From NCBI RefSeq assembly GCF_002804005.1, contig NZ_CP024965.1:434001-498000 (forward strand): 64,000 nt of DNA. Reading direction: 5' to 3'. This DNA comes from Williamsoniiplasma somnilux. GTDB lineage: Bacteria; Bacillota_I; Bacilli_A; Mycoplasmatales; Mycoplasmataceae. Under the pieces are notes generated by a model. It saw nothing but the letters and a program-made list of their open reading frames with translations. It was not told the origin of the DNA and did no database searches. Below, one piece after another: positions 1 through 64,000 of the stretch (positions are counted from its first letter, which is position 1; the number at the start of each line of letters is the position of its first letter). Made by a program: the position numbers and the translations under genes.

Positions 1-261
1 TTTTATGGAATCGGAGTTTGTTTAACTCGTATTGTTAAAGCTGTTTTAAGAGACGAAATGGTTACTTTAATGGTTGGAGCAAAATTAAATGGGGAATTCA
101 ACAATAAAGATGTTTATACTGGAGTTCCTGCAATCATTGGTAAAGATGGATGAAGTGAAATTATCAATTGAGATTTAACCAAAAAAGAACAAGAACAATT
201 CAATGCTTCTTGTTCAACTTTAAAAGAATCGATTGCAAAAGCTGAAGTAGCAATAAAATAA
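1..261 (+). CDS. ldh: L-lactate dehydrogenase, C-terminal part (cut by window start)
   Basis: The last 86 residues of an L-lactate dehydrogenase, the enzyme that reduces pyruvate to lactate and regenerates NAD+ in fermentation. The visible part carries the family's C-terminal substrate-binding region: GIGVCLTRIVKA, then a short hydrophobic strand, a Gly/Asn turn and VYTGVPAIIGKDG, followed by the closing amphipathic helix. Two in-frame TGA codons are read as Trp. A stem-loop terminator follows directly. Malate dehydrogenase is the nearest alternative, but the VYTGVPAIIG segment and helix fit LDH better. Confidence 0.85.
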
Positions 262-273
262 TTTAAAATCTTT

Positions 274-297
274 AAAACCTTTTTACAAAAGGTTTTT
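274..297 (+). terminator. Rho-independent terminator after ldh
   Basis: Stem AAAACCTTTT (274-283) pairs with AAAAGGTTTT (287-296) around the loop TAC, followed by a T-rich tract. It lies 12 nt after the ldh stop. Confidence 0.8.
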
Positions 298-329
298 ATT
301 TTGATTAAGATAATATTTTGCATTTTAGA

Positions 330-335
330 TATAAT
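330..335 (+). promoter_or_regulatory. -10 element (TATAAT) of the acidic-protein gene
   Basis: A consensus TATAAT about 27 nt before the ATG at 362, in the AT-rich gap after the ldh terminator. No convincing -35 box is visible. Confidence 0.5.
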
Positions 336-361
336 TATATTAGACGCAAGGAGCAAAACAC

Positions 362-1522
362 ATGAAAAGACATATAGATGAATATTTGACACCAAAGATA
401 AGAACTAGAATCCTTGAATTAGTGGGATTAAATCTTGATGAAAATTCTGTTATGTCGTTAATGTCTAATGAACTTTTTGCTTTTGAAGAATACATGCTTG
501 ATGAAACTATTCGCTTCACTAAGTACTTAATTTGACTTAAGGATAAAAATAAAAATACTGACAGAGCTTTTGAAAAATATAAAGAAAAAACAGGTCAAAA
601 CATTTCTAAATTTGAAAACACCAATAAATCAACAATTAGTCGTGAAGAACAAGAAAATTACGAAATGAAAATGAATCAACGTCGTAAAGAACAAGCAAGA
701 ATTGATGCTTTATCCGCATCAGTAAATCATAACAAATTAAAAGATATCGATAAATTAGAATCAGAAATTGAAGCTGAAATTACACATAAAAACGAATTTA
801 CTGAAACTGTAGATAAACTTTTTGGAGAATTAAGCGATGAAGAATTAGAAGCAACTTTTTCATCTTTAATTGAAAATAAAAATGAAAGCAAAATGTTTAA
901 TGAAACAATCTCTTCATTTTTAGCCGAATTAGAGATGCCAGTTGAAGAAGACGCTTATGGTGCTGATGAAACTTTAGCTTTTGAAGATAAACTAAATATT
1001 TTTGCTAAAACTCCGGATTTAAATGATGTTGAATTTAATGAAACAATTAACAACGTTGATTTAGGTGAAGAAAGTTTCAAAGAAATTAACCTTAACGAAG
1101 AAACAAAAATTAAAGAAATTTCTTTTGAAAACATCATTAAGCAAGCAACAATTGTTGAGCAACAAGAATTAGACACTGAAGAATCAATTTCTTTTGAAGA
1201 TAATAATACTCAAACTATTGAAGAATCAATGTTTGCTGAAAATGAATTTGATGATATTTCAGCAGTGAATCTAGATGAAATTACAAAAACGTTGGGATTA
1301 GATAATCGAGAAAAGATAACATTTGCTGATGTTTTTTCAAATGATCATGAAGATAAAACAGTTAAAGTCAATGAAGACATAAGTTCTAATAAAAATGAGG
1401 AAACTTTTTCAAGCACAATTGATGCTTTTAACTTTTTGGATAAAATGGAATCAAAATATGATGATATTCTAAAAGAAGAAACAATAATAGATAATGATGA
1501 TGATGATGATGAAGAGAAATAA
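362..1522 (+). CDS. Hypothetical strongly acidic protein (386 aa)
   Basis: Family not recognised. The ATG at 362 is chosen because AAGGAG lies just upstream (about 346-351) and the frame stays open from there; a Met at 665 would drop the N-terminal domain. Residues 1 to about 100 (MKRHIDEYLTPKIRTRILEL onwards) look like a folded helical domain with one TGA-coded Trp. The rest is rich in Glu, Asp and Asn with loose repeats of the type (F/I)xETI/xSS, and ends in a run of five Asp plus Glu-Glu-Lys. No signal peptide or membrane segment is visible, so it is probably cytoplasmic. It stands alone between two terminators. Confidence 0.8.
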
Positions 1523-1539
1523 TATTCCTCTTCTTTTTT
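1511..1539 (+). terminator. Terminator overlapping the end of the acidic-protein gene
   Basis: GAAGAG (1511-1516) pairs with CTCTTC (1528-1533) and is followed by six T. The left arm is part of the last codons. Confidence 0.65.
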
Positions 1540-1605
1540 GTTAAAAAAATAAATAAAATCATTAATAAATAAGTTATAATTTAAAAGAATTGGAGTTGAG
1601 AATTA

Positions 1606-1770
1606 ATGGCAAGTGTTATCGTACACGAAGGAGAGCCAATTGAAAAAGCATTAAAACGCTTTCAAAAGGTTGCCTCAGCAAATAAAGCTGAAGCTCGTAA
1701 ACGTGAATATCACTTAAGTAAAAAAGAAAAAAGAATTTACAAACAAAAACAAAACCGTAAATTTAAATAA
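1606..1770 (+). CDS. rpsU: 30S ribosomal protein S21
   Basis: A 54-residue basic protein beginning MASVIVHEGEPIEKAL and ending in a Lys/Arg-rich tail, the full length and shape of bacterial S21, which sits near the anti-Shine-Dalgarno end of 16S rRNA in the 30S subunit. GGAG lies at 1592-1595, 10 nt before the ATG, and a TATAAT -10 sequence at 1575-1580. It is a single-gene unit closed by a strong terminator. Confidence 0.95.
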   Translation: MASVIVHEGEPIEKALKRFQKVASANKAEARKREYHLSKKEKRIYKQKQNRKFK

Positions 1771-1801
1771 TTTTTTACATTAGTTGATTTATCAAAACTT
1801 T

Positions 1802-1827
1802 AAAAACGAACTTTGGTTCGTTTTTTT
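1802..1827 (+). terminator. Terminator after rpsU
   Basis: Perfect 10-bp stem AAAAACGAAC / GTTCGTTTTT with loop TTTG (1812-1815) and a run of T. Confidence 0.9.
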
Positions 1828-1856
1828 ATTTTTTTCTAATCTATATTGGGGGTCTT

Positions 1857-2426
1857 ATGATTGAATATATTATCGGTAAAGTAATTGATTTAAATCAACA
1901 ACAGATTGTCATAGAAAATAATAAACAAGGTTTTGTGTATAACTTAATAAAACCAATAAACATAGAAAAAAATAAACTTGAAAATTTAAAACTTTTTACT
2001 TGTGAAATAACAAATGAATTCATCAATGAATGTTATGCTTGTGAAAATAAAGAAATTAGAGATTGATTCAAAAGTTTATTGCAAATAAAAACAGTAGGTC
2101 CTAAAACGGCGCTTTTAATTTTAAACATTTTAGAATTAGATGAGCTGAAAACAATAGTTAGAAATAATGACTTAGACTCATTGTTAAAAATTAAAGGTGT
2201 AGGAAGTTTTACTGCCAAAATTATTATTAGTGAGTTAAACAAAATTTATTTTGCAAAAAAAATGACATTAAGACAGGAAAAAGTTATTACATCACTTATT
2301 AAGTTAGGTTTTAAATCAAAAGATATATATCAAGCACTTCAAGAAATTGATAGTAATTGTGATTTAGAAACAATGACAAAGTTGACATTAGAAAGAGTAA
2401 GTAACAATGCAATTACAAGACTTTAG
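1857..2426 (+). CDS. ruvA: Holliday junction helicase subunit RuvA
   Basis: RuvA tetramers bind the four-way junction and load the RuvB motor. The 189-aa product starts MIEYIIGKVIDLN, the usual OB-fold start. Two helix-hairpin-helix motifs follow: IKTVGPKTALLILN (about residues 75-88) and IKGVGSFTAKIIISELN (about 108-124). The C-terminal part (VITSLIKLGFKSKDIYQAL) is the RuvB-contacting domain III. A TGA Trp just before the first HhH splits the frame under the standard code. GGGGG precedes the ATG. The end overlaps ruvB by 20 nt, so the two are translationally coupled. Confidence 0.95.
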
Positions 2427-3357
2427 ACCCGCAACTTGAGATGAATATCTTGGTCAAAAACAAATAATCAATAATCTAAAAGTTTATGTTGAAGCTAATA
2501 AAATTAAACAAACTGCTCTTGATCATATTTTGATTCATGGACCAAGTGGGATGGGTAAAACTTCATTAGCTTATTTAATTGCCAAAATTTTAAAAACTAA
2601 ACTTATTTTTCTAAATGGACCTAGTTTGCAAAAACCTAGTGATGTTATTTCAATACTTTCAAGCATCAAAGAAAATAATATTCTCTTTATAGATGAAATA
2701 CACGCTATCAATAAAGAAGTTTTAGAAGTTTTGTATCCTGTTTTAGAAGAAAATAAAATGAGTATCATTATAGGTAAAGATTACAATTCTAAAGTCATTA
2801 ATCTTAAACTTCCTCCGTTTACTTTAATCGGAGCTACAACAGAAATTAATCGTTTAGCCTTTCCGTTTATTAATAGATTTCCAATAAATTTTGAATTAAC
2901 AAATTATAACGAAGATGAAATTACACAAATCGTCTTGAATATTGCAGATAAAATTTCTTTAAAATTAGATTTAAAAATCGCCAAGTTAATTGCAAATTAT
3001 TCCAGAAAGATCCCGCGAGTATCGATAAATTTGCTTAAAAGAATTAGTGATTTTAGTATTACTTATAACAAAACTGAGATTACAACGGAATTTGTTATAA
3101 ATGTTTTTAAGGAAATGGGAATTTATGAATTAGGTTTAACAAAAAAAGATTTAGAGTATTTATTTTTATTAAAAGAACACAATGTAATGGGAATTGAAAC
3201 CATTAGTCAAGTACTTAACACTTCAACACCAAACGTTCTAAATTTTATTGAACCATTGTTATTGCAAGAAAAATTAATAATTAAAACTTATAAAGGTAGA
3301 AAGATCACTAATCAAGGAATAATGTATTTGGATAAAATAAAAACCGTTAATTTTTAA
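2407..3357 (+). CDS. ruvB: Holliday junction helicase motor RuvB
   Basis: A 316-aa AAA+ ATPase that drives branch migration with RuvA. Start MQLQDFRPATWDEYLGQ is the family's N-terminus; the ATG lies inside the end of ruvA. Walker A is GPSGMGKT (residues 45-52), Walker B FIDEIH (94-99), and sensor 1 LIGATTE. The usual PLRDRFG segment with the arginine finger reads FPFINRFPINF. The winged-helix domain is at the C-terminus (ISQVLNTSTPNVLNFIEPLL). It is only slightly shorter than typical RuvB. No ruvC is seen, as expected in Mollicutes. Confidence 0.95.
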
Positions 3358-3367
3358 TTAACGGTTT
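3341..3367. terminator. Bidirectional terminator between ruvB and the convergent gene
   Basis: Perfect 10-bp inverted repeat AAACCGTTAA / TTAACGGTTT with a T-rich loop, covering the last codons of both convergent genes. Confidence 0.75.
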
Positions 3368-4169
3368 GGTCAATAACTTTATTTAAATCAATTGCTAAAT
3401 CAATTGCTAATTTTAATGAAGTTACAGCAGCTAATGTTCTACTATAAATAATTATCTCATCTTTATTTTTGGCATTATTGAAATCTTGAACATCTGTTAA
3501 ATTTGCAAATATGTCTTGAGACTTAAAATTCAATAAATAACGATTGATGATTTCGATCGCCTTTTTCTTGATTTCTCAAGTTTTACTATTTTTGATTTGT
3601 TCAAACTCAACAATAATGTTTTCGATGTCATTAGGATTTTTAGAAATAAATTCATTTAAAGTTTCTAATCATTTTTCTAATGATTTATTTAATAAATAAT
3701 TTAAATCCTCAATTTCCATTTCTAATAATTGAGTTTCTTTACCTAATTTTAGTTCTACTTCTTCAAATTTATCAATAACATCAATTGCCATTGCAAAAGT
3801 TGAACCAAATTGAACTTTCAACATCATTTTAATTACCGATTCTCCATTTTGTAAAAATTGAGTCATAGTATCAAAGGAAATTTGATTATTTTTAAACATT
3901 ACTTCATTTGAATTAAATTCATTTTTCTTGCAATAAATTTTAATTTCTTCTACATTTTTTAAAAGTTTTAATTCAGATATAACACTTTGAATACCACTCT
4001 CAATTTCTAAATCTGATGCTCCGGCTTGAATTAAAATTGGTAATTCATTAGTCATTTGTACAAATTCTGATCTTACACTTTGTGATCTTTCGCTAACTAA
4101 ATCAACAAATCATTTAACTATTGTCTGATCGAACAAACTTTTTATTGTAGATTCTTTACTTATTATCAT
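3354..4169 (-). CDS. Hypothetical helical protein (271 aa)
   Basis: Not recognised. The product starts MIISKESTIKSLFDQTIVKW; AAGGAGA sits 5-6 nt before the ATG, and two TGA codons are read as Trp. It looks almost entirely alpha-helical, with heptad-like Leu/Ile spacing and a mixed charge. The central part (SVIKMMLKVQFGSTFAMAIDVIDKFEEVELKL) includes a small-residue patch but no obvious membrane span or signal peptide. It is divergent from the exonuclease-like gene at 4257 and ends in the terminator shared with ruvB. A structural or cytoskeletal role is possible but unsupported. Confidence 0.75.
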
Positions 4170-4256
4170 GATTTCTCCTTTGATTATGTAATTATTATAC
4201 AATTATATTTGCTTGCAATTTGTTAAAATAATAAGTAGAGCAATTAAGAGGTTAGT

Positions 4257-5183
4257 GTGAAAAACAATTCCATACAAAAGAAAGGTGATCGTTATTACTT
4301 AAACGATCATCAGTATTTTTATTTAAACAAAGATACTGTGTTAAAAGATTTTAAAACAATTAAATTTCCTGCAATAATAATGGACACAGAGTTTTTTAAC
4401 AAATCTCATGAAACTAATGGGAACAAATCAAATTTATATAATGAAATAAATAAAGATTTAGTCTATATATTACAATATTCATTTGCTAAAAATTTTAGAG
4501 AAATTTATGAAAGAAAAAACACCAAATCTATTAAATCATTAACAATTAAAAGAAGTTATAAAGATGAAAAATATAATTTTAAAAAACAATACAAAGCAAT
4601 GATGAATTCTTTTATTAATATGTGTATTGGCAAGGGAATAAAAACTTTAATTTTTGCAGGTGCAGCAAATGATAAAAAAATAATTTCATCATGAATTAAT
4701 AGTAATAAAAAAATATTGAATAATAAAAAAACAGAGTTATTTGTTTTGGACGAAAAAACACAAGATTATTCGGTTAACAGTTTTGATATCTATAATATTT
4801 TAGAAAACGCACTGTCTTTTTCTAATTACACTTCTGAAGGACTAGAATTTTACAAAAAGCAAAATTTAGAAAAAGGTAAAGTTGGAGAAGATACAATCAG
4901 TTTACCTTCTTTGAAAAAATTTTTTGATTATTTTAATAACATTTTTGATCTTAAAAAATTTGAAGAATCAGATGATATTTACAAATTATGTTGTTCTGCT
5001 TTAAAATTTTTTTCCGCAAACACGATGCATTATGATGAATTTATTAAATTAAATAAAGATGTGAATAAAGCTAAAATTCATTGTTATAACGATGTTTTGA
5101 AATTATTGTATTTAATAAAATTTTTATTTGCTTTCACTAATTTTGAAGATATCAACAATAAATACCTTAAAGGAGATATTTAA
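4257..5183 (+). CDS. Probable DEDDh-type 3'-5' exonuclease (308 aa)
   Basis: The GTG start at 4257 follows AAGAGG with good spacing. The sequence shows the acidic pattern of the RNase T/DnaQ fold: D43 and E45 in IIMDTEFF (motif I), D139 in FAGAANDKKII (motif II) and H275/D279 in IHCYNDVLKLL (motif III). Members of this superfamily remove nucleotides from 3' ends of DNA or RNA using two metal ions. Polymerase domains are absent, so a free-standing exonuclease is most likely; the substrate cannot be told. The stop overlaps the yqeH start by one base (TAATG), so it is co-translated with a ribosome-assembly GTPase, which makes RNA a reasonable guess. Confidence 0.7.
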
Positions 5184-6298
5184 TGAAAAAATGTTCGGGT
5201 TGTGGATCTGTTTTGCAATCAACTAATGAAAAAACAATTGGTTATGTAAAAAATATAGATGCAAATTATTGTTTGAGATGCTTTAGAATAAAACATTACA
5301 ATGATTTAATAAATCAAGATTTAGATCCTAAATTATTTTTGCAAAGCATTATAAATATATGCAATATAAATAAAAAAAACAAATTTTATTATGTTTTAGA
5401 CATCTTTGATTTAGAAAATTCAAGAATCTTTGATTTAGAAAAAATAATCGCAAAACATGAAGTTGTTATTTTAATAAATAAAATTGATTTACTTCCTAGA
5501 TCAGTTAAAAAAACTAAAATAAAAAAATATATTGAAGATTACTTTAAAGAAACACCATTAAACAATGCAAAAGTGATGTTAACAACTAAAAGAAATGGTA
5601 AATATATTGAAATTTTAGAAAAAGAAATTTTAAAATTTGACGGTGATCAATATTTTATAGGCAGCTCTAATGTTGGTAAAACATCTTTAATTAATGCAAT
5701 TTTAAAATATAGCAACAAACCAGCAGTTGGAGTGGAATCTAAGTTTTTTAATACAACTTTGGATTTAATTGAAATAATTATTGCAAAAAACAAGAAAATT
5801 TTTGATACACCCGGTGTTTCGAGAACTAATTCTTTGGCATTAGCTACAGATCCAAAACAATGAAAATATTTTTATTTCAAAAAAGAAGTTAAACAATATA
5901 GCTACCAATTAGAACAAAAACAAGCGATTATTTTTGGTTCTGTTGTTTGAATTGAATTTGTTTTTGCAACCAATGTTAAAAATAGCATACATGTGTATGC
6001 GAATCCTGAAATAAATTTACATAGAACAAAAATAAGTAATGCATTTGACTATATTGATAGAAACTATAACATTATATTTCCGCAATCTAGTAATTCAAAA
6101 TTATTAAATGTTTTTAAAGAGGAAATTTTAATTCAAAGTAAATATAAATCATCTGAAAAACTAGATATTTTATTGCCTGGTTTGGGTTGAATTAATTTTA
6201 ATGCAAAAGAAGTTAAACAAGTGAATATCTTTGTTAATTCAAATACAGATAACAAGAATAATTATTATAATTTTCAAGTAAGAAAAGCACTTATATAG
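5183..6298 (+). CDS. yqeH: Ribosome biogenesis GTPase YqeH (circularly permuted)
   Basis: A 371-aa permuted GTPase required in relatives for 30S subunit assembly. An N-terminal zinc finger has CSGC (C4, C7) and CLRC (C30, C33). G4 NKID (99-102) precedes G1 GSSNVGKTS (160-168), and G3 DTPG follows near residue 209. That motif order is diagnostic of the YlqF/YqeH/RsgA class. A C-terminal domain of about 150 residues follows. TGA codes for several Trp, which breaks the frame under the standard code. It is coupled to the upstream exonuclease-like gene. Confidence 0.93.
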
Positions 6299-6310
6299 TG
6301 CCTTTTTTTA
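6283..6310 (+). terminator. Terminator at the end of yqeH
   Basis: GCACT (6287-6291) pairs with AGTGC (6297-6301), flanked by A and T runs. The stop codon lies within the hairpin. Confidence 0.75.
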
Positions 6311-6380
6311 TATTTTTAATATGGTATTAAAAGGTAATTAATCTATAATAAAAGAGAATAGATTTTAACAAGGGGTAAAT

Positions 6381-7340
6381 ATGAAAAAAGTATTGGGTAT
6401 AGATCTTGGAGGAACCTCAGCTAAAGTTGGAGTCGTTAATCAATTTGGTGAGATAGAAAAATCATTAATTATAAAAAACGATAGCGATAATTTATTGGTT
6501 AATATATATAATCAAACGCTTATTGCTTTAGAAAATTGAGGATATGATTATGCTATTGATATCGAGAGAATTGGTTTCGCAACACCGGGATTTTTAGATC
6601 ACGAAGAAGGAATTGTTAGAATTTCAGGAAATTTAGGTTGAAGAGATTTTGATTTAAAGTCTCAATTAGAAGCGATTTTTGTAACTAAACCTATATCTGT
6701 TTTAAATGATGCAAATGCAGCGGCATTAGGTGAATTTTGAACAGGTGCTGCTTCAACTTATAATTCTGAAATATTTTATACGTTAGGAACAGGAATTGGG
6801 GGAGCTATTGTAATTGATGGTAAATTAATTTCTGGAGAAAACGGTTTTGCAGGAGAATTTGGCCATGGTGGTCACATGCAAACTAAATTTTCATGCAACT
6901 GTGGTTTGAGATATTGTTTAGAACCTTCTGCATCTGTTGTTAGAATAGCTAACGAAATTGAAAAAGAAGTTAAAAATAATCCAAGATCATCTTTAACCAA
7001 ATACTTTAAAAATATTAAAGAATTTAATTTTAAATCTATATCAGAAGCTTATATTAAAGCTGGTAAACCCGTTGAAATTAAAGATTTTTTATTAGATTCT
7101 TGAAAACCTCTATTTTCTCATATGTCAATAATGATAGGTGCTTTAAATCCAAAAGCAATCATCATTGGTGGTGGTGCTAGCGCTATGGGTCAACCTTTAA
7201 TTGAAATTTTTGAAGAAGGTTTAAGTCCATTTATTTTAAATATTTACAAAGGCAAAATACGAATAGAAATTGCAAAACTTGGAAACGAAGCAGGTATTGT
7301 AGGTGCTGCTTACTATGCAATAAATAATTGAGAATATTAA
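6381..7340 (+). CDS. glcK: ROK-family glucokinase
   Basis: Phosphorylates glucose (or a related hexose) with ATP at the entry of glycolysis. The 319-aa product starts MKKVLGIDLGGTSAKVGVV, the phosphate-binding loop of the ROK/ASKHA fold. LNDANAAALGE holds the catalytic Asp, and LGTGIGGAIVIDG the second phosphate loop. The zinc motif reads GHGGH then CNCGLRYCLE; the usual CxCGxxGCxE has Tyr in place of the Gly before the last Cys, but all ligands remain. AAGGGG precedes the ATG, and a TATAAT lies at 6344-6349. Glucose is the best guess; N-acetylmannosamine or fructose kinases share the fold. DUF896 and transketolase genes follow closely. Confidence 0.88.
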
Positions 7341-7343
7341 ATT

Positions 7344-7586
7344 ATGAATATAAGTAAAATGACAATTGAAGAAATTGTTAAAGAAATAAATAATTTTTTT
7401 GAAATTTCTAAAAAAAAGGAACTAACTAAAGAAGAAAAAAATATTCGTGACGAATTGCGAAAAACCTACATTAATTCATATAAAGAAAATTTAATATCTA
7501 ATTTAAAAAATATTAAAGTTGTTGATAAAAACGGTAAAGATATTACACCTAGCAAAATTAAAAAACTTAAAGAGGAGAATAAATAA
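7344..7586 (+). CDS. DUF896 (YnzC-like) small protein
   Basis: An 80-aa protein with the DUF896 pattern: an N-terminal helix, KKELTKEEKNIRDELRKTYI, and VVDKNGKDITPSKIKKLK, matching the family's (LT-EE...LR..Y...D..G.D.TP.K). B. subtilis YnzC is the reference. The function is unknown; the fold is a two-helix hairpin. It starts 3 nt after the glucokinase stop and overlaps the transketolase ATG by one base, so it is in the middle of that operon. Confidence 0.88.
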   Translation: MNISKMTIEEIVKEINNFFEISKKKELTKEEKNIRDELRKTYINSYKENLISNLKNIKVVDKNGKDITPSKIKKLKEENK

Positions 7587-9556
7587 TGGTTAACAATAAA
7601 AGCAATGATAATTTAAATGCAATCAGAATTTTGGGAGTACAAGCAGTGAACAAAGCTAATTCAGGGCACCCTGGAATAGTATTAGGAGCTGCACCAATGA
7701 TGTATTCTTTATTTGTTAACAAAATGAATTATAGTTCTAAACATGTAAAATGATTTAATAGAGATCGCTTTGTGTTGTCAGCAGGACATGGTTCAGCATT
7801 ATTGTATTCAACATTACATCTAACTGGATTTAATGTAAAGATTGACGATTTAAAAAACTTTAGACAATGAGGTTCAATTACACCAGGTCACCCAGAAAAA
7901 CACTTAACAGAAGGGGTTGAAGTGACTACAGGACCACTAGGACAAGGTATTGGTATGGCTGTAGGTATGGCTGTTGCAGAATCATTTTTAAGTGTTAAGT
8001 ATAACAAACCCGATTTTGAAATCATTAATCACTATACATACGTTTTATGTGGCGATGGTGATTTACAAGAAGGAGTCGCTCAAGAAGCGATTTCATTCGC
8101 TGGTAAAAATAAATTAAATAAACTTATCTTATTACATGATTCTAATGATGTTCAATTGGATGATTTGGTTAAAGAAGCACAAATAGAAGATCTTCATAAA
8201 CGTTTTGAAGCATCAGGTTGAAATACTATTCTTGTTAAAGACGGTGAAAATATTAATGAAATCGATAAAGCGATTGATGAAGCTAAAAAATCAGATAAGC
8301 CAACATACATTGAAGTTAAAACAATTATTGGTTTAGGAGCTTCAAAACAAGGAACTAGCGCTGTTCACGGAAGTCCTCTTGGAAACGATATATCTAAAGT
8401 TAATGATTACTTTGATTGAAAACATGTTGACTTCACTATTCCTCAATCAGTTACTGATTTTTATCAAAATAACGTAATCAATGTTGGTCAAGATAAATTT
8501 AAAACTTGAGAAAATTTATTCAAAAAATATGAAGTTACTTATAAAAATGAAGCAAAAGAACTTTTGAATGCTATTAACGGTGAATGAAAAATTAACAATG
8601 ATGAAATTAATGAATTAAATTCTGGTAAAACTCAAGCAACTCGTATAAGTTCGGGTTTAATATTTAATTCAATTGCGAAAACAAACCCAACATTAATAGG
8701 AGGATCTGCAGATTTAGCATCTTCTACTAAGATTAAAGGTGTGGATGGCAATTTTTCATCAGAAAATAGAACTGGTAGAAATATCATGTACGGTGTAAGA
8801 GAATTTGGAATGACCACAATCAACAATGGTATGGCTGCTCATGGTGGAGTTTTGCCAGTTGGATCAGGATTCTTTGTTTTTGCTGACTATATGAAACCTG
8901 CGATGCGTTTAGCATCAATCATGAATTTACAAGAATTGTTTATTTTTACTCACGATTCAATTGCTGTTGGAGAAGATGGCCCAACACATGAACCAATTGA
9001 GCAACTTGCGATGTTAAGAGCAATTCCTAATCACAATGTTATTAGACCAGCTGATTTTAATGAAACAGTGGCTGCATATAAAATAGGATTAGAATCAAAA
9101 ACAACTCCAACATCAATCATATTAACAAGACAAGATTTAAAAGAATTACAACACGAAAACGTTTTAGAAAATGTTAAAAAAGGTGCATATATAATTTCTG
9201 ATGTAACTAATCCAAAAATTACTTTAATTGGATCAGGTTCAGAAGTTAGTTTAGCAATTGAAGTTCAAGAATTATTAAATAAAAACGGCATTTTAACAAG
9301 AGTTGTATCAATGCCTTCAATGAATTTATTTGATAAACAAGAACAAAGTTACAAAAATAAAATTATAGATAAAAACACAATTAGAATTTCATTGGAAATG
9401 GGAACTACATTCGGTTGAAGCAAATACACCGGTGATAATGGTTTAAATTTTGGAATTGATAGATTCGGAGAATCTGCACCAGGTAACCTTGTTATTGAAA
9501 AATTTGGGTTTACAGCAAATAATATATACAATGAAATTATGAAGAAAGTTAAATAG
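7586..9556 (+). CDS. tkt: Transketolase
   Basis: A 656-aa thiamine-diphosphate enzyme of the non-oxidative pentose phosphate pathway that moves two-carbon units between sugar phosphates. The cofactor motif is [13 protein letters not shown] followed by LHDSND. Substrate histidines lie in SGHPG and TPGHPEK. The pyrimidine-domain segment [17 protein letters not shown] holds the catalytic Glu region. The C-terminal domain follows ([13 protein letters not shown]). Length is that of the full enzyme. AGGAG precedes the ATG that overlaps the DUF896 stop. Confidence 0.96.
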
Positions 9557-9564
9557 GTTTTAAA

Positions 9565-9822
9565 ATGAATATAGCATTATTAGCAGAATTATCAGGTGGA
9601 GCTTTAATTGGTACTTTAATTGGAGTAATTATAGGAGCTTTATTAGTTGGTGGAATTGCAGGATTCTTTATTACAAGAGCAATTGTAAAAAAACAATTGA
9701 AAGATAATCCACCAATTACAGAAGCTCAAATTAGAGCCATGTACATGAGCATGGGACGTAAACCAAGTGAAGGCGACATTAAAAAAACAATGAACGCCAT
9801 GAAAAACGCTAAGAAAAAATAA
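9565..9822 (+). CDS. UPF0154 membrane protein (YneF-like)
   Basis: An 85-aa protein with one glycine-rich transmembrane helix (about residues 11-38, GALIGTLIGVIIGALLVGG) and a basic cytoplasmic tail with ITEAQIRAMYMSMGRKPSE, the UPF0154 signature. Its function is unknown; the gene often follows tkt in Firmicutes, as it does here 8 nt downstream. The terminator shared with plsY closes the operon. Confidence 0.9.
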   Translation: MNIALLAELSGGALIGTLIGVIIGALLVGGIAGFFITRAIVKKQLKDNPPITEAQIRAMYMSMGRKPSEGDIKKTMNAMKNAKKK

Positions 9823-9825
9823 TAC

Positions 9826-9870
9826 AAAAAAAGAAGCAACAAGTTTTTATCTTTTTTGCTTCTTTTTTTT
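9826..9870. terminator. Bidirectional terminator between UPF0154 gene and plsY
   Basis: AGAAGCAA (9832-9839) pairs with TTGCTTCT (9856-9863), flanked by long A and T runs, so it can stop transcription from both sides. Confidence 0.8.
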
Positions 9871-10686
9871 TGGTTCATGAATATATCTTCTGTATTCTGC
9901 TTTTTGCTCTGGGGTCATCTTTGGGAACGTTTGAGGTTCAATTCTTTTTTTAATTCTCACAATGTTTGGAAAGTGTCTATATGCCAAGATTATTAAAGAT
10001 ATCATAATTATTAAATTTATTTCCAACAATGAATCTGCAAAATAATAACCCGTTAACTCTGATGTCGGAACATGTAAATAATTGATTCAAGCAAATCGCA
10101 TAAATTCTCCATCAGGACCATTTCAAACTAATGATCAAGAATCGTAAGAATTTCACATGTAACTAAACTCGTTAATCCCACTTACTCAAGGCAATCAAAT
10201 AAAAAACAAACCTGTAGAAAGTCCTGCGATAATTGAGGCAATAGAAACTTTTCTTGTATAAGCTGCAAAACTAAATCATAAAATCATAAAAAAGATGAAG
10301 TAGAAAATATTAGAAATAAAAAGTAATCCTAAAAAAGTAGACACTGCTTTGCCTCCTTTGAATTTGTATCAAATTGGTCAACAATGTCCTATTAATACAA
10401 AAAAAGCAGGAATAAAGTAAGATGTTTCGCTAAATAGAGGCAAATTAATTGCAGATAATCCTACTGCAAATAATGCTGTAACAATGACTTTACATCCATC
10501 GAGAAAGGCAACGATAAAGCCTCAAAACTTACCTAGCACTCTTGTTGTGTTCGTGGCTCCAGCATTTCCAGAACCTGTAGTTCTAATGTCAAATCCTTTT
10601 CTTCATTGCACAACGATTATTGAAAAGGAAACAGAGCCTAATAAATAACCGAAGATTGAAGCTAAAATGATACCTAAGAAATTCAT
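9847..10686 (-). CDS. plsY: Acyl-phosphate:glycerol-3-phosphate acyltransferase PlsY
   Basis: Makes lysophosphatidic acid from acyl-phosphate and glycerol-3-phosphate, the first step of phospholipid synthesis, in the membrane. Family motifs are present: GSGNAGATNTTRVLGK (about residues 39-54), IGHCWPIWYKFKGGKA, and a later RH motif (AYRHFPNIVRI). Five or so membrane spans are visible. AGGAG precedes the ATG. At 279 aa it is longer than the usual 190-210: there is an extra Trp-rich loop of about 55 residues (WVSGINEFSYMW to TSELTGYYF) before the last span, and a basic C-terminal tail. Confidence 0.95.
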
Positions 10687-10737
10687 TCAAGATTTCTCCT
10701 TTATACAATAGTGATTATATAATAAGATAATAATGTT

Positions 10738-10755
10738 AGGAGAATTTATGATTTA
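10738..10755 (+). other. Orphan ribosome-binding site with a two-codon ORF
   Basis: AGGAG (10738-10742) with ideal 5-nt spacing to ATG (10748), which is followed by ATT and then TAA. It looks like the start of a gene that lost its frame, immediately upstream of the decayed coding region. Confidence 0.5.
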
Positions 10756-10782
10756 AAAGTTTAACCAAATTGTTAGTTTGGA

Positions 10783-10811
10783 TATAATTGTATTATCTCT
10801 TTTACAAGAGA
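10783..10811 (+). promoter_or_regulatory. Candidate promoter with overlapping palindrome
   Basis: TATAAT at 10783-10788 (TTAACC at 10761-10766 could be a weak -35, 16-nt spacer) and a second TATTAT at 10791-10796. The latter runs into the inverted repeat TCTCTT (10796-10801) / AAGAGA (10806-10811). The 10-mer GTATTATCTC (10790-10799) occurs again at the marR promoter (11774-11783). Confidence 0.4.
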
Positions 10812-11459
10812 TGTAGAATACTTCAAAACAATCAGTTTTAAAGATATTAAAATAAAACAAAAATACCAAAAAGAAATTGACAAAATACAAAAACAAACTG
10901 ATTTAAATGAAATAGCTAATAAATTAGGCGAATTATTCGAAAAATTGGCAACTGATCAAGAAATTAATCTTGCTATTGTTGTTCAATATTTTTTACAAAG
11001 ATATACTTTTTTAAATAGAGCGAACAATGATTATTCAATTTATACAAACGATCTTGAACAGATAGCTTTAAATTTAGAAGTTGGGTAACATTTAATCAAG
11101 TTTTTATTCCCTATTTTAATTCTCAAATTGATTTTTATCTTTCTAACTTTATTTATACTTTAAATAATTATCAAATATGAGGATGAAATGAAAGTTTTTT
11201 TAAAGAAATTGACAACTACATAAGCATAATTTTAATTGAAAAGGATTTTGCAAAAAAAGTTCAAATAATAGAGGAATTTATTTTAAAGATTCAAAATTCA
11301 CAACAACTTTGAAATGAACTTGATGAAAAAAGTGATGATCACGAAAAGAAAAACTTTATCTTCAATTTAAGTGAACTGAAAATCGTTTTGCAAACAATTG
11401 ACACATTAATTGAAAAAGTTGTCCATAATCTAATGAAAATAAATGAGGATGAAAAATAA
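10810..11459 (+). pseudogene. Decayed gene of unknown function (frameshift, no start codon)
   Basis: Two open stretches that read on into each other only with a frame change. The first runs without any ATG from about 10800 to a TAA near 11086 and encodes FKTISFKDIKIKQKYQ... LEQIALNLEVG. The second, in another frame, is open from about 11070 to the TAA at 11457-11459 and encodes WVTFNQVFIPYFNSQIDFYL...LMKINEDEK with three TGA Trp. Both are helical and Lys/Glu-rich, with the same base composition as neighbouring genes. I read this as one gene broken near 11080 that has also lost its start. A sequencing error could explain one shift but not the missing start. The family is not recognised. Confidence 0.55.
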
Positions 11460-11752
11460 TGGAAAATATAAAGAAAAGTAAAAAAGAACTTATTGAAGAA
11501 AATAGAGTATTAAAAGATCAAATAATAGAATTTAACAAAATTTTAAAAGACCTTGAAAAAGAAATGAGAAAAAAAATTTGATTATGGATGTTATTGCCAT
11601 TATTTGGCTTTATTATTTTCGCTTTTTTATTGCAAAAACGCAAAGATAGCGAAAAATATGCTCCAGCTTTATTGAATGTTAAAACAGAAATAGTAAAAAA
11701 CGAATTAAAGATAAAAATTAATGATACTGCAATCAACAATCTTGAAAATTAA
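11459..11752 (+). CDS. Hypothetical single-span membrane protein (97 aa)
   Basis: Starts MENIKKSKKELIEENRVLKD; its ATG overlaps the TAA of the decayed gene (TAATG), which suggests the two were once translationally coupled. An N-terminal coiled-coil helix (residues 3-40) is followed by one hydrophobic span (about 41-62, LWMLLPLFGFIIFAFLL) and a polar tail. One TGA is Trp. No family is recognised. The marR -35 box overlaps its stop codon. Confidence 0.65.
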
Positions 11753-11791
11753 TGACAAAATAGTAAAAATATGGTATTATCTCATTTGAGA
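11752..11791 (+). promoter_or_regulatory. marR promoter with overlapping operator-like palindrome
   Basis: -35 ATGACA (11752-11757), a 17-nt spacer and -10 TATTAT (11775-11780) form a good sigma-A promoter. TCTCA (11780-11784) and TGAGA (11787-11791) form an inverted repeat beginning at the last base of the -10 box and covering the likely start site. MarR repressors usually bind such sites in their own promoters, so autoregulation is likely. Confidence 0.6.
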
Positions 11792-11805
11792 CAATAGGAG
11801 ATATT

Positions 11806-12258
11806 ATGATATACCACGAAAACAATGAATTTAAGGATATACCAACAGTTTTAAAAATTTACATGTTAGTTATAAACACAGTAAAATTTTTATACTCAAA
11901 AATTGACCCACAAAATTTAGATAAAATAAGCATTTTAACATTAATGCTTATTTACCATATGCCAGGAATCAATCAAAATAAAGTGGCTAATACTTTAAAC
12001 ATTGATAAAACTACAACTGGAAGAATTTTATCTAAACTTGAAGAAGAAAAATATATCGAAAGAGTTCAAGATAAAAATAATAAAAGAAGTAATGTTTTAC
12101 GCACAATTGAAAAAGCGGATCAATTAATTGAGAAAATAGCTAAAACAGTTGATGAATATGTCAAAAATATTGAAGATGGTTTAACTGATGAAGAAATTTT
12201 GAAATTAAGAGAAGTTGTTAATTTTTTACTAAAAAATTCTATAAAACTTGCTAGATAA
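11806..12258 (+). CDS. MarR-family transcriptional regulator
   Basis: A 150-aa winged-helix regulator. The DNA-binding helix-turn-helix is MPGINQNKVANTLNIDKTTTG (about residues 50-70) followed by RILSKLEEEKYIERVQDKNNKRSN, the recognition helix and the D..NKR wing of MarR proteins. Flanking N- and C-terminal helices form the dimer interface. MarR proteins normally respond to small ligands and repress adjacent transport or stress genes. Here it is the first gene of a unit with the YhgE/Pip-like and P-type ATPase-like genes. GGAG precedes the ATG and the promoter carries a palindrome. Confidence 0.9.
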   Translation: MIYHENNEFKDIPTVLKIYMLVINTVKFLYSKIDPQNLDKISILTLMLIYHMPGINQNKVANTLNIDKTTTGRILSKLEEEKYIERVQDKNNKRSNVLRTIEKADQLIEKIAKTVDEYVKNIEDGLTDEEILKLREVVNFLLKNSIKLAR

Positions 12259-12295
12259 TTTTTTCATAATTTAAACCTCAAATAGGAGGAAGTTT

Positions 12296-14653
12296 ATGAA
12301 AAAAATTAAAAATTGATTAATTAATTTATGAATTAGTTTTATAACAGAACTCCAAGATCGAGTTTTGATGAGCAGAAAACGAATTATTAAATTTATTGGA
12401 ATAATTTTTGTGCCAATCATTTACGGCGTTGTTTGTTTAGTAGCCTTTTGAAATCCAATGCCAAACATAGGTAATGCTCCAACTGCAATAATGGATAATG
12501 ACCATCCGATATTAATTGTTGAAAATGTTGACATTTCAAACAAAAAAATTGAGCTAGGAGTTGTTAATAGTTATCAAGATGGTGATCAAAATAATATTAA
12601 TTTAGAAGAAATTTACAACAACCCAAATCAATCTAATCAATTTAAATATGATGAATTATTAAAAATTAAATTAGCTTTAGAAGAAAGCAAAAATTCATTT
12701 ATTTTTTCTACTGATAATGGTGAAATTAAAAAAGGCCAACTAACAAAATTGAGAGTACTTAGTGCTTGAGAGCTTATAAAAAGCAAATTGTTACCTAAAA
12801 CTGATATAAAAATAAATGATGAAAATTATCAATTTTCAACACCTGTAATCACCGAAGGTTTAGCTTTAAGAAATATTAGATATATTTCAAACGCAAATGA
12901 AATTAGCAAACAGTGGGAAGGTTCTAAATATTATTTACAGGCAAAAATAGAAAATAATTATTTAAGTAAAATTGTTAATAGTTTTGGTAAATTATTTAAT
13001 TCACCTTCTAATAAAAATGAACAAATTGATATTCAACCATTAAAAATATGAACTACTTTTGAACGCAATTTTATTTTTGGATACTACATGAATACATTTT
13101 CTAATTTTGCAAAAGGAATGTTTCTTCAAAGCATACCAGGATTAATCATTGACACGGCTCTTGACAATGTTTTTTCAACTGCTGGAATAAAAGGTGAGCA
13201 AATAAGAGCGATAATAGGAAATGAAATAAAAGTTTCGAATAAATTTAATGAAAAAACTAACTATATCCTTTTAAATGCTGACTTAAAAAAATTATTTAAT
13301 TTTGAAAACAATGAACAAAAAAAGGCAGCTGAAAAGCAAATAGCGACAAGAACATTATTTGGAACATTAAATTCAAACGGAACACAACCAGAAGATTTTA
13401 TTCCAGGAAAATTTATTAATCAAATGAAGAATCTACAATTTATTTTTGAATTAATAAATAAAATAATTTTTAATAACAATTCAGTTATTGATATTAATGA
13501 AATTAATCAAATCATTTTTAAAATATTAACAGGCACAAAATTAGATAACAAAACGATAGATTTTTCTAAATTTGCAATTACAAACTCAGATAAAACTGTA
13601 ATGAATCAAAATGACTTTATCAAAGGTATAAATCATGTTTTAAAAGAAAATGGTTTAGCAAATTCAATTGGTTCACTAATTAGAACTATAATTTTAAAAA
13701 CTCATTTAGAGAACGAACTTGATCAATTATTAAACACTAAATGAGTTGATGTTGAAATAAGGGGAAAAGAAAACGGTTTATACGGAATTGGATTAGGAGA
13801 ATTCTTTCTTGTGATCGGGATTTGAATCGGTGTTTTAATGCAAACATTTATTTATGATCGAGCAAAAAGACGTAAAAAATCTTCACAATCTACATGATAT
13901 TTATCAAAAACATTATTAATGTTGTTAACAACTTTTATTCAAGTTACAGCTCAGGTATGAATGGCATATGCTTTTGGATGAAATATCTTAGGTTTAGAAA
14001 CAATTCTTTATGTTTGAATTTTTTTAATTGCTTCAGGATTCATGTTTGTAATTTTAATTCAAGCACTATGATTTTTAGTTAAAGATGAATCTGTAGGTAA
14101 ATTTTTAGTAGTTTTAGTAATGGTTTTATCTTTGGCTTCTGGAGGTGGCACTTTCCCTGCTTTCTCACAATTTAAATTTTTTGAAATTATAAGTTATTTA
14201 GTACCTTTCACATATGTTTTGAAAGGATTAGGAGCAATAGTTTTTGGAGTTCCTGAATTAGGAACTAATCCAGTTACTACAAATGTAGTTTTAATTAATT
14301 TTTCAATCATTATTTTATTTGTTCTAATCTTTTTAACTTTAGGTCTTTTAGTAGGCGCTAGAAATAGACATAAAGATATTTTATTCGGATCATTTAAAGG
14401 CAAAAAAATATTGATAGCTTTAAAAGAATTGAAACGTAGTGAAGAAGACATTAATTCTTTTGCAAATGGTGAAAAAAAATTTCAAAAATATAATTGAAAA
14501 TCATTGGGAGCAGAACAAGATTTAGAACTTTATCGCAAAGTTAAAGAATTATATCCATTCGAAGGAACCTTTAAATGATGGAAAAATAAAGATCACGATA
14601 AAGTTGTCAAACCAAACGAAACCGATGATGATATAATTTCTAGAAATGAATAA
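12296..14653 (+). CDS. YhgE/Pip-type membrane protein (785 aa)
   Basis: AGGAGGA precedes the ATG. The layout is that of the YhgE/Pip (phage-infection-protein-like) family: a cytoplasmic start, one span at about residues 26-48 (FIGIIFVPIIYGVVCLVAFW), a large extracellular region (about 50-490) that opens with NIGNAPTAIMDNDHP, the counterpart of the family's NIPVAVVNxDxG, and then about six C-terminal spans resembling an ABC-2 permease. The cytoplasmic tail is charged. Such proteins are implicated in phage adsorption, type VII-like export or general transport; the role here is unknown. It stands between marR and the pseudo-ATPase, 14 nt before the latter. Confidence 0.8.
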
Positions 14654-14667
14654 AAGGAGGCCAAATT

Positions 14668-17448
14668 ATGGTTAATAACACTCTAGAAAAACCAAAAGTT
14701 TTTAAAAATAAACTGAAACGTAATGAATGGCCTCATAAAAATGATATTAAAATTTTTGCAAATCTTTCAATTAATGAAACTGTTGAAAAACTTAATGTTG
14801 AAACGTTGGGTTTAACAGAAAAATATATATCAAAACATCAAAAAAGTAAACGTGTTTTAAAGAAAGAACACAAGAAAAAATATCGTTTTGCTTTTTGAAA
14901 ACATTTATTAAAAAATCTTAAAGAACCATTTACTTTATTATTGTTGGCGATAGCAATTTATAACTTAGTTATGTATGGTTTAGAACAAAATATTACCAAT
15001 ATTGCTGGTGGATTACTAGTAGTTTTTTTAGTTGGAGCTTCAATAATTTTTGATATTTCTGCCGAGTATTCAATGCACAAATCTAACAACAAAATCAAAA
15101 CAGGGAGTAATGAATTAGTTGGTTGTTTACGTAACATTATTTTGTCACCAAATACACTTTTGACTAGTGAAGATATTTTGTTACAAAAAGTTACTCGTAT
15201 TAGAAAAGAAGAACTTTTTGTTGGAGACATCATTTACCTTCGATCTGGTGATGTTGTTCCAGTTGATTGTAAAGTTATTCATAAAAATAATCTAAAATTA
15301 ACTCAAGAAGTAATGAATGGAGCAAAAACTCCTATTGAGAAAAAAGCATTTAATACTTATAATGGTGATAATTTATTTCAATTAACAAATATTTTGTATC
15401 GTGGAACTAAAGTTGTTGATGGAAGTTGTTGAGCGATAGTTATATACAAAAGCGCAGAAACATACTTTGAATTTAAACAAGCGAAAGCAAAAAATAATCA
15501 ACCTAAATCCATATTTTTTGACAAAGTTAAAGATGTGACAAAATTTTTAGTAAGATCAGTAATCATTTTTGTGCCCATGATTTTTATTTTAGCTGTTATT
15601 CTAGAGGGCTTCAGTACAGATTTTAAGAACATTGATATTTATTTAGATTCATTAGTTTTTTCAATGGCTATTGCTGTGGCGTTAGCTCCTGATGCATTAC
15701 CTTTGATTATGACTTCTGCATTTTCGAAATCAAGAAAATTACTTGCTAAAAAAAATATTATTTCTAGAGATATTACAGCTGTTCAAAACATTGGGGTAAT
15801 GGATGTCGTAATGATTGATTATGAAGATATTTTCGTTCATAAAAATTTCAGATTAGAAGAAATTGTGAATTTAAAATTGGAAGCTGATTCCGAAATAGCA
15901 AAACTTTCATTGTTAAGTTTTTTAGCTTCTCCTTCAGATAATAGAGATATTAATTCAGCTATTGCAAAATCACGCAAAATGATTGGTTTAAAAAATCAAA
16001 TTAACGATAAATATAAAGTTATTAGAACGATTTCCTCTTTAGCGCATCCAGGTGTATACACAACTGTTGTTGAAGACAAGCAAGGACAAAGATGAGCAAT
16101 TAGTAGAGGGGCTTTAACGACAATCTTAAATAGTTGCAATAAATTCAATGATACCAATAATGAAGTTAAAGCAATTAATAAGCAAAATTTAAACAAAACT
16201 TTACAAGAAGCTTTTGTGGCAATAACTAATAAATCTTATATTTCTGTGGGAATTGCAATAAAAAAAGTAAATGACATAAATAAAGATAATGAAGAAGAAA
16301 TTATAAAAGATAATTTTACTTTAATTGGATTAGTAAATTTAAAGCAAGAAGCAAAACCCAAAGTTAATGAACAATTAAAATTATTAAGCAAGTCAGCATT
16401 AAGTCTTAAATTATTTTCCCAAAGAACTTTAGAATATGCTTTATCAATGACTAAAAACCTTGATTTTAAAGTATCAGATTATATTTCTGGTCCCGAAATA
16501 CAAAACATGACAGACAAAGAACTGCAAAAAGTTGTTGAAAAAATAAACTTGTTTTACGATATGGATCCACTTACAGAAGTTCGTGTGATTAACATATTAA
16601 AGAAATTGAAACACACAGTTGGATATATTGGAAGAGATTTAAATAGTTCTTTGCAAATTCTAAATGCTAATGTCGGAATTACAACTCATGATTCTGATGT
16701 ATTTGCAAAAAACTGTGCAAATATGTTGATAGGAAACGACGGTATTTATGAAGTTTTGACAGCAATTAAGCAGTCAAGACGTTCATTGGTCAATGTAATG
16801 AAATTTGTTAAAATCAAAACAGTTTGATCAATTTCTATAACGATTAAATTGATTATCGGACTATTCTTGCTTGGAAATGAATCAATAAGCGAAATTCAGC
16901 TTTTGGTTCAAAATCTAATTTTTGATTTTGTTGAATATATGATTATTTATGATTGGGTTGATGAAAGATATACAAAGCGACCTGTTTCTTGAGATACCAA
17001 ATCTATTTTAAAATTTGCTATATGAAATGGAGTAATTATTCAAATAATTTCTTTAGTTAACTTAGCAATTACCGGATTTGTGTTATACCCAGATATGTTT
17101 TCTGATATTAAAAACGGTGTTGAAGGATATGAAAGCAAATTAGCGATATTACAAACAATTATTTGAACAGAAGATTCCATAATTCATTTAATTTCTGTAT
17201 TAATAATTAGAAATCACTATAAATCTATTTTAACTGATAATGCTGCTTATGGTTTATTGTTATCAATTCTAATAGCAGGGATCTTATTCTTTATAATACC
17301 TTTTATCCCAGAAATTAAATTTACTTTTAATATTCAACCACCAAAATTTGAATGATATTTATATTCTTTAGGATTATTTGTTATTTACACAATACTAGCC
17401 TCTTTATGAAAATGAATTTATGTTCACTATTTCCATAAATGATTATAA
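14668..17448 (+). CDS. P-type ATPase homologue lacking catalytic motifs (pseudo-ATPase, MgtA-like)
   Basis: A 926-aa protein with the complete outline of an MgtA-type (P-IIIB) ATPase: N-terminal cytoplasmic part, spans near residues 84-125, an actuator domain, a pair of spans with APDALPLIM in place of TPEMLPMI, a P/N region, and six C-terminal spans. Catalytic motifs are all changed. TGES is NGAKTP (217-222), DKTGT is DYEDI (384-388), the TGDN position reads SQRT (584-587) and GDGxNDxP is GRDLNSSL (655-662). Only the aspartate at 384 remains. The frame is intact, with a strong RBS (AAAGGAGG), so this is a maintained protein, probably a sensor, scaffold or channel-like subunit rather than a pump. 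Confidence 0.85.
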
Positions 17449-17470
17449 GTAGTAAAATCTACTTATAAAT

Positions 17471-17546
17471 GTCTGATTAGCGCAATTGGTAGAGCAACTG
17501 ACTCTTAATCAGTGGGTTGTGGGTTCGATTCCCACATCAGGCACCA
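17471..17546 (+). tRNA. trnK: tRNA-Lys (anticodon CTT)
   Basis: Acceptor GTCTGAT pairs with ATCAGGC (one T-G pair), the D arm is present, and the anticodon arm ACTGA-CTCTTAA-TCAGT gives anticodon CTT reading AAG. The T arm is TGTGGGTTCGATTCCCACA, and CCA is encoded (17544-17546). It begins 22 nt after the pseudo-ATPase stop and is followed by a terminator. Confidence 0.96.
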
Positions 17547-17561
17547 TTAAGTAAATTAATT

Positions 17562-17590
17562 AAGCACTTTTTATAGGTGCTTTTTATTTT
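17562..17590 (+). terminator. Terminator after tRNA-Lys
   Basis: AAGCAC (17562-17567) pairs with GTGCTT (17577-17582), followed by TTTATTTT. Confidence 0.8.
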
Positions 17591-17616
17591 ATAATATATT
17601 CATAGGTGATTTGAAA

Positions 17617-18453
17617 ATGATAGAGATAAAAATTAATCCATTAACTCGCATGATGCTAAATTTAAAACCAACATTAGGAGTTATAGGATACCCCGAGCAA
17701 TGAAATAATTTAACAAATGAAATAATTAATGAAGCGAAAAAAAACAATCAACCAGTAACTCTTTTATATTTTGAAAAAGATTATGCACAAAATAATTTAT
17801 TAAGCTATGAAGCAATTGTTAAAAAGGCAGAAAACGCAGGAGTTGACCAATTAATTACGGTTTATGAAAATGGCTTTTTACCATTAGATTATTATAAACA
17901 TCTTTTTAATTTAAGTAATGTTGTAGTTTTTAAAAATGAATCTAGAATTGAAGAATTACAAAAAGTTTACAATAATAATCTGACAATTTTTGCAAAAGAT
18001 AATATCTTAGAACCTACAAATTTAGAAGATATAGAAATTCTAAATAATGCTGATTTAAAAAAATATAAACAAAAATATAACGCCAACTATTTCGTTAAAG
18101 GTTTTGTTGGTGAGGGACAAAAATTAGGAAGAACAATAGGATATCCTACTGCTAATTTAATATTTTCTAACGATACAAAATTAAAACAAGGAGTTTACTT
18201 AGTAAAAGTTAAATTACCTAATGACGAAATAAACCATTGAGGAATGGCTGTTTTATGAAAAAATCCTTTAGATCAAATAGTTATTGAAACAAATATTTTT
18301 GATTTTAGTAAAGATATTTATAAATCAGGAATTAGACTAGAATTAATTAAATACCATAGAGAAAATGTAAAAATAAAAAATTTAGAGGAACTAAAATCTT
18401 TATTAAAAAAAGATGAAGAAGAATTGAAGAAAATAATTAAAGAAGAGGTATAA
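17617..18453 (+). CDS. ribF: Riboflavin kinase, RibF-type, with degenerate FAD-synthetase half
   Basis: A 278-aa protein of RibF shape. The C-terminal half carries the riboflavin kinase signature GEGQKLGRTIGYPTANL and the closing ETNIFDFSKDIYKSGIRLE, so phosphorylation of riboflavin to FMN is well supported. The N-terminal half lies where the FMN adenylyltransferase should be, but the GxFDxxHxGH nucleotide-binding motif reads GVIGYPEQWNNL, and no SSTxIR motif can be found. FAD synthesis by this protein is therefore doubtful. The start is ATG 17617 with a weak upstream GGTGA. It is followed 2 nt later by nfo. Confidence 0.85.
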
Positions 18454-18455
18454 AA

Positions 18456-19346
18456 ATGAAAAAATATCCTATATTAGGTAGCCATGTTGGTGTTAATAAA
18501 AACAATAACTATTTAATTGGTGCTGCTGAACAAGCAATTAATGACGGTGGAAATACTTTTATGATTTATACAGGACCACCACAAAACACTTTAAGAAAAA
18601 ATGTTGATGAATTTAATCTTTCAGAGATGAAAGAAATATTAATCAAAAACAATATTGATATTAAGGATTTAGTAGTTCATGCACCTTATTTAATAAATAT
18701 TTCCAATCCCGTTAACGAACAAACTTGAAAATTTGGAGTAGATTTTTTACAACAAGAAATTGAAAGATGCGAAAAAATAGGAATTAATATTTTAGTCTTG
18801 CACCCCGGTTCTTTTACCAAAGGCACAAGCAAAGATGGAATAGAAAAATTAATACAAGGTTTAAACATAGTTTTAAAAAAACAAGGTAATGTAAAAATAG
18901 CAATTGAAACCATGAGTGGTAAAGGTACAGAGGTTGGCACAACAATTGAAGAGCTAAGTTATGTTTTATCTAAGGTTGAAAATAAAGAACGTATTGGAAT
19001 TTGCATAGACACATGTCACATGAATGATGCTGGCTATAATTTAAAAGACTGAGCAGAAATAAAAAATGCCATCAAAAACTCTATTGGGTTAGAAAAAATT
19101 TTAGTTTTTCATATAAATGATTCTAAAAATCCAATTAATTCACATAAGGATAGACACGAGAATATAGGATACGGAACAATTGGTTTTGATGTTTTAAACA
19201 ACATCGTTTGAGATGAAGACTTTAAAGAAATACCAAAAATATTAGAAACTCCATATATTGGAGATCACTCACCGTATAAACAAGAAATAAAGAATTTTAG
19301 AGAACAATTATTTGATAATAAACTAGAAATATTAAGAGAAAAATAA
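18456..19346 (+). CDS. nfo: Endonuclease IV (AP endonuclease)
   Basis: Cleaves DNA 5' of abasic sites in base excision repair using three zinc ions. The 296-aa TIM-barrel protein has the three classic signatures: HPGS near residue 113, [12 protein letters not shown] (about 150), and [12 protein letters not shown] (about 183), with the late ligands in FHINDSKNP and [11 protein letters not shown]. Its start [17 protein letters not shown] is the usual N-terminus. GAGG lies 8 nt upstream inside the ribF end. Confidence 0.96.
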
Positions 19347-19361
19347 ACCCGATTTTATTGA

Positions 19362-19367
19362 TATAAT
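19362..19367 (+). promoter_or_regulatory. -10 element (TATAAT) of the lipoprotein gene
   Basis: A consensus TATAAT 35 nt before the lipoprotein ATG, in the short gap after nfo. No clear -35 box. Confidence 0.45.
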
Positions 19368-19402
19368 CATATAGATAAGTTTATCACAAGGAGCAAGAGA
19401 AA

Positions 19403-20299
19403 ATGAAAAAGTTATTAGGATTAATAGGTTCAATTTCGTTAATAGCCACTACCAGTTTTACTGTTGTTTCATGTGGTGTAGACAAAAAGATAGATAGAAA
19501 TTTCAAAGATTTTACTAAATTAATTTATGATTGAACTTATATTAGAAGTTATGCTAACTTTTATGAAAAAGATCTAGGAGAAAACAAAGTTTCCGGAAAT
19601 AAAATAGCGGTTATTTTAGCTTCTTTTTACAACAATTATAAAGAAGTTTATGATTTATTTGAAAAAAACAAAATAACAGGAACACTATATTCGCAAAACG
19701 CTAAAGGTGATTTTGATATCGCGAAAATTGAAGACCTTAAAAAAGATAAAACTCAAACTCTTTATTTATCTATAAAGTCTAATGAAAAAGAAGTTGTTGA
19801 AAAATTGCCAATAAATTACATTTCGGTTACAAAAGCTGTTGTATCAACTGAAAAAAATGACAATTATGAAAATAGTAAATTTTATGATTTGTGAGAAGCA
19901 AAAAGTCCTAAAAAAATTCAAGATGATTTAAATTTAATCAAGGGTAAATACGAACAGTTAGTAAAAATTGGAGAAAAAAAACCAAAAGATGTGATTCTTA
20001 ATTCATCATTAATTGACAATCTTATTAAAGATGAATTTTTACCAGCAATTAGATATATTAAAATTCAGATTGGCGAAGAATTAGATTATGATAACATAGT
20101 AAAGAATAAGGAAAAACCTAAATATATCGATAAAGAAATGAAAGAATTTTACGAAAAAAATCTTGAGGAATTTGGAACAATAAAATCTGATATTTTAAAT
20201 CAAATAATTTATAACCAAGAATCAGCATTTAATTTAGGAAATAATATAGAAGTTGGTTTTAAAGAAATAAGTGAAAAACAAACAGAAAGAAAAAATTAA
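19403..20299 (+). CDS. Lipoprotein (298 aa), family unknown
   Basis: The N-terminus MKKLLGLIGSISLIATTSFT leads to the lipobox VVSC (about residues 22-25), so it should be lipid-modified at Cys and held on the outer face of the membrane. This is the usual mollicute surface lipoprotein signal. The mature part is Lys/Glu-rich and mainly helical with no recognised domain. AAGGAG precedes the ATG. Its end is close to nusB, and a GTG in the nusB frame lies within it. Confidence 0.85.
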
Positions 20300-20300
20300 T

Positions 20301-20717
20301 ATGGAAAATAATAAAATGGGAGTCACCAAAAAAAGAAAAATTCTTGTGCAATTATTTTATCGTTATCTTTTAATGAATAATGATAATTCTTACATTATTC
20401 AAGATTTACTCGACGAAACCCAATTAAAAAATGAAGAAAAAATTAATGATGAAATGATGGAAAATATTAAAGTAATCCTCAAAGAAAAAGAAGATTTAAT
20501 TGATGAAATAGCATTTAAATTGAGTGATGATTGAAATTGAGATCGTATCCCATTTTTGATTCAAGCAATATTGTTGGTGGGTATTTTTGAAATAAAATAT
20601 ACCCAAACCCCTAAAGCAGTTACAATAAATGAAATGATTAATATTTCAAAAGAATTTGAACCAGATTTTAACTACCAATTTATTAATGCAATATTAGACA
20701 AAATTATTAAATTTTAA
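20301..20717 (+). CDS. nusB: Transcription antitermination factor NusB
   Basis: A 138-aa all-helical protein; NusB binds boxA RNA with S10 in rRNA antitermination. The family core is visible: RKILVQLFYRYLL near the start and WDRIPFLIQAILLVGIFEI, then TPKAVTINEMINISKEF and a final helix with FINAILDKI. ATG 20301 is preferred over an in-frame GTG at 20271 inside the lipoprotein gene; neither has a strong RBS. xseA follows, as in B. subtilis (nusB-folD-xseA-xseB), here without folD. Confidence 0.87.
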
Positions 20718-20733
20718 TAAAAAAAGGAGTACT

Positions 20734-21945
20734 ATGGAAAGTTTTATTTTTACTGTTCAAGAAATAAATACCCTACTCAAAAAATCTATTGAAAATGAAG
20801 AATATTTTAAAAATATATATGTAATTGGAGAACTTAGCAATTTAACGCTGAATAAATCCGGTCATATATATTTTTCAATTAAAGACGAAAAAGCAGCAAT
20901 AAGCTGCATGATTTGAAAAGATAATGGAAATAAACTTATAAATTTAAATCCTAAAGAGGGTATGAAAATAACTTGTTCTGGAAGGATAACATATTACGTT
21001 CCAACAGGAAAAATAAATTTTGAAGTAAGAGATGTTAAACTTGAAGGAAAAGGTGAGTTACAAGAAATTTTTGATCAACGTAAAAATGAACTTGAAAAAG
21101 CAGGTTGATTTGATAGATCACTTAAAAAGCCTATTCCAAGATTCCCTAAAAACATCGGAATAGTAACAGCTCCAACAGGGGCTGCGATAAGAGATATAGT
21201 TACAACAATTAAACGTAGATATCCACTTGTAAACATTTTTTTATTTCCTAGTCAAGTCCAGGGTGAACAAGCTCAATTTGATATTTCCAAAAAAATCAAG
21301 CAAGCAGATAGTTTTGTAACGAAACTGGATTTATTAATTGTTGGTAGAGGTGGAGGAAGTTATGAAGATTTGTGATCTTTTAATGAAATGCCCGTTTTAC
21401 AAGCCATTAAAGATGCGAATATTCCAATAATATCAGCAGTAGGCCACGAACCTGATACAACATTAGCTGATTATGTTGCTGACTTCAGAGCCGCTACTCC
21501 AACGGCTGCCGGAGAAATATCTACACCAGATATTCTTGAGTTAAAAAGAGAACTTTCTTATTACTATTCGCAATATAAAAAAGAATTACAAAAGATTTAT
21601 GAATATAATCAAAAACAAATAAATACTAATCAAGAAAAAATTCTTAATACAACTTTTAATCATATAAAGTTAGAAACAACAAAATTAGAGTCACTTAAGG
21701 AACATTTCATAAAGCAAATAAAAAACTTTTATTTATTTGAACAAAATAATTTAAAAACTTATTTTGAAAAATTTGAATTGCTTAATCCTAAAAAACCATT
21801 AGAAAAAGGTTATGCATTACTAAAAAATAAAAATGGTCAAATAATAAATTCTAACAATGATTTTAAACTTAATGATGAAATAGAAATAGTCTTAAAAAAA
21901 TTATTAATAACTTCAGAAATTAAAGATATAAAGGAGAATAAATAA
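20734..21945 (+). CDS. xseA: Exodeoxyribonuclease VII large subunit
   Basis: A 403-aa catalytic subunit of the single-strand-specific exonuclease VII. An N-terminal OB-fold (residues 1-100: [25 protein letters not shown]) is followed by the catalytic domain with [37 protein letters not shown] and [17 protein letters not shown], then a long coiled coil. AAAAGGAG precedes the ATG. Its TAA overlaps the xseB ATG by one base. Confidence 0.96.
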
Positions 21946-22157
21946 TGTTAAATTCAGAAAAAAATTACGATCAATTAATTAAAGAAATAAAAGAAGAGTT
22001 AATAAAATTAAATTCAGAAAATGTATCAATGCAAGAAGCAATTGAACTTTTTGAAGAGGGTATGCAAAAAATAACTTTAGCTAAAAACCAATTAGAAAAT
22101 TATAAAGGCAAAATTAACAAAATTTTAGAAGATAATTCTGTTCAAGAATTTGAATAA
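21945..22157 (+). CDS. xseB: Exodeoxyribonuclease VII small subunit
   Basis: A 70-aa helical hairpin with the family pattern YDQLIKEIKEELIKL, VSMQEAIELFEEGMQ and a C-terminal acidic end. It packs along the XseA coiled coil. Overlap with xseA (TAATG) signals coupled translation. Confidence 0.93.
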   Translation: MLNSEKNYDQLIKEIKEELIKLNSENVSMQEAIELFEEGMQKITLAKNQLENYKGKINKILEDNSVQEFE

Positions 22158-22162
22158 TTTAT

Positions 22163-23461
22163 ATGCAAACATCGATTAAAAAAGAAAAAATAATTTTTCA
22201 CATTGACATGGATGCTTTTTTTGCTTCATGCACACAAGCTAAATATAAACAGTTGAGAAATAAACCAATTGCTATTGCATATAATAATAAGCATTCAATT
22301 ATTGTTGCAGCTTCATATGAATCTCGTAAATACGGAATAAAATCAGCTATGAATTTAGTTGAAGCTAAAAAGAAATGCCCTAATTTAATTGTTGTTGAGC
22401 CTGAGCATTCACTATATATTGAAACTTCTAAAAAAATATGAGAACTTATTGGTGAAAAATTTTCAAAGAAAATAGAAGTAGCCTCTATTGATGAGTGTTA
22501 TTTAGATGTTAGTGATTTAATAAATATAAATAAATCCGTAAAAACTATCGCTTTGGAAATTCAACACGAAATATATTCTAAATTTAAATTAACATGTTCA
22601 ATTGGTATTAGTTGAAATAAGTTTTTAGCGAAAATGGGTACTGATTTACAAAAACCCAGTGGAATAACAATTTTAACACCGCAGAACTTCAAAGAAAAAA
22701 TATGAAATTTAAATATTGGTAAAATGATAGGTGTTGGAAATGTAACTGGCGCATCTTTAATAAAAAATGATATAAATACCATTGGTGAATTAGCGCAAAT
22801 ATCAGATGCAAAGATATATGAGATTTTAGGTCGTAATGGGCTCATTTTAAAGCAAAAGGCTAATGGAATCGATGATAGCGTAGTTAGTGTTCAAAATAAT
22901 GAAAATAAAAGCATTTCTAACGAAGTCACCCTTAATAGACCGACAAATAACCTTGAAGAATTAGAAGCCATTGTTAAACAAATAACCGAACATATTTTTT
23001 TAAGAATTAACATAAGAAATCTTTTAGTGAAAACGGTTTTTGTTCATGTTAGATATGTTTGAAAAAACAAAAATAACGAAACATTCAATATCACCAAGCA
23101 TCATTTAGGACGTTCGAAACAAATAACGTTAGAGAATTATGAAAATAATTTTGAAATATTATATGCAAGCATTTTAGAATGTTTTTATTATTTACAAAAT
23201 CCTGAAAAAGATATCTCTTTAATCGGAGTTGGATTTACAAATTTAATAAATGTAATGCAGTATAATAAACAAATATCTTTTGAAGATGATCCTGAAAAGT
23301 TGAATTTAACCAAACCTAAAGTTCTTGAAATTATTAGAGATATGAACAAAAAAAGTAAAAATTTAATAATAACAGCAGATAAATTACAAACAAGCAATCC
23401 AATCCAAAAAAAATTCATTGATAAAAATATTGATAAAAAAATATCTAACAAAAAGAAATAA
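22163..23461 (+). CDS. dinB: Y-family DNA polymerase (DinB/Pol IV type)
   Basis: A 432-aa translesion polymerase. The palm has HIDMDAFFAS (first metal Asp) and VASIDECYLDVSD (Asp-Glu pair); GISWNKFLAKMGTDLQKPSG and the thumb HhH LNIGKMIGVGNVTG follow. The little-finger domain (SNEVTLNRPTN) is complete, and a Lys-rich C-terminal tail may contact the sliding clamp. It begins 5 nt after xseB, so it shares that repair operon. No LexA-type gene is nearby. Confidence 0.94.
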
Positions 23462-23480
23462 AATTTTTTACTTCTTTTTG
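23449..23480. terminator. Bidirectional terminator between dinB and coaE
   Basis: CAAAAAGAA (23449-23457) pairs with TTCTTTTTG (23472-23480) around an AT loop, between convergent genes. Confidence 0.65.
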
Positions 23481-24058
23481 TTAATTCCTAATTTATTCAT
23501 ATATAAATCTAATTTAACATGTAAATTTTCGATTGTTTTATCGTTAATTATTACAATATCATAATCAGCATTTTTGTTTAAACGTTTTTGTATATTAATT
23601 ACTGAAGTAGTTTCTTTCAAACTTCTTCCATCTCTATTAATTACACGAGCAATATTTTTTTGTAAATTATTAGAGGCAATATAAATCATCTTATCAACTT
23701 TTAAATCAAGTAATGGTAGCAATGCAGATTCAAGTAAAATGTTTCTTTCTTTAGGTATGGATAAAATGATTTCATTAGTTAAATCAGATACCTTAGGTCA
23801 TATATATTTTGATAAATATTTATTTCTTTTGAAATCTGAAAACAAAATTTCTCTTAATTTACTATTATCAATACTTTGTGTTTCTATTACATAAGCTTCG
23901 GGAATATAGTTTCTAACAAAAGTTTTGGAGTCATCTTGATTCATAACTATTTTTGAAATTTTATCTAAATCTAAAATTTCAAAATCATAGTTTTCGCCAA
24001 GATATTTTGTTGCTGCTGATTTTCCTGCTCCAATTAAACCAAAAATTCCTAATATCAT
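23468..24058 (-). CDS. coaE: Dephospho-CoA kinase
   Basis: Last step of CoA synthesis: phosphorylates the ribose 3'-OH of dephospho-CoA. The 196-aa protein starts MILGIFGLIGAGKSAATKYL with the P-loop GLIGAGKS, then DLDKISKIVMNQ, matching the family's D(A/L)D substrate motif. The lid helix (RVINRDGRSLKET) and VIINDKTIENL near the end also fit. One TGA Trp splits the frame under code 1. It starts 3 nt after the small upstream gene. Confidence 0.92.
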
Positions 24059-24061
24059 AAT

Positions 24062-24346
24062 TTAATAATTTCCTTTGCTTATCATTCTTAATTGTTTTTC
24101 AACGGATATATTTGTTGCTGTAATAATTAATTTAGAACTTTTATTGATAACAAAATACAAATCAGTATTACCAGCTGAAAGATAAATTTCATATTCAGTC
24201 TCAAAAGATTTAGTAGACTTTTTAATTAATTTCATAACTTCGTCTTTTACTTCAAAATCTGTTTTATCTTTTAAATTAAGTCTTTCTTTGCAACGTTGAA
24301 TACCGTGATAAGAAAAGTTGTAATCATGTTTAAAGTAATATCCCAT
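24062..24346 (-). CDS. Hypothetical small protein upstream of coaE (94 aa)
   Basis: MGYYFKHDYNFSYHGIQRCKERL..., with a hydrophobic beta-rich C-terminal half (YEIYLSAGNTDLYFVINKSSKLIITATN). The pattern HG(I)xRCxERL followed by beta strands ending in an 'ATN' strand resembles the small RelE/DUF4258-type folds, but this is only a shape similarity. An in-frame TTG at 24361 would add five residues; neither start has a good RBS. No partner antitoxin gene is adjacent; coaE follows 3 nt away, which argues for a housekeeping role. Confidence 0.6.
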   Translation of the reverse strand: MGYYFKHDYNFSYHGIQRCKERLNLKDKTDFEVKDEVMKLIKKSTKSFETEYEIYLSAGNTDLYFVINKSSKLIITATNISVEKQLRMISKGNY

Positions 24347-24395
24347 AGTTTGTATTGTCAACTTTCTATTATTATTTTATGTTATATTTGAATAA

Positions 24396-24423
24396 AATAA
24401 TGAGTGTTTTACCACTCATTATT
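24396..24423 (-). terminator. Terminator of the membrane-protein gene at 24419-25849
   Basis: Perfect 11-bp stem AATAATGAGTG (24396-24406) / CACTCATTATT (24413-24423), followed on the minus strand by TTTATTC. Confidence 0.8.
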
Positions 24424-25849
24424 TTTTCTTTTTAAATTTTTTAATAAAATCATTTCATCATTTTGAAAATTTTGTTTCTTTACTGTTAATAACTTCATCA
24501 TCATTTTCATACAAAGATTGATCCATTGTATAATTTTGTCCTTGCATCATTGCAGCTGCAGCTTTTTGAAATTCCATATTTGCAAAAGCAATTTTATTTC
24601 TGTCTAATCTTGGGTTTAATGCCAATATTACACCACCAACAACAATTGAAAGAGACAAGAAGGCTATCGAAAGATCAGCCATTAAAGTTAAAGTATTAAT
24701 TCTTGAACCGTAATTGTTCATAACCACATTTCAAAATGCATTTAAATTAGTTTCTTTAGCTTTTTCTGGATCAACAATAATTTTTAAAATTTTGCCAAAA
24801 CTAGTTTTAATGTGATTTGAGTCTACATAAGAAATTAAACTAACAATTTCGAATGTAAAGAAAATAATTGTAAATATTACTGGTCATAAACCAATTCTAT
24901 ACTTGTCTCTCATGCTTCTTGGTTTTCTAAAAGCAGAAACCCCAATATAAATTGAAGGTAGAATAAAGAAAAAATAAGACATAATTGTTTGGAAAGAAAC
25001 TCCTGCTAAAGCTAATGCTGTAGGCGTATCTTTAAAATCTGATTTAAATATATCTTGTCAAGACAAAAATGCACCGTTTGTATAATCACTTACATAATTA
25101 GAACCACTAAAATCAATTTTTGTACTCATTAACATTGCCATTGTCACAATTAAGAATAAAGTAGTGAATATTGTAAAAGCAGCTATAATATATTTTGCAA
25201 TTGGCATTCATTTGCGCTTGATGTTATATGGATAAAATCTAGGATCTTGCATTGGATGCACAGGCATATTTGAAAAATAATTATCTTGAGCATTAAAACC
25301 ATTGCCACCAAAAGGGTTTTGCCCTGCTTGATTAAAGTTATTGTTTGAATAATTATTGTTTTGATTATTACTTTTTGATTTTTTCTCAGCATCTGCGACT
25401 GCTTTTTCGGCTGCTATCTTTTCATCTTCAATAAGTTTATATTTAGCTTTAATTTCATCATTCATTATAGAGATAAACATTACGTCTTGTTCGGTAAACT
25501 TTATTTTAGATTCTACCAATTCGTTTCTTCCGATTTCAAAAGTTTTTGTTACATATGAAATAAAAGATGAGTATTCTGCATAAATGTCTTCAGATTTTTT
25601 TTGCTCAGGCTTTTCAAAACGTTGTTTTTCATTTGTTATTTTAACAATAGCTTTAGCAAAAGTTGTTGCTCATTGAACATTATTATAATTTTGTGCATTT
25701 TCTTTTTCTAAAAACAAAATATTATTTATCTGATTAACTATTTGATTTTTAAAATCTGCATCCTTAGTTAATTCATAACGTAATTTTTCATTTTTAATTA
25801 CGTTATAAAGTAGTTCAACAATACTTTCGTAAATTTTGTTTGGTTCCAT
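24419..25849 (-). CDS. Hypothetical four-span membrane protein with Asn/Gln-rich linker (476 aa)
   Basis: Not recognised. It starts MEPNKIYESIVELLYNVI; GAAGGGG precedes the ATG. A cytoplasmic helical domain (1-150) is followed by a low-complexity linker rich in Asn, Gln, Gly and Phe (about 155-215). Next come a HPMQDPRFYPYN segment and four hydrophobic spans (around 232, 285, 325 and 400). A short basic tail (IKKFKKKK) closes it. Two further long loops hold Lys/Asp-rich text. The gene is directly downstream of holA with a 1-nt gap, so it is co-transcribed with it. A role at the membrane-associated replication or division site is only a guess from the position. Confidence 0.75.
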
Positions 25850-25850
25850 T

Positions 25851-26807
25851 TTACCCCTTCATTACCTTTAAAAATTCATATTCAGGAATAATCTTATTGT
25901 CAGATTTGCCTTGCATCATTTTTTTGTTAAGGTTATATAATAATATAATTTTATCATTTAAATTGTTAATATCGGCTTTAATAAATTTTAATGTCATTTT
26001 TATACGATAAGGTGTGGTATTTAATTTTTTAGCTATTTCTTGATCGCTTACTCCTTGATTTTTGAGAATTATTAAGTTTCTTGTAAAAGATAAATTTGTG
26101 TTAAGTAAAGAAAGAAATCCTGTCAAATCGTTATTTATTATCGAAAAGTCTTTAAATTTATTTAAAAATCCTGTTAAATCGTTATTGATAAAATGATTGC
26201 TTAATTCAAAAATATCTACATCAAAATATTTGTTCAAATTCTCAGCAACTATTTTTAATGTGATTTCATTTTCAGGAATGTTAATAAATTTATTTAATTC
26301 ATTAGAGATTACTTGCATATCATTTGGTAAATTATTAACAATATAAGAAATTGTCTCATTTTCAATTATTTTATTATTTCTTTTAAAAAATTCATTAATG
26401 TAATTAAATGTAGTTTGTTCTGATAATTTTTCAATTTTGTAAATTTCAAAATTATATTTAATGAAATTAGCTATTTTCAATTTTTTAGAAAATTTATCAC
26501 TATTTAATGTAAAAATTACCTCTGTATTTGGAGCAATTTTAGACAACATTGAGATTAGTGTTTCATTGTTAAAATCCTTGTGTAATTGAACTTTGCTTTC
26601 ATTGACAAATCAAGATTCCTTTAAAATAATAATTTTAAAATCTTCAAACATAGAAAAAGTTATTAAAGTGTTTTTGATATCTTGAAGAGAATCCTCAATG
26701 AATGAATGTTCAATTATTTCGCATTTTTTATCTTTGCTAATATTTTTGATTATTTTATCTAAATGTTTTTTTAACAAAAACAAATCTGAAGAATAAATGA
26801 AGTGCAT
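25851..26807 (-). CDS. holA: DNA polymerase III delta subunit
   Basis: The clamp-loader subunit that opens the beta clamp. The 318-aa sequence starts MHFIYSSDLFLLKKHLDKII and follows the HolA layout: domain I with FKIIILKESWFVNE, domain II with AENLNKYFDVDIFELSNHF, and domain III (LLNTNLSFTRNLIILKNQG) with the family's arginine-bearing helix. Two near-identical NNDLTGFL copies stand 16 residues apart (near residues 204 and 220). The rpsT and comEC genes nearby repeat the B. subtilis comEA-comEC-holA-rpsT neighbourhood. Confidence 0.85.
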
Positions 26808-26891
26808 CCTTTTAAAACTCCTTTATATAATATTAAAGGTTTTAGACAAAAAAATAAACATTTTTATTGCTCATATGGAGTTTTTATTTGT

Positions 26892-26897
26892 TATAAT
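26892..26897 (+). promoter_or_regulatory. -10 element (TATAAT) of rpsT
   Basis: TATAAT about 49 nt before the rpsT start, with TTGCTC (26867-26872) as a poor -35 candidate at 19 nt. AAAGGAG lies at 26931-26937. Confidence 0.4.
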
Positions 26898-26945
26898 TTA
26901 TTTTGTATTGACGATTAGACCGAAATATAAAAAGGAGTTGAAAAA

Positions 26946-27191
26946 ATGGCAAATATCAAATCACAAAAAAAACGTGTGTTAACTAATGAAAAATCAAGAT
27001 TAGCTAATAAATCATTAAAATCAGAAGTTAAAACAGCGATCAAAAAAGCTTTAGTTGCTAAATCAGAAAATGCAACTAACAAAGATGAATTAGTTTTAGC
27101 TGCAATTAAATTAGTTGATAAAGGTGTTTCAAAAGGGATTTTTAAAGCTAACAAAGCTGCTCGTGAAAAATCACGTTTAATGAGTGCTTAA
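26946..27191 (+). CDS. rpsT: 30S ribosomal protein S20
   Basis: An 81-aa basic helical protein starting MANIKSQKKRVLTNEKSRLAN and ending KGIFKANKAAREKSRLMSA, both typical of S20, which binds 16S rRNA at the body of the small subunit. AAAGGAG precedes the ATG. It is the only plus-strand gene between 23.5 and 40.4 kb. Confidence 0.97.
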   Translation: MANIKSQKKRVLTNEKSRLANKSLKSEVKTAIKKALVAKSENATNKDELVLAAIKLVDKGVSKGIFKANKAAREKSRLMSA

Positions 27192-27221
27192 TTTTCAATT
27201 ACTTCGACAATTAGAATTTAT

Positions 27222-27247
27222 AAAGTTAGATTTATTATCTAACTTTT
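27222..27247 (+). terminator. Terminator after rpsT
   Basis: 10-bp stem AAAGTTAGAT / ATCTAACTTT with loop TTATT (27232-27236) and a T run. Confidence 0.88.
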
Positions 27248-27248
27248 T

Positions 27249-29357
27249 TTATTTTAGATCAAAAATCGATTTTGTTTGTAAATCCAAAGTTCAATTGTGA
27301 ATGTTTTGGCTTATTCAATACTGAATATTATTGTTTTTTAATGTTTCTAAAGTTTCAGAATTTGGAAAATGTAAATTGTTATGATCTGTTCCGCTTATAA
27401 AAGCATAAAGCGGATTAATTAACTTAATTCAATCATCGCTAGAAGAAGTTTTTGAACCGTGATGTCCAATAATCATTAAATCAATATTCAAAGATTTAAT
27501 TAATTTTTGAAAGTTTGTATCATTGATAAATTGTTGTTCTCCCACCTTAGTTAAATCACCGCTAATAAAAATGTTGCTCTTACCTGTCATCAATATTATC
27601 AATCTAGAGTTATCATTCTCATCTTTTTGTTTTGTTAATTTAAAAGTTTTTAAAATTAATCCATTAATATTTCATTCGCTTTGCGTATTTTCGCGTTTTA
27701 TTATATTCTTCACATGGAACTCTTCTTTAATTTTATTTATTCCATTATAATGGTCTTCATGATTATGAGATATAAAGACATAATCAATGTCATTTATTCC
27801 TCAATACCTTAACAAGTCAGCTGCATTAGTTTTACCAAAGCCTTGTCCATTACCAACATCGAACAAAATAGTAACATGTTTAACCTTATTTATATAAATT
27901 ATCGATTGTCCATTACCAACATTGACCATAGTTAATATTTCTTCGGGAAGAAATAATCTATTTAAAAATAATATAAAAATTGTAAAGCTACAAAAAATAG
28001 CAATTCTTAAAATTAAATATTTTTTATATTTTAATAAAGCATATAAAAATAAATAATATAAAAATATCAAAAACGGACTAAGGTGCCCAATATTTCAGCA
28101 AATATCAATATAACTAAACAAATGAACATAATTAATTAAAACATTTTTCAAAAATATAAAAAAAGTTTCAACATTAGGTAATCATCAAAATAAAAATGTC
28201 AAAAAATAGCAAACAAAAACAAAAGGACTTATAAGCAATTGGAAAAACTCATCAAAAACATGTCACTTTCAATCATAATAAATTTGTAAAGGTATAAAAA
28301 TCATTGTTGCTTTTAAAAGATTGATCAAAATAAATTTTCAGTTACTATTATTATTTTTACTATCAAAAAATATTAAAGTTACTAACAAAAAGATAAAAGT
28401 TATATTTAAAAAAAATAATGGTTGAACAAAAACCAATAAAACAATAATGATACAATTTTTAGTTATTTTAGATATTTTTATTTTTTTTAAATAGCCAAAA
28501 TTATTAATATAAATGCCAAAAAATACTCTTGTTATAATTAATGGAAACTTTAATAAAAAAAGATAAAAAAATAAGAAAACATCAATTACCATTTTTAAAT
28601 AAATATTTTTTTTAAATCTAAAAATTGTTTTATTTAAAAAAACAGAAATTAAGAATATATTTAAACCACTTAAATTTAATAAATAACTTATACCTAAACT
28701 ATTAAAAGTATTTTTTAAATCACCTGGTAAATAATTGTGAAAAATAAATTTTTGAATTAATTCATTATTAAATTTTTTGACAATATATTTATTAAATAAA
28801 AATATAATGTTATTCGTTTCTATGGCATCGATTTTATAATCAATGACTTGTTGATGAATATTTTGAGTTCACAAATAATTTTGAAAATCAAAATTAAAGA
28901 AATTTTGTTTTGAATCTATTGCTCCAATAGTTCCTGATATGTTAAATTTTTGACCAACAATGTGAGTATTGTTGAAAATATTTAAATAAAAATAAGTATT
29001 GTTATATTTAACAATTAAATAACTATTTGTACTTTTAATTGCAGTTACTTCAACATTATTTAAATAATCTCCTGATTTCATTGAGGGTTCAGTAATTTTT
29101 CAATATATTATAAAAAACACTAAAGGCAAGAGAAATAAAAGAAATAAATATTTGTTTTGTTTGGGTTTATAAAAGATCATTATTAAAACTATAATTAAAG
29201 AAATTAAACTTATTGTTCAAATACCTTTAGAATAAAGAAAAAAAATTGAAATAATTAATAACAATGTCGTAATAAATAATGTGTTTATTTTAAAAGATAA
29301 TAAATTTTTTCATTCCTTTTTCGTAAATAATGCTTTGATTAATTTTTGAACAATAAT
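27249..29357 (-). CDS. comEC: ComEC/Rec2-type DNA-uptake channel protein
   Basis: ComEC moves single-stranded DNA across the membrane during transformation. The roughly 702-aa product has the domains in order: N-terminal spans, an OB-like region (SGDYLNNVEVTAIKS), a competence domain with many spans (LNLSGLNIFLISVFL), and a C-terminal metallo-beta-lactamase domain with VNVGNGQSIIY, FISHNHEDHYNG and IGHHGSKTSSS. The frame stays open well upstream of the first ATG (29081), which would remove the first spans. The only SD-like sequence in the right place, GAGAGGTGATC, is 6 nt before an ATT at 29357, so that codon is my start. The 5' end overlaps the ComEA-like gene by 68 nt. Confidence 0.82.
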
Positions 29358-29787
29358 TGATCACCTCTCTTTTTCTTATTTCTTTGTTTAAACCAGTTTT
29401 AAAAATAGCAATTAAATCAGAACATATTTGCTCAGAAACTCTTAGTGTTTGTTTTAAAAAATTAATTGTTAATAATTTGTAATTAATTTTTTGTACATAT
29501 TTAGTTTTAATATCTAAAATTACATAATTTTTTTCAAAAATAATAGGTTCAAAAAAATCGATATTAGAGTTATTACTAACAAATTGTTCTTTTAATGGTA
29601 CGTTTGAATCTTTGAATAAAATTTTTGGAAAATTTATTTTAATTTCAGTTGGCAAATTATATCTAATTGCACAATAATAATTAGTTATTTCTTTATTCGA
29701 TAAACCAAGTTCTTGGTTATAAAAATAAATTATTCCTCCACCTAAAAAACTAAAAATAACAATAAAGATAAAAAGTATTTTTTTCAT
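29290..29787 (-). CDS. ComEA-like protein (degenerate helix-hairpin-helix)
   Basis: 165 aa with an N-terminal membrane anchor (KILFIFIVIFSFLGGGIIYFY, residues 3-23). The C-terminal part KLLTINFLKQTLRVSEQICSD followed by IAIFKTGLNKEIRKREVI lines up in spacing and hydrophobicity with the paired helices of ComEA's helix-hairpin-helix region (N.AT..EL..L.GI....A..I...R..G). The glycines of the hairpins are missing, so DNA binding is uncertain. GGGGAAT precedes the ATG. The position directly upstream of and overlapping comEC is exactly where comEA lies in Firmicutes, which is the main argument. Confidence 0.5.
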   Translation of the reverse strand: MKKILFIFIVIFSFLGGGIIYFYNQELGLSNKEITNYYCAIRYNLPTEIKINFPKILFKDSNVPLKEQFVSNNSNIDFFEPIIFEKNYVILDIKTKYVQKINYKLLTINFLKQTLRVSEQICSDLIAIFKTGLNKEIRKREVINYCSKINQSIIYEKGMKKFIIF

Positions 29788-29815
29788 TTATTCCCCATAA
29801 AAGATTAGAAATAAA

Positions 29816-29840
29816 AAAAGAGATTGTTTAAATCTCTTTT
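29816..29840 (-). terminator. Terminator after valS
   Basis: 10-bp stem AAAAGAGATT (29816-29825) / AATCTCTTTT (29831-29840), followed on the minus strand by seven T (with the stem). The valS stop is in the stem. Confidence 0.85.
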
Positions 29841-32475
29841 ATAAATTTTGAAGTTTTTGTTCTATTGCTAACAAATGTTCTTTGTAAGACTTATATTTAT
29901 CTTTTTCTAATGCAATTTTTTCAGAAGAAGCTTTTTCAACAAAATTAGAATTGTTTAACATTTTTTCTGAACGTTTAATTTCTTGTTCCAACTCAATTTT
30001 TTTCGCTTGAAGCTCTTTAAAAAGTTCTTCTTTATTAATAAATTGTGAATTTAAAATTTCTAAAAAATATCCATTAATAGATATTGATGAAACATCCTTT
30101 GTATTTAAATTTTCAAAGCTAATTTCTGAATTTACAAAACTTTTTAAAAATTCATTTATTATTTCGAAATTTTTCTTAAAAATTTCGAAATTTTTGTCAT
30201 TTAAATTAGTTACCGTAAAATTTAAAGATGATACATTTTTGATATTATTTGAATTTCTAAATTCTCTAATAGCACTAATTAAATCAACTACATAATTGAT
30301 ATATTCAGTTTCAAAATTGAATTTCTCTTGGCATCATTGCTCTAACATTATTGAATTTTTTAAATTCATTTTACAATAAATTTCTTCTGTTATAAAAGGC
30401 GTAAAGGGATGTAAAATAATTAAAATTTGTTTCAAAACATAAAAAAGTGTTTGTTTAGTTGAATTTACAATTGATAAATTAGTTGAAGCTAAATTTACTT
30501 TTGCAAATTCAATATATCATGAGCAATATTTAGTTCAAACAAAATCATAAATTAATTTTCCGGCAATTGCGAATTCATATTTATTAATCAACTCTGAAAC
30601 TTGAATATTTAATTTATTAAATTCATTAAGAATTCATCTATCAACATCAGACTCTTTGTTTAACAAGGTTTCGTTGGAAATAATTTGTGGTTCAAAATTA
30701 TCTCCAATATTCATCAATAAATATCTAGAAGCATTTCACAATTTATTCATAAAATTTCATGAACTTCTAATTTTCTCTTCGCTATATTTAATATCTTGTC
30801 CTGGGGTTGAATTTGTTAACAAAAAGAAACGCAACGAATCAACACCATATTGATTAATTAAGTCCATCGGATCAATTCCATTACCTAAAGATTTAGACAT
30901 TTTTTGTCCTTGTTCATCTCTAACAAGACCATGTATTAAAACATCTTTAAAAGGTTTTTTACCTGTAAAAACCAAACCTTGAAAAATCATTCTTGCTACT
31001 CAAAAGAAAATAATATCATAACCTGTTACTAATACATTTGTCGGATAATAACGTTCAAAATATTCACTAAATTTTGTAGCTTCTCATTTTAGTGTTGCAA
31101 ATGGCCATAAAGCAGAAGAAAATCATGTATCTAAAACATCAGTATCTTGTTCTCAATTTTCTAAGTCTACAGGAGGAGTCAAACTAACAATCATTTGTTT
31201 AGTTTTTTTGTTGTAGTAAGCAGGAATTTGATGACCTCATCATAATTGACGTGAAATTGTTCAATCATAGGCATCGGTCATTCATTTTTCTAAAACTTTA
31301 TTAAATCGTTCTGGAAAAAAATTAATTTGTTGATTACTATTTTGTAAATTTAAAACCTCTTGAGCCAAAGTTTTCATTTTAACAAATCATTGATTAGACA
31401 AATATGGTTCAACAATAGTGTCAGTACGTTCTGAAAAACCAACTTGATGTTTAATTGCTTCTTCTTTAATGAAAGTATTCATTTTTTTAGTATTAATAAT
31501 AATTTTTTTTCTTGCTGCAAAACGATCTAAACCATTATAGTTGGCTCCACCCAATTCGTTAATTGTTCCATCTTCATTCATACAAATGGGTTGTGCTAAA
31601 TTATGACGTTTTCCTATTTCAAAATCATTAGGATCATGAGCTGGTGTACATTTCATAACTCCTGTTCCGAAATCAATTTCTACATAATCATCAGTGATAA
31701 CAGGAATTAAATTATTATTAACTGGATTGATAACTTTTTTACCAACAAATTTTAAATATCTTTGATCATTTGGATTAACAACCAAACATTGATCCGCAAA
31801 CATTGTTTCTGGTCTTGTAGTGGCTACTTCTAAAAAATCATTTGTTCCTTCAATAACATATTTGAAATAAAACATTTTCCCTTCAACTTCTTTGTAAATT
31901 ACTTCAATATTTGATAAAGCTGTTTTTTGTTTAGGATCTCAATTAATAATTTTTTTATCTTTATAAATTAAACCCTTTTCAAACATCGAAACAAATACTG
32001 AATTAACTAGTTTATTAATTTCAGGATTAAATGTAAAGTTTTCAAGAGAATAATCTAGTGCCAAACCCATTTTGGCTCATTGTTGACGAATTGTTTGCGC
32101 ATATTCATTTTTTCATTTTCACACTTCTTTTAAAAATTTATCTCTACCTAAATCATGGCGAGTTAAATCTTGTTCTTTTAGTTTAGATTCAACTTTTGTT
32201 TGTGTTGCGATTCCGGCATGATCCATTCCTGGAAGATATAAAGTATCAAAGCCATTCAATTTTTTGAAACGAATAATAGCATCTTGTAAACTTCCATCCC
32301 AAGCATGACCCAAGTGTAATTTACCAGTAACATTTGGAGGGGGCAAAATAATAGAAAAAGGTGGTTTTAAAGAATTGATATCAGCCTTAAAATAACCATT
32401 TTTAATTCAGTTTTCATATTTATTTTTTTCAACTAAATTTGAATCATATTTAGGACTTAATTCTTTATTTTTCAT
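29839..32475 (-). CDS. valS: Valyl-tRNA synthetase
   Basis: A class I synthetase of 878 aa that charges tRNA-Val. The HIGH motif appears as [15 protein letters not shown] (near residue 45), the KMSKS motif as [14 protein letters not shown]. The editing domain has [13 protein letters not shown] and [20 protein letters not shown]-terminal coiled-coil arm (the final ~70 residues, Lys/Glu-rich) is typical of ValRS. Many TGA Trp split the frame under code 1. The upstream gap (32476-32544) holds only an AT-rich promoter region. Confidence 0.97.
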
Positions 32476-32544
32476 AGCGGAATTCTCTAACTTTCAATAT
32501 AATAATTTTACCTTAAAAGTAGTTTCTTATAAATGCAAAAACAA

Positions 32545-32574
32545 AAAATCGAAAGCTGTGTTGCTTTCGATTTT
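32545..32574 (-). terminator. Terminator after the MATE-family gene
   Basis: Perfect 12-bp stem AAAATCGAAAGC (32545-32556) / GCTTTCGATTTT (32563-32574), followed on the minus strand by TTTGTTTTT. Confidence 0.9.
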
Positions 32575-32586
32575 AGTTATCTACAA

Positions 32587-34836
32587 TTAACGAATAACGA
32601 CTTCTTTATGGTCAATAATATCTTGCTCATATTTTTTGATTGGTTGTGGTTCGGTTAATGAAAACAAAACATTAAATGGTGTTGGTTTAAGAACATTACT
32701 TTGACGTGCTTCCATATCTTTGTGTCATTTTTTATGTTTTTTTGCTAAATTAGCTTTTGATTTATTTTGATGTTTATTTAACATCTCCATAATTTTTGTC
32801 TTGTCTAATTTATATTTTTTCAAAAAAATTTGATGTTTGTTAAATTTTCTTGTTAAAGCAATTTCGCTATTCTCAAAAATATCATTACTGATTTGATCGT
32901 CAAATTGATATTTAATATTTATTTTTTCACGTTTTAAACGTGATTTTTCAATAATAGAATTAATTAATTTATTTTTTTTATTTTCAAGTTCTTTAATCAA
33001 ATCTTTTTTATTGCTTTTTTCACTTACTTCGAGTGCATGAATTTTAATTCCAATTGTTTTATTAACATGACTAATATCAGCTTCATTTGCAATCGTTACT
33101 TCGTTTAAAGCTGATTCTAGCAAGGTTGGAGGTGTGAACTCATCTTTAACATTATTTAATTGGTAATTTTTGATAGCTTTTTTAGAAGTTAAATACAATA
33201 ACACCGTTGCTGCTATTGCTGCAGGGATTTCTGCCATTCCGTAGAATAAAAAAATAATTCAATCTGCATTTCCATTATTATTTCAACTTCCGCGAGCAAT
33301 TGCTCAACCAATAATTGTCATTGTAATAACCGAAATTAATGCTCTTAAAACCGATAATAATGTCGCATAAGTTGATTGTCCTGTTCCCTGAAAAAGCGAC
33401 ATCGCTGAATAAGTTCATCCAGCCATAAAGAAACAACTGAAATACAAGAAAAATCATCAATGTTGTTCTTTTGGACCGTCGAACAACTGTAACATCATCC
33501 CTCCAAATGCCATAACAATAAATACCACTAAAAATCCTCAAATTGTATTAATTAGCATTTGGATTCTTAAAGTTTGTAAAATTCTAAATCGATTTCCTGA
33601 ACCTTTGTTGTAAGCGTAGTTTGCATTTCCACCTTGCATCATTCCAACAATCGGTGCTCATAAAATCCCCATTCAAGGACTGCCTGCTGACAATACTCGA
33701 ATTGCTGTTGAAACATAGGCTGGATGATCATTAACTACAATAATTATTCATCCTGCTCATGCTTGTGAAGGTGGACCAGGATTTGGGTGCATTACAGTAA
33801 TTAACAAAGTCAAAATGAAGTTAGCTGCTGCAAAAATGAAATTTGATAAAAATGGTGAAAATCCTAAAGACCAAATTGAAAGTGAGTCTTTTCAAGTTAA
33901 TTTAATTTTTTTCAAATTTGGTCTTAATAATGTATTTTTTGAAAAAGTAATAATTAATAAAGCAACAATAATTAAAAATCCTCAAGCAATCATTGAACCA
34001 TAAACTGCCCCAGCCATTTTTTGATCTGCAGGAGATGCTTTCATAATTAATTCTCCAGTAATCATGTTGATAGCAACTGAAGCAACGTTAATTGCAATAA
34101 CTCATCAAACCTTACCTTCGGTTCTTAGTAAAGTTGATAAAAAGGTTGCAAAAACTAATAATGGAAATCCCATAATAAACTTACTTGTGTATTGACTGGC
34201 AAGTAAATAAGCTACTGAAGTTTCTCGGTCTCCATAAGCAACATTAGCTTGTGCACAAATTATTAGAGGTGAAACAAAATATAAAATAATAACTCCAATA
34301 ACTGCCATCAATAAGGTTTGTAATAAACCAGTTACAAGAACACTATCCATTTCTTGTTTATTTCTTCTTCCCATTGCTTGTCCTCATTTAACAGCCGTTC
34401 CAACAGCAGTTAATAACGATAATGCCTGAAGAATAAAAATAATCGTATTAGAATATTGTGTTGAAACATTAATTAATTGTTTAGCAAAAAGCTCTAAATA
34501 AACATTATCGGTGTTTGCATTAATCTCTGTAATCCCATCTGCTAATCAACCTTTTATTTCTCCAGATTTAACCATAGAAATTACTTGGTCCATCGCAAAA
34601 TGTAAAGTTAATTGTTTATCAATTATTCCATACAATGCATTAACCAAAGTAATTATAATCATTGGTCCTGCCATAAACATTAATGCTTTAAATGGTGAAG
34701 CATATCTTAAAATTCATTCACGTCTAGTAAATAAAGTTGCTTGTTGTGAAAATTTATCTTCTTTAATAATTTGATTAACATTAACTTCAAAATTTTTAGC
34801 TTCATCATTATTGATTATTTTATTATTTTCTTCCAT
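32587..34836 (-). CDS. MATE-family efflux transporter with long cytoplasmic tail (749 aa)
   Basis: A polytopic transporter of the MATE (NorM/DinF) type, which exports cationic compounds using ion gradients. After a 45-residue polar N-terminus come about twelve spans; typical features are MAGPMIIITLVNALYGIID at the start, SLLTAVGTAVKWGQAMGRRN, and in the second half APIVGMMQGGNANYAYNKGSG. AAGAGAGGAG precedes the ATG. The last 170 residues after the final span (from KKAIKNYQLNN) are Lys/Glu-rich, helical and absent from ordinary MATE proteins of about 450-550 aa. Confidence 0.85.
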
Positions 34837-34907
34837 AAATTAACTCCTCTCTTTTTTAAAAAATTATCATTATGCTTATTTTACTCACTTATTTAAAAAA
34901 GGTAAAC

Positions 34908-34936
34908 AAAAAAAATGCAAAAATTTGCATTTTTTT
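34908..34936 (-). terminator. Terminator after the intact P-type ATPase gene
   Basis: ATGCAA (34915-34920) pairs with TTGCAT (34925-34930), flanked by A and T runs that lengthen the stem; the minus strand then reads T-rich. Confidence 0.7.
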
Positions 34937-34937
34937 C

Positions 34938-37811
34938 TTATCTATATTGTTTTCTTTTTCTTTTAACTTTTGCTAATTCTTTTTTACGATCTTCTTCGAC
35001 CATTGTGCTAACTAAGTGACGATTGCGTTGTCAAGATTTAGGAGCTCAGTGATATGAATAAAAAGTAATCGCATCAAAAATTAAAATTAAAATTGTTGGA
35101 ATAAATGACAATGCAAAAGCAATAAAAAATAAACCAACATTAGATGCATTTCAACCTTCTGCACCGTAATTCATTAATCCGAAAATCGAACTATTAATTC
35201 CAGGTACTAAAATCAATATTAAATTCATAGCCCCTGCAATAAATGAAGCATATATTAATGTTGGTGATATTAATAGATTAACTTTTCTTGAAACTCTTCA
35301 ATTTGACAGTTTAATTGTATGAGCAAAAAATAAAGCAGCAAAGACAGTTGTAATAAATAATGAAGTACGTCCGTAAACAATCCCTTCTTCTTTAACTAAA
35401 GTTGATATTTCGGTTGAAGTAAGGAGATCATATCAAGATAAACCATGTAGTAAAGAATCGGGAGTGAATGTCATTCCAATAAAGAATGAACCAATTCCTG
35501 CAATACTTGTAGCGATTCCTATTTTGATGATTGGTCAAATTAAACCGTTTAATAATTTATTTTTTCCTGTTTTTGGAGGCAACATCATTAATGTTGGATC
35601 TAATGGACCCATTCCAATAGCGATTGCTAAACATGACTCCACAATCAAGTTAATGTATAAAATATTAGTTGCTTCAAGAGGGGAAACATGAATTAGTAAT
35701 GAAAGAATAAAAATCGTTAAAACGTTAGCTAAGTTAAATCCCATCAATAAAACAATAGCTCGTTTAATTTTTTGATAGACGTTTCTTCCTTCGTTAACCC
35801 CTTTCATAATTGTTGCGAAATTATCATCAGTTAAAATAACATCTGATGCTTGTTTAGCAACGTCTGTTCCAGTAATTCCCATCGCAACACCAATGTCTGC
35901 TTTTGATAATGATGGTGCATCATTAACACCATCTCCAGTCATAGAAACAATATAACCTTTTGCTTGTAATGCTGAGACAATTCTAACTTTGTGTTCTGGG
36001 TTAACACGAGCAAAGACACTGATATTATCAATAATTCTTCCTAATTCATCATCTGTCATTTTTTCTAATACTTCAGAAGAAATTACTTCATAACTTGTAT
36101 AAGCTAAATCTAAATCACGAGCAATAGCTAAAGCTGTAGTTGCGTGGTCTCCTGTAATCATAACTACACCAATTCCTGCAGCGTGAGCTTCACTAATTGC
36201 TTGTACAGCTTCATTTCTAACAGGATCAATCATAGCAACAGCGCCTAAAAAGATTAATGATTTTTCTAGTTCCCCATTACTATCGACATCATCATAATTT
36301 TCATTGTAAGCAAACGCTAAAACTCTTAAAGCATCATTTGATAATTTTTTAGCTTCTTCAAGTAATTGATTTTTATGGTCTTTTGTTAACTTAACGATTT
36401 TGTTATTAAGCATGATACGGTCACAAATATTCAATAATTGATCAATAGCACCTTTTGTAAAAACAGTATTTGTTCCAGAAATGTTATTAACAGTTGTCAT
36501 TAATTTTCTTTCGCTATCAAAAGGTATTTCATCAATTCGATTTCAATCAATTCTTGCTTTTTGTTCATCAATATTCATTAATTCGGCAAAGTCAACTAAA
36601 GCTAACTCAGTTGGATCACCTAAACGTTCAGAATCTTCTGTAACTGAATCGTTTGGTAAAACCAATGATTTTAAAAATAAATCTTTTTGTTCATCTAATA
36701 ATGATTTAACATACTCTTCGCTAGTGATAGTTGTATTATTTAAAATAACTCTTTTAACTGTCATTTTATTTTGTGTTAAAGTTCCGGTTTTGTCAGTACA
36801 AATAACATTTACAGAACCCAACGTTTCTACTGACGCCAATTTTTTAACAATGACGTTTTCCTTTGTCATTCTTTTTGTCGAAAAAGATAAGGTAATTGAA
36901 ACAACGGCTGATAAAGATTCTGGAATAACACCAATTGCTAAAGTAATTGCAATCATTAGATATTCTGCTCAAACTTGTCTTTCACCAGTGAAAAACATAC
37001 TTGTAAAAATTAGTACCCCAATTAAAGCAGCGATTGCTGAAATTCAATACGAAAAAGAACTTAATTTTTTTTCTAGTGGTGTTTGTTGGTGAACATTAGC
37101 ATTAACTGTAGTTGCGATTTTACCAATTTCTGTATCAGTTGCAGTTTTAATAACTACACCAATAGCTCTTCCAGCAGTTGTAAAAGTTGACATAAAGGCA
37201 ATGTTTTTCATTTCAGCTAAAATTAAAGTTTCTGATTGTGCTTTATGAGTTTTTTCAACAGGTACAGATTCTCCGGTTAAAATAGACTCATCAATCATGA
37301 ATTCTGAAGATTCAATAATTCTTAATTCTGCTGGTACATATTTACCAGCTTCCAGAATAACAATATCTCCAACGACTAGTTCTGCAGCATCAATCTCTTT
37401 TTGTGCACCGTCTCTTAAAACTACTGTTTTAGGTTTTGATAAAGACTTTAAAGCATCAACTGACTTTCGAGCTTTTACTGTTTGAACGGTTTCTAAAACA
37501 GCATCAACAATAACAATTAAAACAATTACGACAAAATCAATAAAGTCTTCAACGATTATTGGGGCATTCCAATTCCCAATTCTAGGAGCTACCACAGAAA
37601 TAACGGCTGCAGCCAATAAAATTAATTGTAATGGCTCAATTAAAGCCAAAAGAAATGTTACATATCAAGGTCTAACTTTACCTGCAGGAAGTTCGTTTCT
37701 TCCATTTTTAGCAAGTCTTTGATTTACCTCATCTTGAGTTAAACCCTTTTTAAAATCTGTATTGAGATTTTTTTCAATATCTTTTGGAGTCTGTGATTCA
37801 AAATTATTCAT
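34938..37811 (-). CDS. Cation-transporting P-type ATPase (Ca2+/Mg2+ type, intact)
   Basis: A 957-aa P-type pump. N-terminal 'cation ATPase' domain ([19 protein letters not shown]), actuator motif [10 protein letters not shown], the PEGL position as [11 protein letters not shown], phosphorylation motif CTDKTGTLT (Asp340), [13 protein letters not shown] and [19 protein letters not shown] are all intact. The overall type is P-II (SERCA/PMR1-like), so calcium or another divalent cation is the likely substrate; Na/K-like pumps are less likely in this family branch. AAGGGA precedes the ATG, 3 nt after engB. This is the functional counterpart to the motif-less homologue at 14668. Confidence 0.92.
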
Positions 37812-37814
37812 TTA

Positions 37815-38405
37815 TTATTCCCTTTCTAACAAATTTATGAATTCTTGATATATTCCTATCACTGTTTTTTTGTCCGGTGACGAAACTTTCACAAATTGAT
37901 CGTCTGAATTCATTTTTAGTTCTTGCTTAATCATTTTTTCATTTTTGATAATATCATTTTTTTTAACTTTATCGAGTTTTGTTGCAACTAATAAAACATT
38001 AAGACCTATTGATTTAAAAAAAGAATACATTTCCTTATCATCATTTGTTGGTTTATGACGTAAATCAACAAGCATGCACACACCTTTTAGATTTGTTCTC
38101 GTAGTTAAGTAATCTTCCATCATTTCTGCAAAATCCATTCGCATTTTTTCGTTTACTTTAGCATAACCATATCCTGGCGCATCAACAATTCTAAACAATC
38201 CATTGTTTATATCAAAGAAATTTAATAATCTAGTTTTACCTGGGATCTGCGAAACTTTTGCTAATTTATTTTGATTACTAATTGCATTTATAAAAGTTGA
38301 TTTACCAACATTTGATCTTCCTACAAACACTATTTCAGGAATTTCATCAATTATTCATCCCGTTTTGTCTGCTGCAGATTTAATAAAAATAGCTTGTTTA
38401 ATCAT
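37815..38405 (-). CDS. engB: Ribosome biogenesis GTPase EngB (YsxC)
   Basis: A 196-aa GTPase needed for 50S assembly. Motifs: G1 GRSNVGKST, G2/G3 GKTRLLNFF and DAPGYGYA, G4 TKLDK, and the G5-like VSSPDKKT. It starts MIKQAIFIKSAADKTGW; AAGGAGATC precedes the ATG. The same transcript continues into the P-type ATPase. Confidence 0.96.
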
Positions 38406-38417
38406 TGCTTGATCTCC

Positions 38418-39023
38418 TTAATTTCATGTTTTTTTGATACCTTGAATTTCATCAAGAAAATCTTTTAATTGATAACAATACCTAATTTTCAATTGTTCAG
38501 ATTTTTGAGAATTATTATTCTTATCTTTAATAAAAAAATTAATAAAAATATATTTACGTTTTGAGTCGTTAAAAATCTCCTTAATATTTTTGATTTCAAA
38601 AATATCTTCTATAAAAACAATTTTCTCATTTTTTACGATAACTATCAATGAAGATAAAGATTTAGAAATTACAACAATGTAAACAATTATTCAAATTATT
38701 AGGATTAACGATATTATTTCATTAATTACATAAACAACAATTTCAGAACTATTAGCATTTTTATCCAGCAATAAATAAATGGTAAAAGTTAATATATTAG
38801 AAAAATATAAAAACAAAGTAATAAGTCATGAAAAAATAAATAAAAGTTTGTAATTTTTATTTTCAAAAAATTTAACATCTTGTTTTTTAAACAAACTAAC
38901 TTGTTTGTATTTAAATGTGAAAGATATTAAATAATAAAAAACTAAAATCATAACTATAGTTGTCAAAATGAAACCTGAAATTGAAAGCATTAATTTAAAA
39001 TTATTATTTTCGACTAAAAACAT
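38418..39023 (-). CDS. Hypothetical membrane protein (201 aa)
   Basis: Not recognised. Spans at about residues 10-32 (LMLSISGFILTTIVMILVFYY), 60-85 and 100-125, followed by a cytoplasmic domain with alternating charged and beta-like text (IVIVKNEKIVFIEDIFEIK...FIKDKNN), which may be a PH-like beta barrel. The start MFLVENNNFKLM abuts the preceding gene's stop with no gap. It reads as the partner of the anchored domain protein at 39024; together they precede engB. Confidence 0.7.
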
Positions 39024-39671
39024 TTAATGATCACCTTTCATTTTTGTGGAAATTAATTCGTTGATTATGATAGTTACTTGCGGATTGTTAGAAATAACTT
39101 CATATAATTTTTCATCTGTATGAAGAATGTAACCAGGAAAATATTGATCTCCGACTCTAATAATAGAAATGTATGATTTTAAAATATCATTAATTAAAAT
39201 TTGTTCATATTTACCTTTATTTTCAAACAAAACTCTTAAATTAGAAATATACATCATGCCTTTGTATTTATGTTCTTTTAAATTAGATTTTTTTAAACGA
39301 TAATTGTTTTTTAAAGATATAAAATCAGGGTCTTCAAAATAGTCATCATAATTAGTTAGTTTACCGTCACTGATTTTGTCAAAAAATTTGTAAGCTTTTT
39401 GTTTTTTTTCAACCAGGTATACTATTACTTCATTTTCTAGAAAATGAAGAATTTCTCCAATAGGTAATTCTATTTTTACTTTTAATGGTTTCATAAGCTC
39501 ATTAATATTAATTGTGCTTTTTTTAATCTTTCATTCTTTAAAGTATTTATTTCTAACTTCAATAAAGGGTTTATGTTTTTTGCTATATGAAAAAGCTAAA
39601 AATCCTGAAATTATTAAAATTCCAAAATATATTAATAAACTAACTAATATAAAAATGTACTTTATTTCCAC
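39024..39671 (-). CDS. Membrane-anchored protein with PH-like domain (215 aa)
   Basis: Starts at GTG 39671, preceded by AAAGGAG at good spacing; an internal ATG at 39494 would lose the membrane anchor (IFILVSLLIYFGILIISGFL, residues 5-24). The rest holds a soluble domain with MMYISNLRVLFENKGKYEQI and YISIIRVGDQYFPGYILH, a strand pattern like bacterial PH or GRAM domains ('tnkRliy...I.ydDI'). It is followed without a gap by the 201-aa membrane gene. Function unknown. Confidence 0.65.
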
Positions 39672-39691
39672 GTTTACTCCTTTAAAAATTA

Positions 39692-40378
39692 TTAATCAGT
39701 TTCTCCTTGTTCTCAAAAATCAATTAAAGTTATTAAGGCTTTGGTCTTTATTAATTTTGCAAATATTTCTTCGATATATGCAAAATTATTTAAAGTAATT
39801 TTATTATCTAAAACAAATAATTGAACTAACATATCATTAGCTTCTTTAAAATCTACAAAATCTTTTTCTTTTATTAAAATATTCAAAACTTTAGCAAATT
39901 CATTAGAAATATTAAAATCATTTTGGTCTTTATTATCTAAATTTTGATATCAAATATTCGCTTGTGAAATAACAAACTTTTTCATTTCCTTAATAAGTTC
40001 TATTTCTGAAATGTTTTCTTGTTCTTCAAAACTTAAAGCTTTATCCATAAATGAACCTTGAGAAATCATTTCATTCAAAAGAGTTTTAGCTGTGAAAAAA
40101 TTATCCAACAACATATATTTATCAGCATCACGAGTTTGTTTAATTACATCAATAATTTCGTTTTCAATTATTTCAAATTTTTTAACTAGATTATCAAAAT
40201 CATCATAATCATCTAATTCATTTAAATTATCAATAAATTTGCTTATAAATTTAACATTTTTACTTTCTTGATTTAATTCATCTTCTAAAAATTCAAGATT
40301 AGTTATAATAAGTCCTAATGCAGGTTCAAAAAAATTTACTTCAAGTTCTTCTTTAATTAGTTCATTTCCCAGCGTCAT
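39692..40378 (-). CDS. Hypothetical acidic helical protein (228 aa)
   Basis: Not recognised. MTLGNELIKEELEVNFFEPAL begins a soluble, helix-rich, acidic protein with no membrane span. GAGGT lies upstream of the ATG. It is the first gene of the engB-side operon and is divergent from the gene at 40461; the shared 82-nt gap contains TATAAT-like boxes for both directions. One TGA Trp in the middle and another near the C-terminus. Confidence 0.7.
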
Positions 40379-40460
40379 TTTTTTACCTCTTTAATTATTA
40401 AGATTATAACTTATATAAGTTTTATATTGTATATAATAAAACTATCTCGGAGGTTAATCC

Positions 40461-41168
40461 ATGTTAGAAATATACAAATTACCTAAATTATCAGATAATG
40501 AATTATCTCAACTAAATTATATTAATCCATGATGAGAAAAAACTTTAAAGAAACTTGTGCAAAAGAACTTGAATTGAATTAAAAGATTTAATAAAGATTC
40601 AAATATTTTTATTTCGTTAAAACCAAAAGAAAAAATTGAAGATTATAAAAAATTGTTTCAAGCGGTCAATAATATGCAAACTTTTTTTGAACCTAAAATT
40701 AAACAAATAAAAAATGAACTGAAAATGATTAAAAAATTTCAAAAAATGATCAGCGATTACTCATTATTATTAGGAACGTGTTGATCAATTGTTATTATGA
40801 TTTATTATTATCGTGATTTTAATAGCTTAGAAATTAATAATAAAAGAGGACATTCAATAAAAGTTTTTAACAATAAAAACCTAGAATTTTATGATCGTTT
40901 TAAAAAAAACATTATAAATACTTTAGGCAATAATGAAGTGCTAGATGTTATTTTTAAAAATGAAAATTTTAATGACGGTAAACTAAATGATTCTTCTTTA
41001 ATCGTTAATTCAATTGTGAAATATGCTAGTAAGTTATTTAAAAACAAACAATTAAGTAAAGAAAAATATGCAGACACTTTATTACATGCAATAATTTATA
41101 ATTCTTTAAATTTAAATTTTGTTTCTAACTATAATGTTTTTGTCTTAAATTTACTAAAAATAAATTAA
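40461..41168 (+). CDS. Hypothetical protein (235 aa)
   Basis: Not recognised. CGGAGG precedes the ATG with ideal spacing, and TATAAT lies at 40432-40437. The N-terminal 90 residues are Lys-rich with a coiled-coil stretch (PKIKQIKNELKMIKKFQKMI), then a short hydrophobic segment (LLLGTCWSIVIMIYYY, about 101-116) that may be a span, then a polar helical domain. It stands alone between divergent and downstream promoters. Confidence 0.7.
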
Positions 41169-41200
41169 ATGAAAAAAATGAAAAAACTTAACCAATGGGT

Positions 41201-41252
41201 TTGCACCAAAAATAAATATGCTAAAATATTTTAAACTGTCTCAAAAAGAGAC
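41201..41252 (+). promoter_or_regulatory. Promoter region with palindrome before the gene at 41277
   Basis: TTGCAC (41201-41206) and TAAAAT (41222-41227, 15-nt spacer) are the best promoter-like boxes. Downstream, GTCTC (41238-41242) and GAGAC (41248-41252) form a 5-bp inverted repeat with an A5 loop, in the expected 5' leader. It is a possible operator or short hairpin. Confidence 0.4.
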
Positions 41253-41276
41253 GATTGAAAATAAGGAGAAACGATC

Positions 41277-42215
41277 ATGCATTTGAAAAAACAAATCATA
41301 ACAAAAGATATGATTCATGATTGAAAATTTTGATTTAAATTAATTATTGGTTTAAGTATTATGGGCCTAATTATTGGTACCAAAATATCAGACATGGTTT
41401 CATTAATGACTGCTTCTAAGCAAGTAGAAGCCATTCTGGCAAGTTCAGAACTTAAAGGCATTAGCATTGATGATATATTCAACAAAGTTAAGGAAATCGC
41501 AACACTTAAAGGATTTGATGAAGCTAGAAGTTATATGAATTGGATATCTATTGTCCCTAATAAAATTGATGGTGATAACATCGGATGATTATCATCAACA
41601 AGTTTTGGTGATTTTTTCATTAATTCATTTACATACTTTACAACTTTATCAAACATTGCTGTAGGAATTTGATTTTTAGTAGCTGCATTAAAACCACAAA
41701 ACGAAGGAATTAAAGGTTATATTTCATTAAATTCAACAATTATTGTAACAACTTACATAACAATTACTTTAATTATTTATAATGGAATTTTATTACCAAC
41801 TTCATTAATGAATGGAGATTACATGAGTGCCTTCAATTGAACAACAACTGTATTAGAACACATGTTATTCCCACTTGCTTTAATTTTATATGTCGCTTTA
41901 GTAATGAAACCCATTAATACTCAAAAAGCTAAACAATATATTAAAAAAGGTTGAGTTAAGGCTATCATCTTATTGTTGACTTATGGAATTTTAATTTTAA
42001 TTAGAGGAGAAATTCGTTACCAGGGAAACAAACCTGTTGACACTCAATACCCATACTTCTTCTTACGTGTTCATGAAGCTAAAGTTGTTGGATTACCAGG
42101 GGTTGCTTGATTCTTTATTGCAGTTATTGCAATTGCAGCAATCTTAATAGGATTCTCAACTTTATATATGCACATTTTAAACACCAGAGAAAATAAAATA
42201 AAAAGAGTTCATTAA
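41277..42215 (+). CDS. Polytopic membrane protein, Pr6Pr/DUF1600-like (312 aa)
   Basis: AAGGAG precedes the ATG. About seven spans. The segment FINSFTYFTTLSNIAVGIWFLVA with a later TVLEHMLFPLALILYV and YPYFFLRVHEA recalls the Pr6Pr/FAR-17a-like family and the mollicute DUF1600 proteins, in which a 'F.YFT..SN' motif and a conserved His (here in LEHMLFP) lie inside spans. Between spans 1 and 2 is an outward loop of about 70 residues. The substrate or function is unknown. A 16-bp terminator shared with aspS follows. Confidence 0.65.
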
Positions 42216-42231
42216 GAACTCTTTTTATTTT
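42195..42231. terminator. Long bidirectional terminator between the gene at 41277 and aspS
   Basis: Perfect 16-bp stem (42195-42210 with 42216-42231) and loop ATTAA; core AAAAAGAGTTC / GAACTCTTTTT. Stop codons of both convergent genes lie in or next to it. Confidence 0.92.
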
Positions 42232-43958
42232 ATTGTTTTAACGTTTAATTGTTCTAAAAGGGAATCATTAACAAAATCTGGAGCATTAGACATCGGATCA
42301 ATTCCAGATGAGTTTTTAGGAAAAGCAATCACATCTCTGATTGAATAAGCGCCAGTTAATAACATTCCTATACGATCTAAACCTAAGGCGAGACCCGAAT
42401 GGTATGGTGCTCCATATTTGTAAGCATTCATAAATCAATCAAAATTATTTACAATTTCTTCTTTAGATAATTCTATTGCATCAAACATGCGTTTTTGAAG
42501 ATCGAAATTAGTTATTCTTTGAGAACCTCCTCCAATTTCAAAACCGTTCATTACAAGATCGTACGAATTAGCTAAAGCTTGCTCTTTATTGGTATCAAAA
42601 TCTTTTAATGATTCTTGTTTAGGCATTGTAAATGGGTGGTGTGCTGCAACAAAACGATTATCATCTTCACTTCATTCGAATAAAGGAAAATCAACCACTC
42701 ACAACAATTTAAAATCGGTAACGTTAGCTAAATTAAAAATTTTAGCTAAATTAATTCTGATTGCACCCATTGCTTGAGAAATGGTTTTATATTTGTCTCC
42801 ATTGACAAATAAAGTTCCCTTATCTTTAATATTGAAAATAGTAAGTAATTCTTTTTTTTCTTTTTCGTTCAATTGTGAAGCAATCGAACCTGATCAAGTA
42901 TCGTTTTCAAATTTAGCAAATCCAATTGATTTTAAATGATTTTGCTTAGCTGTTTCTTCGATTTCAAGAATTTGCTTTTTAGTTAATATTTCATCAATCA
43001 TAACTCCTCTAATTGAAAGATTTTGCTTAACTAAAGGTTTTAGCATTTTGATTTCTGTATTAGCAAAAACTTCATTAAGATCTTTGATTAGTAAATCATA
43101 TCTTAAATCTGGTTTATCAACTCCATAATTTGCAATTGCTTCTTTGTAAGGAAGTCTTATTAACGGTTCAATAATATCAACATTTTTTAAATCTTTAAGA
43201 ATTTTTTTGATTAAATTTTCGATAATTTCCATGACATCTTCATTGGTTGCAAACGACATTTCCATATCTAACTGTGTAAATTCTGGTTGACGATCAATTC
43301 TTAAATCTTCATCTCTAAAACATCTAACAATTTGAAAATATCTGTCTATTCCCGAAATCATTAATAGTTGTTTAAAAAGCTGCGGAGATTGTGGTAAAGC
43401 ATAAAACTTATTTTTGTTAGTTCTTGAGGGTACTAAAAAGTCTCTAGCTCCTTCGGGTGTTGATTTTCCTAAAATTGGTGTTTCAACTTCCACAAATTTT
43501 TGGTCTTCTAAGTATCTACGAATAATTGAATTCATTTTTGATCTTATTAAAAGATTGTTTGTCATTTCAGGTCTTCGTAAATCTAAATAACGATATGATA
43601 GACGAGTATCTTCTAATGTATCTATTTTGTCTTCAATTTGAAAAGGTGTCAATTCTGATTTATTAATTACCAAAATATTTTCAACTTGAATTTCAATTTC
43701 ACCTGTAGTTAATTCTAAATTTTTAGATTTCCTTTCAACCACTATACCTATAACTTCAACAACAAATTCTGTTTTAATGTCATTTAATATTGAGGTTTCT
43801 TTATCTGAAGCTATAATTTGTGTAATTCCATAACGATCTCTTAAATCAATAAAAGTCATTGCTCCCATCTTTCTAATTTTTTTAACTCATCCTTGCAATA
43901 AAACTTTTTGCCCAATGTTGGAAATATTTAATTCTCCACATGTATGTGTTCTTTTCAT
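42225..43958 (-). CDS. aspS: Aspartyl-tRNA synthetase
   Basis: A class IIb synthetase of 577 aa. N-terminal OB anticodon-binding domain (VLLQGWVKKIRKMGAMTFID), motif 2 FRDEDLRIDRQPEFTQLD, the bacterial GAD insert region, and motif 3 GLALGLDRIGML. SPQLFKQLLM is the family segment before motif 2. The start MKRTHTCGELN, preceded by AAGGGG, is the normal N-terminus. The ORF is cut by six TGA Trp. It follows hisS by 13 nt, the usual hisS-aspS order. Confidence 0.97.
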
Positions 43959-43971
43959 GTTAGCCCCTTTC

Positions 43972-45231
43972 CTATTTATTTTTTTGAATTATTTCAAAAA
44001 TATCTTTTACATCAACCATAATTTGTTCACCGTTTTTTTGGTTTTTTAATGTAACTTTTTGAGTTGTGAATTCTTCATCGCCAAAAATAATAATTCATTT
44101 TGCATCTAACTTTTCTGCTTGTTTAAAAGCTGATTTAAAACTTCTATTCATCAAATCTGTATCAACTATAACATTTTGTTCTCTTAATGTTCTTAAAACT
44201 TTATAATTTAATTCCATTCCTTTTTCAGACAATGCAATTGTGTATAAATCTAAGCCTTTATTTGTTTTTAAGTCCTTTTTCAAATTTTTTAAAATAATCA
44301 AAATTCTTTCTATACCTAAAGCAAAACCTGCAGCCGGCATATTTGGTCCACCTAATTCTGATACTAAGTTATTGTATCTTCCTCCGGCAATAATGGTATC
44401 TTGAGAACCTAAAATTTCTGAATTATATTTAACTTCAAATATTAAACCAGTATAGTAATCTAAACCTCTAACTAATTTACTACTAATTTTTACATTAATT
44501 TCTGATTCTTTTAACTTTTGGACGATTTTTGAAAAATAAAGTTCATCTTCTGAGTTTAAATATTTTTGCATATTAGGTGCATCTAAAAATTTGATACCAT
44601 CAATTTTGCAATCTAAAACCCTTAAAGGATTTAACGATAATCTTTGAGTACAATCATTACATAAATTTTTAAAAGTTTCTAAATATTTTTTTAAATCCGA
44701 AATATATTTTTCTCTTCTAATTCCTGTAACCAAAAAATTTAAATCAATTTGAATGTTTTTTTCTATACCTATTTTTTTTGTAATCGCATATGCAAAATTT
44801 ATTAATTCTAAGTCTTGCTCAATATTGTTTGGGCCAAATACTTCAACTCCAAATTGATTAAATTGTCTATTTCTTCCAACTTGTGGTCTTTCATATCTAA
44901 ACATTGGTCCGATATAAAAAGTTTTAAATGGTATAAATTCAGGAGCATACAATTTGTTTTCAATCAATGCTCTAACTACTGGCGCTGTTCCTTCTGGTCT
45001 TAAAACAAATTGACGATTTTTTTTATCTACAAATTCATACATTTCTTTAGAAACAACATCACTAGTTGTTCCAACTGAACGAACAAATAATTCTTTAGCC
45101 TCAAAAATAGGGGTTCTAATTTCTTGAAAATTATAGTTTTTAGCAATTGTTTTTAAAATTGTTTCCAATTCAATTATTTCATTTATTTCATTTAAAAAAA
45201 GATCTTGTGTTCCACGAGGTTTTTGAATCAT
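43972..45231 (-). CDS. hisS: Histidyl-tRNA synthetase
   Basis: A 419-aa class II synthetase. Motif 1 and following: FVRSVGTTSDVVSKEMYEF; motif 2 FRYERPQVGRNRQF; the His-binding loops VRGLDYYTGLIFE and GGRYNNLVSELGG; motif 3 AAGFALGIERIL. The C-terminal anticodon-binding domain is complete and ends DIFEIIQKNK. The start MIQKPRGTQDLF is the classic HisRS N-terminus, with AAGAAG upstream. Confidence 0.97.
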
Positions 45232-45256
45232 TTATTTCACTTCTTTCATCTATAAA

Positions 45257-45262
45257 ATTATA
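45257..45262 (-). promoter_or_regulatory. -10 element (TATAAT) for hisS-aspS
   Basis: Minus-strand TATAAT about 26 nt before the hisS ATG, with no recognisable -35 box. Confidence 0.45.
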
Positions 45263-45308
45263 ACTTATATTAGTCGCATTATCGAAATTCTCTTTTGCAA
45301 AAATAAAG

Positions 45309-45345
45309 TAAAACAACATACAAGTTAACAAATTGTATGTTGTTT
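45309..45345 (-). terminator. Terminator downstream of the relA/rhodanese remnant
   Basis: 14-bp stem AAAACAACATACAA (45309-45322) / TTGTATGTTGTTTT (45332-45345) with a 9-nt loop. It separates the relA unit from the hisS promoter. Confidence 0.85.
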
Positions 45346-45348
45346 TAA

Positions 45349-45653
45349 AAAAGAAAGTTATTTTATTGTACGGTAAATATTGTACTCACCTTCAATGTTT
45401 AATTAATTCACTTACATCAAATTTTTGAAATTCTAGTTATGATAATAAGTTGTGAACCCTTCTACCACTAGCACAATATAACAAAAATTTTTTATTAACT
45501 ATTAAAACTAAGGTTTTCATTTATTTGTGAAAACGGAAGCAATTTAGCTTCAGAAACATAGGCTAGATCTGTTTCAATATTTTCTCTAATATCAACTGGC
45601 TCATAACCTTTATAAAGATAGAACTTATATTCGTTTCATGCTATACTAGTCAT
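45349..45653 (-). pseudogene. Broken rhodanese-domain (sulfurtransferase) gene
   Basis: A 52-codon ORF (45495-45653, MTSIAWNEYKFYLYKGYEP) encodes VDIREN...DLAYVSEAKLLPFSQINE, the first half of a rhodanese fold (vDVRe..E...hi.gA..iP.s.l). It stops, and in another frame the text goes on with KFLLYCASGRRVHNL, the rhodanese active-site loop with its Cys, then an in-frame TAA (45437-45439) and LEFQKFDVSELIKHWRWVQ, the C-terminal helix region. So one frameshift and one nonsense mutation break the gene. The ATG overlaps the relA stop (ATGACTAG), which implies it was the last gene of the relA operon. Confidence 0.7.
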
Positions 45654-47955
45654 TTTTTTTGTTTTCTTTCTTAATATCTCTAACAACATCAACAACAGCA
45701 GGCACTGATTTTAAAGCAGAAATTATCATTGATAATTGATCACTGTTTCTAACTTTAATCTTCATTGTCCCTGTAGCTAATAATGATTTTTGGTCAGCTT
45801 TAACATTTGCTGATATTGTTGAAGCTTTTAAACCAATTAGCACCTTTGTAACATCATAAAGAAGATTTGGTCTATCAGTTGCATAATATTTAATTGTTGT
45901 TTGGTAATCATGTGTTTCTGCAACATTAGGATTTCAATTTACAACAACCAATCTTTGCGCCAAATCACCACTAACATTAATACATTCTGACAAATGAACT
46001 TTAATCCCATTACCTTTAGAAACATATCCAACAATTGACTCATAAGGGATAGGAGCACAACAACTTGAAAGTTGTGTTTTCAAATTAGCGATTCCGTCAA
46101 CTAAAACATCATTTTTAAAATCTAAAATTTGTATTTTTTCACTTTTAATCGCTTCTCTTGCTGCGTCATCTTTACTAAAATCATGATCAATATAAATTAA
46201 ATCAATTGCTTTTTCAATTGAATATTCACCTTTATAAACAGCATACAAAAAATCATCTTCACTATTAAATGATATTTTTTTAAGTGATTCAAGAATTTCT
46301 GCGGATGTTTTTCGTTTTCAACGCAAATCTTTTTGGTTAATTGCTGAATTAATGGCATTTTTAGTTTTTTCAACATAAACTTTAATTTCGTCTTTACGAT
46401 CTTTAATATTTGTTTCATTAATCATTGAAGTTAAATATTTTTTGATTCTATTTCTAGCATTGCTTGTGACAACAATTTTCAACCATTCATGAGTCGGCTT
46501 TTGTTTAGAAGAAGTTTTAACTTCAACAATTTGTCCTGATTTTAAAACAGTATTAATAGGAGAATAAACTCCATTAATTTTAGCTCCAGTTGTATGTTCT
46601 CCAACTTCTGTATGAATTCTATACGCAAAATCCAAAACAGTTGAACCGAATGGTAAAGTTACCACTTTTTTATTTGGAGTCATAACATAAATTGAAGAAG
46701 TAAAAATATCTTCTTTTAAAACATCTTCAATTTTTTCTTTTTTTTCTGTTGAATCATCTGAAATTGTGGCTGATTCTTGATCCAAAGAAATAATACGATC
46801 AAATAAATCTATTTGTTCATCGATTTCTTTTTGTTTTTTATTAATATCAACAGATTCACCTTCTTTATATGCTCAGTGTGCTGCTGCTCCGGTTTCTGCT
46901 ACTTTATCCATTTTTTCAGTTCTGATTTGAACTTCGAATATTTCTCCTTTCACATCAGCTAAAGTTGTGTGTAATGATTGATAAACGTTATTTTTAGGTG
47001 TTGCTATATAATCTTTGAATCTACTTGTCACGGGCGTATAAAATTGATGTAGGTAACCTAAAACTTTGTAACAATCATCTGCAGAGTTAACAATAATTCT
47101 AATAGCTAATAAATCTGTAATTTCATCAAATGATTTACCAATTTGGTTCATTTTTCGATATATTGAATAAATTGTTTTTGGTCTTCCGAAAATATCAATT
47201 ATTTTAATATGCTTTTCAACTCTTAAGAATCTTTCGATATCTTTGATTATAGAGTTTATTGAAGATATTCTTTTTTCTGAGTTAGTTTCTACCAATTTTT
47301 CAATTTTTTTGTATTCTTCAGGATTTAAAACTTCAAATGATAAATCTTCAAGAATCGATTTAACTTGTTTCATTCCTAATCTATGGGCAATTGCTGTGTA
47401 AGTCTCTAAAGTTTCTTTAGCAATGATTTGTTGTTTTTGTTCGTTCAAATTTTTTATTGTCAGCATGTTGTGCATACGATCTGCTAATTTGATTATAATT
47501 ACTCTAATATCAACAGCCATCGATAGATAAATTTTTCTTAAGTATTCAGCTTTTTGTTGTTCACGATTTTCTTTGGCAAAATAAGAAACCTTAGTTACAG
47601 CTTCAACAAGATTAGCAACTTCTTCGCCAAAAACATCTTTAAGTTCTGCATACGTTATTGCTGTGTCTTCTAAAATATCATGTAGCAAACCAGCAATAAT
47701 AGTTTTGGGTCCCAATTTTAATTGCGCTAAATAATAAGCAGTTGACAAAGGGTGACAAATATATGGATCATTATTTTTTCTAAGTTGTCCTTCATGCTGG
47801 TTTTTTGCAAATTCAAATGCCTCATAAATTGATCGTAGTTCTTTTTTGGAATAAATATAAGTTTTTAATTCCTTTTCCAATGGAGCATAATCATCAATTT
47901 GAACAACATTTAATAATTTTCTTGATGTAATTTCTTTTTTTCTGTTTAGTATCAT
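45646..47955 (-). CDS. relA: Bifunctional (p)ppGpp synthetase/hydrolase RelA/SpoT
   Basis: A 769-aa long RSH protein. HD hydrolase domain: NDPYICHPLSTAYYLAQL, LLHDILEDT and LADRMHNM, all ligands intact. Synthetase domain: FGRPKTIYSIYRKM, EITDLLAIRIIV and YQSLHTTL with EVQIRTEKM. Then TGS (FTSSIYVMTPNKKVVTLPFG), helical and zinc-finger-like (SSCCAPIPYESIVGY) regions and a C-terminal ACT domain. Both activities are therefore likely, controlling the stringent alarmone. It lies between apt and the broken rhodanese gene. One-letter text is interrupted by TGA Trp. Confidence 0.96.
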
Positions 47956-47998
47956 AAATCAGCCTCTTATGCTAATTATTATACAATAGATAATAAAA

Positions 47999-48021
47999 AA
48001 CGACGATTATACATCGTCGTT
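47999..48021 (-). terminator. Terminator after apt
   Basis: 9-bp stem AACGACGAT (47999-48007) / ATCGTCGTT (48013-48021), loop TATAC, with minus-strand TTTTTTATTATC after it. It separates apt from relA, perhaps incompletely. Confidence 0.85.
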
Positions 48022-48028
48022 AAATATT

Positions 48029-48541
48029 CTAATATTCAATTAATTTTTGAACACGATATTTGGATAATAAACTTTTATCATGTAAATCTGTTAAATCTGC
48101 TAAAAAAGAAATTCCACTAACTTGTCCTTGTTGTTGATTTACCAAATCAATAATAGCTTCAATTGTTCCACCAGTGGCTAAGATGTCGTCGATAATTACA
48201 ACTTTGTCTCCTGGTTGAATATCCCCAACATGCATTTGTTGATGGTTTGTTCCGTATTCTAATGTATATTCGATATCTAAAACTTTTCTTGGTAATTTAC
48301 CTGGTTTGCGTACCAAAACAAATCTAGTTTTGGTATTAAAAGCAACAGCTGATGCTAAAAGAAATCCTCTTGCTTCTGGAGCTACAACAACATTAGCTTT
48401 ACTTTCTTTAACAAAAATAGAAATTTGCTCAATTACGTATTGAAAAGCTTCGACATTATTTAGCAACGGGGTGATATCTTTAAAGTTAACGCCTTTGTTA
48501 GGGAAATCTTTAACATCATAAATAAAATCTTTTAAATTCAT
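48029..48541 (-). CDS. apt: Adenine phosphoribosyltransferase
   Basis: Salvages adenine to AMP with PRPP, important in organisms lacking de novo purine synthesis. 170 aa; starts MNLKDFIYDVKDFPNKGVNFKDI, with the APT hallmark VVAPEARGFLLASAVA, KPGKLPRK and PRPP loop VVIIDDILATGGT. GAGGT precedes the ATG. It follows secDF by 9 nt, and relA follows it, as in many Firmicutes (secDF-apt-relA). Confidence 0.96.
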   Translation of the reverse strand: MNLKDFIYDVKDFPNKGVNFKDITPLLNNVEAFQYVIEQISIFVKESKANVVVAPEARGFLLASAVAFNTKTRFVLVRKPGKLPRKVLDIEYTLEYGTNHQQMHVGDIQPGDKVVIIDDILATGGTIEAIIDLVNQQQGQVSGISFLADLTDLHDKSLLSKYRVQKLIEY

Positions 48542-48550
48542 CTTAACCTC

Positions 48551-51500
48551 TTAATCATTTATGTTTTCTATAATTTGTTCTTCTCCCGAAACTTTTAGTT
48601 GGGCAATATATTTTTTAAATCCGTATTTTGCTCGAATTCTTTTTTGTTCTAGAACTAATCAAAGCGGTAACATAATTGTTAAAACTGCAATTGAAGCAAC
48701 AATAATTCCGATTGTTAACGACAGACCCATACCTATAATTGTTGGCATTGTGATTACCGCAACAATACTAATAGACAAGTACAATAAACCAATAGTTAAT
48801 GATCTTACTATTCCGAATTTAAATATTTGGGCAAAAATTTCTTTTAAAAAATTATTTTGACTAGCTTCAATTTTAATTTCTTTGTTAATTTTTGACTTAA
48901 ATACTTTCAATTCTTCTTTTAACATTTGTTTTTGATGTTTAAAGTCTTGAATAATAATTCTTTTTTCTACTTTCAATTCTTTTGGAAGTTTACTAAATAA
49001 TTTTTTAAAATTCATTTCTAATTGTTTCTTAAATTTCGAAATCTTCTTTTTAGTTGAACTTTGAATTTTTTCTTTTTTTACAAATTTAGATAACTGCTCT
49101 TTTTTGATTTTTTTCAATTCTAAAATTCTATTTTTAATGTCCTTTTGTTTGTTTTTGATTTTAAACGTTAATTCAATTTCTTGTTTAAAGTAATTATGCA
49201 ATGATTTTTCATCTTTAGAATCAATAATTTTTTTACCTTTTCCTAATATTAATATTCCTAGTAGAATTACAAAACTAATAATTGTAACAATCGCCGGTAA
49301 AATTTCAATAGAGAAAGGAACTCTTAATGTAATTATTACTGCAGCTGTCGCTACTACTGCAATAGTCAATCCTAAAGCTAAGGCTACAAAGTATGTTCAT
49401 TTAAATCTAATAATCATGTAAGCCAACAATGCTAAAAGAACAATTGCAAATGTTACAACTATTTGAATCATTTGTTTATAAGTTGTATATGGTTTAGTTT
49501 CTAATACCAAAACACCTTCAGTTGGTGTTGGTTCTACTGGAGTAATTTCAGAAATGTTTTCATTAGCAATTTTTTGAACCGCAATTCTAAAAATATTACT
49601 TTGTTTAATTATGTTAGAAGTTGTAAATATTGAAATTCAACCTGTTTCCGAAATAGGAATATTGGTGTTGGTTGAATAATCTATTCCGTATGTAACTTTA
49701 ACATCATCTAAAGATATTCCATTTGCTTTTGAGAAAAATAATCCTAATTTGTCATTTGCAAAAATATATTCGTAATAACCCGCAACAGTAGCTGCTTGTC
49801 ATTCTTTTTTAGCAATTGTGTTTTCTGCTATTTCACCATTAATTTCATATTTTTCTTTAATTCTAATCTCTGTATTATCTTTAATAGATTTTAATTGAGA
49901 ATTTATTTCGTAGTCATCACGACTATCTAAATCAAATGACCTAGTTATATAAGAACCGTATATATAAATGTTAGATCCTTTTCCAAAATTAGAAGAATAA
50001 TTAAATCCAAATAATAAAGATAAAATTATTGACACAAGTAAAAGAATGCCAGTTACAATAGTTGTTATAATTCCAGCTTTATTAACTTTTTTTTCTAAAA
50101 AATTTACCTTACTTATTTGATTTACACTAATATCTTGGCTATTTTCTAATTGTGAATTTTGTGAGGACTTTATATAAGATTTTTTTCAACTTATAAAAGG
50201 AAGAATCATTAATAAAATAAACTTATTTTTTGAAGAAGAAGCCTTTTGATAACTTCTTTCAATTTTATTTGTTTTTTTAATTCATTTAAGTTTGTGTTTT
50301 TCAATTTTATTTGTTATTTTAATCTTTTTCTTTTCAATAATATTCTTTTGTTTTGTTTCTAATTTTTTAATTAAATCTTCATTTTTTTTAATTTTAATTA
50401 ATTGTTTAGAAGTTAACTTATCTTTTTGTGACAATTTATTATTTTTTTCTTTATTAGATTCAATTAAATATTGAATAAAGAATGAACCTTCATTTTTAAA
50501 TGAAGTGTCAATCGGCAATAATCATTCGTATTTTTTGAATATGTTTGTTCTAACAAGCACAAACATTAAAATTCTGAAGAAGATAACCGCAAAGACAAGA
50601 ACGCAAATAAGACCAAGAGTAGCGATTGTTGCAAAATTTCTCAATCCTTCAGTTCCTATTCAAAATAAAACTATGTTAGGAATTATTGTAGCAATGATCA
50701 TATCAACTGCAATTCCTAAGGTTTCTTTACTTCCTATTTTGAAAGAAGACAAAATAGGTCTTTTTTCTATATAAATATTATTTTTTAAAGACTCAAAGAA
50801 CACTACTGCTATATCTATTGTAATACCTATAACAATCATCAGCAAAGGAATAAATTCAGGTCCTAAAGTGATATTGAACAAGGTAAACATGAACAACACG
50901 GCACTTCCAATAGCTAAAGCCACGATAAGAGTGAAAAGCCCTAATAATCTATAGAAAAACAACATGAATATCATCATCGCTAATACAATAATAATTAAAA
51001 AGATAATTGAAGCGATTAATAAAGCTTTTGTTAATGTTGGTTCAACAGAACTTATTGATGAAACTTTAAAAGACAAACCTTCAGCATTAGCAGCTATTTG
51101 AGCTCTAATTGTTTTTGCAAAAGTATAATTTGGAGTTTCAATAAAAAATTTCTTACCATTTGGATCAATATAATTTTTTGGTTTGGCTTCTGTTGCTTCT
51201 ATTTTTCGTGTAGAACCACTAAAAATAAAGTTATATTTAAAAATATCTTTATCAAAGTTAGATGACGAAATTATACCATTTTTAATTTCTAAAGATTTAG
51301 TGAAAATTGTATCAACTAAAGTTGCAAAAACTTTATCAACTCTTCCAATTTCAATAGTTGGGTCTTTTTTAGAAATCAAGGATTTTGAATACTTACCAGG
51401 AACCGCGCCTTCAGTTGATTTGTTGGAAAAATCAGCAGCAACTGAATTAGAATCGTAAACATATTTGGAAATTTGGTTCGCAAATTTAAAACTGTGGTCA

Positions 51501-52513
51501 GGATTATTTTCTGGATTTAAAAATTTTCCAAGCCCCTCACTTGTTCTTATGTCAACTAATCCATCTTTACTATTTCTAGTTTCATCAATAACAGCGTCAA
51601 TAAAGTCTTTATCAACTATTGATCCGGATTTTTCTACTCAATAACCAGCAGCATTTCTATAGTAAAAAGTTCCAAAGAAAAAATCATTTAAAATATTTTT
51701 AGTATCTTTATTGTCTGAATTAAGGTCATTTAAGTAATTTTCAATAGGTTTAATAACTCCATCGACATAATTTTCGTAAAATTTATCTTTGTTATCATTA
51801 TTGGATAGTAAAAAATAAGATCTAAAATTACTAAACAAACCGTCGACATTAGCAATTAAGTCAAAAGTTGGTGTTTTATTGGATTCATTACCTTCTGTTT
51901 CAGAACTTTCACTAGCAATAATTTTTTCTCAATTACCTTCAGGTAATTCAAAAGAAATATATGGTTTGTTAGATTCTCCAACTTTAACAGATTCTGTTTG
52001 AACTTGTCCAAATACAGAAGATAAACCTTTTTTACCTTCTTCTACATTTGTAATCCCGATTTTAGACATTAATGTTTGATCAAACATTATATCTTTGTGA
52101 GTATCCTGAGTTAAAGCAAATAAACCTCCAGCTGACTCAATTTCGTTTTTGAAAATTTCTTTGTTATTACTATAAAAATTTTCTGGAGCAGAAACTAATA
52201 ATCTTGATTTACCCGAAATTTTAACATCAACAGAACCATCAGAAAAAGGTGATAATTTTGACTGTAAAATTTCAGCCGCCTTATCAGCATTACCATTTGG
52301 TAAAACAGTTGATTCATCAGTTTTTTTTGTATCGTAAACATCAACAAGTGCTTGAAATTTTCGTTGATATTGCGGACCTAGCTTTAAATTAGATTGAGAA
52401 GAAGATATAGAAAAACCTATGCTTAAAACTAAAGCCACGATCATTAAGAATATAATTGAAATTCTAACTATACTTTTTGGCCGAAATTTATGTTTTTTAT
52501 TTTGGTTTTTCAT
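48551..52513 (-). CDS. secDF: SecDF protein-export fusion (1320 aa)
   Basis: Membrane component that helps SecYEG finish translocation with the proton motive force. The frame is open across 3.96 kb with about eight TGA Trp. First span residues 15-36, a large extracellular SecD domain (about 37-490), five spans with GPEFIPLLMIVIGITIDIAVVFFESLKN, the SecD TM4-5 region, then a SecF half starting near residue 800. Two Lys/Glu-rich cytoplasmic insertions stand out: residues about 665-760 (between the halves) and about 1085-1215 (within the SecF spans). They make it nearly twice the length of B. subtilis SecDF. GAAAGGGG precedes the ATG. Confidence 0.88.
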
Positions 52514-52608
52514 ACAAACGCCCCTTTCTATTCAAGATTATTAAACAAGTTAACAAAATTGAAATAAATCTTTAACTTATTTATAACAAATTTAAGTTCA
52601 AATAAAAA

Positions 52609-54087
52609 CTATTTCTTAATTTTGCTTTGCATACGTTTTCAAGTTTTATAAATGGCTTCTTTGTCAATTTTGTTCATCATTTTTTTGTCTGCAGACAATT
52701 TCAACTTAATTGATTCCATTCGTCTTTCATCTTTTAGCTCCGAAATGAAAGGTCCTTTTACTGCTCTAGTTTGAATAACATTAGCATTCATATCTAAATC
52801 TACGTTCATAACTCCTTTTTCAATTGATTTTCAATTCATTAAAGTGGTTGTTATTGTTAATACCTTTTTCTTTGTCATTTCTCTTCCGGAATGATGAATT
52901 TCTGTTTCGTGAATTAGAACATCATTTCTGTAACCTGAATCAAATAAAAACTTTTTAACTTCATCTGGTTTTGTTGTAGTTAACAATATTGTTCTTTTAA
53001 CATTTTTAGGATAACTAACATTAATTGCAACTCCTTGAACAATAACCAAGATAACAGAAGCAAACAAAGTCGGTCCAAAAATAAATTTAACTCTTAAAAT
53101 AGCGAGCATGCTTGATGAGTAACCAGAGAAATTTGGGTCTGTTGACAATAATCTTAAAACTTCTTGTCTTGAATTTTTTAATGCATCTGCTAGTGTTGTT
53201 GGTTGACTTTCGTTTCAAAGAGGTGATGATTTAAATCATTCATCAATACCATTTAAATTTAAAATTTCAGCATTTGTTGAACTATTTAATACTGAATATT
53301 TAAATGATTTATGAAAATCTTCAGGTACTAATAACATTGTGTTTGAAATTATTACTATGAACAAAATAACAAAATTCATATTACGATTAATTGTTCCGAT
53401 ATCTTTATTTTTTTTCTTAGCAAATCAAAGTGTTAAAAAATCAGTTCCTCCTGAAGAAGCACCAACTTTATAAGTTGTTGCTAAAGATCAACCTAACAAA
53501 GCTCCTCCAAAAAAGGCGAACACAAACAGCCAAATAGTTGTGTTTCATGAATCTTGCAATGAAGAAATTAATTGATAATCCAAAACAAAATGTCATTCAG
53601 TAGGATTTATAACTGGAAGTCTTGTGATGATTTGGTCAAAACCAATTGATAAAACCATATAAAGAAGTGTTGTTAAAGTGAATTTAACTCCTAACTTTAA
53701 ATAACCAAAAATAATTAACGGAATATTTAACAGGAAGTAGTAAACAAAATAGAAACTACCTTGTTGACTAGCATTATCTGGATAAGTTACAACCGATAAA
53801 AATCTTGCAAAAGAACCTAAACCGCCTGGAAATAGACCCGTTTTACCTGTAGAAGAAATAAAATAATCTATTGCTATAGTTGTTGCAAAGGCAGCTAAAC
53901 ACAATAATAAAAACTCATATCAAAAAGCTCTTTTAAAATAAGTTGTTCTCATTAAACTTATTTGTGCTTTAGAAATAAGCGTGTTGTGAATTTTTTCATA
54001 AAATTCCGAAGCTTTAATTTCAAAAACTTGTTGCTCACTAAGAGAAACAACTTTTGTTTTTTTCTTTGTCTTAACAGTTATTTTCAT
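52609..54087 (-). CDS. YitT/DUF2179-family membrane protein (492 aa)
   Basis: An N-terminal basic cytoplasmic part, about six spans (ATTIAIDYFISSTGKTGLFPGG, LGVKFTLTTLLYMVLSIGFDQII, GGALLGWSLATTYKVGASSGGTDFL), and a C-terminal DUF2179 ligand-binding-like domain (RTILLTTTKPDEVKKFLF, IHHSGREMTKKKVLTITTT). The GxSSGGTDFL segment is the YitT signature. Function not established in the family. The spans are interrupted by a long extracellular loop (about residues 260-335) not seen in typical YitT proteins of about 290 aa, which adds to the length. AGGAGA precedes the ATG. Confidence 0.85.
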
Positions 54088-54097
54088 TTAATTTCTC

Positions 54098-55471
54098 CTA
54101 GTCACCAAACAATTCTGAACGACGTCTTTTATACTTTTCTTTTTTAATTTTAGCAATAGATTCTTTAATATGTTCTCTTTTGCGTTTTTGTTTGATTTTT
54201 TCTAATTCATCTTTACGTTTTTTCTTGTACCCGGGCTTAACTTTTGTGTTTTTATATTTAGAAATAACAATTTTAGACTCTGTATCTAAATTTAAATTAT
54301 TTTTCTTCTTTTTTTGCTCTCTTTGTTTAATATCAATAAGTTCACCTTCAACTAATTTTTGAATCGAAAATTCAATACCTTTATTTTTTAGTTCTTCAAT
54401 TCTTTGTTGATTTTTAATATTGAATAAAACATAACTTTTACCTTTAAGATTTGATCTACCAGTTCTTCCTGAACGATGGATGTAGTAATTGGAATCAGAA
54501 GGTAAATTTATTGATATTACATGAGAAACTCCTTCAATATCAACACCTCTTGCCGCAACATCTGTAGCAACAACATATTTGAAATCATTATTTTTTACCT
54601 TTTTAAGAGTTGCCATTCTTGTTCTTGGTTGAAGATTACCATGTAATTCGCCAACGTGACCAACGTTATTTTTACGCAATATCTTAACAATTGAAGAAAT
54701 ATTATCTTTACTATTAACGAAAATCAAGCACATATAAGGATTTATACTTTTAACTAAATTCGATAAAACTAATTCAATTTCTTTATTTTTAGTATCTATT
54801 AAAATATGTTCCACATTTTTAGTTGAGGGAATAGATTCAGAATCATCAATAAAAATAGAATTTTTTAAATATTTTTTAATAAATGGTCGTAGATTTTCAT
54901 CTATAGTTGCTGAAAAAAGTGAAATCACAACATTTTGGTTTACCCTAGAAATCATGAAATCAACATCTTCAATAAAACCTAAATCGAAAATCATGTCACA
55001 TTCATCAACAACAACATAACTAGCTGTTGTAATTCGCAATTCATTTTGTTCATATAATTCTTTGATTCTAGTTGGCGTTCCTACAACTATCATTGGTTGA
55101 GTTTTTCTTAAATTACTTATATTTTTATTAATATCCTCACCACCAATGAAAAGTCCACAAGTTATTTTTGATTCTTGTTTTTGGAATGGTTTTATATTAT
55201 CGAATATTTGCTTTGCCAATTCACGAGTTGGAGCAATAATAATAGCTTGAACATGTCTTTTTTCAAAAGACACGTTTAAATCTAAGTTATTTAAAATAGG
55301 CAGCAAAAAAGAGTGAGTTTTACCAGTTCCTGTATGAGCTAAACCGATGACATTTTTATGCTTTTTTATTAATGGGATAACTTTGTTTTGAATTGATGTT
55401 GGAGTTTCAAAACCAATATCAAAAAGAGTATCGTTAATATATTTTTTAAATCCAAATGATGAAAATAACAT
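54098..55471 (-). CDS. DEAD-box RNA helicase (CshA-like)
   Basis: Unwinds RNA in ribosome assembly or mRNA turnover. The 457-aa protein has the Q motif (GFETPTSIQ), motif I AHTGTGKT, Ia PTRELAK, II as DECD rather than DEAD, III SAT, V ATDVAARGVDIEG and VI HRSGRTGR. A basic tail (last 80 residues, Lys/Arg-rich) probably binds RNA. The ATG at 55471 (MLFSSFGFKKYIND) is chosen because AAAGGG lies just upstream; an alternative start 36 nt earlier would run into the upstream gene. Confidence 0.93.
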   Translation of the reverse strand: MLFSSFGFKKYINDTLFDIGFETPTSIQNKVIPLIKKHKNVIGLAHTGTGKTHSFLLPILNNLDLNVSFEKRHVQAIIIAPTRELAKQIFDNIKPFQKQESKITCGLFIGGEDINKNISNLRKTQPMIVVGTPTRIKELYEQNELRITTASYVVVDECDMIFDLGFIEDVDFMISRVNQNVVISLFSATIDENLRPFIKKYLKNSIFIDDSESIPSTKNVEHILIDTKNKEIELVLSNLVKSINPYMCLIFVNSKDNISSIVKILRKNNVGHVGELHGNLQPRTRMATLKKVKNNDFKYVVATDVAARGVDIEGVSHVISINLPSDSNYYIHRSGRTGRSNLKGKSYVLFNIKNQQRIEELKNKGIEFSIQKLVEGELIDIKQREQKKKKNNLNLDTESKIVISKYKNTKVKPGYKKKRKDELEKIKQKRKREHIKESIAKIKKEKYKRRRSELFGD

Positions 55472-55475
55472 ATTT

Positions 55476-56261
55476 TTAACCCTTTCTAAATTGATTTTCA
55501 ATATCAATAGTCGTAATTTTTAAATCTTTAAATGTATTTATTAATTTGTTTTTTATGTCATAAATAAAATAGTTTTCCATATAATGACCCAAAGCTAACA
55601 AACTCACTTCATTATCTTCTGCATAAATTCATTCATTTCACTTTACTTCACCTGTTACAAAAATCTTTTGTTCCATTTTTTGTTCAATCATAGTTGAAGC
55701 CCCCGAACCACTAGTTAAATAAAATTCATTTAATTGTTTATGATCATCTCAGCTTTTATTTATTTGACAGTGTTCAAGTGAAAAAATTTTTTTGAAAGTT
55801 TCTCTAAATTCTTTGTGTGTAATTTTATTTTTTAAAATAAATTTAATGCATTCTTTATTTTTTTTAAGATGGCTAAATTTTTTTATATTAAATTGTTCAG
55901 AAACAATATTTTGTATATTTTGGTATATTGAAGCATCATAATTTGTGTGGATAGAATATATTACAAGATTATGGTTAATTAATAATTTAATCATTTTACT
56001 TTTTTGCGGATTTTGTTTTTCCACAACTAATTCACCAAATATAAATGGATGCCTAGTAATTATCAAATTAACATTATTTGCAATTGCAAACTCAACGACA
56101 TTTTTATTTAAATCTAAAGCAATAACTACATTTGTAATTTCGGTATTAAAATCTATATTTTGCTTGTTACTAATATTTTGAATACCGTTAAAATCTCATT
56201 CATAAGCTAAATTAGGATCGAATTTTTTGTCCAAGTACTTTATGATTTTTATTAATTCCAT
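55476..56261 (-). CDS. NIF3-like (YqfO/GTP cyclohydrolase I type 2-like) metalloprotein
   Basis: 261 aa. MELIKIIKYLDKKFDPNLAYEWDFNG is the family's N-terminus, followed by VVIALDLNKNVVEFAI and NLIITRHPFIFGELV, IHTNYDAS, TSGSGAS and LALGHYMENYF. In NIF3 proteins the first metal site is ITHHP; here the first His is Arg, while the HTNxD, late His and Glu ligands remain. The central insert of YqfO is absent, as in YbgI. Molecular function is unsettled. It overlaps trmK by 10 nt, as in B. subtilis (trmK-yqfO). Confidence 0.88.
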
Positions 56262-56920
56262 AATTTTATAAACCTTACTATCTTTTTATTAGATTTTCTT
56301 AATTTTTTGCTTTTGCTTTTTTTTGATATTTTTGAAATAATTTCATTGTTGTAGTTAAATTTGTTTAATAAATAACTTCTATATTCTAAGTTATTTTTAT
56401 AAAAATTAAAATCACCTAATTCCAAATCATGTTTTTTAAATTTAAAACTTTTATTTATCATAATTATTCAATAAGGTTTTTTGTTTTCGTAAATAAAACT
56501 TTCAAATTCTATTTTATAATCATTAGATTTTGCTCATTGTCTTAAACCTTGGATTTCTGTATTTGAACAGAATAAATAGTTTTTAATTTTTTCATTATCA
56601 TTTTCAATTATTTTTAACATTGTTTTTGTGCCCAAACCAGAAATTGTTACATAATCAATAATTTGAGTTTTTTCATTTATAAAGTCTAAACCATTTGCTA
56701 AAATGATTTTGATTTGTGAATCTAGATCATGTTTAGAAATGTTATTTTTAGCCGAATTAAGAGGACCTTCATTTATATCTACAGCATAAACCATTTTTGC
56801 TTTATTTGTTTTTACTGCATATATAGGTAAAAATCCATGATCTGTCCCTATATCTGCCAAAGTAAGTTTATCATTTGGAAGTATATCTACTAAAAGTTTT
56901 ATTCTTTCAGAAATGTGCAT
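56252..56920 (-). CDS. trmK: tRNA (adenine(22)-N1)-methyltransferase TrmK
   Basis: 222 aa. Starts MHISERIKLLVDILPNDKLTLADIG, with the SAM-binding GTDHGFLPI, AVDINEGPLNSAKNNI and ILANGLDF, then TISGLGTKTMLKII matching the family's ISGMGG. This enzyme methylates A22 of tRNA in Gram-positive bacteria. The Lys-rich C-terminal coiled coil is partly preserved. It sits between rpoD and the nif3-like gene, the standard Firmicute order, starting 3 nt after the rpoD stop. Confidence 0.92.
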
Positions 56921-56922
56921 TA

Positions 56923-58371
56923 TTACCCTTTATAAAATTCTTTAAGTGTTTTACCTAATTTATTATTATTTTGAGGTGTTTTTAATTTTCTAACAGTTTT
57001 TGCTTCAATTTGTCTAATTCTTTCTCTAGTAACGTTAAGTTCTTTTCCAACTTCTTCAAGAGTTTTTGGCGAATCATATTTAGATAAGTGAAGTTTGATA
57101 ATTTCACTATCAAAAATTCTAATTTTTTCAATTGGAGTATCTATATGAATGTTTAGTTCTTTAACTGCATCTCTTAATTCTTTAACTGAATCATCACCAC
57201 ATTCTTCAGCTAAACGTATTAATGTTCTAAGTTTTGTTGGGATTATTCCATAACGCATACGAATAACTTTTTCTTCTCTTGGAGCCATTTCTGAAAAAAC
57301 ATTATCCATAACTTCTTTTAAAACTTCTTTTTCAGCATATTCATTAGGAGAAACCATATCTTTATCTTCTACAAAATCATCAAAATGAGTATCATCTTCA
57401 TCACCAAATGGTTTTTCCAAAGATACAGGTTCAGTTGACAATTTTTTAATTTCAACAACTTTATGAGCAGTCATTCCTGCACCTAATTTTTCAGCAACTT
57501 CTTTTGGTGATGGTTCACGACCAAGTTCTTGAGTCAATTGTCTTTCAATTCTTGATAATTTATTTATCGTTTCAACCATATGAACTGGAATTCTTATTGT
57601 TCTTGCTTGATCTGCAATTGCTCTAGTTATAGCTTGTCTAATTCACCATGTTGCATAAGTAGAAAATTTGAAACCTTTTTTGTAATCAAATTTATCCACA
57701 GCTTTCATCAAACCTATATTTCCTTCTTCAATCAAGTCAGAAAAATCAAGACCCCTATTAAGATGTTTTCTTGCAACAGAAATAACAAGTTTCAAGTTAG
57801 ATTCAATCAATTTATGTTTACCTTCTAAAACATCTTCAGGGTCTTCAGATTCAAGCATTTTAGCATATTCAATTTCTTCTGTTTTTGATAATATTCTTGC
57901 AGAACCAATACGGTTAAAATAAGCTTTGATTATGTCTTGGATTTTTGTTTCATTAGATATTCCGCCAACTCTATATTTTGAATTAGTAATTTCTTTAGCT
58001 TCTTTTTTTGCTTTGTCCATAGCTTTTTTAGATGCTTTTATGTCATCTAAAAAATCATCTTCCAAACTTTCAATTTCCAAATCTTCAATATTTTCAATAA
58101 TTTCAATATCTTCATCATCAGATAAAAATTCAGGAACAAAATCTTCTTCGAAATCTTGATCTCCAGATAAAATTTTAGCTTTCGTAAATTCTTCAAAAAG
58201 ATTTTCTTGATCATCATCTGTAAAATTAGGAAATTGTTTTGCTATTGTATCTTGAATTTCTTCAATGCTCACTTTTCCGTTTACTTTAGAGAAATTTAAA
58301 ATATAATCTTTAAAATCCTCGGTATTACTGATTTTTTTAAAATCTGCTGGTTTAAACTTTTTAATTGTCAT
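56923..58371 (-). CDS. rpoD: Primary sigma factor (sigma-A)
   Basis: 482 aa, the main promoter-recognition subunit of RNA polymerase. An acidic region 1.1 ([20 protein letters not shown]) is followed by region 1.2/2 with [20 protein letters not shown] and [20 protein letters not shown], the -10 recognition helix near FSTYATWWIRQAI, region 3 ([11 protein letters not shown]) and region 4 with [20 protein letters not shown] for the -35 box. Two TGA Trp, one being part of the TYATW(W) motif that melts DNA, split the frame under code 1. It is part of the dnaG-rpoD macromolecular synthesis operon. Confidence 0.97.
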
Positions 58372-58383
58372 TGTCTTTTCCTC

Positions 58384-60195
58384 TTAATTCTTGTTTTTTA
58401 ATAAATTTATTTTTCTTGTGTATTTATCGACTAGTTCCAAATAAGTTTTTTGTTCAATATAACTTTTCGCATCACTTATTTTTTTAAAATAGATATCTTT
58501 TTCCTTCTCTAGTTGGTATATTTTCATTTTTCGCAATGAATCATCCATTTCTGTTCCAGACATTTCTAAAATATTAAGAAATTTATCTTCTGTTAAATTA
58601 AAAATTAAATCATTTATTTTTAATCCTTTATTTTCTAAAATATGACTAATCAAATTAAAGTCACTGCCTTGATAAGTTCCTTTTTTATATTCTTCAATAA
58701 TACTTTTTACTAACATTTTTGTTTTTGGGGAATTGAAGTTTTCAATATTTTCTTCTACTTGATCAATGAAATTATCGCTTTTTAATAAAGAAAGAAAAAC
58801 TCTTTGTTCAGCTCTTTGGTATGCTTCTAATTCCTTGTTAGATAATTTGCTTTTTTTAATATTTTCAAATCTTTTATCACTCAAAACTTGATTCTGACCA
58901 TTACTTTTATTTGAATAATTTTCAAAATATTTTTTAATTTCTAAAATATCAATTTTTGTTATTTCAGAAATTTTTTGTAATGTTTGACTTTTTTCTACAT
59001 CTGATTTAATGAATATTAATATCGAAAAAATTCTATCCAAATATTCATCTAAACTATAAGGATCTTCATTTCTAACGTATTGATAAGTTTTTTTTGCAAT
59101 AAAATGTAAAGGATAAACGCTTTCTTCAATCATTGTTAATACCGAATTTAAATCATTATTAGAGATTAATTCGTCAGGATCCATATTTGTTTGATTATCA
59201 ATTATTGATAAAGAAATATTGTTTGCAATAATTTTTTTACTAGCTTTTATTGTTGCTTCTATGCCGGCATTGTCACCATCTAAAAACAATTTAATATGAG
59301 CTTTGAAACGTTTGAATAATTTAATATGATAATCGCTTAATGAAGTTCCCATAATTGCAATAGTGTTTTTTATTCCAGCTTTATACATAGAAATAACATC
59401 CATAAAACCTTCTAAAACAATGATTGTTTTTTTAAAATTGACCTCTTGTTGAATATTTTGAACATTATAAGCTAAATCCGATTTTTTAAATACTAAATTT
59501 TCTCGACTATTAATATATTTTGGCTTTATATCATTTACTGTTCTGGCTGAGAAACCAATAACTTTACCATCTTCATTCATGATAGGAAAAATAATTCTAT
59601 CAAAGAAAAAGTCATAAATCTTTTCTTCTTTAATTGAAATAAGTCCAGCCTCTTCTATTTCTTTAAGATTAAAACCTTTTTCAATAAGTTTTTCATAAAG
59701 TTTTACTTCTTTAGAGGCGAAACCAATACCCCAAAAAATCAATTCTTCTTTTTTAATATTTCTATTTTCGAGATAATGTTTAGCATCACTTCCGAATTTA
59801 GAATTTAAAACCATTTGATAAAAATTCATTGCAACATTATTTATTTCAAATATTTTTTGTTCTTTTTCATTATACTTACTTGTTTTTGTTTCGTTTTTTA
59901 ATTCTGATAAATCAATACCGGTTATTAAAGCTAATTTTTTTAAAGTGGAAAGAAAATCTAATTTTTCAAAATTTTCAATAAACTTGATAATGTTTCCGCT
60001 CGCTCCACAACTAAAGCATTTATAAATTTTTTTATCAGGAGAAATAGACATAGAAGGATTGCTATCTTCATGAAAAGGACAAACAGCTCAATAGTTTCTT
60101 CCTTTTTTTGAAAGTTTTATATAAGATGAAATAATTTCAACAATATCAGCCTTATTAATAATTTGATTTATTTTTTCTTCTGATACAGTACTCAT
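58384..60195 (-). CDS. dnaG: DNA primase
   Basis: 603 aa; makes RNA primers at the replication fork. N-terminal zinc-binding domain CPFHEDSNPS and CFSCGASGN, the RNA polymerase core with FGIGFAS-like FWGIGFASKEV, GFSARTVND, and the Toprim motifs VLEGFMDVISM and FLDGDNAG with DPDEL. The C-terminal region (about 420-603) is the helicase-interacting domain. The start MSTVSEEKINQIINKADIVEI is the family N-terminus, and AAGGAGG precedes it. Confidence 0.97.
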
Positions 60196-60220
60196 AACTA
60201 AAACCTCCTTTTTAAAACAA

Positions 60221-61588
60221 TTAAAATTTTGAACTAAAATACTCTTTTAAACTTGATATTTTTATTCTCTCTTGATGCATAGTATCGCGATTTCTAATAG
60301 TAACACTATTATCATTTTCGGTTTCAAAATCACAAGTTATAACAAACGGTGTTCCGATTGCGTCTTGACGGCGATAACGTTTTCCTATATTTCCTGTTTC
60401 GTCAAATGTTACATCAAAATCTTGAATTAAATTATTAAACAATTCTTTTGCAACATCGTTTTGTTGTTTTTGCAATGGCATAACAGCAATTTGATAAGGC
60501 GCTAAAGCATATGGAAATTTCATAACTATTCTATAATTATTGTTTTCAATTTGTTCTTCTTCGTATGCCTGTGTAATTATTGCTAGAATAAGTCTTTCAA
60601 CACCAACAGAAGGCTCAATTATATTCGGTAAAATTTTAGTGTTAGAAATAGGATCTAAATATGTTAAATCTTCTCCGCTTGATTTTTGATGAACATTTAA
60701 ATCAAAATTCCCACGATGAGCAATACCTCAAAGTTCACCTCAACCAAACAAGAAATTAAATTCAATATCACAAGTTCTATTTGAATAATGAGCTAAATCT
60801 TTTTTATCAATTTCATGTATTCTGTAATTTTCTTTTTTCAATTCAACTTTTTTATCTAAAAAATCAGTAACTTGATCCAATCAATATTTAAATCAATCTT
60901 TATCGTCATTAGGGTTGTAAAAAAATTCTAGCTCCATTTGCTCAAATTCTCTTGTTCTAAAGATGAAATTTCCGGGTGTAATTTCATTTCTAAATGATTT
61001 ACCAATTTGTCCAATTCCGAAAGGTAGTTTTTTTCTCAATGATCTTTGTGTATTTTTAAAATTTATAAAAATACCCTGTGCTGTTTCTGGTCTTAAATAA
61101 ACTCTTGAATTTTCGTTTTCCAAGACACCTTGACTAGTTTTGAACATTAATCCAAATTGTCTTATTTCAGTAAAATCATTTTTTTCACATTTAGGGCATT
61201 TTATATTATTTTTTTTGATAAACATTTCCATATCGGCATTACTCATATTGCCTATAATTATTTTTGAATCAAAATCTTCAATTAATTTGTCCGCTCTTCA
61301 TCTAGAACGGCAGTTTTTACAATCAATTAAAGGATCATTAAAACCAGCAATGTGTCCAGAAGCTTCTCAAACCTTAGAATTTAAAATTATAGATGAGTCC
61401 AAACCAACATTTAAAGAATTTTTTTTAATAAAATAATCTCATCACATTTTTTTTAATTTGTTTTTTAATTCAGTACCTAATGGTCCATAGTCTCAACTAT
61501 TAGCTAAACCTCCATAAATTTCAGAACCTTGAAAAACAAAACCAGAATTTTTAAGATGATTAACTATATCTTCCATGTTTTTTGCCAT
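60221..61588 (-). CDS. glyS: Glycyl-tRNA synthetase (class II, alpha2 type)
   Basis: 455 aa, the single-chain dimeric enzyme rather than the GlyQ/GlyS pair. Motifs: [26 protein letters not shown], motif 2 region [15 protein letters not shown] and [20 protein letters not shown], then [13 protein letters not shown] and motif 3 [14 protein letters not shown]. The C-terminal anticodon-binding domain is complete. Zinc-like CKNC and CPKC pairs lie in the inserted domain. AGGAG precedes the ATG. Confidence 0.97.
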
Positions 61589-61609
61589 CTTTTCTCCTTC
61601 TAACAATGG

Positions 61610-61633
61610 AAAAGCCAGCTCAAGCTGACTTTT
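61610..61633 (-). terminator. Stem-loop between recO and glyS
   Basis: AAAAGCCAGCT pairs with AGCTGACTTTT (one T-G pair). On the minus strand it lies after recO and ahead of glyS, so it could be a recO terminator, with partial readthrough, or a structured glyS leader. Confidence 0.65.
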
Positions 61634-61663
61634 TTGATCATTTATATTTTTCTTTTATTATAC

Positions 61664-62467
61664 TCATTTTCCCGCTTTTGTCAAGACACTATAAGTGTTG
61701 TTAAGAAGGTTTTCTTTTGAAAAAATCTTCTTATTCAACAAAAATGAAAACAGGTTATTATCGATACCTAGAACTTTTTGATAATATGTTATCAACGCAT
61801 ATAGTAACGCAATTAAAAAAGAAGAGTTATTAACTTGTTCAATCATATAAGCGATATTATTATCGTTTATTTTTTTTAAAAATGAAATAAATTCATAAGA
61901 ATACTCTGTGTCATTTTCTTGAAAACAATTATGACAAATAATTCCAAAATCGTTAAATGAGAATGTCTTTATTATCGGATTAGTTCTTTTGCATCTAAGG
62001 CATTGATTCAAGGATCAACTGCCGCCAAAAAAATTCATAGCGTAAAACAAAAAAAATGCAAAACATGAAAATGATGATTTTTTATTATTAATAATTTTAA
62101 TTGTTTCATTTAACAAATTATATAATTTATAATTTTTTTGATCAAAATTTGTTCCTGAAATAATTATTTTGGAAATACAAGAAACATATAAGTAATCATC
62201 ATAGTTATTTGCTATATTGTTGTTTTGATTAATTAAAATTCCTGTTTTCAACTTGGATAGTCCATTATATTTTTTGCTTTTAAAAACTTCGAATTCTGAA
62301 TTAGAAAAAGTTTGTATAGAGTATCTATTTTTAGAACTCACTTTATTTACACCTAGTGCTACAAAAGCGATTTTACCGAATTTATCAGAAAAAGTTGTTA
62401 CTATTTTAGCGTTTTCATCAAAATCAAAAGAATCTAAAACAATTGCGTTAAATATTGTTGCGGCCAT
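61664..62467 (-). CDS. recO: DNA repair protein RecO
   Basis: 267 aa. An N-terminal OB-fold (MAATIFNAIVLDSFDFDEN, GKIAFVALGVNK) and a helical domain with a Cys4 zinc site, CLRC and CHNC, as in Firmicute RecO. It loads RecA on SSB-coated DNA with RecR. It lies between era and glyS, the classical order. GAGGTGAAC precedes the ATG. Confidence 0.93.
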
Positions 62468-62488
62468 AAGTTCACCTCTTTTTGGTTT

Positions 62489-63394
62489 TTAGTACTTATC
62501 TTTGTCATAGCCAAGTTTTTTAATTAATGAAGGTGAATTCCTTCAATTTTCTTGAACTTTAACAAAAACTTCCAAATTAACTTTTTTACCAAATATTTCC
62601 TGTAATTCTTTTTTTGACTTATATTTTATATCTTTAATTTTGTTTCCAGCTTTACCTATTATAATTCCTTTTTGGGATTTACGTTCAACTATAATAGATG
62701 CCGATATATTTAAAATATTTTCTTCATCATCTAAATCATCTATTAATATGGCAACACTATGAGGTATCTCTTGTCCTGTTTTTAATAAAATGTTTTCTCT
62801 TATTATTTCTCTGATTAAAAATCTATTTGGCTGATCAGTAATTGTTTCATATGGATAATAAGGATGTTCGCTTTCTGGTAATTTATCTAAAATTATTTCT
62901 TTAAGTTTTTCAATATTAATATTTTCAACAGAAGATGTTATCACCACGTCTTTAAAGTTAGAACTTAAACTTTTTCACTCAATAACTTTTTCTAATAATT
63001 TATCTTTTTTAACATTATCTGCTTTGGTTATAACTAGAATTTTGGGTACATCTCTTTTTTCTAATTCGTTTAATAAAAAATTATCATTTTTACCGATCGG
63101 TTCGTCTGCTGGAACTAAAAACAAAACCAAATCAACATCTTTAATACTTTTAAGTGCAGAAGCGTTCATAACTTTATCCAAATCATTTTTTGGATTATGC
63201 ACTCCTGGAGTATCTATAAAAATAATTTGATATGCGTCTTTTTTGTTTAGTATTCCTTTGATATTATTTCTTGTTGTTTGAGCTTTACTTGTTACAATCG
63301 AAATTTTGTGTCCCATAATTTTATTTAGAAGTGTTGATTTTCCGACATTTGGACGACCAACTATTGATACAAATCCTGATTTAAAATTAGCCAT
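62489..63394 (-). CDS. era: GTPase Era
   Basis: 301 aa. Binds the 3' end of 16S rRNA during 30S maturation. GTPase domain: G1 GRPNVGKST, G2 QTTRNNIKG, G3 DTPGVH, G4 TKAD. C-terminal KH domain with KGIIIGKAGNKIKDI. The start MANFKSGFVSIVG, with AAGGAT upstream, is preferred to an ATG 36 nt earlier that lies inside ybeY. It overlaps ybeY by 8 nt. Confidence 0.96.
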
Positions 63395-63899
63395 AATGTT
63401 TTTTATCCTTTTCATAATCTTCTTCTGCAAATTTAATTTGATATTCTACACCTATTGACAATAAAATTTTTTCTTGTAAATCAAACATTTCTTTTTCTCT
63501 TTTTTTGCTTTCTTCATGATCGTATCCCAACAAATGTAAAAAACCATGCGCAAAAAGGAAACACATTTCTTCTTCAATTGTATGCATATACTTAATAGCT
63601 TTTTTATTAGCTTCTTCAAAACAAATAAAAATGTCACCAATTTCTCTAGATTTAATTTTTTTCATTTCTTTATTGGTTAAAAAAATAGGAAAAGAAATCA
63701 CATCAGGTATATAATTTTTATTTCGGTATGTTTTATTCATTTTTAAAGCTTCAGCTTCATTTAAAAAAGTTATAGATAATTCAATATTTTGATTTTCTAA
63801 TTTTAGTTCCGAAACACCTTTTTCAATAACTTTTATAGCAAGATCTTGAAATTTTGTCATATTAACTTTTGCTTTGTTATCGAAAAAAATATCTATCAT
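63387..63899 (-). CDS. ybeY: Endoribonuclease YbeY
   Basis: 170 aa; a zinc enzyme for 16S rRNA 3'-end processing and ribosome quality control. The metal motif is FAHGFLHLLGYDHE (H..H.....H) near residue 115, and LNKTYR-like MNKTYRNKNYIPDVISFP is the other family segment. AAGGAA lies before the ATG; a minus-strand TATAAT occurs about 25 nt upstream of it. Confidence 0.95.
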   Translation of the reverse strand: MIDIFFDNKAKVNMTKFQDLAIKVIEKGVSELKLENQNIELSITFLNEAEALKMNKTYRNKNYIPDVISFPIFLTNKEMKKIKSREIGDIFICFEEANKKAIKYMHTIEEEMCFLFAHGFLHLLGYDHEESKKREKEMFDLQEKILLSIGVEYQIKFAEEDYEKDKKHYG

Positions 63900-63944
63900 T
63901 GAATGTTCCTTTAAATAAATTATATAATAACAATATTTAAAAAT

Positions 63945-64000
63945 TTAAAATAAGTGACTATAATCATGGTTTAAATCAGTCAAAACAATAAAAGCTTTTT
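63945..64000 (-). CDS. C-terminal end of an unidentified minus-strand gene (cut by window end)
   Basis: An open frame enters from the window edge and ends at a TAA (63945-63947), reading KAFIVLTDLNHDYSHLF. It is too short to identify. In Firmicutes phoH often precedes ybeY, which is a possibility only. Confidence 0.3.
   Translation of the reverse strand, partial: KAFIVLTDLNHDYSHLF

Follow-up and report, generated by a model that had tools for sequence, protein, structure and literature searches.

A conserved and probably non-catalytic MgtA-like protein encoded behind a YhgE/Pip-like gene in Williamsoniiplasma somnilux

Williamsoniiplasma somnilux is a wall-less bacterium, and the hosts of the gene described here are termed insect mycoplasmas. 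Within the window (the whole 64,000-nucleotide stretch of DNA that was analysed), an open reading frame at 14668–17448 encodes under genetic code 4 a 926-aa pseudo-P-type protein of the MgtA-like (P3B) type, with 11 TGA codons read as tryptophan. An earlier note made from the sequence had described this as a full-length MgtA-like frame of 926 codons behind a strong ribosome-binding site; both descriptions hold, as homology to MgtA extends over residues 5–922 and AGGAGG is present at 14655–14660. The ATG lies 14 nt downstream of the stop codon of the preceding gene (12296–14653), which codes for a 785-aa YhgE/Pip-like ABC-2-type membrane protein, and the two genes are probably co-transcribed. 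The YhgE-like protein passes the cut-off for Pfam ABC2_membrane_3 (53.5 bits versus 31.6), and its scores fall below the cut-offs of the NCBIfam YhgE models (C-terminal model TIGR03062, 88.9 versus 102.2 bits; N-terminal model, 33.8 versus 96.15 bits).

The first gene of the probable operon encodes a MarR-family regulator (11806–12258; Pfam MarR, 2.6e-12), and right before it there is an inverted repeat, TCTCA-TT-TGAGA (11780–11791), a possible autoregulatory operator. Further upstream is a gene for a 97-aa protein with, by eye, a coiled coil and a membrane helix (11459–11752), whose counterparts in relatives likewise precede the YhgE locus, an association seen in several genera. A tRNA-Lys(CTT) gene (17471–17546) bounds the syntenic slot on its 3′ side. 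All of these genes are on the forward strand.

The best structural relatives of the 926-aa protein are the solved MgtA structures, which match residues 5–922 with E 5e-59 (phmmer), and comparison of the family profile with the same structures gives E 4.7e-105. The P3B/MgtA homology runs end to end through the A, P, N, and M domains. TIGR01524 matches with E 2.5e-87 and 293.6 bits, short of its curated equivalog cut-off of 610.75. Pfam recognizes only two domains, A/M4 and the C-terminal cation-ATPase domain; the HAD and nucleotide domains are both found by Pfam in an intact pump in the same window (34938–37811) and neither is found in the 926-aa protein. That pump had been put forward as a control, and its motifs are indeed intact.

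A search of 60 genomes of the family (Mycoplasmataceae) identified five orthologues with 32–36% identity (E 1e-158 to 1e-181), with the intact MgtA paralogues far behind (best match E 2e-100). The orthologues are in two further genera, such that six species in three genera have the gene; the named hosts are Mesoplasma seiffertii, Mesoplasma lactucae, Mesoplasma photuris, and Acholeplasma multilocale. A related-locus scan gave no match with the single protein as query and returned these four with the alignment as query. No further members were found in a class-wide search of 395 genomes, in which the window protein scored 1332 bits versus 507 for the top non-member. The six pseudo-pumps form one clade (clade A; SH-aLRT 100) that has a long stem and lies next to a second MgtA paralogue, and in a tree without TMEM94 the nearest relatives of the window protein are bacterial MgtA-type paralogues. 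All six genomes also contain an intact MgtA-1, and basal MgtA function is therefore covered.

We compared catalytic motifs across 69 aligned P-type sequences of the family, and each of the motif replacements reported in the earlier note is present. The TGES loop of the A domain is replaced by NGAKTP (residues 217–222; 15316–15333), DKTGT by DYEDI (residues 384–388; 15817–15831), TGDN (HAD motif II) by SQRT (residues 584–587; 16417–16428), and GDGxNDxP by GRDLNSSL (residues 655–662; 16630–16653). The note's conclusion that every catalytic motif is lost is correct for TGES, KTGT, TGDN, and GDGxND but not for the acceptor residue, as D384 aligns with the phosphorylatable aspartate of DKTGT and is present in all six pseudo-pumps, none of which has KTGT. 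TGES is absent from five of the six and retained in L006 alone, so their common ancestor still had this A-domain loop. A Ser/Thr is kept at motif II throughout. The Mg-binding aspartate of GDGxND is Arg, Lys, Ser, or Ala among the six, and the glycine that follows has become a new invariant aspartate, Asp657.

Further losses had escaped the earlier note. The HAD motif III lysine is Glu637 in the window protein (16576–16578) and Glu or Gln in all six, and the KG lysine of the N domain is Arg480. The Mg2+ ligands of Escherichia coli MgtA are N709, S776, and D780 (PMC10925321), and all three are gone: among the six, N709 in M5 is Ile or Leu, S776 in M7 is hydrophobic, and D780 in M7 is Ser, Ala, His, Met, or Asn. 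In M4, the glutamate E331 is Asp in all six, within PDALP in the window protein (residues 341–345; 15688–15702). The membrane part has also acquired invariant charges, K717 and K727 in M5 and D836 in M8; Lys727 (16846–16848) is Ser or Thr in the intact paralogues and lies three residues past the column of the lost ligand N709 (E. coli MgtA numbering). The window protein thus lacks the DKTGT, TGES, GDGxND, and motif III lysine that define a catalytic P-type ATPase, and because these defining motifs were tested and found missing we do not class it as one. It is very probably a catalytically dead MgtA-type protein that selection has kept.

The reading frames of all six pseudo-pump genes are open, and in a neutral simulation at 0.30 substitutions per site (200 runs) about 26 in-frame stops accumulated, with a minimum of 14, where the actual number is zero. 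The two most similar pseudo-pumps (58% identity) have a pN of 0.28 and a pS of 0.67, giving a dN/dS of at most about 0.21; as dS is saturated, this is a rough upper bound, and the ratio is uninformative for more distant pairs. In the same two genomes dN/dS is 0.31 for YhgE and 0.11 for the intact MgtA-1. The window locus does not mask decay, because it also contains the frameshifted remnant of a 236-aa gene (10831–11432, forward strand; tblastn in two frames, E 2e-19) whose counterparts (P0006, no clear Pfam family) are intact upstream of YhgE in relatives. At the level of sequence, the ATPase frame is shown to be under purifying selection and not in plain decay. The earlier proposal of a selected, non-pumping homologue is borne out by orthologues with the same losses in two other genera, by unbroken frames, and by dN/dS estimates that, where obtainable, are well under 1. 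Chance decay private to one strain is excluded because five orthologues have the same losses together with open frames, and sequencing error because the losses recur in independent assemblies.

Conservation is unevenly distributed among the six. Mean pairwise identity is 57% for residues 363–392 (the former phosphorylation loop), 52% for M5–M6, 50% for M3–M4, 43% for the rest of the P domain, 38% for the A domain, and 24%, the lowest value, for the N domain. There are 114 invariant positions, and the flanks of the catalytic columns are fixed while the columns themselves vary. As read from these alignments, the pattern is one in which the core and coupling elements are retained and ATP binding is not. 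The sequences show that the transmembrane core, the M4-to-P-domain link, and the P-domain core are conserved, and that the parts for binding ATP, cycling phosphate, and binding Mg2+ are replaced or free to vary.

The earlier note had also suggested a link to the adjacent YhgE/Pip-like protein, and this is only partly upheld. The order YhgE, ATPase, tRNA-Lys, ribF-like, nfo-like (the last two names being assigned by eye) is shared by the window genome and both genomes of a second genus, and in G006, from another genus, MarR and YhgE are followed by a different dead ATPase, with the same ribF-like and nfo-like genes downstream of this cluster. In the three species of the genus of G053–G055, however, the clade A gene is at three different places, never adjoining YhgE, and YhgE is often present in genomes without a pseudo-pump; both observations argue against a partnership. 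YhgE occurs in all nine genomes that encode a dead P3B protein (clade A or the second set, pseudo-B, described below) versus 31 of 51 others, with a Fisher p of 0.023 that is uncorrected for relatedness and becomes 0.17 for clade A alone.

The gene is missing from some relatives. G057, from the same genus as the window, has YhgE and tRNA-Lys but no ATPase, and G056 has 295 bp (C1:5140-5435) where its close relative G055 carries a MATE gene and the pseudo-pump. The joint absence of MATE and pseudo-pump in G056 (compared with L038 6557-10814), with flanks about 80% identical, looks like a single gain or loss event. MATE itself was rejected as a specific partner, as it is in 24 of the 60 genomes, many of them without a pseudo-pump.

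We see about an even chance that the pseudo-pump has put the P-type fold to use as a structural or regulatory partner, most likely of the YhgE-like protein, and not as a pump; a partner or regulatory role of any kind is given the same even weight. The YhgE-like protein is the leading candidate for that partner, although we name it tentatively. As a structural or regulatory subunit of this ABC-2-type protein, encoded in the same, probably MarR-controlled operon, the pseudo-pump would move no ions on its own. The active site has in effect swapped charges, with the motif III lysine becoming Glu or Gln and the motif IV aspartate Lys, Arg, Ser, or Ala, and the new pairing might stand in for the metal; with K727 in the ion site, it would hold the protein in one or two fixed conformations. 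Residual chemistry at D384 could persist, given its retention in all six. An AlphaFold model built from five sequences reached a pLDDT of 53, too poor for testing the proposed contacts (K727 with D836 or D342, and E637 with R656).

Among the alternatives, one in which the protein acts alone through its transmembrane core, as a membrane sensor, a lipid-binding protein, or a passive conduit, fares best but is unlikely. M3–M6 are among the best-conserved segments and contain the new invariant K717 and K727, with D836 in M8; a phosphatidic-acid-like lipid has been reported in the M3/M4/M5/M7 groove of TMEM94 (PMC12134183); and the gene is retained in the three species where it is located outside the operon. 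A stand-alone role leaves unexplained, however, both the retention of a large cytosolic P domain and the conserved slot behind YhgE.

Pairing with, and modulating, a live paralogue is a common fate of pseudoenzymes, and the dead copy might correspondingly hetero-oligomerise with an intact MgtA. E. coli MgtA dimerises (PMC10925321) and an intact MgtA-1 is available wherever a clade A pseudo-pump occurs, yet we consider such regulation quite unlikely: the reported interface includes P546-P547-K548-E549, and the matching segment, D-x-PKP in the intact paralogues, is missing in the pseudo-pumps, in which the N domain, also within that interface, is the least conserved part. Moreover, another group did not observe the E. 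coli dimer (PMC13174805), and the pseudo-pump gene is unlinked to mgtA.

It is more doubtful still that the protein is a non-canonical yet active transporter that uses D384, as has been claimed for ERMA/TMEM94. Mg2+ uptake by ERMA, in which TGES and GDGVND are missing, is reported to depend on its aspartate (PMC13322241), and the invariance of D384 and the Ser/Thr kept at motif II are consistent with such a mechanism here. D384 retention alone is weak evidence, however, because the aspartate lies within a 30-residue stretch of which nine residues are invariant. Neither the motif III lysine nor the Mg-binding aspartate survives, the substitutes often being of opposite charge; the N domain, the least conserved of all, has lost its lysine, and the Mg ligands N709, S776, and D780 have likewise disappeared. 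TMEM94 itself has been reported to lack ATPase activity (PMC12134183). A decaying pseudogene whose frame is open by chance would fit the absences in G057 and G056 but is highly improbable, as it would require six separate decays and is already contradicted by open frames over deep divergence where some 26 stops are expected, by the low closest-pair dN/dS, by the 114 invariant positions, and by a perfect ribosome-binding site.

Besides clade A there is a second group of full-length, P3B-like proteins with the frame kept and catalysis lost (pseudo-B: L062 665-3337, L068 742-3438, and L070 629-3352). In these NKSGP, DVKGV, and NKTGS replace DKTGT, such that the acceptor aspartate is Asn in two of the three, the glutamate of TGES is Lys or Ser, and, unlike in clade A, the motif III lysine is retained. 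The dead ATPase of the G006 YhgE cluster belongs to the pseudo-B branch and not to clade A. The best tree separates the two sets, although the AU test does not exclude that they form a single clade (p 0.198). Two other kinds of paralogue were observed. A second MgtA paralogue with intact motifs lacks the Mg ligands N709 and D780 (L035 at G000:C1:43651-46287, L045, L046, L051, L053, L056, and L059) and may have a substrate different from that of MgtA. The P3B-like L064 808-3543 (G051) has DKTGT and GDGKND with SGKQ where TGES is expected, and is perhaps an intermediate stage of catalytic loss. It is possible, if somewhat doubtful, that the P-type fold operates in clade A without the canonical phosphorylation cycle, either as an obligate dead subunit gating the YhgE/Pip-like ABC-2 protein or as a transporter that depends on D384 in the manner of ERMA; in that event the fold would have been turned from a pump into something else at least twice within one bacterial family.

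In the open-access literature we found no report of a bacterial P-type homologue conserved across genera without the whole catalytic set; in a published survey, DKTGT was not intact in 22 of 9,634 P-type sequences, and these cases were characterised as single point substitutions (PMC3896382). The window protein is homologous to MgtA/MgtB (P3B, TIGR01524; PDB 8uy7, 9ejn) over its whole length, and it has the same order of domains, the P-x-x-LP break in M4, the P-domain core, and the acceptor aspartate. It differs from them in lacking TGES, KTGT, TGDN, GDGxND, the motif III lysine, the KG lysine, and the Mg ligands, in having a lysine in M5, and in scoring less than half of the curated cut-off.

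The YhgE/Pip family is poorly understood and has phage receptors among its members. The protein encoded upstream resembles L. lactis PIP, E. faecalis PIP-EF, and EsaA-like proteins in matching both the N- and C-terminal domain models, and departs from family members in scoring under the NCBIfam cut-offs. We found no report in the open-access literature of a P-type partner for known YhgE/Pip relatives, and the pseudo-pump is a first candidate partner for this family. A precedent for such an arrangement is KdpB of KdpFABC, a catalytically active P-type subunit with a non-P-type membrane partner and a lysine in M5. The window protein would share with KdpB the pairing of a P-type protein with a non-P-type membrane protein, if the complex that we infer is formed, and it shares the M5 lysine; unlike KdpB it is, on present evidence, catalytically dead, and its candidate partner is an ABC-2-type YhgE-like protein.

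The closest published parallel is human TMEM94/ERMA, which has DKQGI and GSSANL and no TGES. One group claims that it is an aspartate-dependent Mg2+ pump (PMC13322241), whereas a second reports no ATPase activity and disputes its classification as P-type (PMC12134183), and these papers also put in dispute the earlier note's premise that no active P-type ATPase can do without the motif residues. P-type architecture, loss of TGES, replacement of GDGxND, and retention of the aspartate are common to TMEM94 and the window protein. TMEM94 differs in being eukaryotic and in keeping the DK and G of the motif, and the window protein in having bacterial MgtA-type nearest relatives and bacterial gene neighbours. 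The window protein might function in the way TMEM94 does, and a conserved bacterial pseudo-pump provides a tractable system for addressing the question at the centre of that dispute, whether a P-type fold can function without the ATP cycle.

Follow-up and report, generated by a model that had tools for sequence, protein, structure and literature searches.

A full-length ComEC-family gene beside a probable, eroded ComEA descendant in Williamsoniiplasma somnilux

The window analysed here, a stretch of 64,000 nucleotides of Williamsoniiplasma somnilux, contains comEC and, in front of it, the gene of a ComEA-like protein of 165 aa. On balance, we lean towards reading the pair as a working ComEC, importer and nuclease in one, next to which ComEA no longer serves as the main DNA receptor. 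ComEC is intact in its domains and motifs. The 165-aa protein is likely a descendant of ComEA whose C-terminal domain is best read as unable to bind DNA in the way of ComEA, and in several relatives the gene is reduced or unrecognisable beside a full-length comEC. All coordinates are positions in the window, and reading frames were determined under code 4.

Four genes follow one another on the minus strand: valS (29839..32475), the 165-aa gene (29290..29787), comEC (27249..29264, 671 aa counted from a TTG) and holA (25851..26807). The opposite (plus) strand carries, between comEC and holA, an ORF recognised by eye which we take to be rpsT (26946..27191); it was named by sequence and place, and was located in the relatives by tblastn. 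The two ORFs of the pair were found where an earlier note on this DNA had placed them. The chance of such an open frame in random sequence of this composition (26% G+C) is about 1.5e-6 at 165 codons and about 2e-24 at 671 codons. holA matches TIGR01128 above the cut-off (E 1.9e-47), and valS was assigned by tRNA-synt_1 and Anticodon_1, with Val_tRNA-synt_C slightly under its cut-off. The ORFs and the holA match also bear out that holA and rpsT adjoin comEC, a linkage presumably shared with B. subtilis. All three genes, comEC, holA and rpsT, were located in 47 family genomes; rpsT lies between comEC and holA in 41 of these and beyond holA in six, all of genus g8.

comEC probably does not begin at the TTG at 29264. 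The family ComEC profile matches past it to about 29327, overlapping the gene in front, and this extension contains no in-frame ATG, GTG or TTG; the true start probably lies upstream of the TTG, near 29327. Between comEC and rpsT, whose ends converge, a hairpin with T-runs (27222..27246; folding of both strands, z -3.4 and -2.5) could act as a two-way terminator for both genes. A second hairpin, located where valS gives way to the ComEA-like gene (29816..29840, minus strand; folding, z -2.2), is followed by a T-run and is a possible terminator of valS. Neither hairpin appeared in a simple consensus terminator scan. The promoter scan of the window returned 22 promoter-like sites, fewer than the 29.7 that shuffling predicts, and therefore no promoter is claimed. 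The Rfam search of the window at gathering score yielded one tRNA and nothing else. The published link between the 2'-dG riboswitch and ComEC was set aside; in the accessible part of that literature it concerns Bacteroidetes. Two further proteins are encoded nearby on the minus strand: one of 476 aa behind holA (24419-25849), which has no Pfam match, is rich in asparagine over one stretch and contains several hydrophobic segments, and one of 749 aa upstream of valS (32587-34836), which resembles a multi-span transporter and has a long charged C-terminal tail.

The window ComEC possesses both the competence and the metallo-beta-lactamase (MBL) domain, as the earlier note had proposed. The Competence domain (PF03772) covers residues 178-414 (28023..28733, minus strand; E 6.4e-9, 36 bits against a cut-off of 23, and 39.5 bits in the genome search). 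Lactamase_B (PF00753; E 5.1e-11, 43.3 bits against a cut-off of 22.7) marks an MBL-like nuclease domain of about residues 442-671 (27249..27941, minus strand). The metal-binding motif SHNHEDH (residues 499-505, 27750..27770, minus strand) and the motif HHGSK (residues 601-605, 27450..27464, minus strand) are both intact. The predicted structure has a mean pLDDT of 79.5, and its best Foldseek match in PDB is 9ic4, the MBL domain of Moorella ComEC (E 1e-12). The DUF4131 or OB domain is weak (24 bits, under the cut-off of 31.6). The NCBI ComEC equivalog model TIGR00361 matches with E 4e-32 and 111.2 bits, under its cut-off of 190.05, so that the protein is filed as a ComEC-family protein and not as an equivalog. 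NF045979, the model of the MAG0480 family of ComEC-like proteins, reaches 59.7 bits, under its cut-off of 150.

A comEC match was found in 58 of the 60 family genomes, and the frame is at least 640 aa long in 45. SHxHxDH is present in 41 of these 45 full-length proteins, the relaxed form [ST]HxxxDH in 44 and HHGS[KR] in 40, the counts leaving out 12 genomes with shorter frames, one without a frame (G019) and two without a match (G005 and G025). One full-length protein is without the motifs (G051). In 15 of the 60 genomes, nine of them in genus g8, comEC is broken or missing, and it is intact in all three of the other compared genomes of the window's own genus (G057, G058 and G059), the close relatives in which a disruption had been proposed as a test. 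In six pairs of relatives the dN/dS of comEC is 0.15-0.21, with dS above 1.5 in two of the pairs, and comEC is thus under purifying selection in relatives; the nearest comEC among the family genomes compared is 36% identical to that of the window. Since ComEC is intact, conserved and under purifying selection in relatives, it is probably no relic. To this extent the earlier suggestion of an uptake role holds, while an active pair of ComEA and ComEC remained unsupported.

Several single observations were made on ComEC in the relatives. In genus g10, SHTDQDH replaces SHxHxDH in all three genomes (L031, L007, L046), and HHGSK is kept. Matches to the MBL domain of ComEC also occur elsewhere in relatives (G010:C1:39217-39759, G013:C1:36379-36966 and others) in frames of about 200-265 aa, which are probably distinct MBL proteins. 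G012 (L058, L272; genus g7) has broken copies of comEC, the ComEA-like gene and dprA, all three of which are open in its six sisters.

The 165-aa protein gave empty or chance-level results in sequence searches of Pfam, NCBIfam and PDB. NF045978, the model of the MAG0490 family of ComEA-like proteins, does not match it at E <= 10, and has no match in the W. somnilux genome at E <= 0.001. The predicted structure (mean pLDDT 91.3) starts with a long N-terminal helix of residues 2-26 (29710..29784, minus strand), whose role as a membrane anchor is suggested by its hydrophobicity. It is followed by a beta/alpha middle domain of residues 36-100 (29488..29682, minus strand), which may correspond to the oligomerization domain of ComEA, judging from the model and the register of the profile matches. 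The C-terminal domain of residues 108-162 (29302..29466, minus strand) is predicted with pLDDT above 90 to consist of four helices (108-115, 119-129, 135-148 and 152-162) in two closely spaced pairs, and occupies the place of the two helix-hairpin-helix (HhH) motifs. In ComEA of G. stearothermophilus the two HhH motifs are reported to be joined by a loop, with the usual linker helix missing (PMC9747964). The structural comparison with ComEA that had been suggested earlier thus gave the four helices in two pairs; the fold search brought no ComEA or HhH structure. None of its 44 Foldseek matches is a ComEA (best E 1.2), which does not show absence, and the best row of VIA-align (Z 6.4) leads to a protein not known as HhH, with no ComEA or HhH chain among the rows listed.

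Descent from ComEA was followed at the level of the family. Direct matches to the 165-aa protein were obtained in nine of the 60 family genomes, W. somnilux included, and most family genomes encode, in the slot in front of comEC, a protein of like size with an anchor. With the anchor removed, the eight slot proteins of the window type match the 22 others with E 1.5e-7, and the 30 together match 37 ComEAs of the MAG0490 type with E 2.6e-4; none of 300 column shuffles scored as high at either step. The latter alignment runs from the last part of the middle domain through the first HhH. The MAG0490 type in turn matches true ComEA with E 2.7e-22 (0 of 60 shuffles as high). Slot proteins shorter than 120 aa by ATG start, as well as L007, L048 and L067, were left out of this chain and of the joint alignment, and slot frames with non-ATG starts were examined separately. 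Smaller alignments that included the anchor gave profile links of E 3.4e-7 and 7.7e-5, and part of this early strength came from the membrane anchor. Once the anchor was removed from them, the links between window type and g9 type and between g9 type and MAG0490 type fell near shuffle level (one of 60 shuffles as high in each case), and those to true ComEA to shuffle level (1, 55 and 20 of 60 shuffles as high); all 23 slot proteins together against the MAG0490 type exceeded all 60 shuffles. Direct profile comparison with true ComEA gave a short match in the anchor and nothing more, and the other small comparisons were nil. More weight was given to the larger alignments, of 30 and 37 sequences and built with a slower aligner, in which the links were clearer. 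The 165-aa protein and its slot-mates are therefore likely, at family level, to descend from ComEA. Of the membrane anchor and degenerate HhH region that had been ascribed to the front gene, the anchor helix is predicted; the degenerate HhH is not demonstrable from the protein alone and is suggested by the family comparison.

The residues that carry DNA binding in ComEA have been lost to different degrees. In the joint alignment, the position equivalent to K164 of B. subtilis ComEA is K in 11 of 15 true ComEAs, in none of the 37 proteins of the MAG0490 type and in none of the 30 slot proteins, and it is I in the window. The first glycine of the first hairpin is found in 14 of the 15 true ComEAs, 17 of the 37 MAG0490-type proteins and 16 of the 30 slot proteins (R in the window), and the second in 15, one and none, respectively. 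The two glycines of the second hairpin, where the alignment is uncertain, are kept in 15 and 13 of the true ComEAs, 31 and 33 of the MAG0490 type and three and two of the slot proteins. The window protein has no GxG in its last 75 residues, with RVS at one of the two hairpin positions and no GxG at either; a single chance GNG was seen among the 31 slot ORFs counted. Lysines 157 and 161 are invariant in the eight proteins of the window type. The exchange K164A in B. subtilis ComEA lowered transformation more than 100-fold, and the matching mutant of G. stearothermophilus ComEA did not bind DNA, as reported in the accessible part of PMC9747964. DNA binding has thus probably changed throughout these mollicutes, most of all in the family of the window. 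On the residues involved, the best reading of the C-terminal domain of the 165-aa protein is that it would be unable to bind DNA in ComEA's way. The earlier view that both proteins look complete save for the hairpin glycines leaves out that the 165-aa protein has lost the K164 equivalent as well, and that in the three other genomes of the genus the slot gene is anchor-only or unrecognisable.

The slot gene itself shows a graded loss. The slot protein is full-size in 36 of the 45 genomes with full-length comEC; it consists of anchor with middle domain in two and of the anchor only in two, no slot protein was recognised in four, and in one the slot is truncated by the contig end (G006). The two forms with anchor and middle domain (G001 and G002) have the same end point and are 47% identical; their dS of 0.90 and dN of 0.42 indicate moderate constraint only. 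An anchor-only peptide is present in G058 and G059, and nothing was recognised by eye in G053, G055, G056 and G057; a short hydrophobic frame in G053 that ends at the comEC start may be a remnant of the anchor. Thus comEC is accompanied by an anchor-only or unrecognisable slot in all three of G057-G059, the sole other genomes of the window's genus in the comparison. On the ComEC tree, the root and some long branches of which are unsure, the eight genomes without a full slot protein require at least three changes, two of them forced by supported branches. A dN/dS of 0.10-0.29 was measured for the full slot gene in six pairs of relatives, and hence the gene is kept by selection where it is present and measurable, and is not decaying everywhere. 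The anchor-only peptides of two genomes measure 41-42 aa (L003 1338-1463 and L004 1332-1454, in the reading direction of comEC) and adjoin or overlap the comEC start; they are possibly retained for translational coupling.

The search for further competence genes, suggested in the earlier note, turned up dprA in divergent form and no comF. dprA (PF02481) was found in the W. somnilux genome above the cut-off (E 4.5e-23) as a divergent gene (G000:C1:532140-532763, L276) that is open over 255 aa; its product is without the residues GSR and GGAxGID, which we take to be typical of DprA. The DprA proteins of two relatives that were aligned with it differ at the typical sites, too. comF (TIGR00201) has no match at E <= 0.001 in the W. 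somnilux genome and none above the cut-off in the 60 family genomes, 46 of which have weak partial matches; this cut-off is strict, being passed by two of 14 controls. The pilus/secretion ATPase (PF00437) has no match in the W. somnilux genome and one above the cut-off among the 60 family genomes, within a stretch with stops. The HHH_3 domain was not found in the W. somnilux genome. dprA is broken or absent in eight of the 15 genomes with broken or absent comEC and in four of the 45 with full-length comEC (Fisher p 0.0007, and p 0.04 outside genus g8, in statistics that ignore kinship). The classes of both genes were set by hand, the dprA of G004, G005, G016, G051 and G052 being counted as intact though divergent or short, and that of G024 as broken. 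That dprA breakage accompanies comEC breakage lends mild support to a link with recombination.

In the preferred reading, DNA would meet the MBL domain of ComEC on the outer side of the membrane; one strand would be cut there and the other taken in through the channel. In a cell with neither wall nor pilus, outside DNA could reach ComEC directly, and a high-affinity ComEA receptor would then no longer be needed. The ComEA descendant would keep its anchor and the domain placed like the oligomerization domain, would be at most an accessory of ComEC, and would have been lost in sister lineages where comEC stays. We infer the nuclease and import activity, the direct access of DNA and the accessory role from these comparisons; the imported DNA might be used for nucleotides, for occasional transformation, or for both. 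In B. subtilis the exchanges D573A and D575A in the MBL domain of ComEC cut transformation 10-100 fold (PMC8579336). The L-forms of one Gram-positive bacterium are reported, in the accessible part of PMC9500057, to have taken up DNA without comEA and comEC, so that uptake by wall-less cells need not use ComEC.

How much is left of a receptor function in the front gene can be judged from the same data. An active uptake pair as in Bacillus, in which ComEA with changed DNA contacts still receives DNA, would agree with the purifying selection that the front gene shows in the six relative pairs, and with a slot protein that is still full-size in 36 of the 45 genomes with full-length comEC; the confidently predicted four-helix domain and the invariant lysines 157 and 161 would fit as well. 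When a transposon disrupted MAG0490, which encodes the ComEA-like protein of M. agalactiae, the mutant showed poor growth on fibroblasts (PMC3179502); this speaks for such a pair and also fits nutrition, but it may be due to polar effects. Both GxG pairs and the K164 equivalent are gone, however, no pilus ATPase and no comF were found in the W. somnilux genome, and in three genomes of the genus comEC persists beside an incomplete or unrecognised slot protein; we regard an active pair as rather unlikely. An accessory role could also be the whole function, ComEA having turned into a DNA-independent, membrane-anchored partner of ComEC kept for its oligomerization-type domain, a tentative idea to which we give about the same small weight. 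An origin of the 165-aa protein from some other small membrane protein, not related to ComEA but placed like it, would agree with the missing direct match to ComEA in sequence and fold and with the weak smaller profile comparisons without the anchor. The family-level chain in the expected register, with no shuffle of 300 as high at both steps, and the shared slot, similar size, anchor and domain order make this improbable.

The use of the imported DNA is the other point on which the explanations differ. A role in nutrition only, in which DNA strands or nucleotides imported by ComEC supply bases and no transformation takes place, has been proposed for other mollicutes (PMC11004492, PMC11535214). 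It would suit a genome in which no pilus ATPase and no comF were found. The kept frame of dprA and the parallel breakage of dprA and comEC (8/15 versus 4/45) argue against it, an argument that loses force if the residues which the W. somnilux DprA is without are, as we assume, those typical of DprA. Nutrition alone is accordingly a serious candidate, though we would not bet on it. That comEC and the slot gene are inherited and unused is the explanation to which we give the least credit: the broken or absent comEC in 15 of the 60 genomes and the stepwise loss of the front gene would fit, but full-length comEC with its motifs persists across deep branches, its dN/dS is 0.15-0.21 in six pairs, and transcripts of the comEC family are reported to be enriched in cultured S. 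poulsonii (PMC5874924). The preferred reading remains a working ComEC, serving nutrition, transformation or both, that has outlived ComEA as its main receptor.

Why the reduced genomes of mollicutes keep ComEC is a question for which nutrition and transformation have both been suggested (PMC11535214, PMC5874924). Every stage of the slot series (the full protein, anchor with middle domain, anchor alone, no recognisable frame) accompanies a full-length ComEC, and the series amounts to a set of natural deletion mutants. If the DNA-independent accessory is real, the form with anchor and middle domain in G001 and G002 would be its purest version and would reveal a second function of ComEA. Across the mollicutes the functions appear to be split: a ComEC without nuclease accompanies a recognisable, mostly glycine-bearing ComEA, and a nuclease-bearing ComEC accompanies a ComEA without the glycines, in few independent lineages.

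Compared with ComEC/Rec2 of the B. subtilis type (TIGR00361), the window ComEC shares the Competence and MBL domains, the metal-binding motif and the predicted MBL fold; it is 21-30% identical in the best segments to 80 bacterial ComECs kept from one profile scan, and lies under the TIGR00361 and DUF4131 cut-offs. Gram-positive ComEA (B. subtilis, G. stearothermophilus), as described in the accessible part of PMC9747964, appears to share with the modelled 165-aa protein an N-terminal anchor, a beta-containing middle domain and four C-terminal helices, whereas the 165-aa protein is without the hairpin GxG, the K164 equivalent and a match in the fold search. A pair of ComEA-like and ComEC-like proteins in mollicutes is already known, as NCBI curates it (NF045978, NF045979) and mollicute ComEC is discussed in print. 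The MAG0480/MAG0490 pair of other mollicutes has the same order, ComEA-like and then ComEC. Its ComEC frames in other families are 424-490 aa long at 35 of 37 loci, one of the 35 being cut by the contig end (L240); the remaining two are a 244-aa piece and a locus without a match. The MBL domain was found at none of the 37 loci (E <= 0.01, within stretches of 4-7.5 kb, so that an MBL elsewhere in the genome is possible), and GxG is present in the last 40 residues of 31 of the 37 MAG0490-type ComEAs; the window's family shows the opposite on both counts. At three loci of families f5 and f6, judged by eye, the ComEC bears an MBL and the slot frame shows no GxG towards its end; the opposite pattern may reflect few lineages. 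According to a survey, ComECs from part of the Tenericutes clade are mostly of the Competence-only form (PMC6299819), which makes the MBL-bearing ComEC a notable feature of the lineage. The channel itself is of a known kind; the interesting part is the eroded ComEA beside an intact ComEC.
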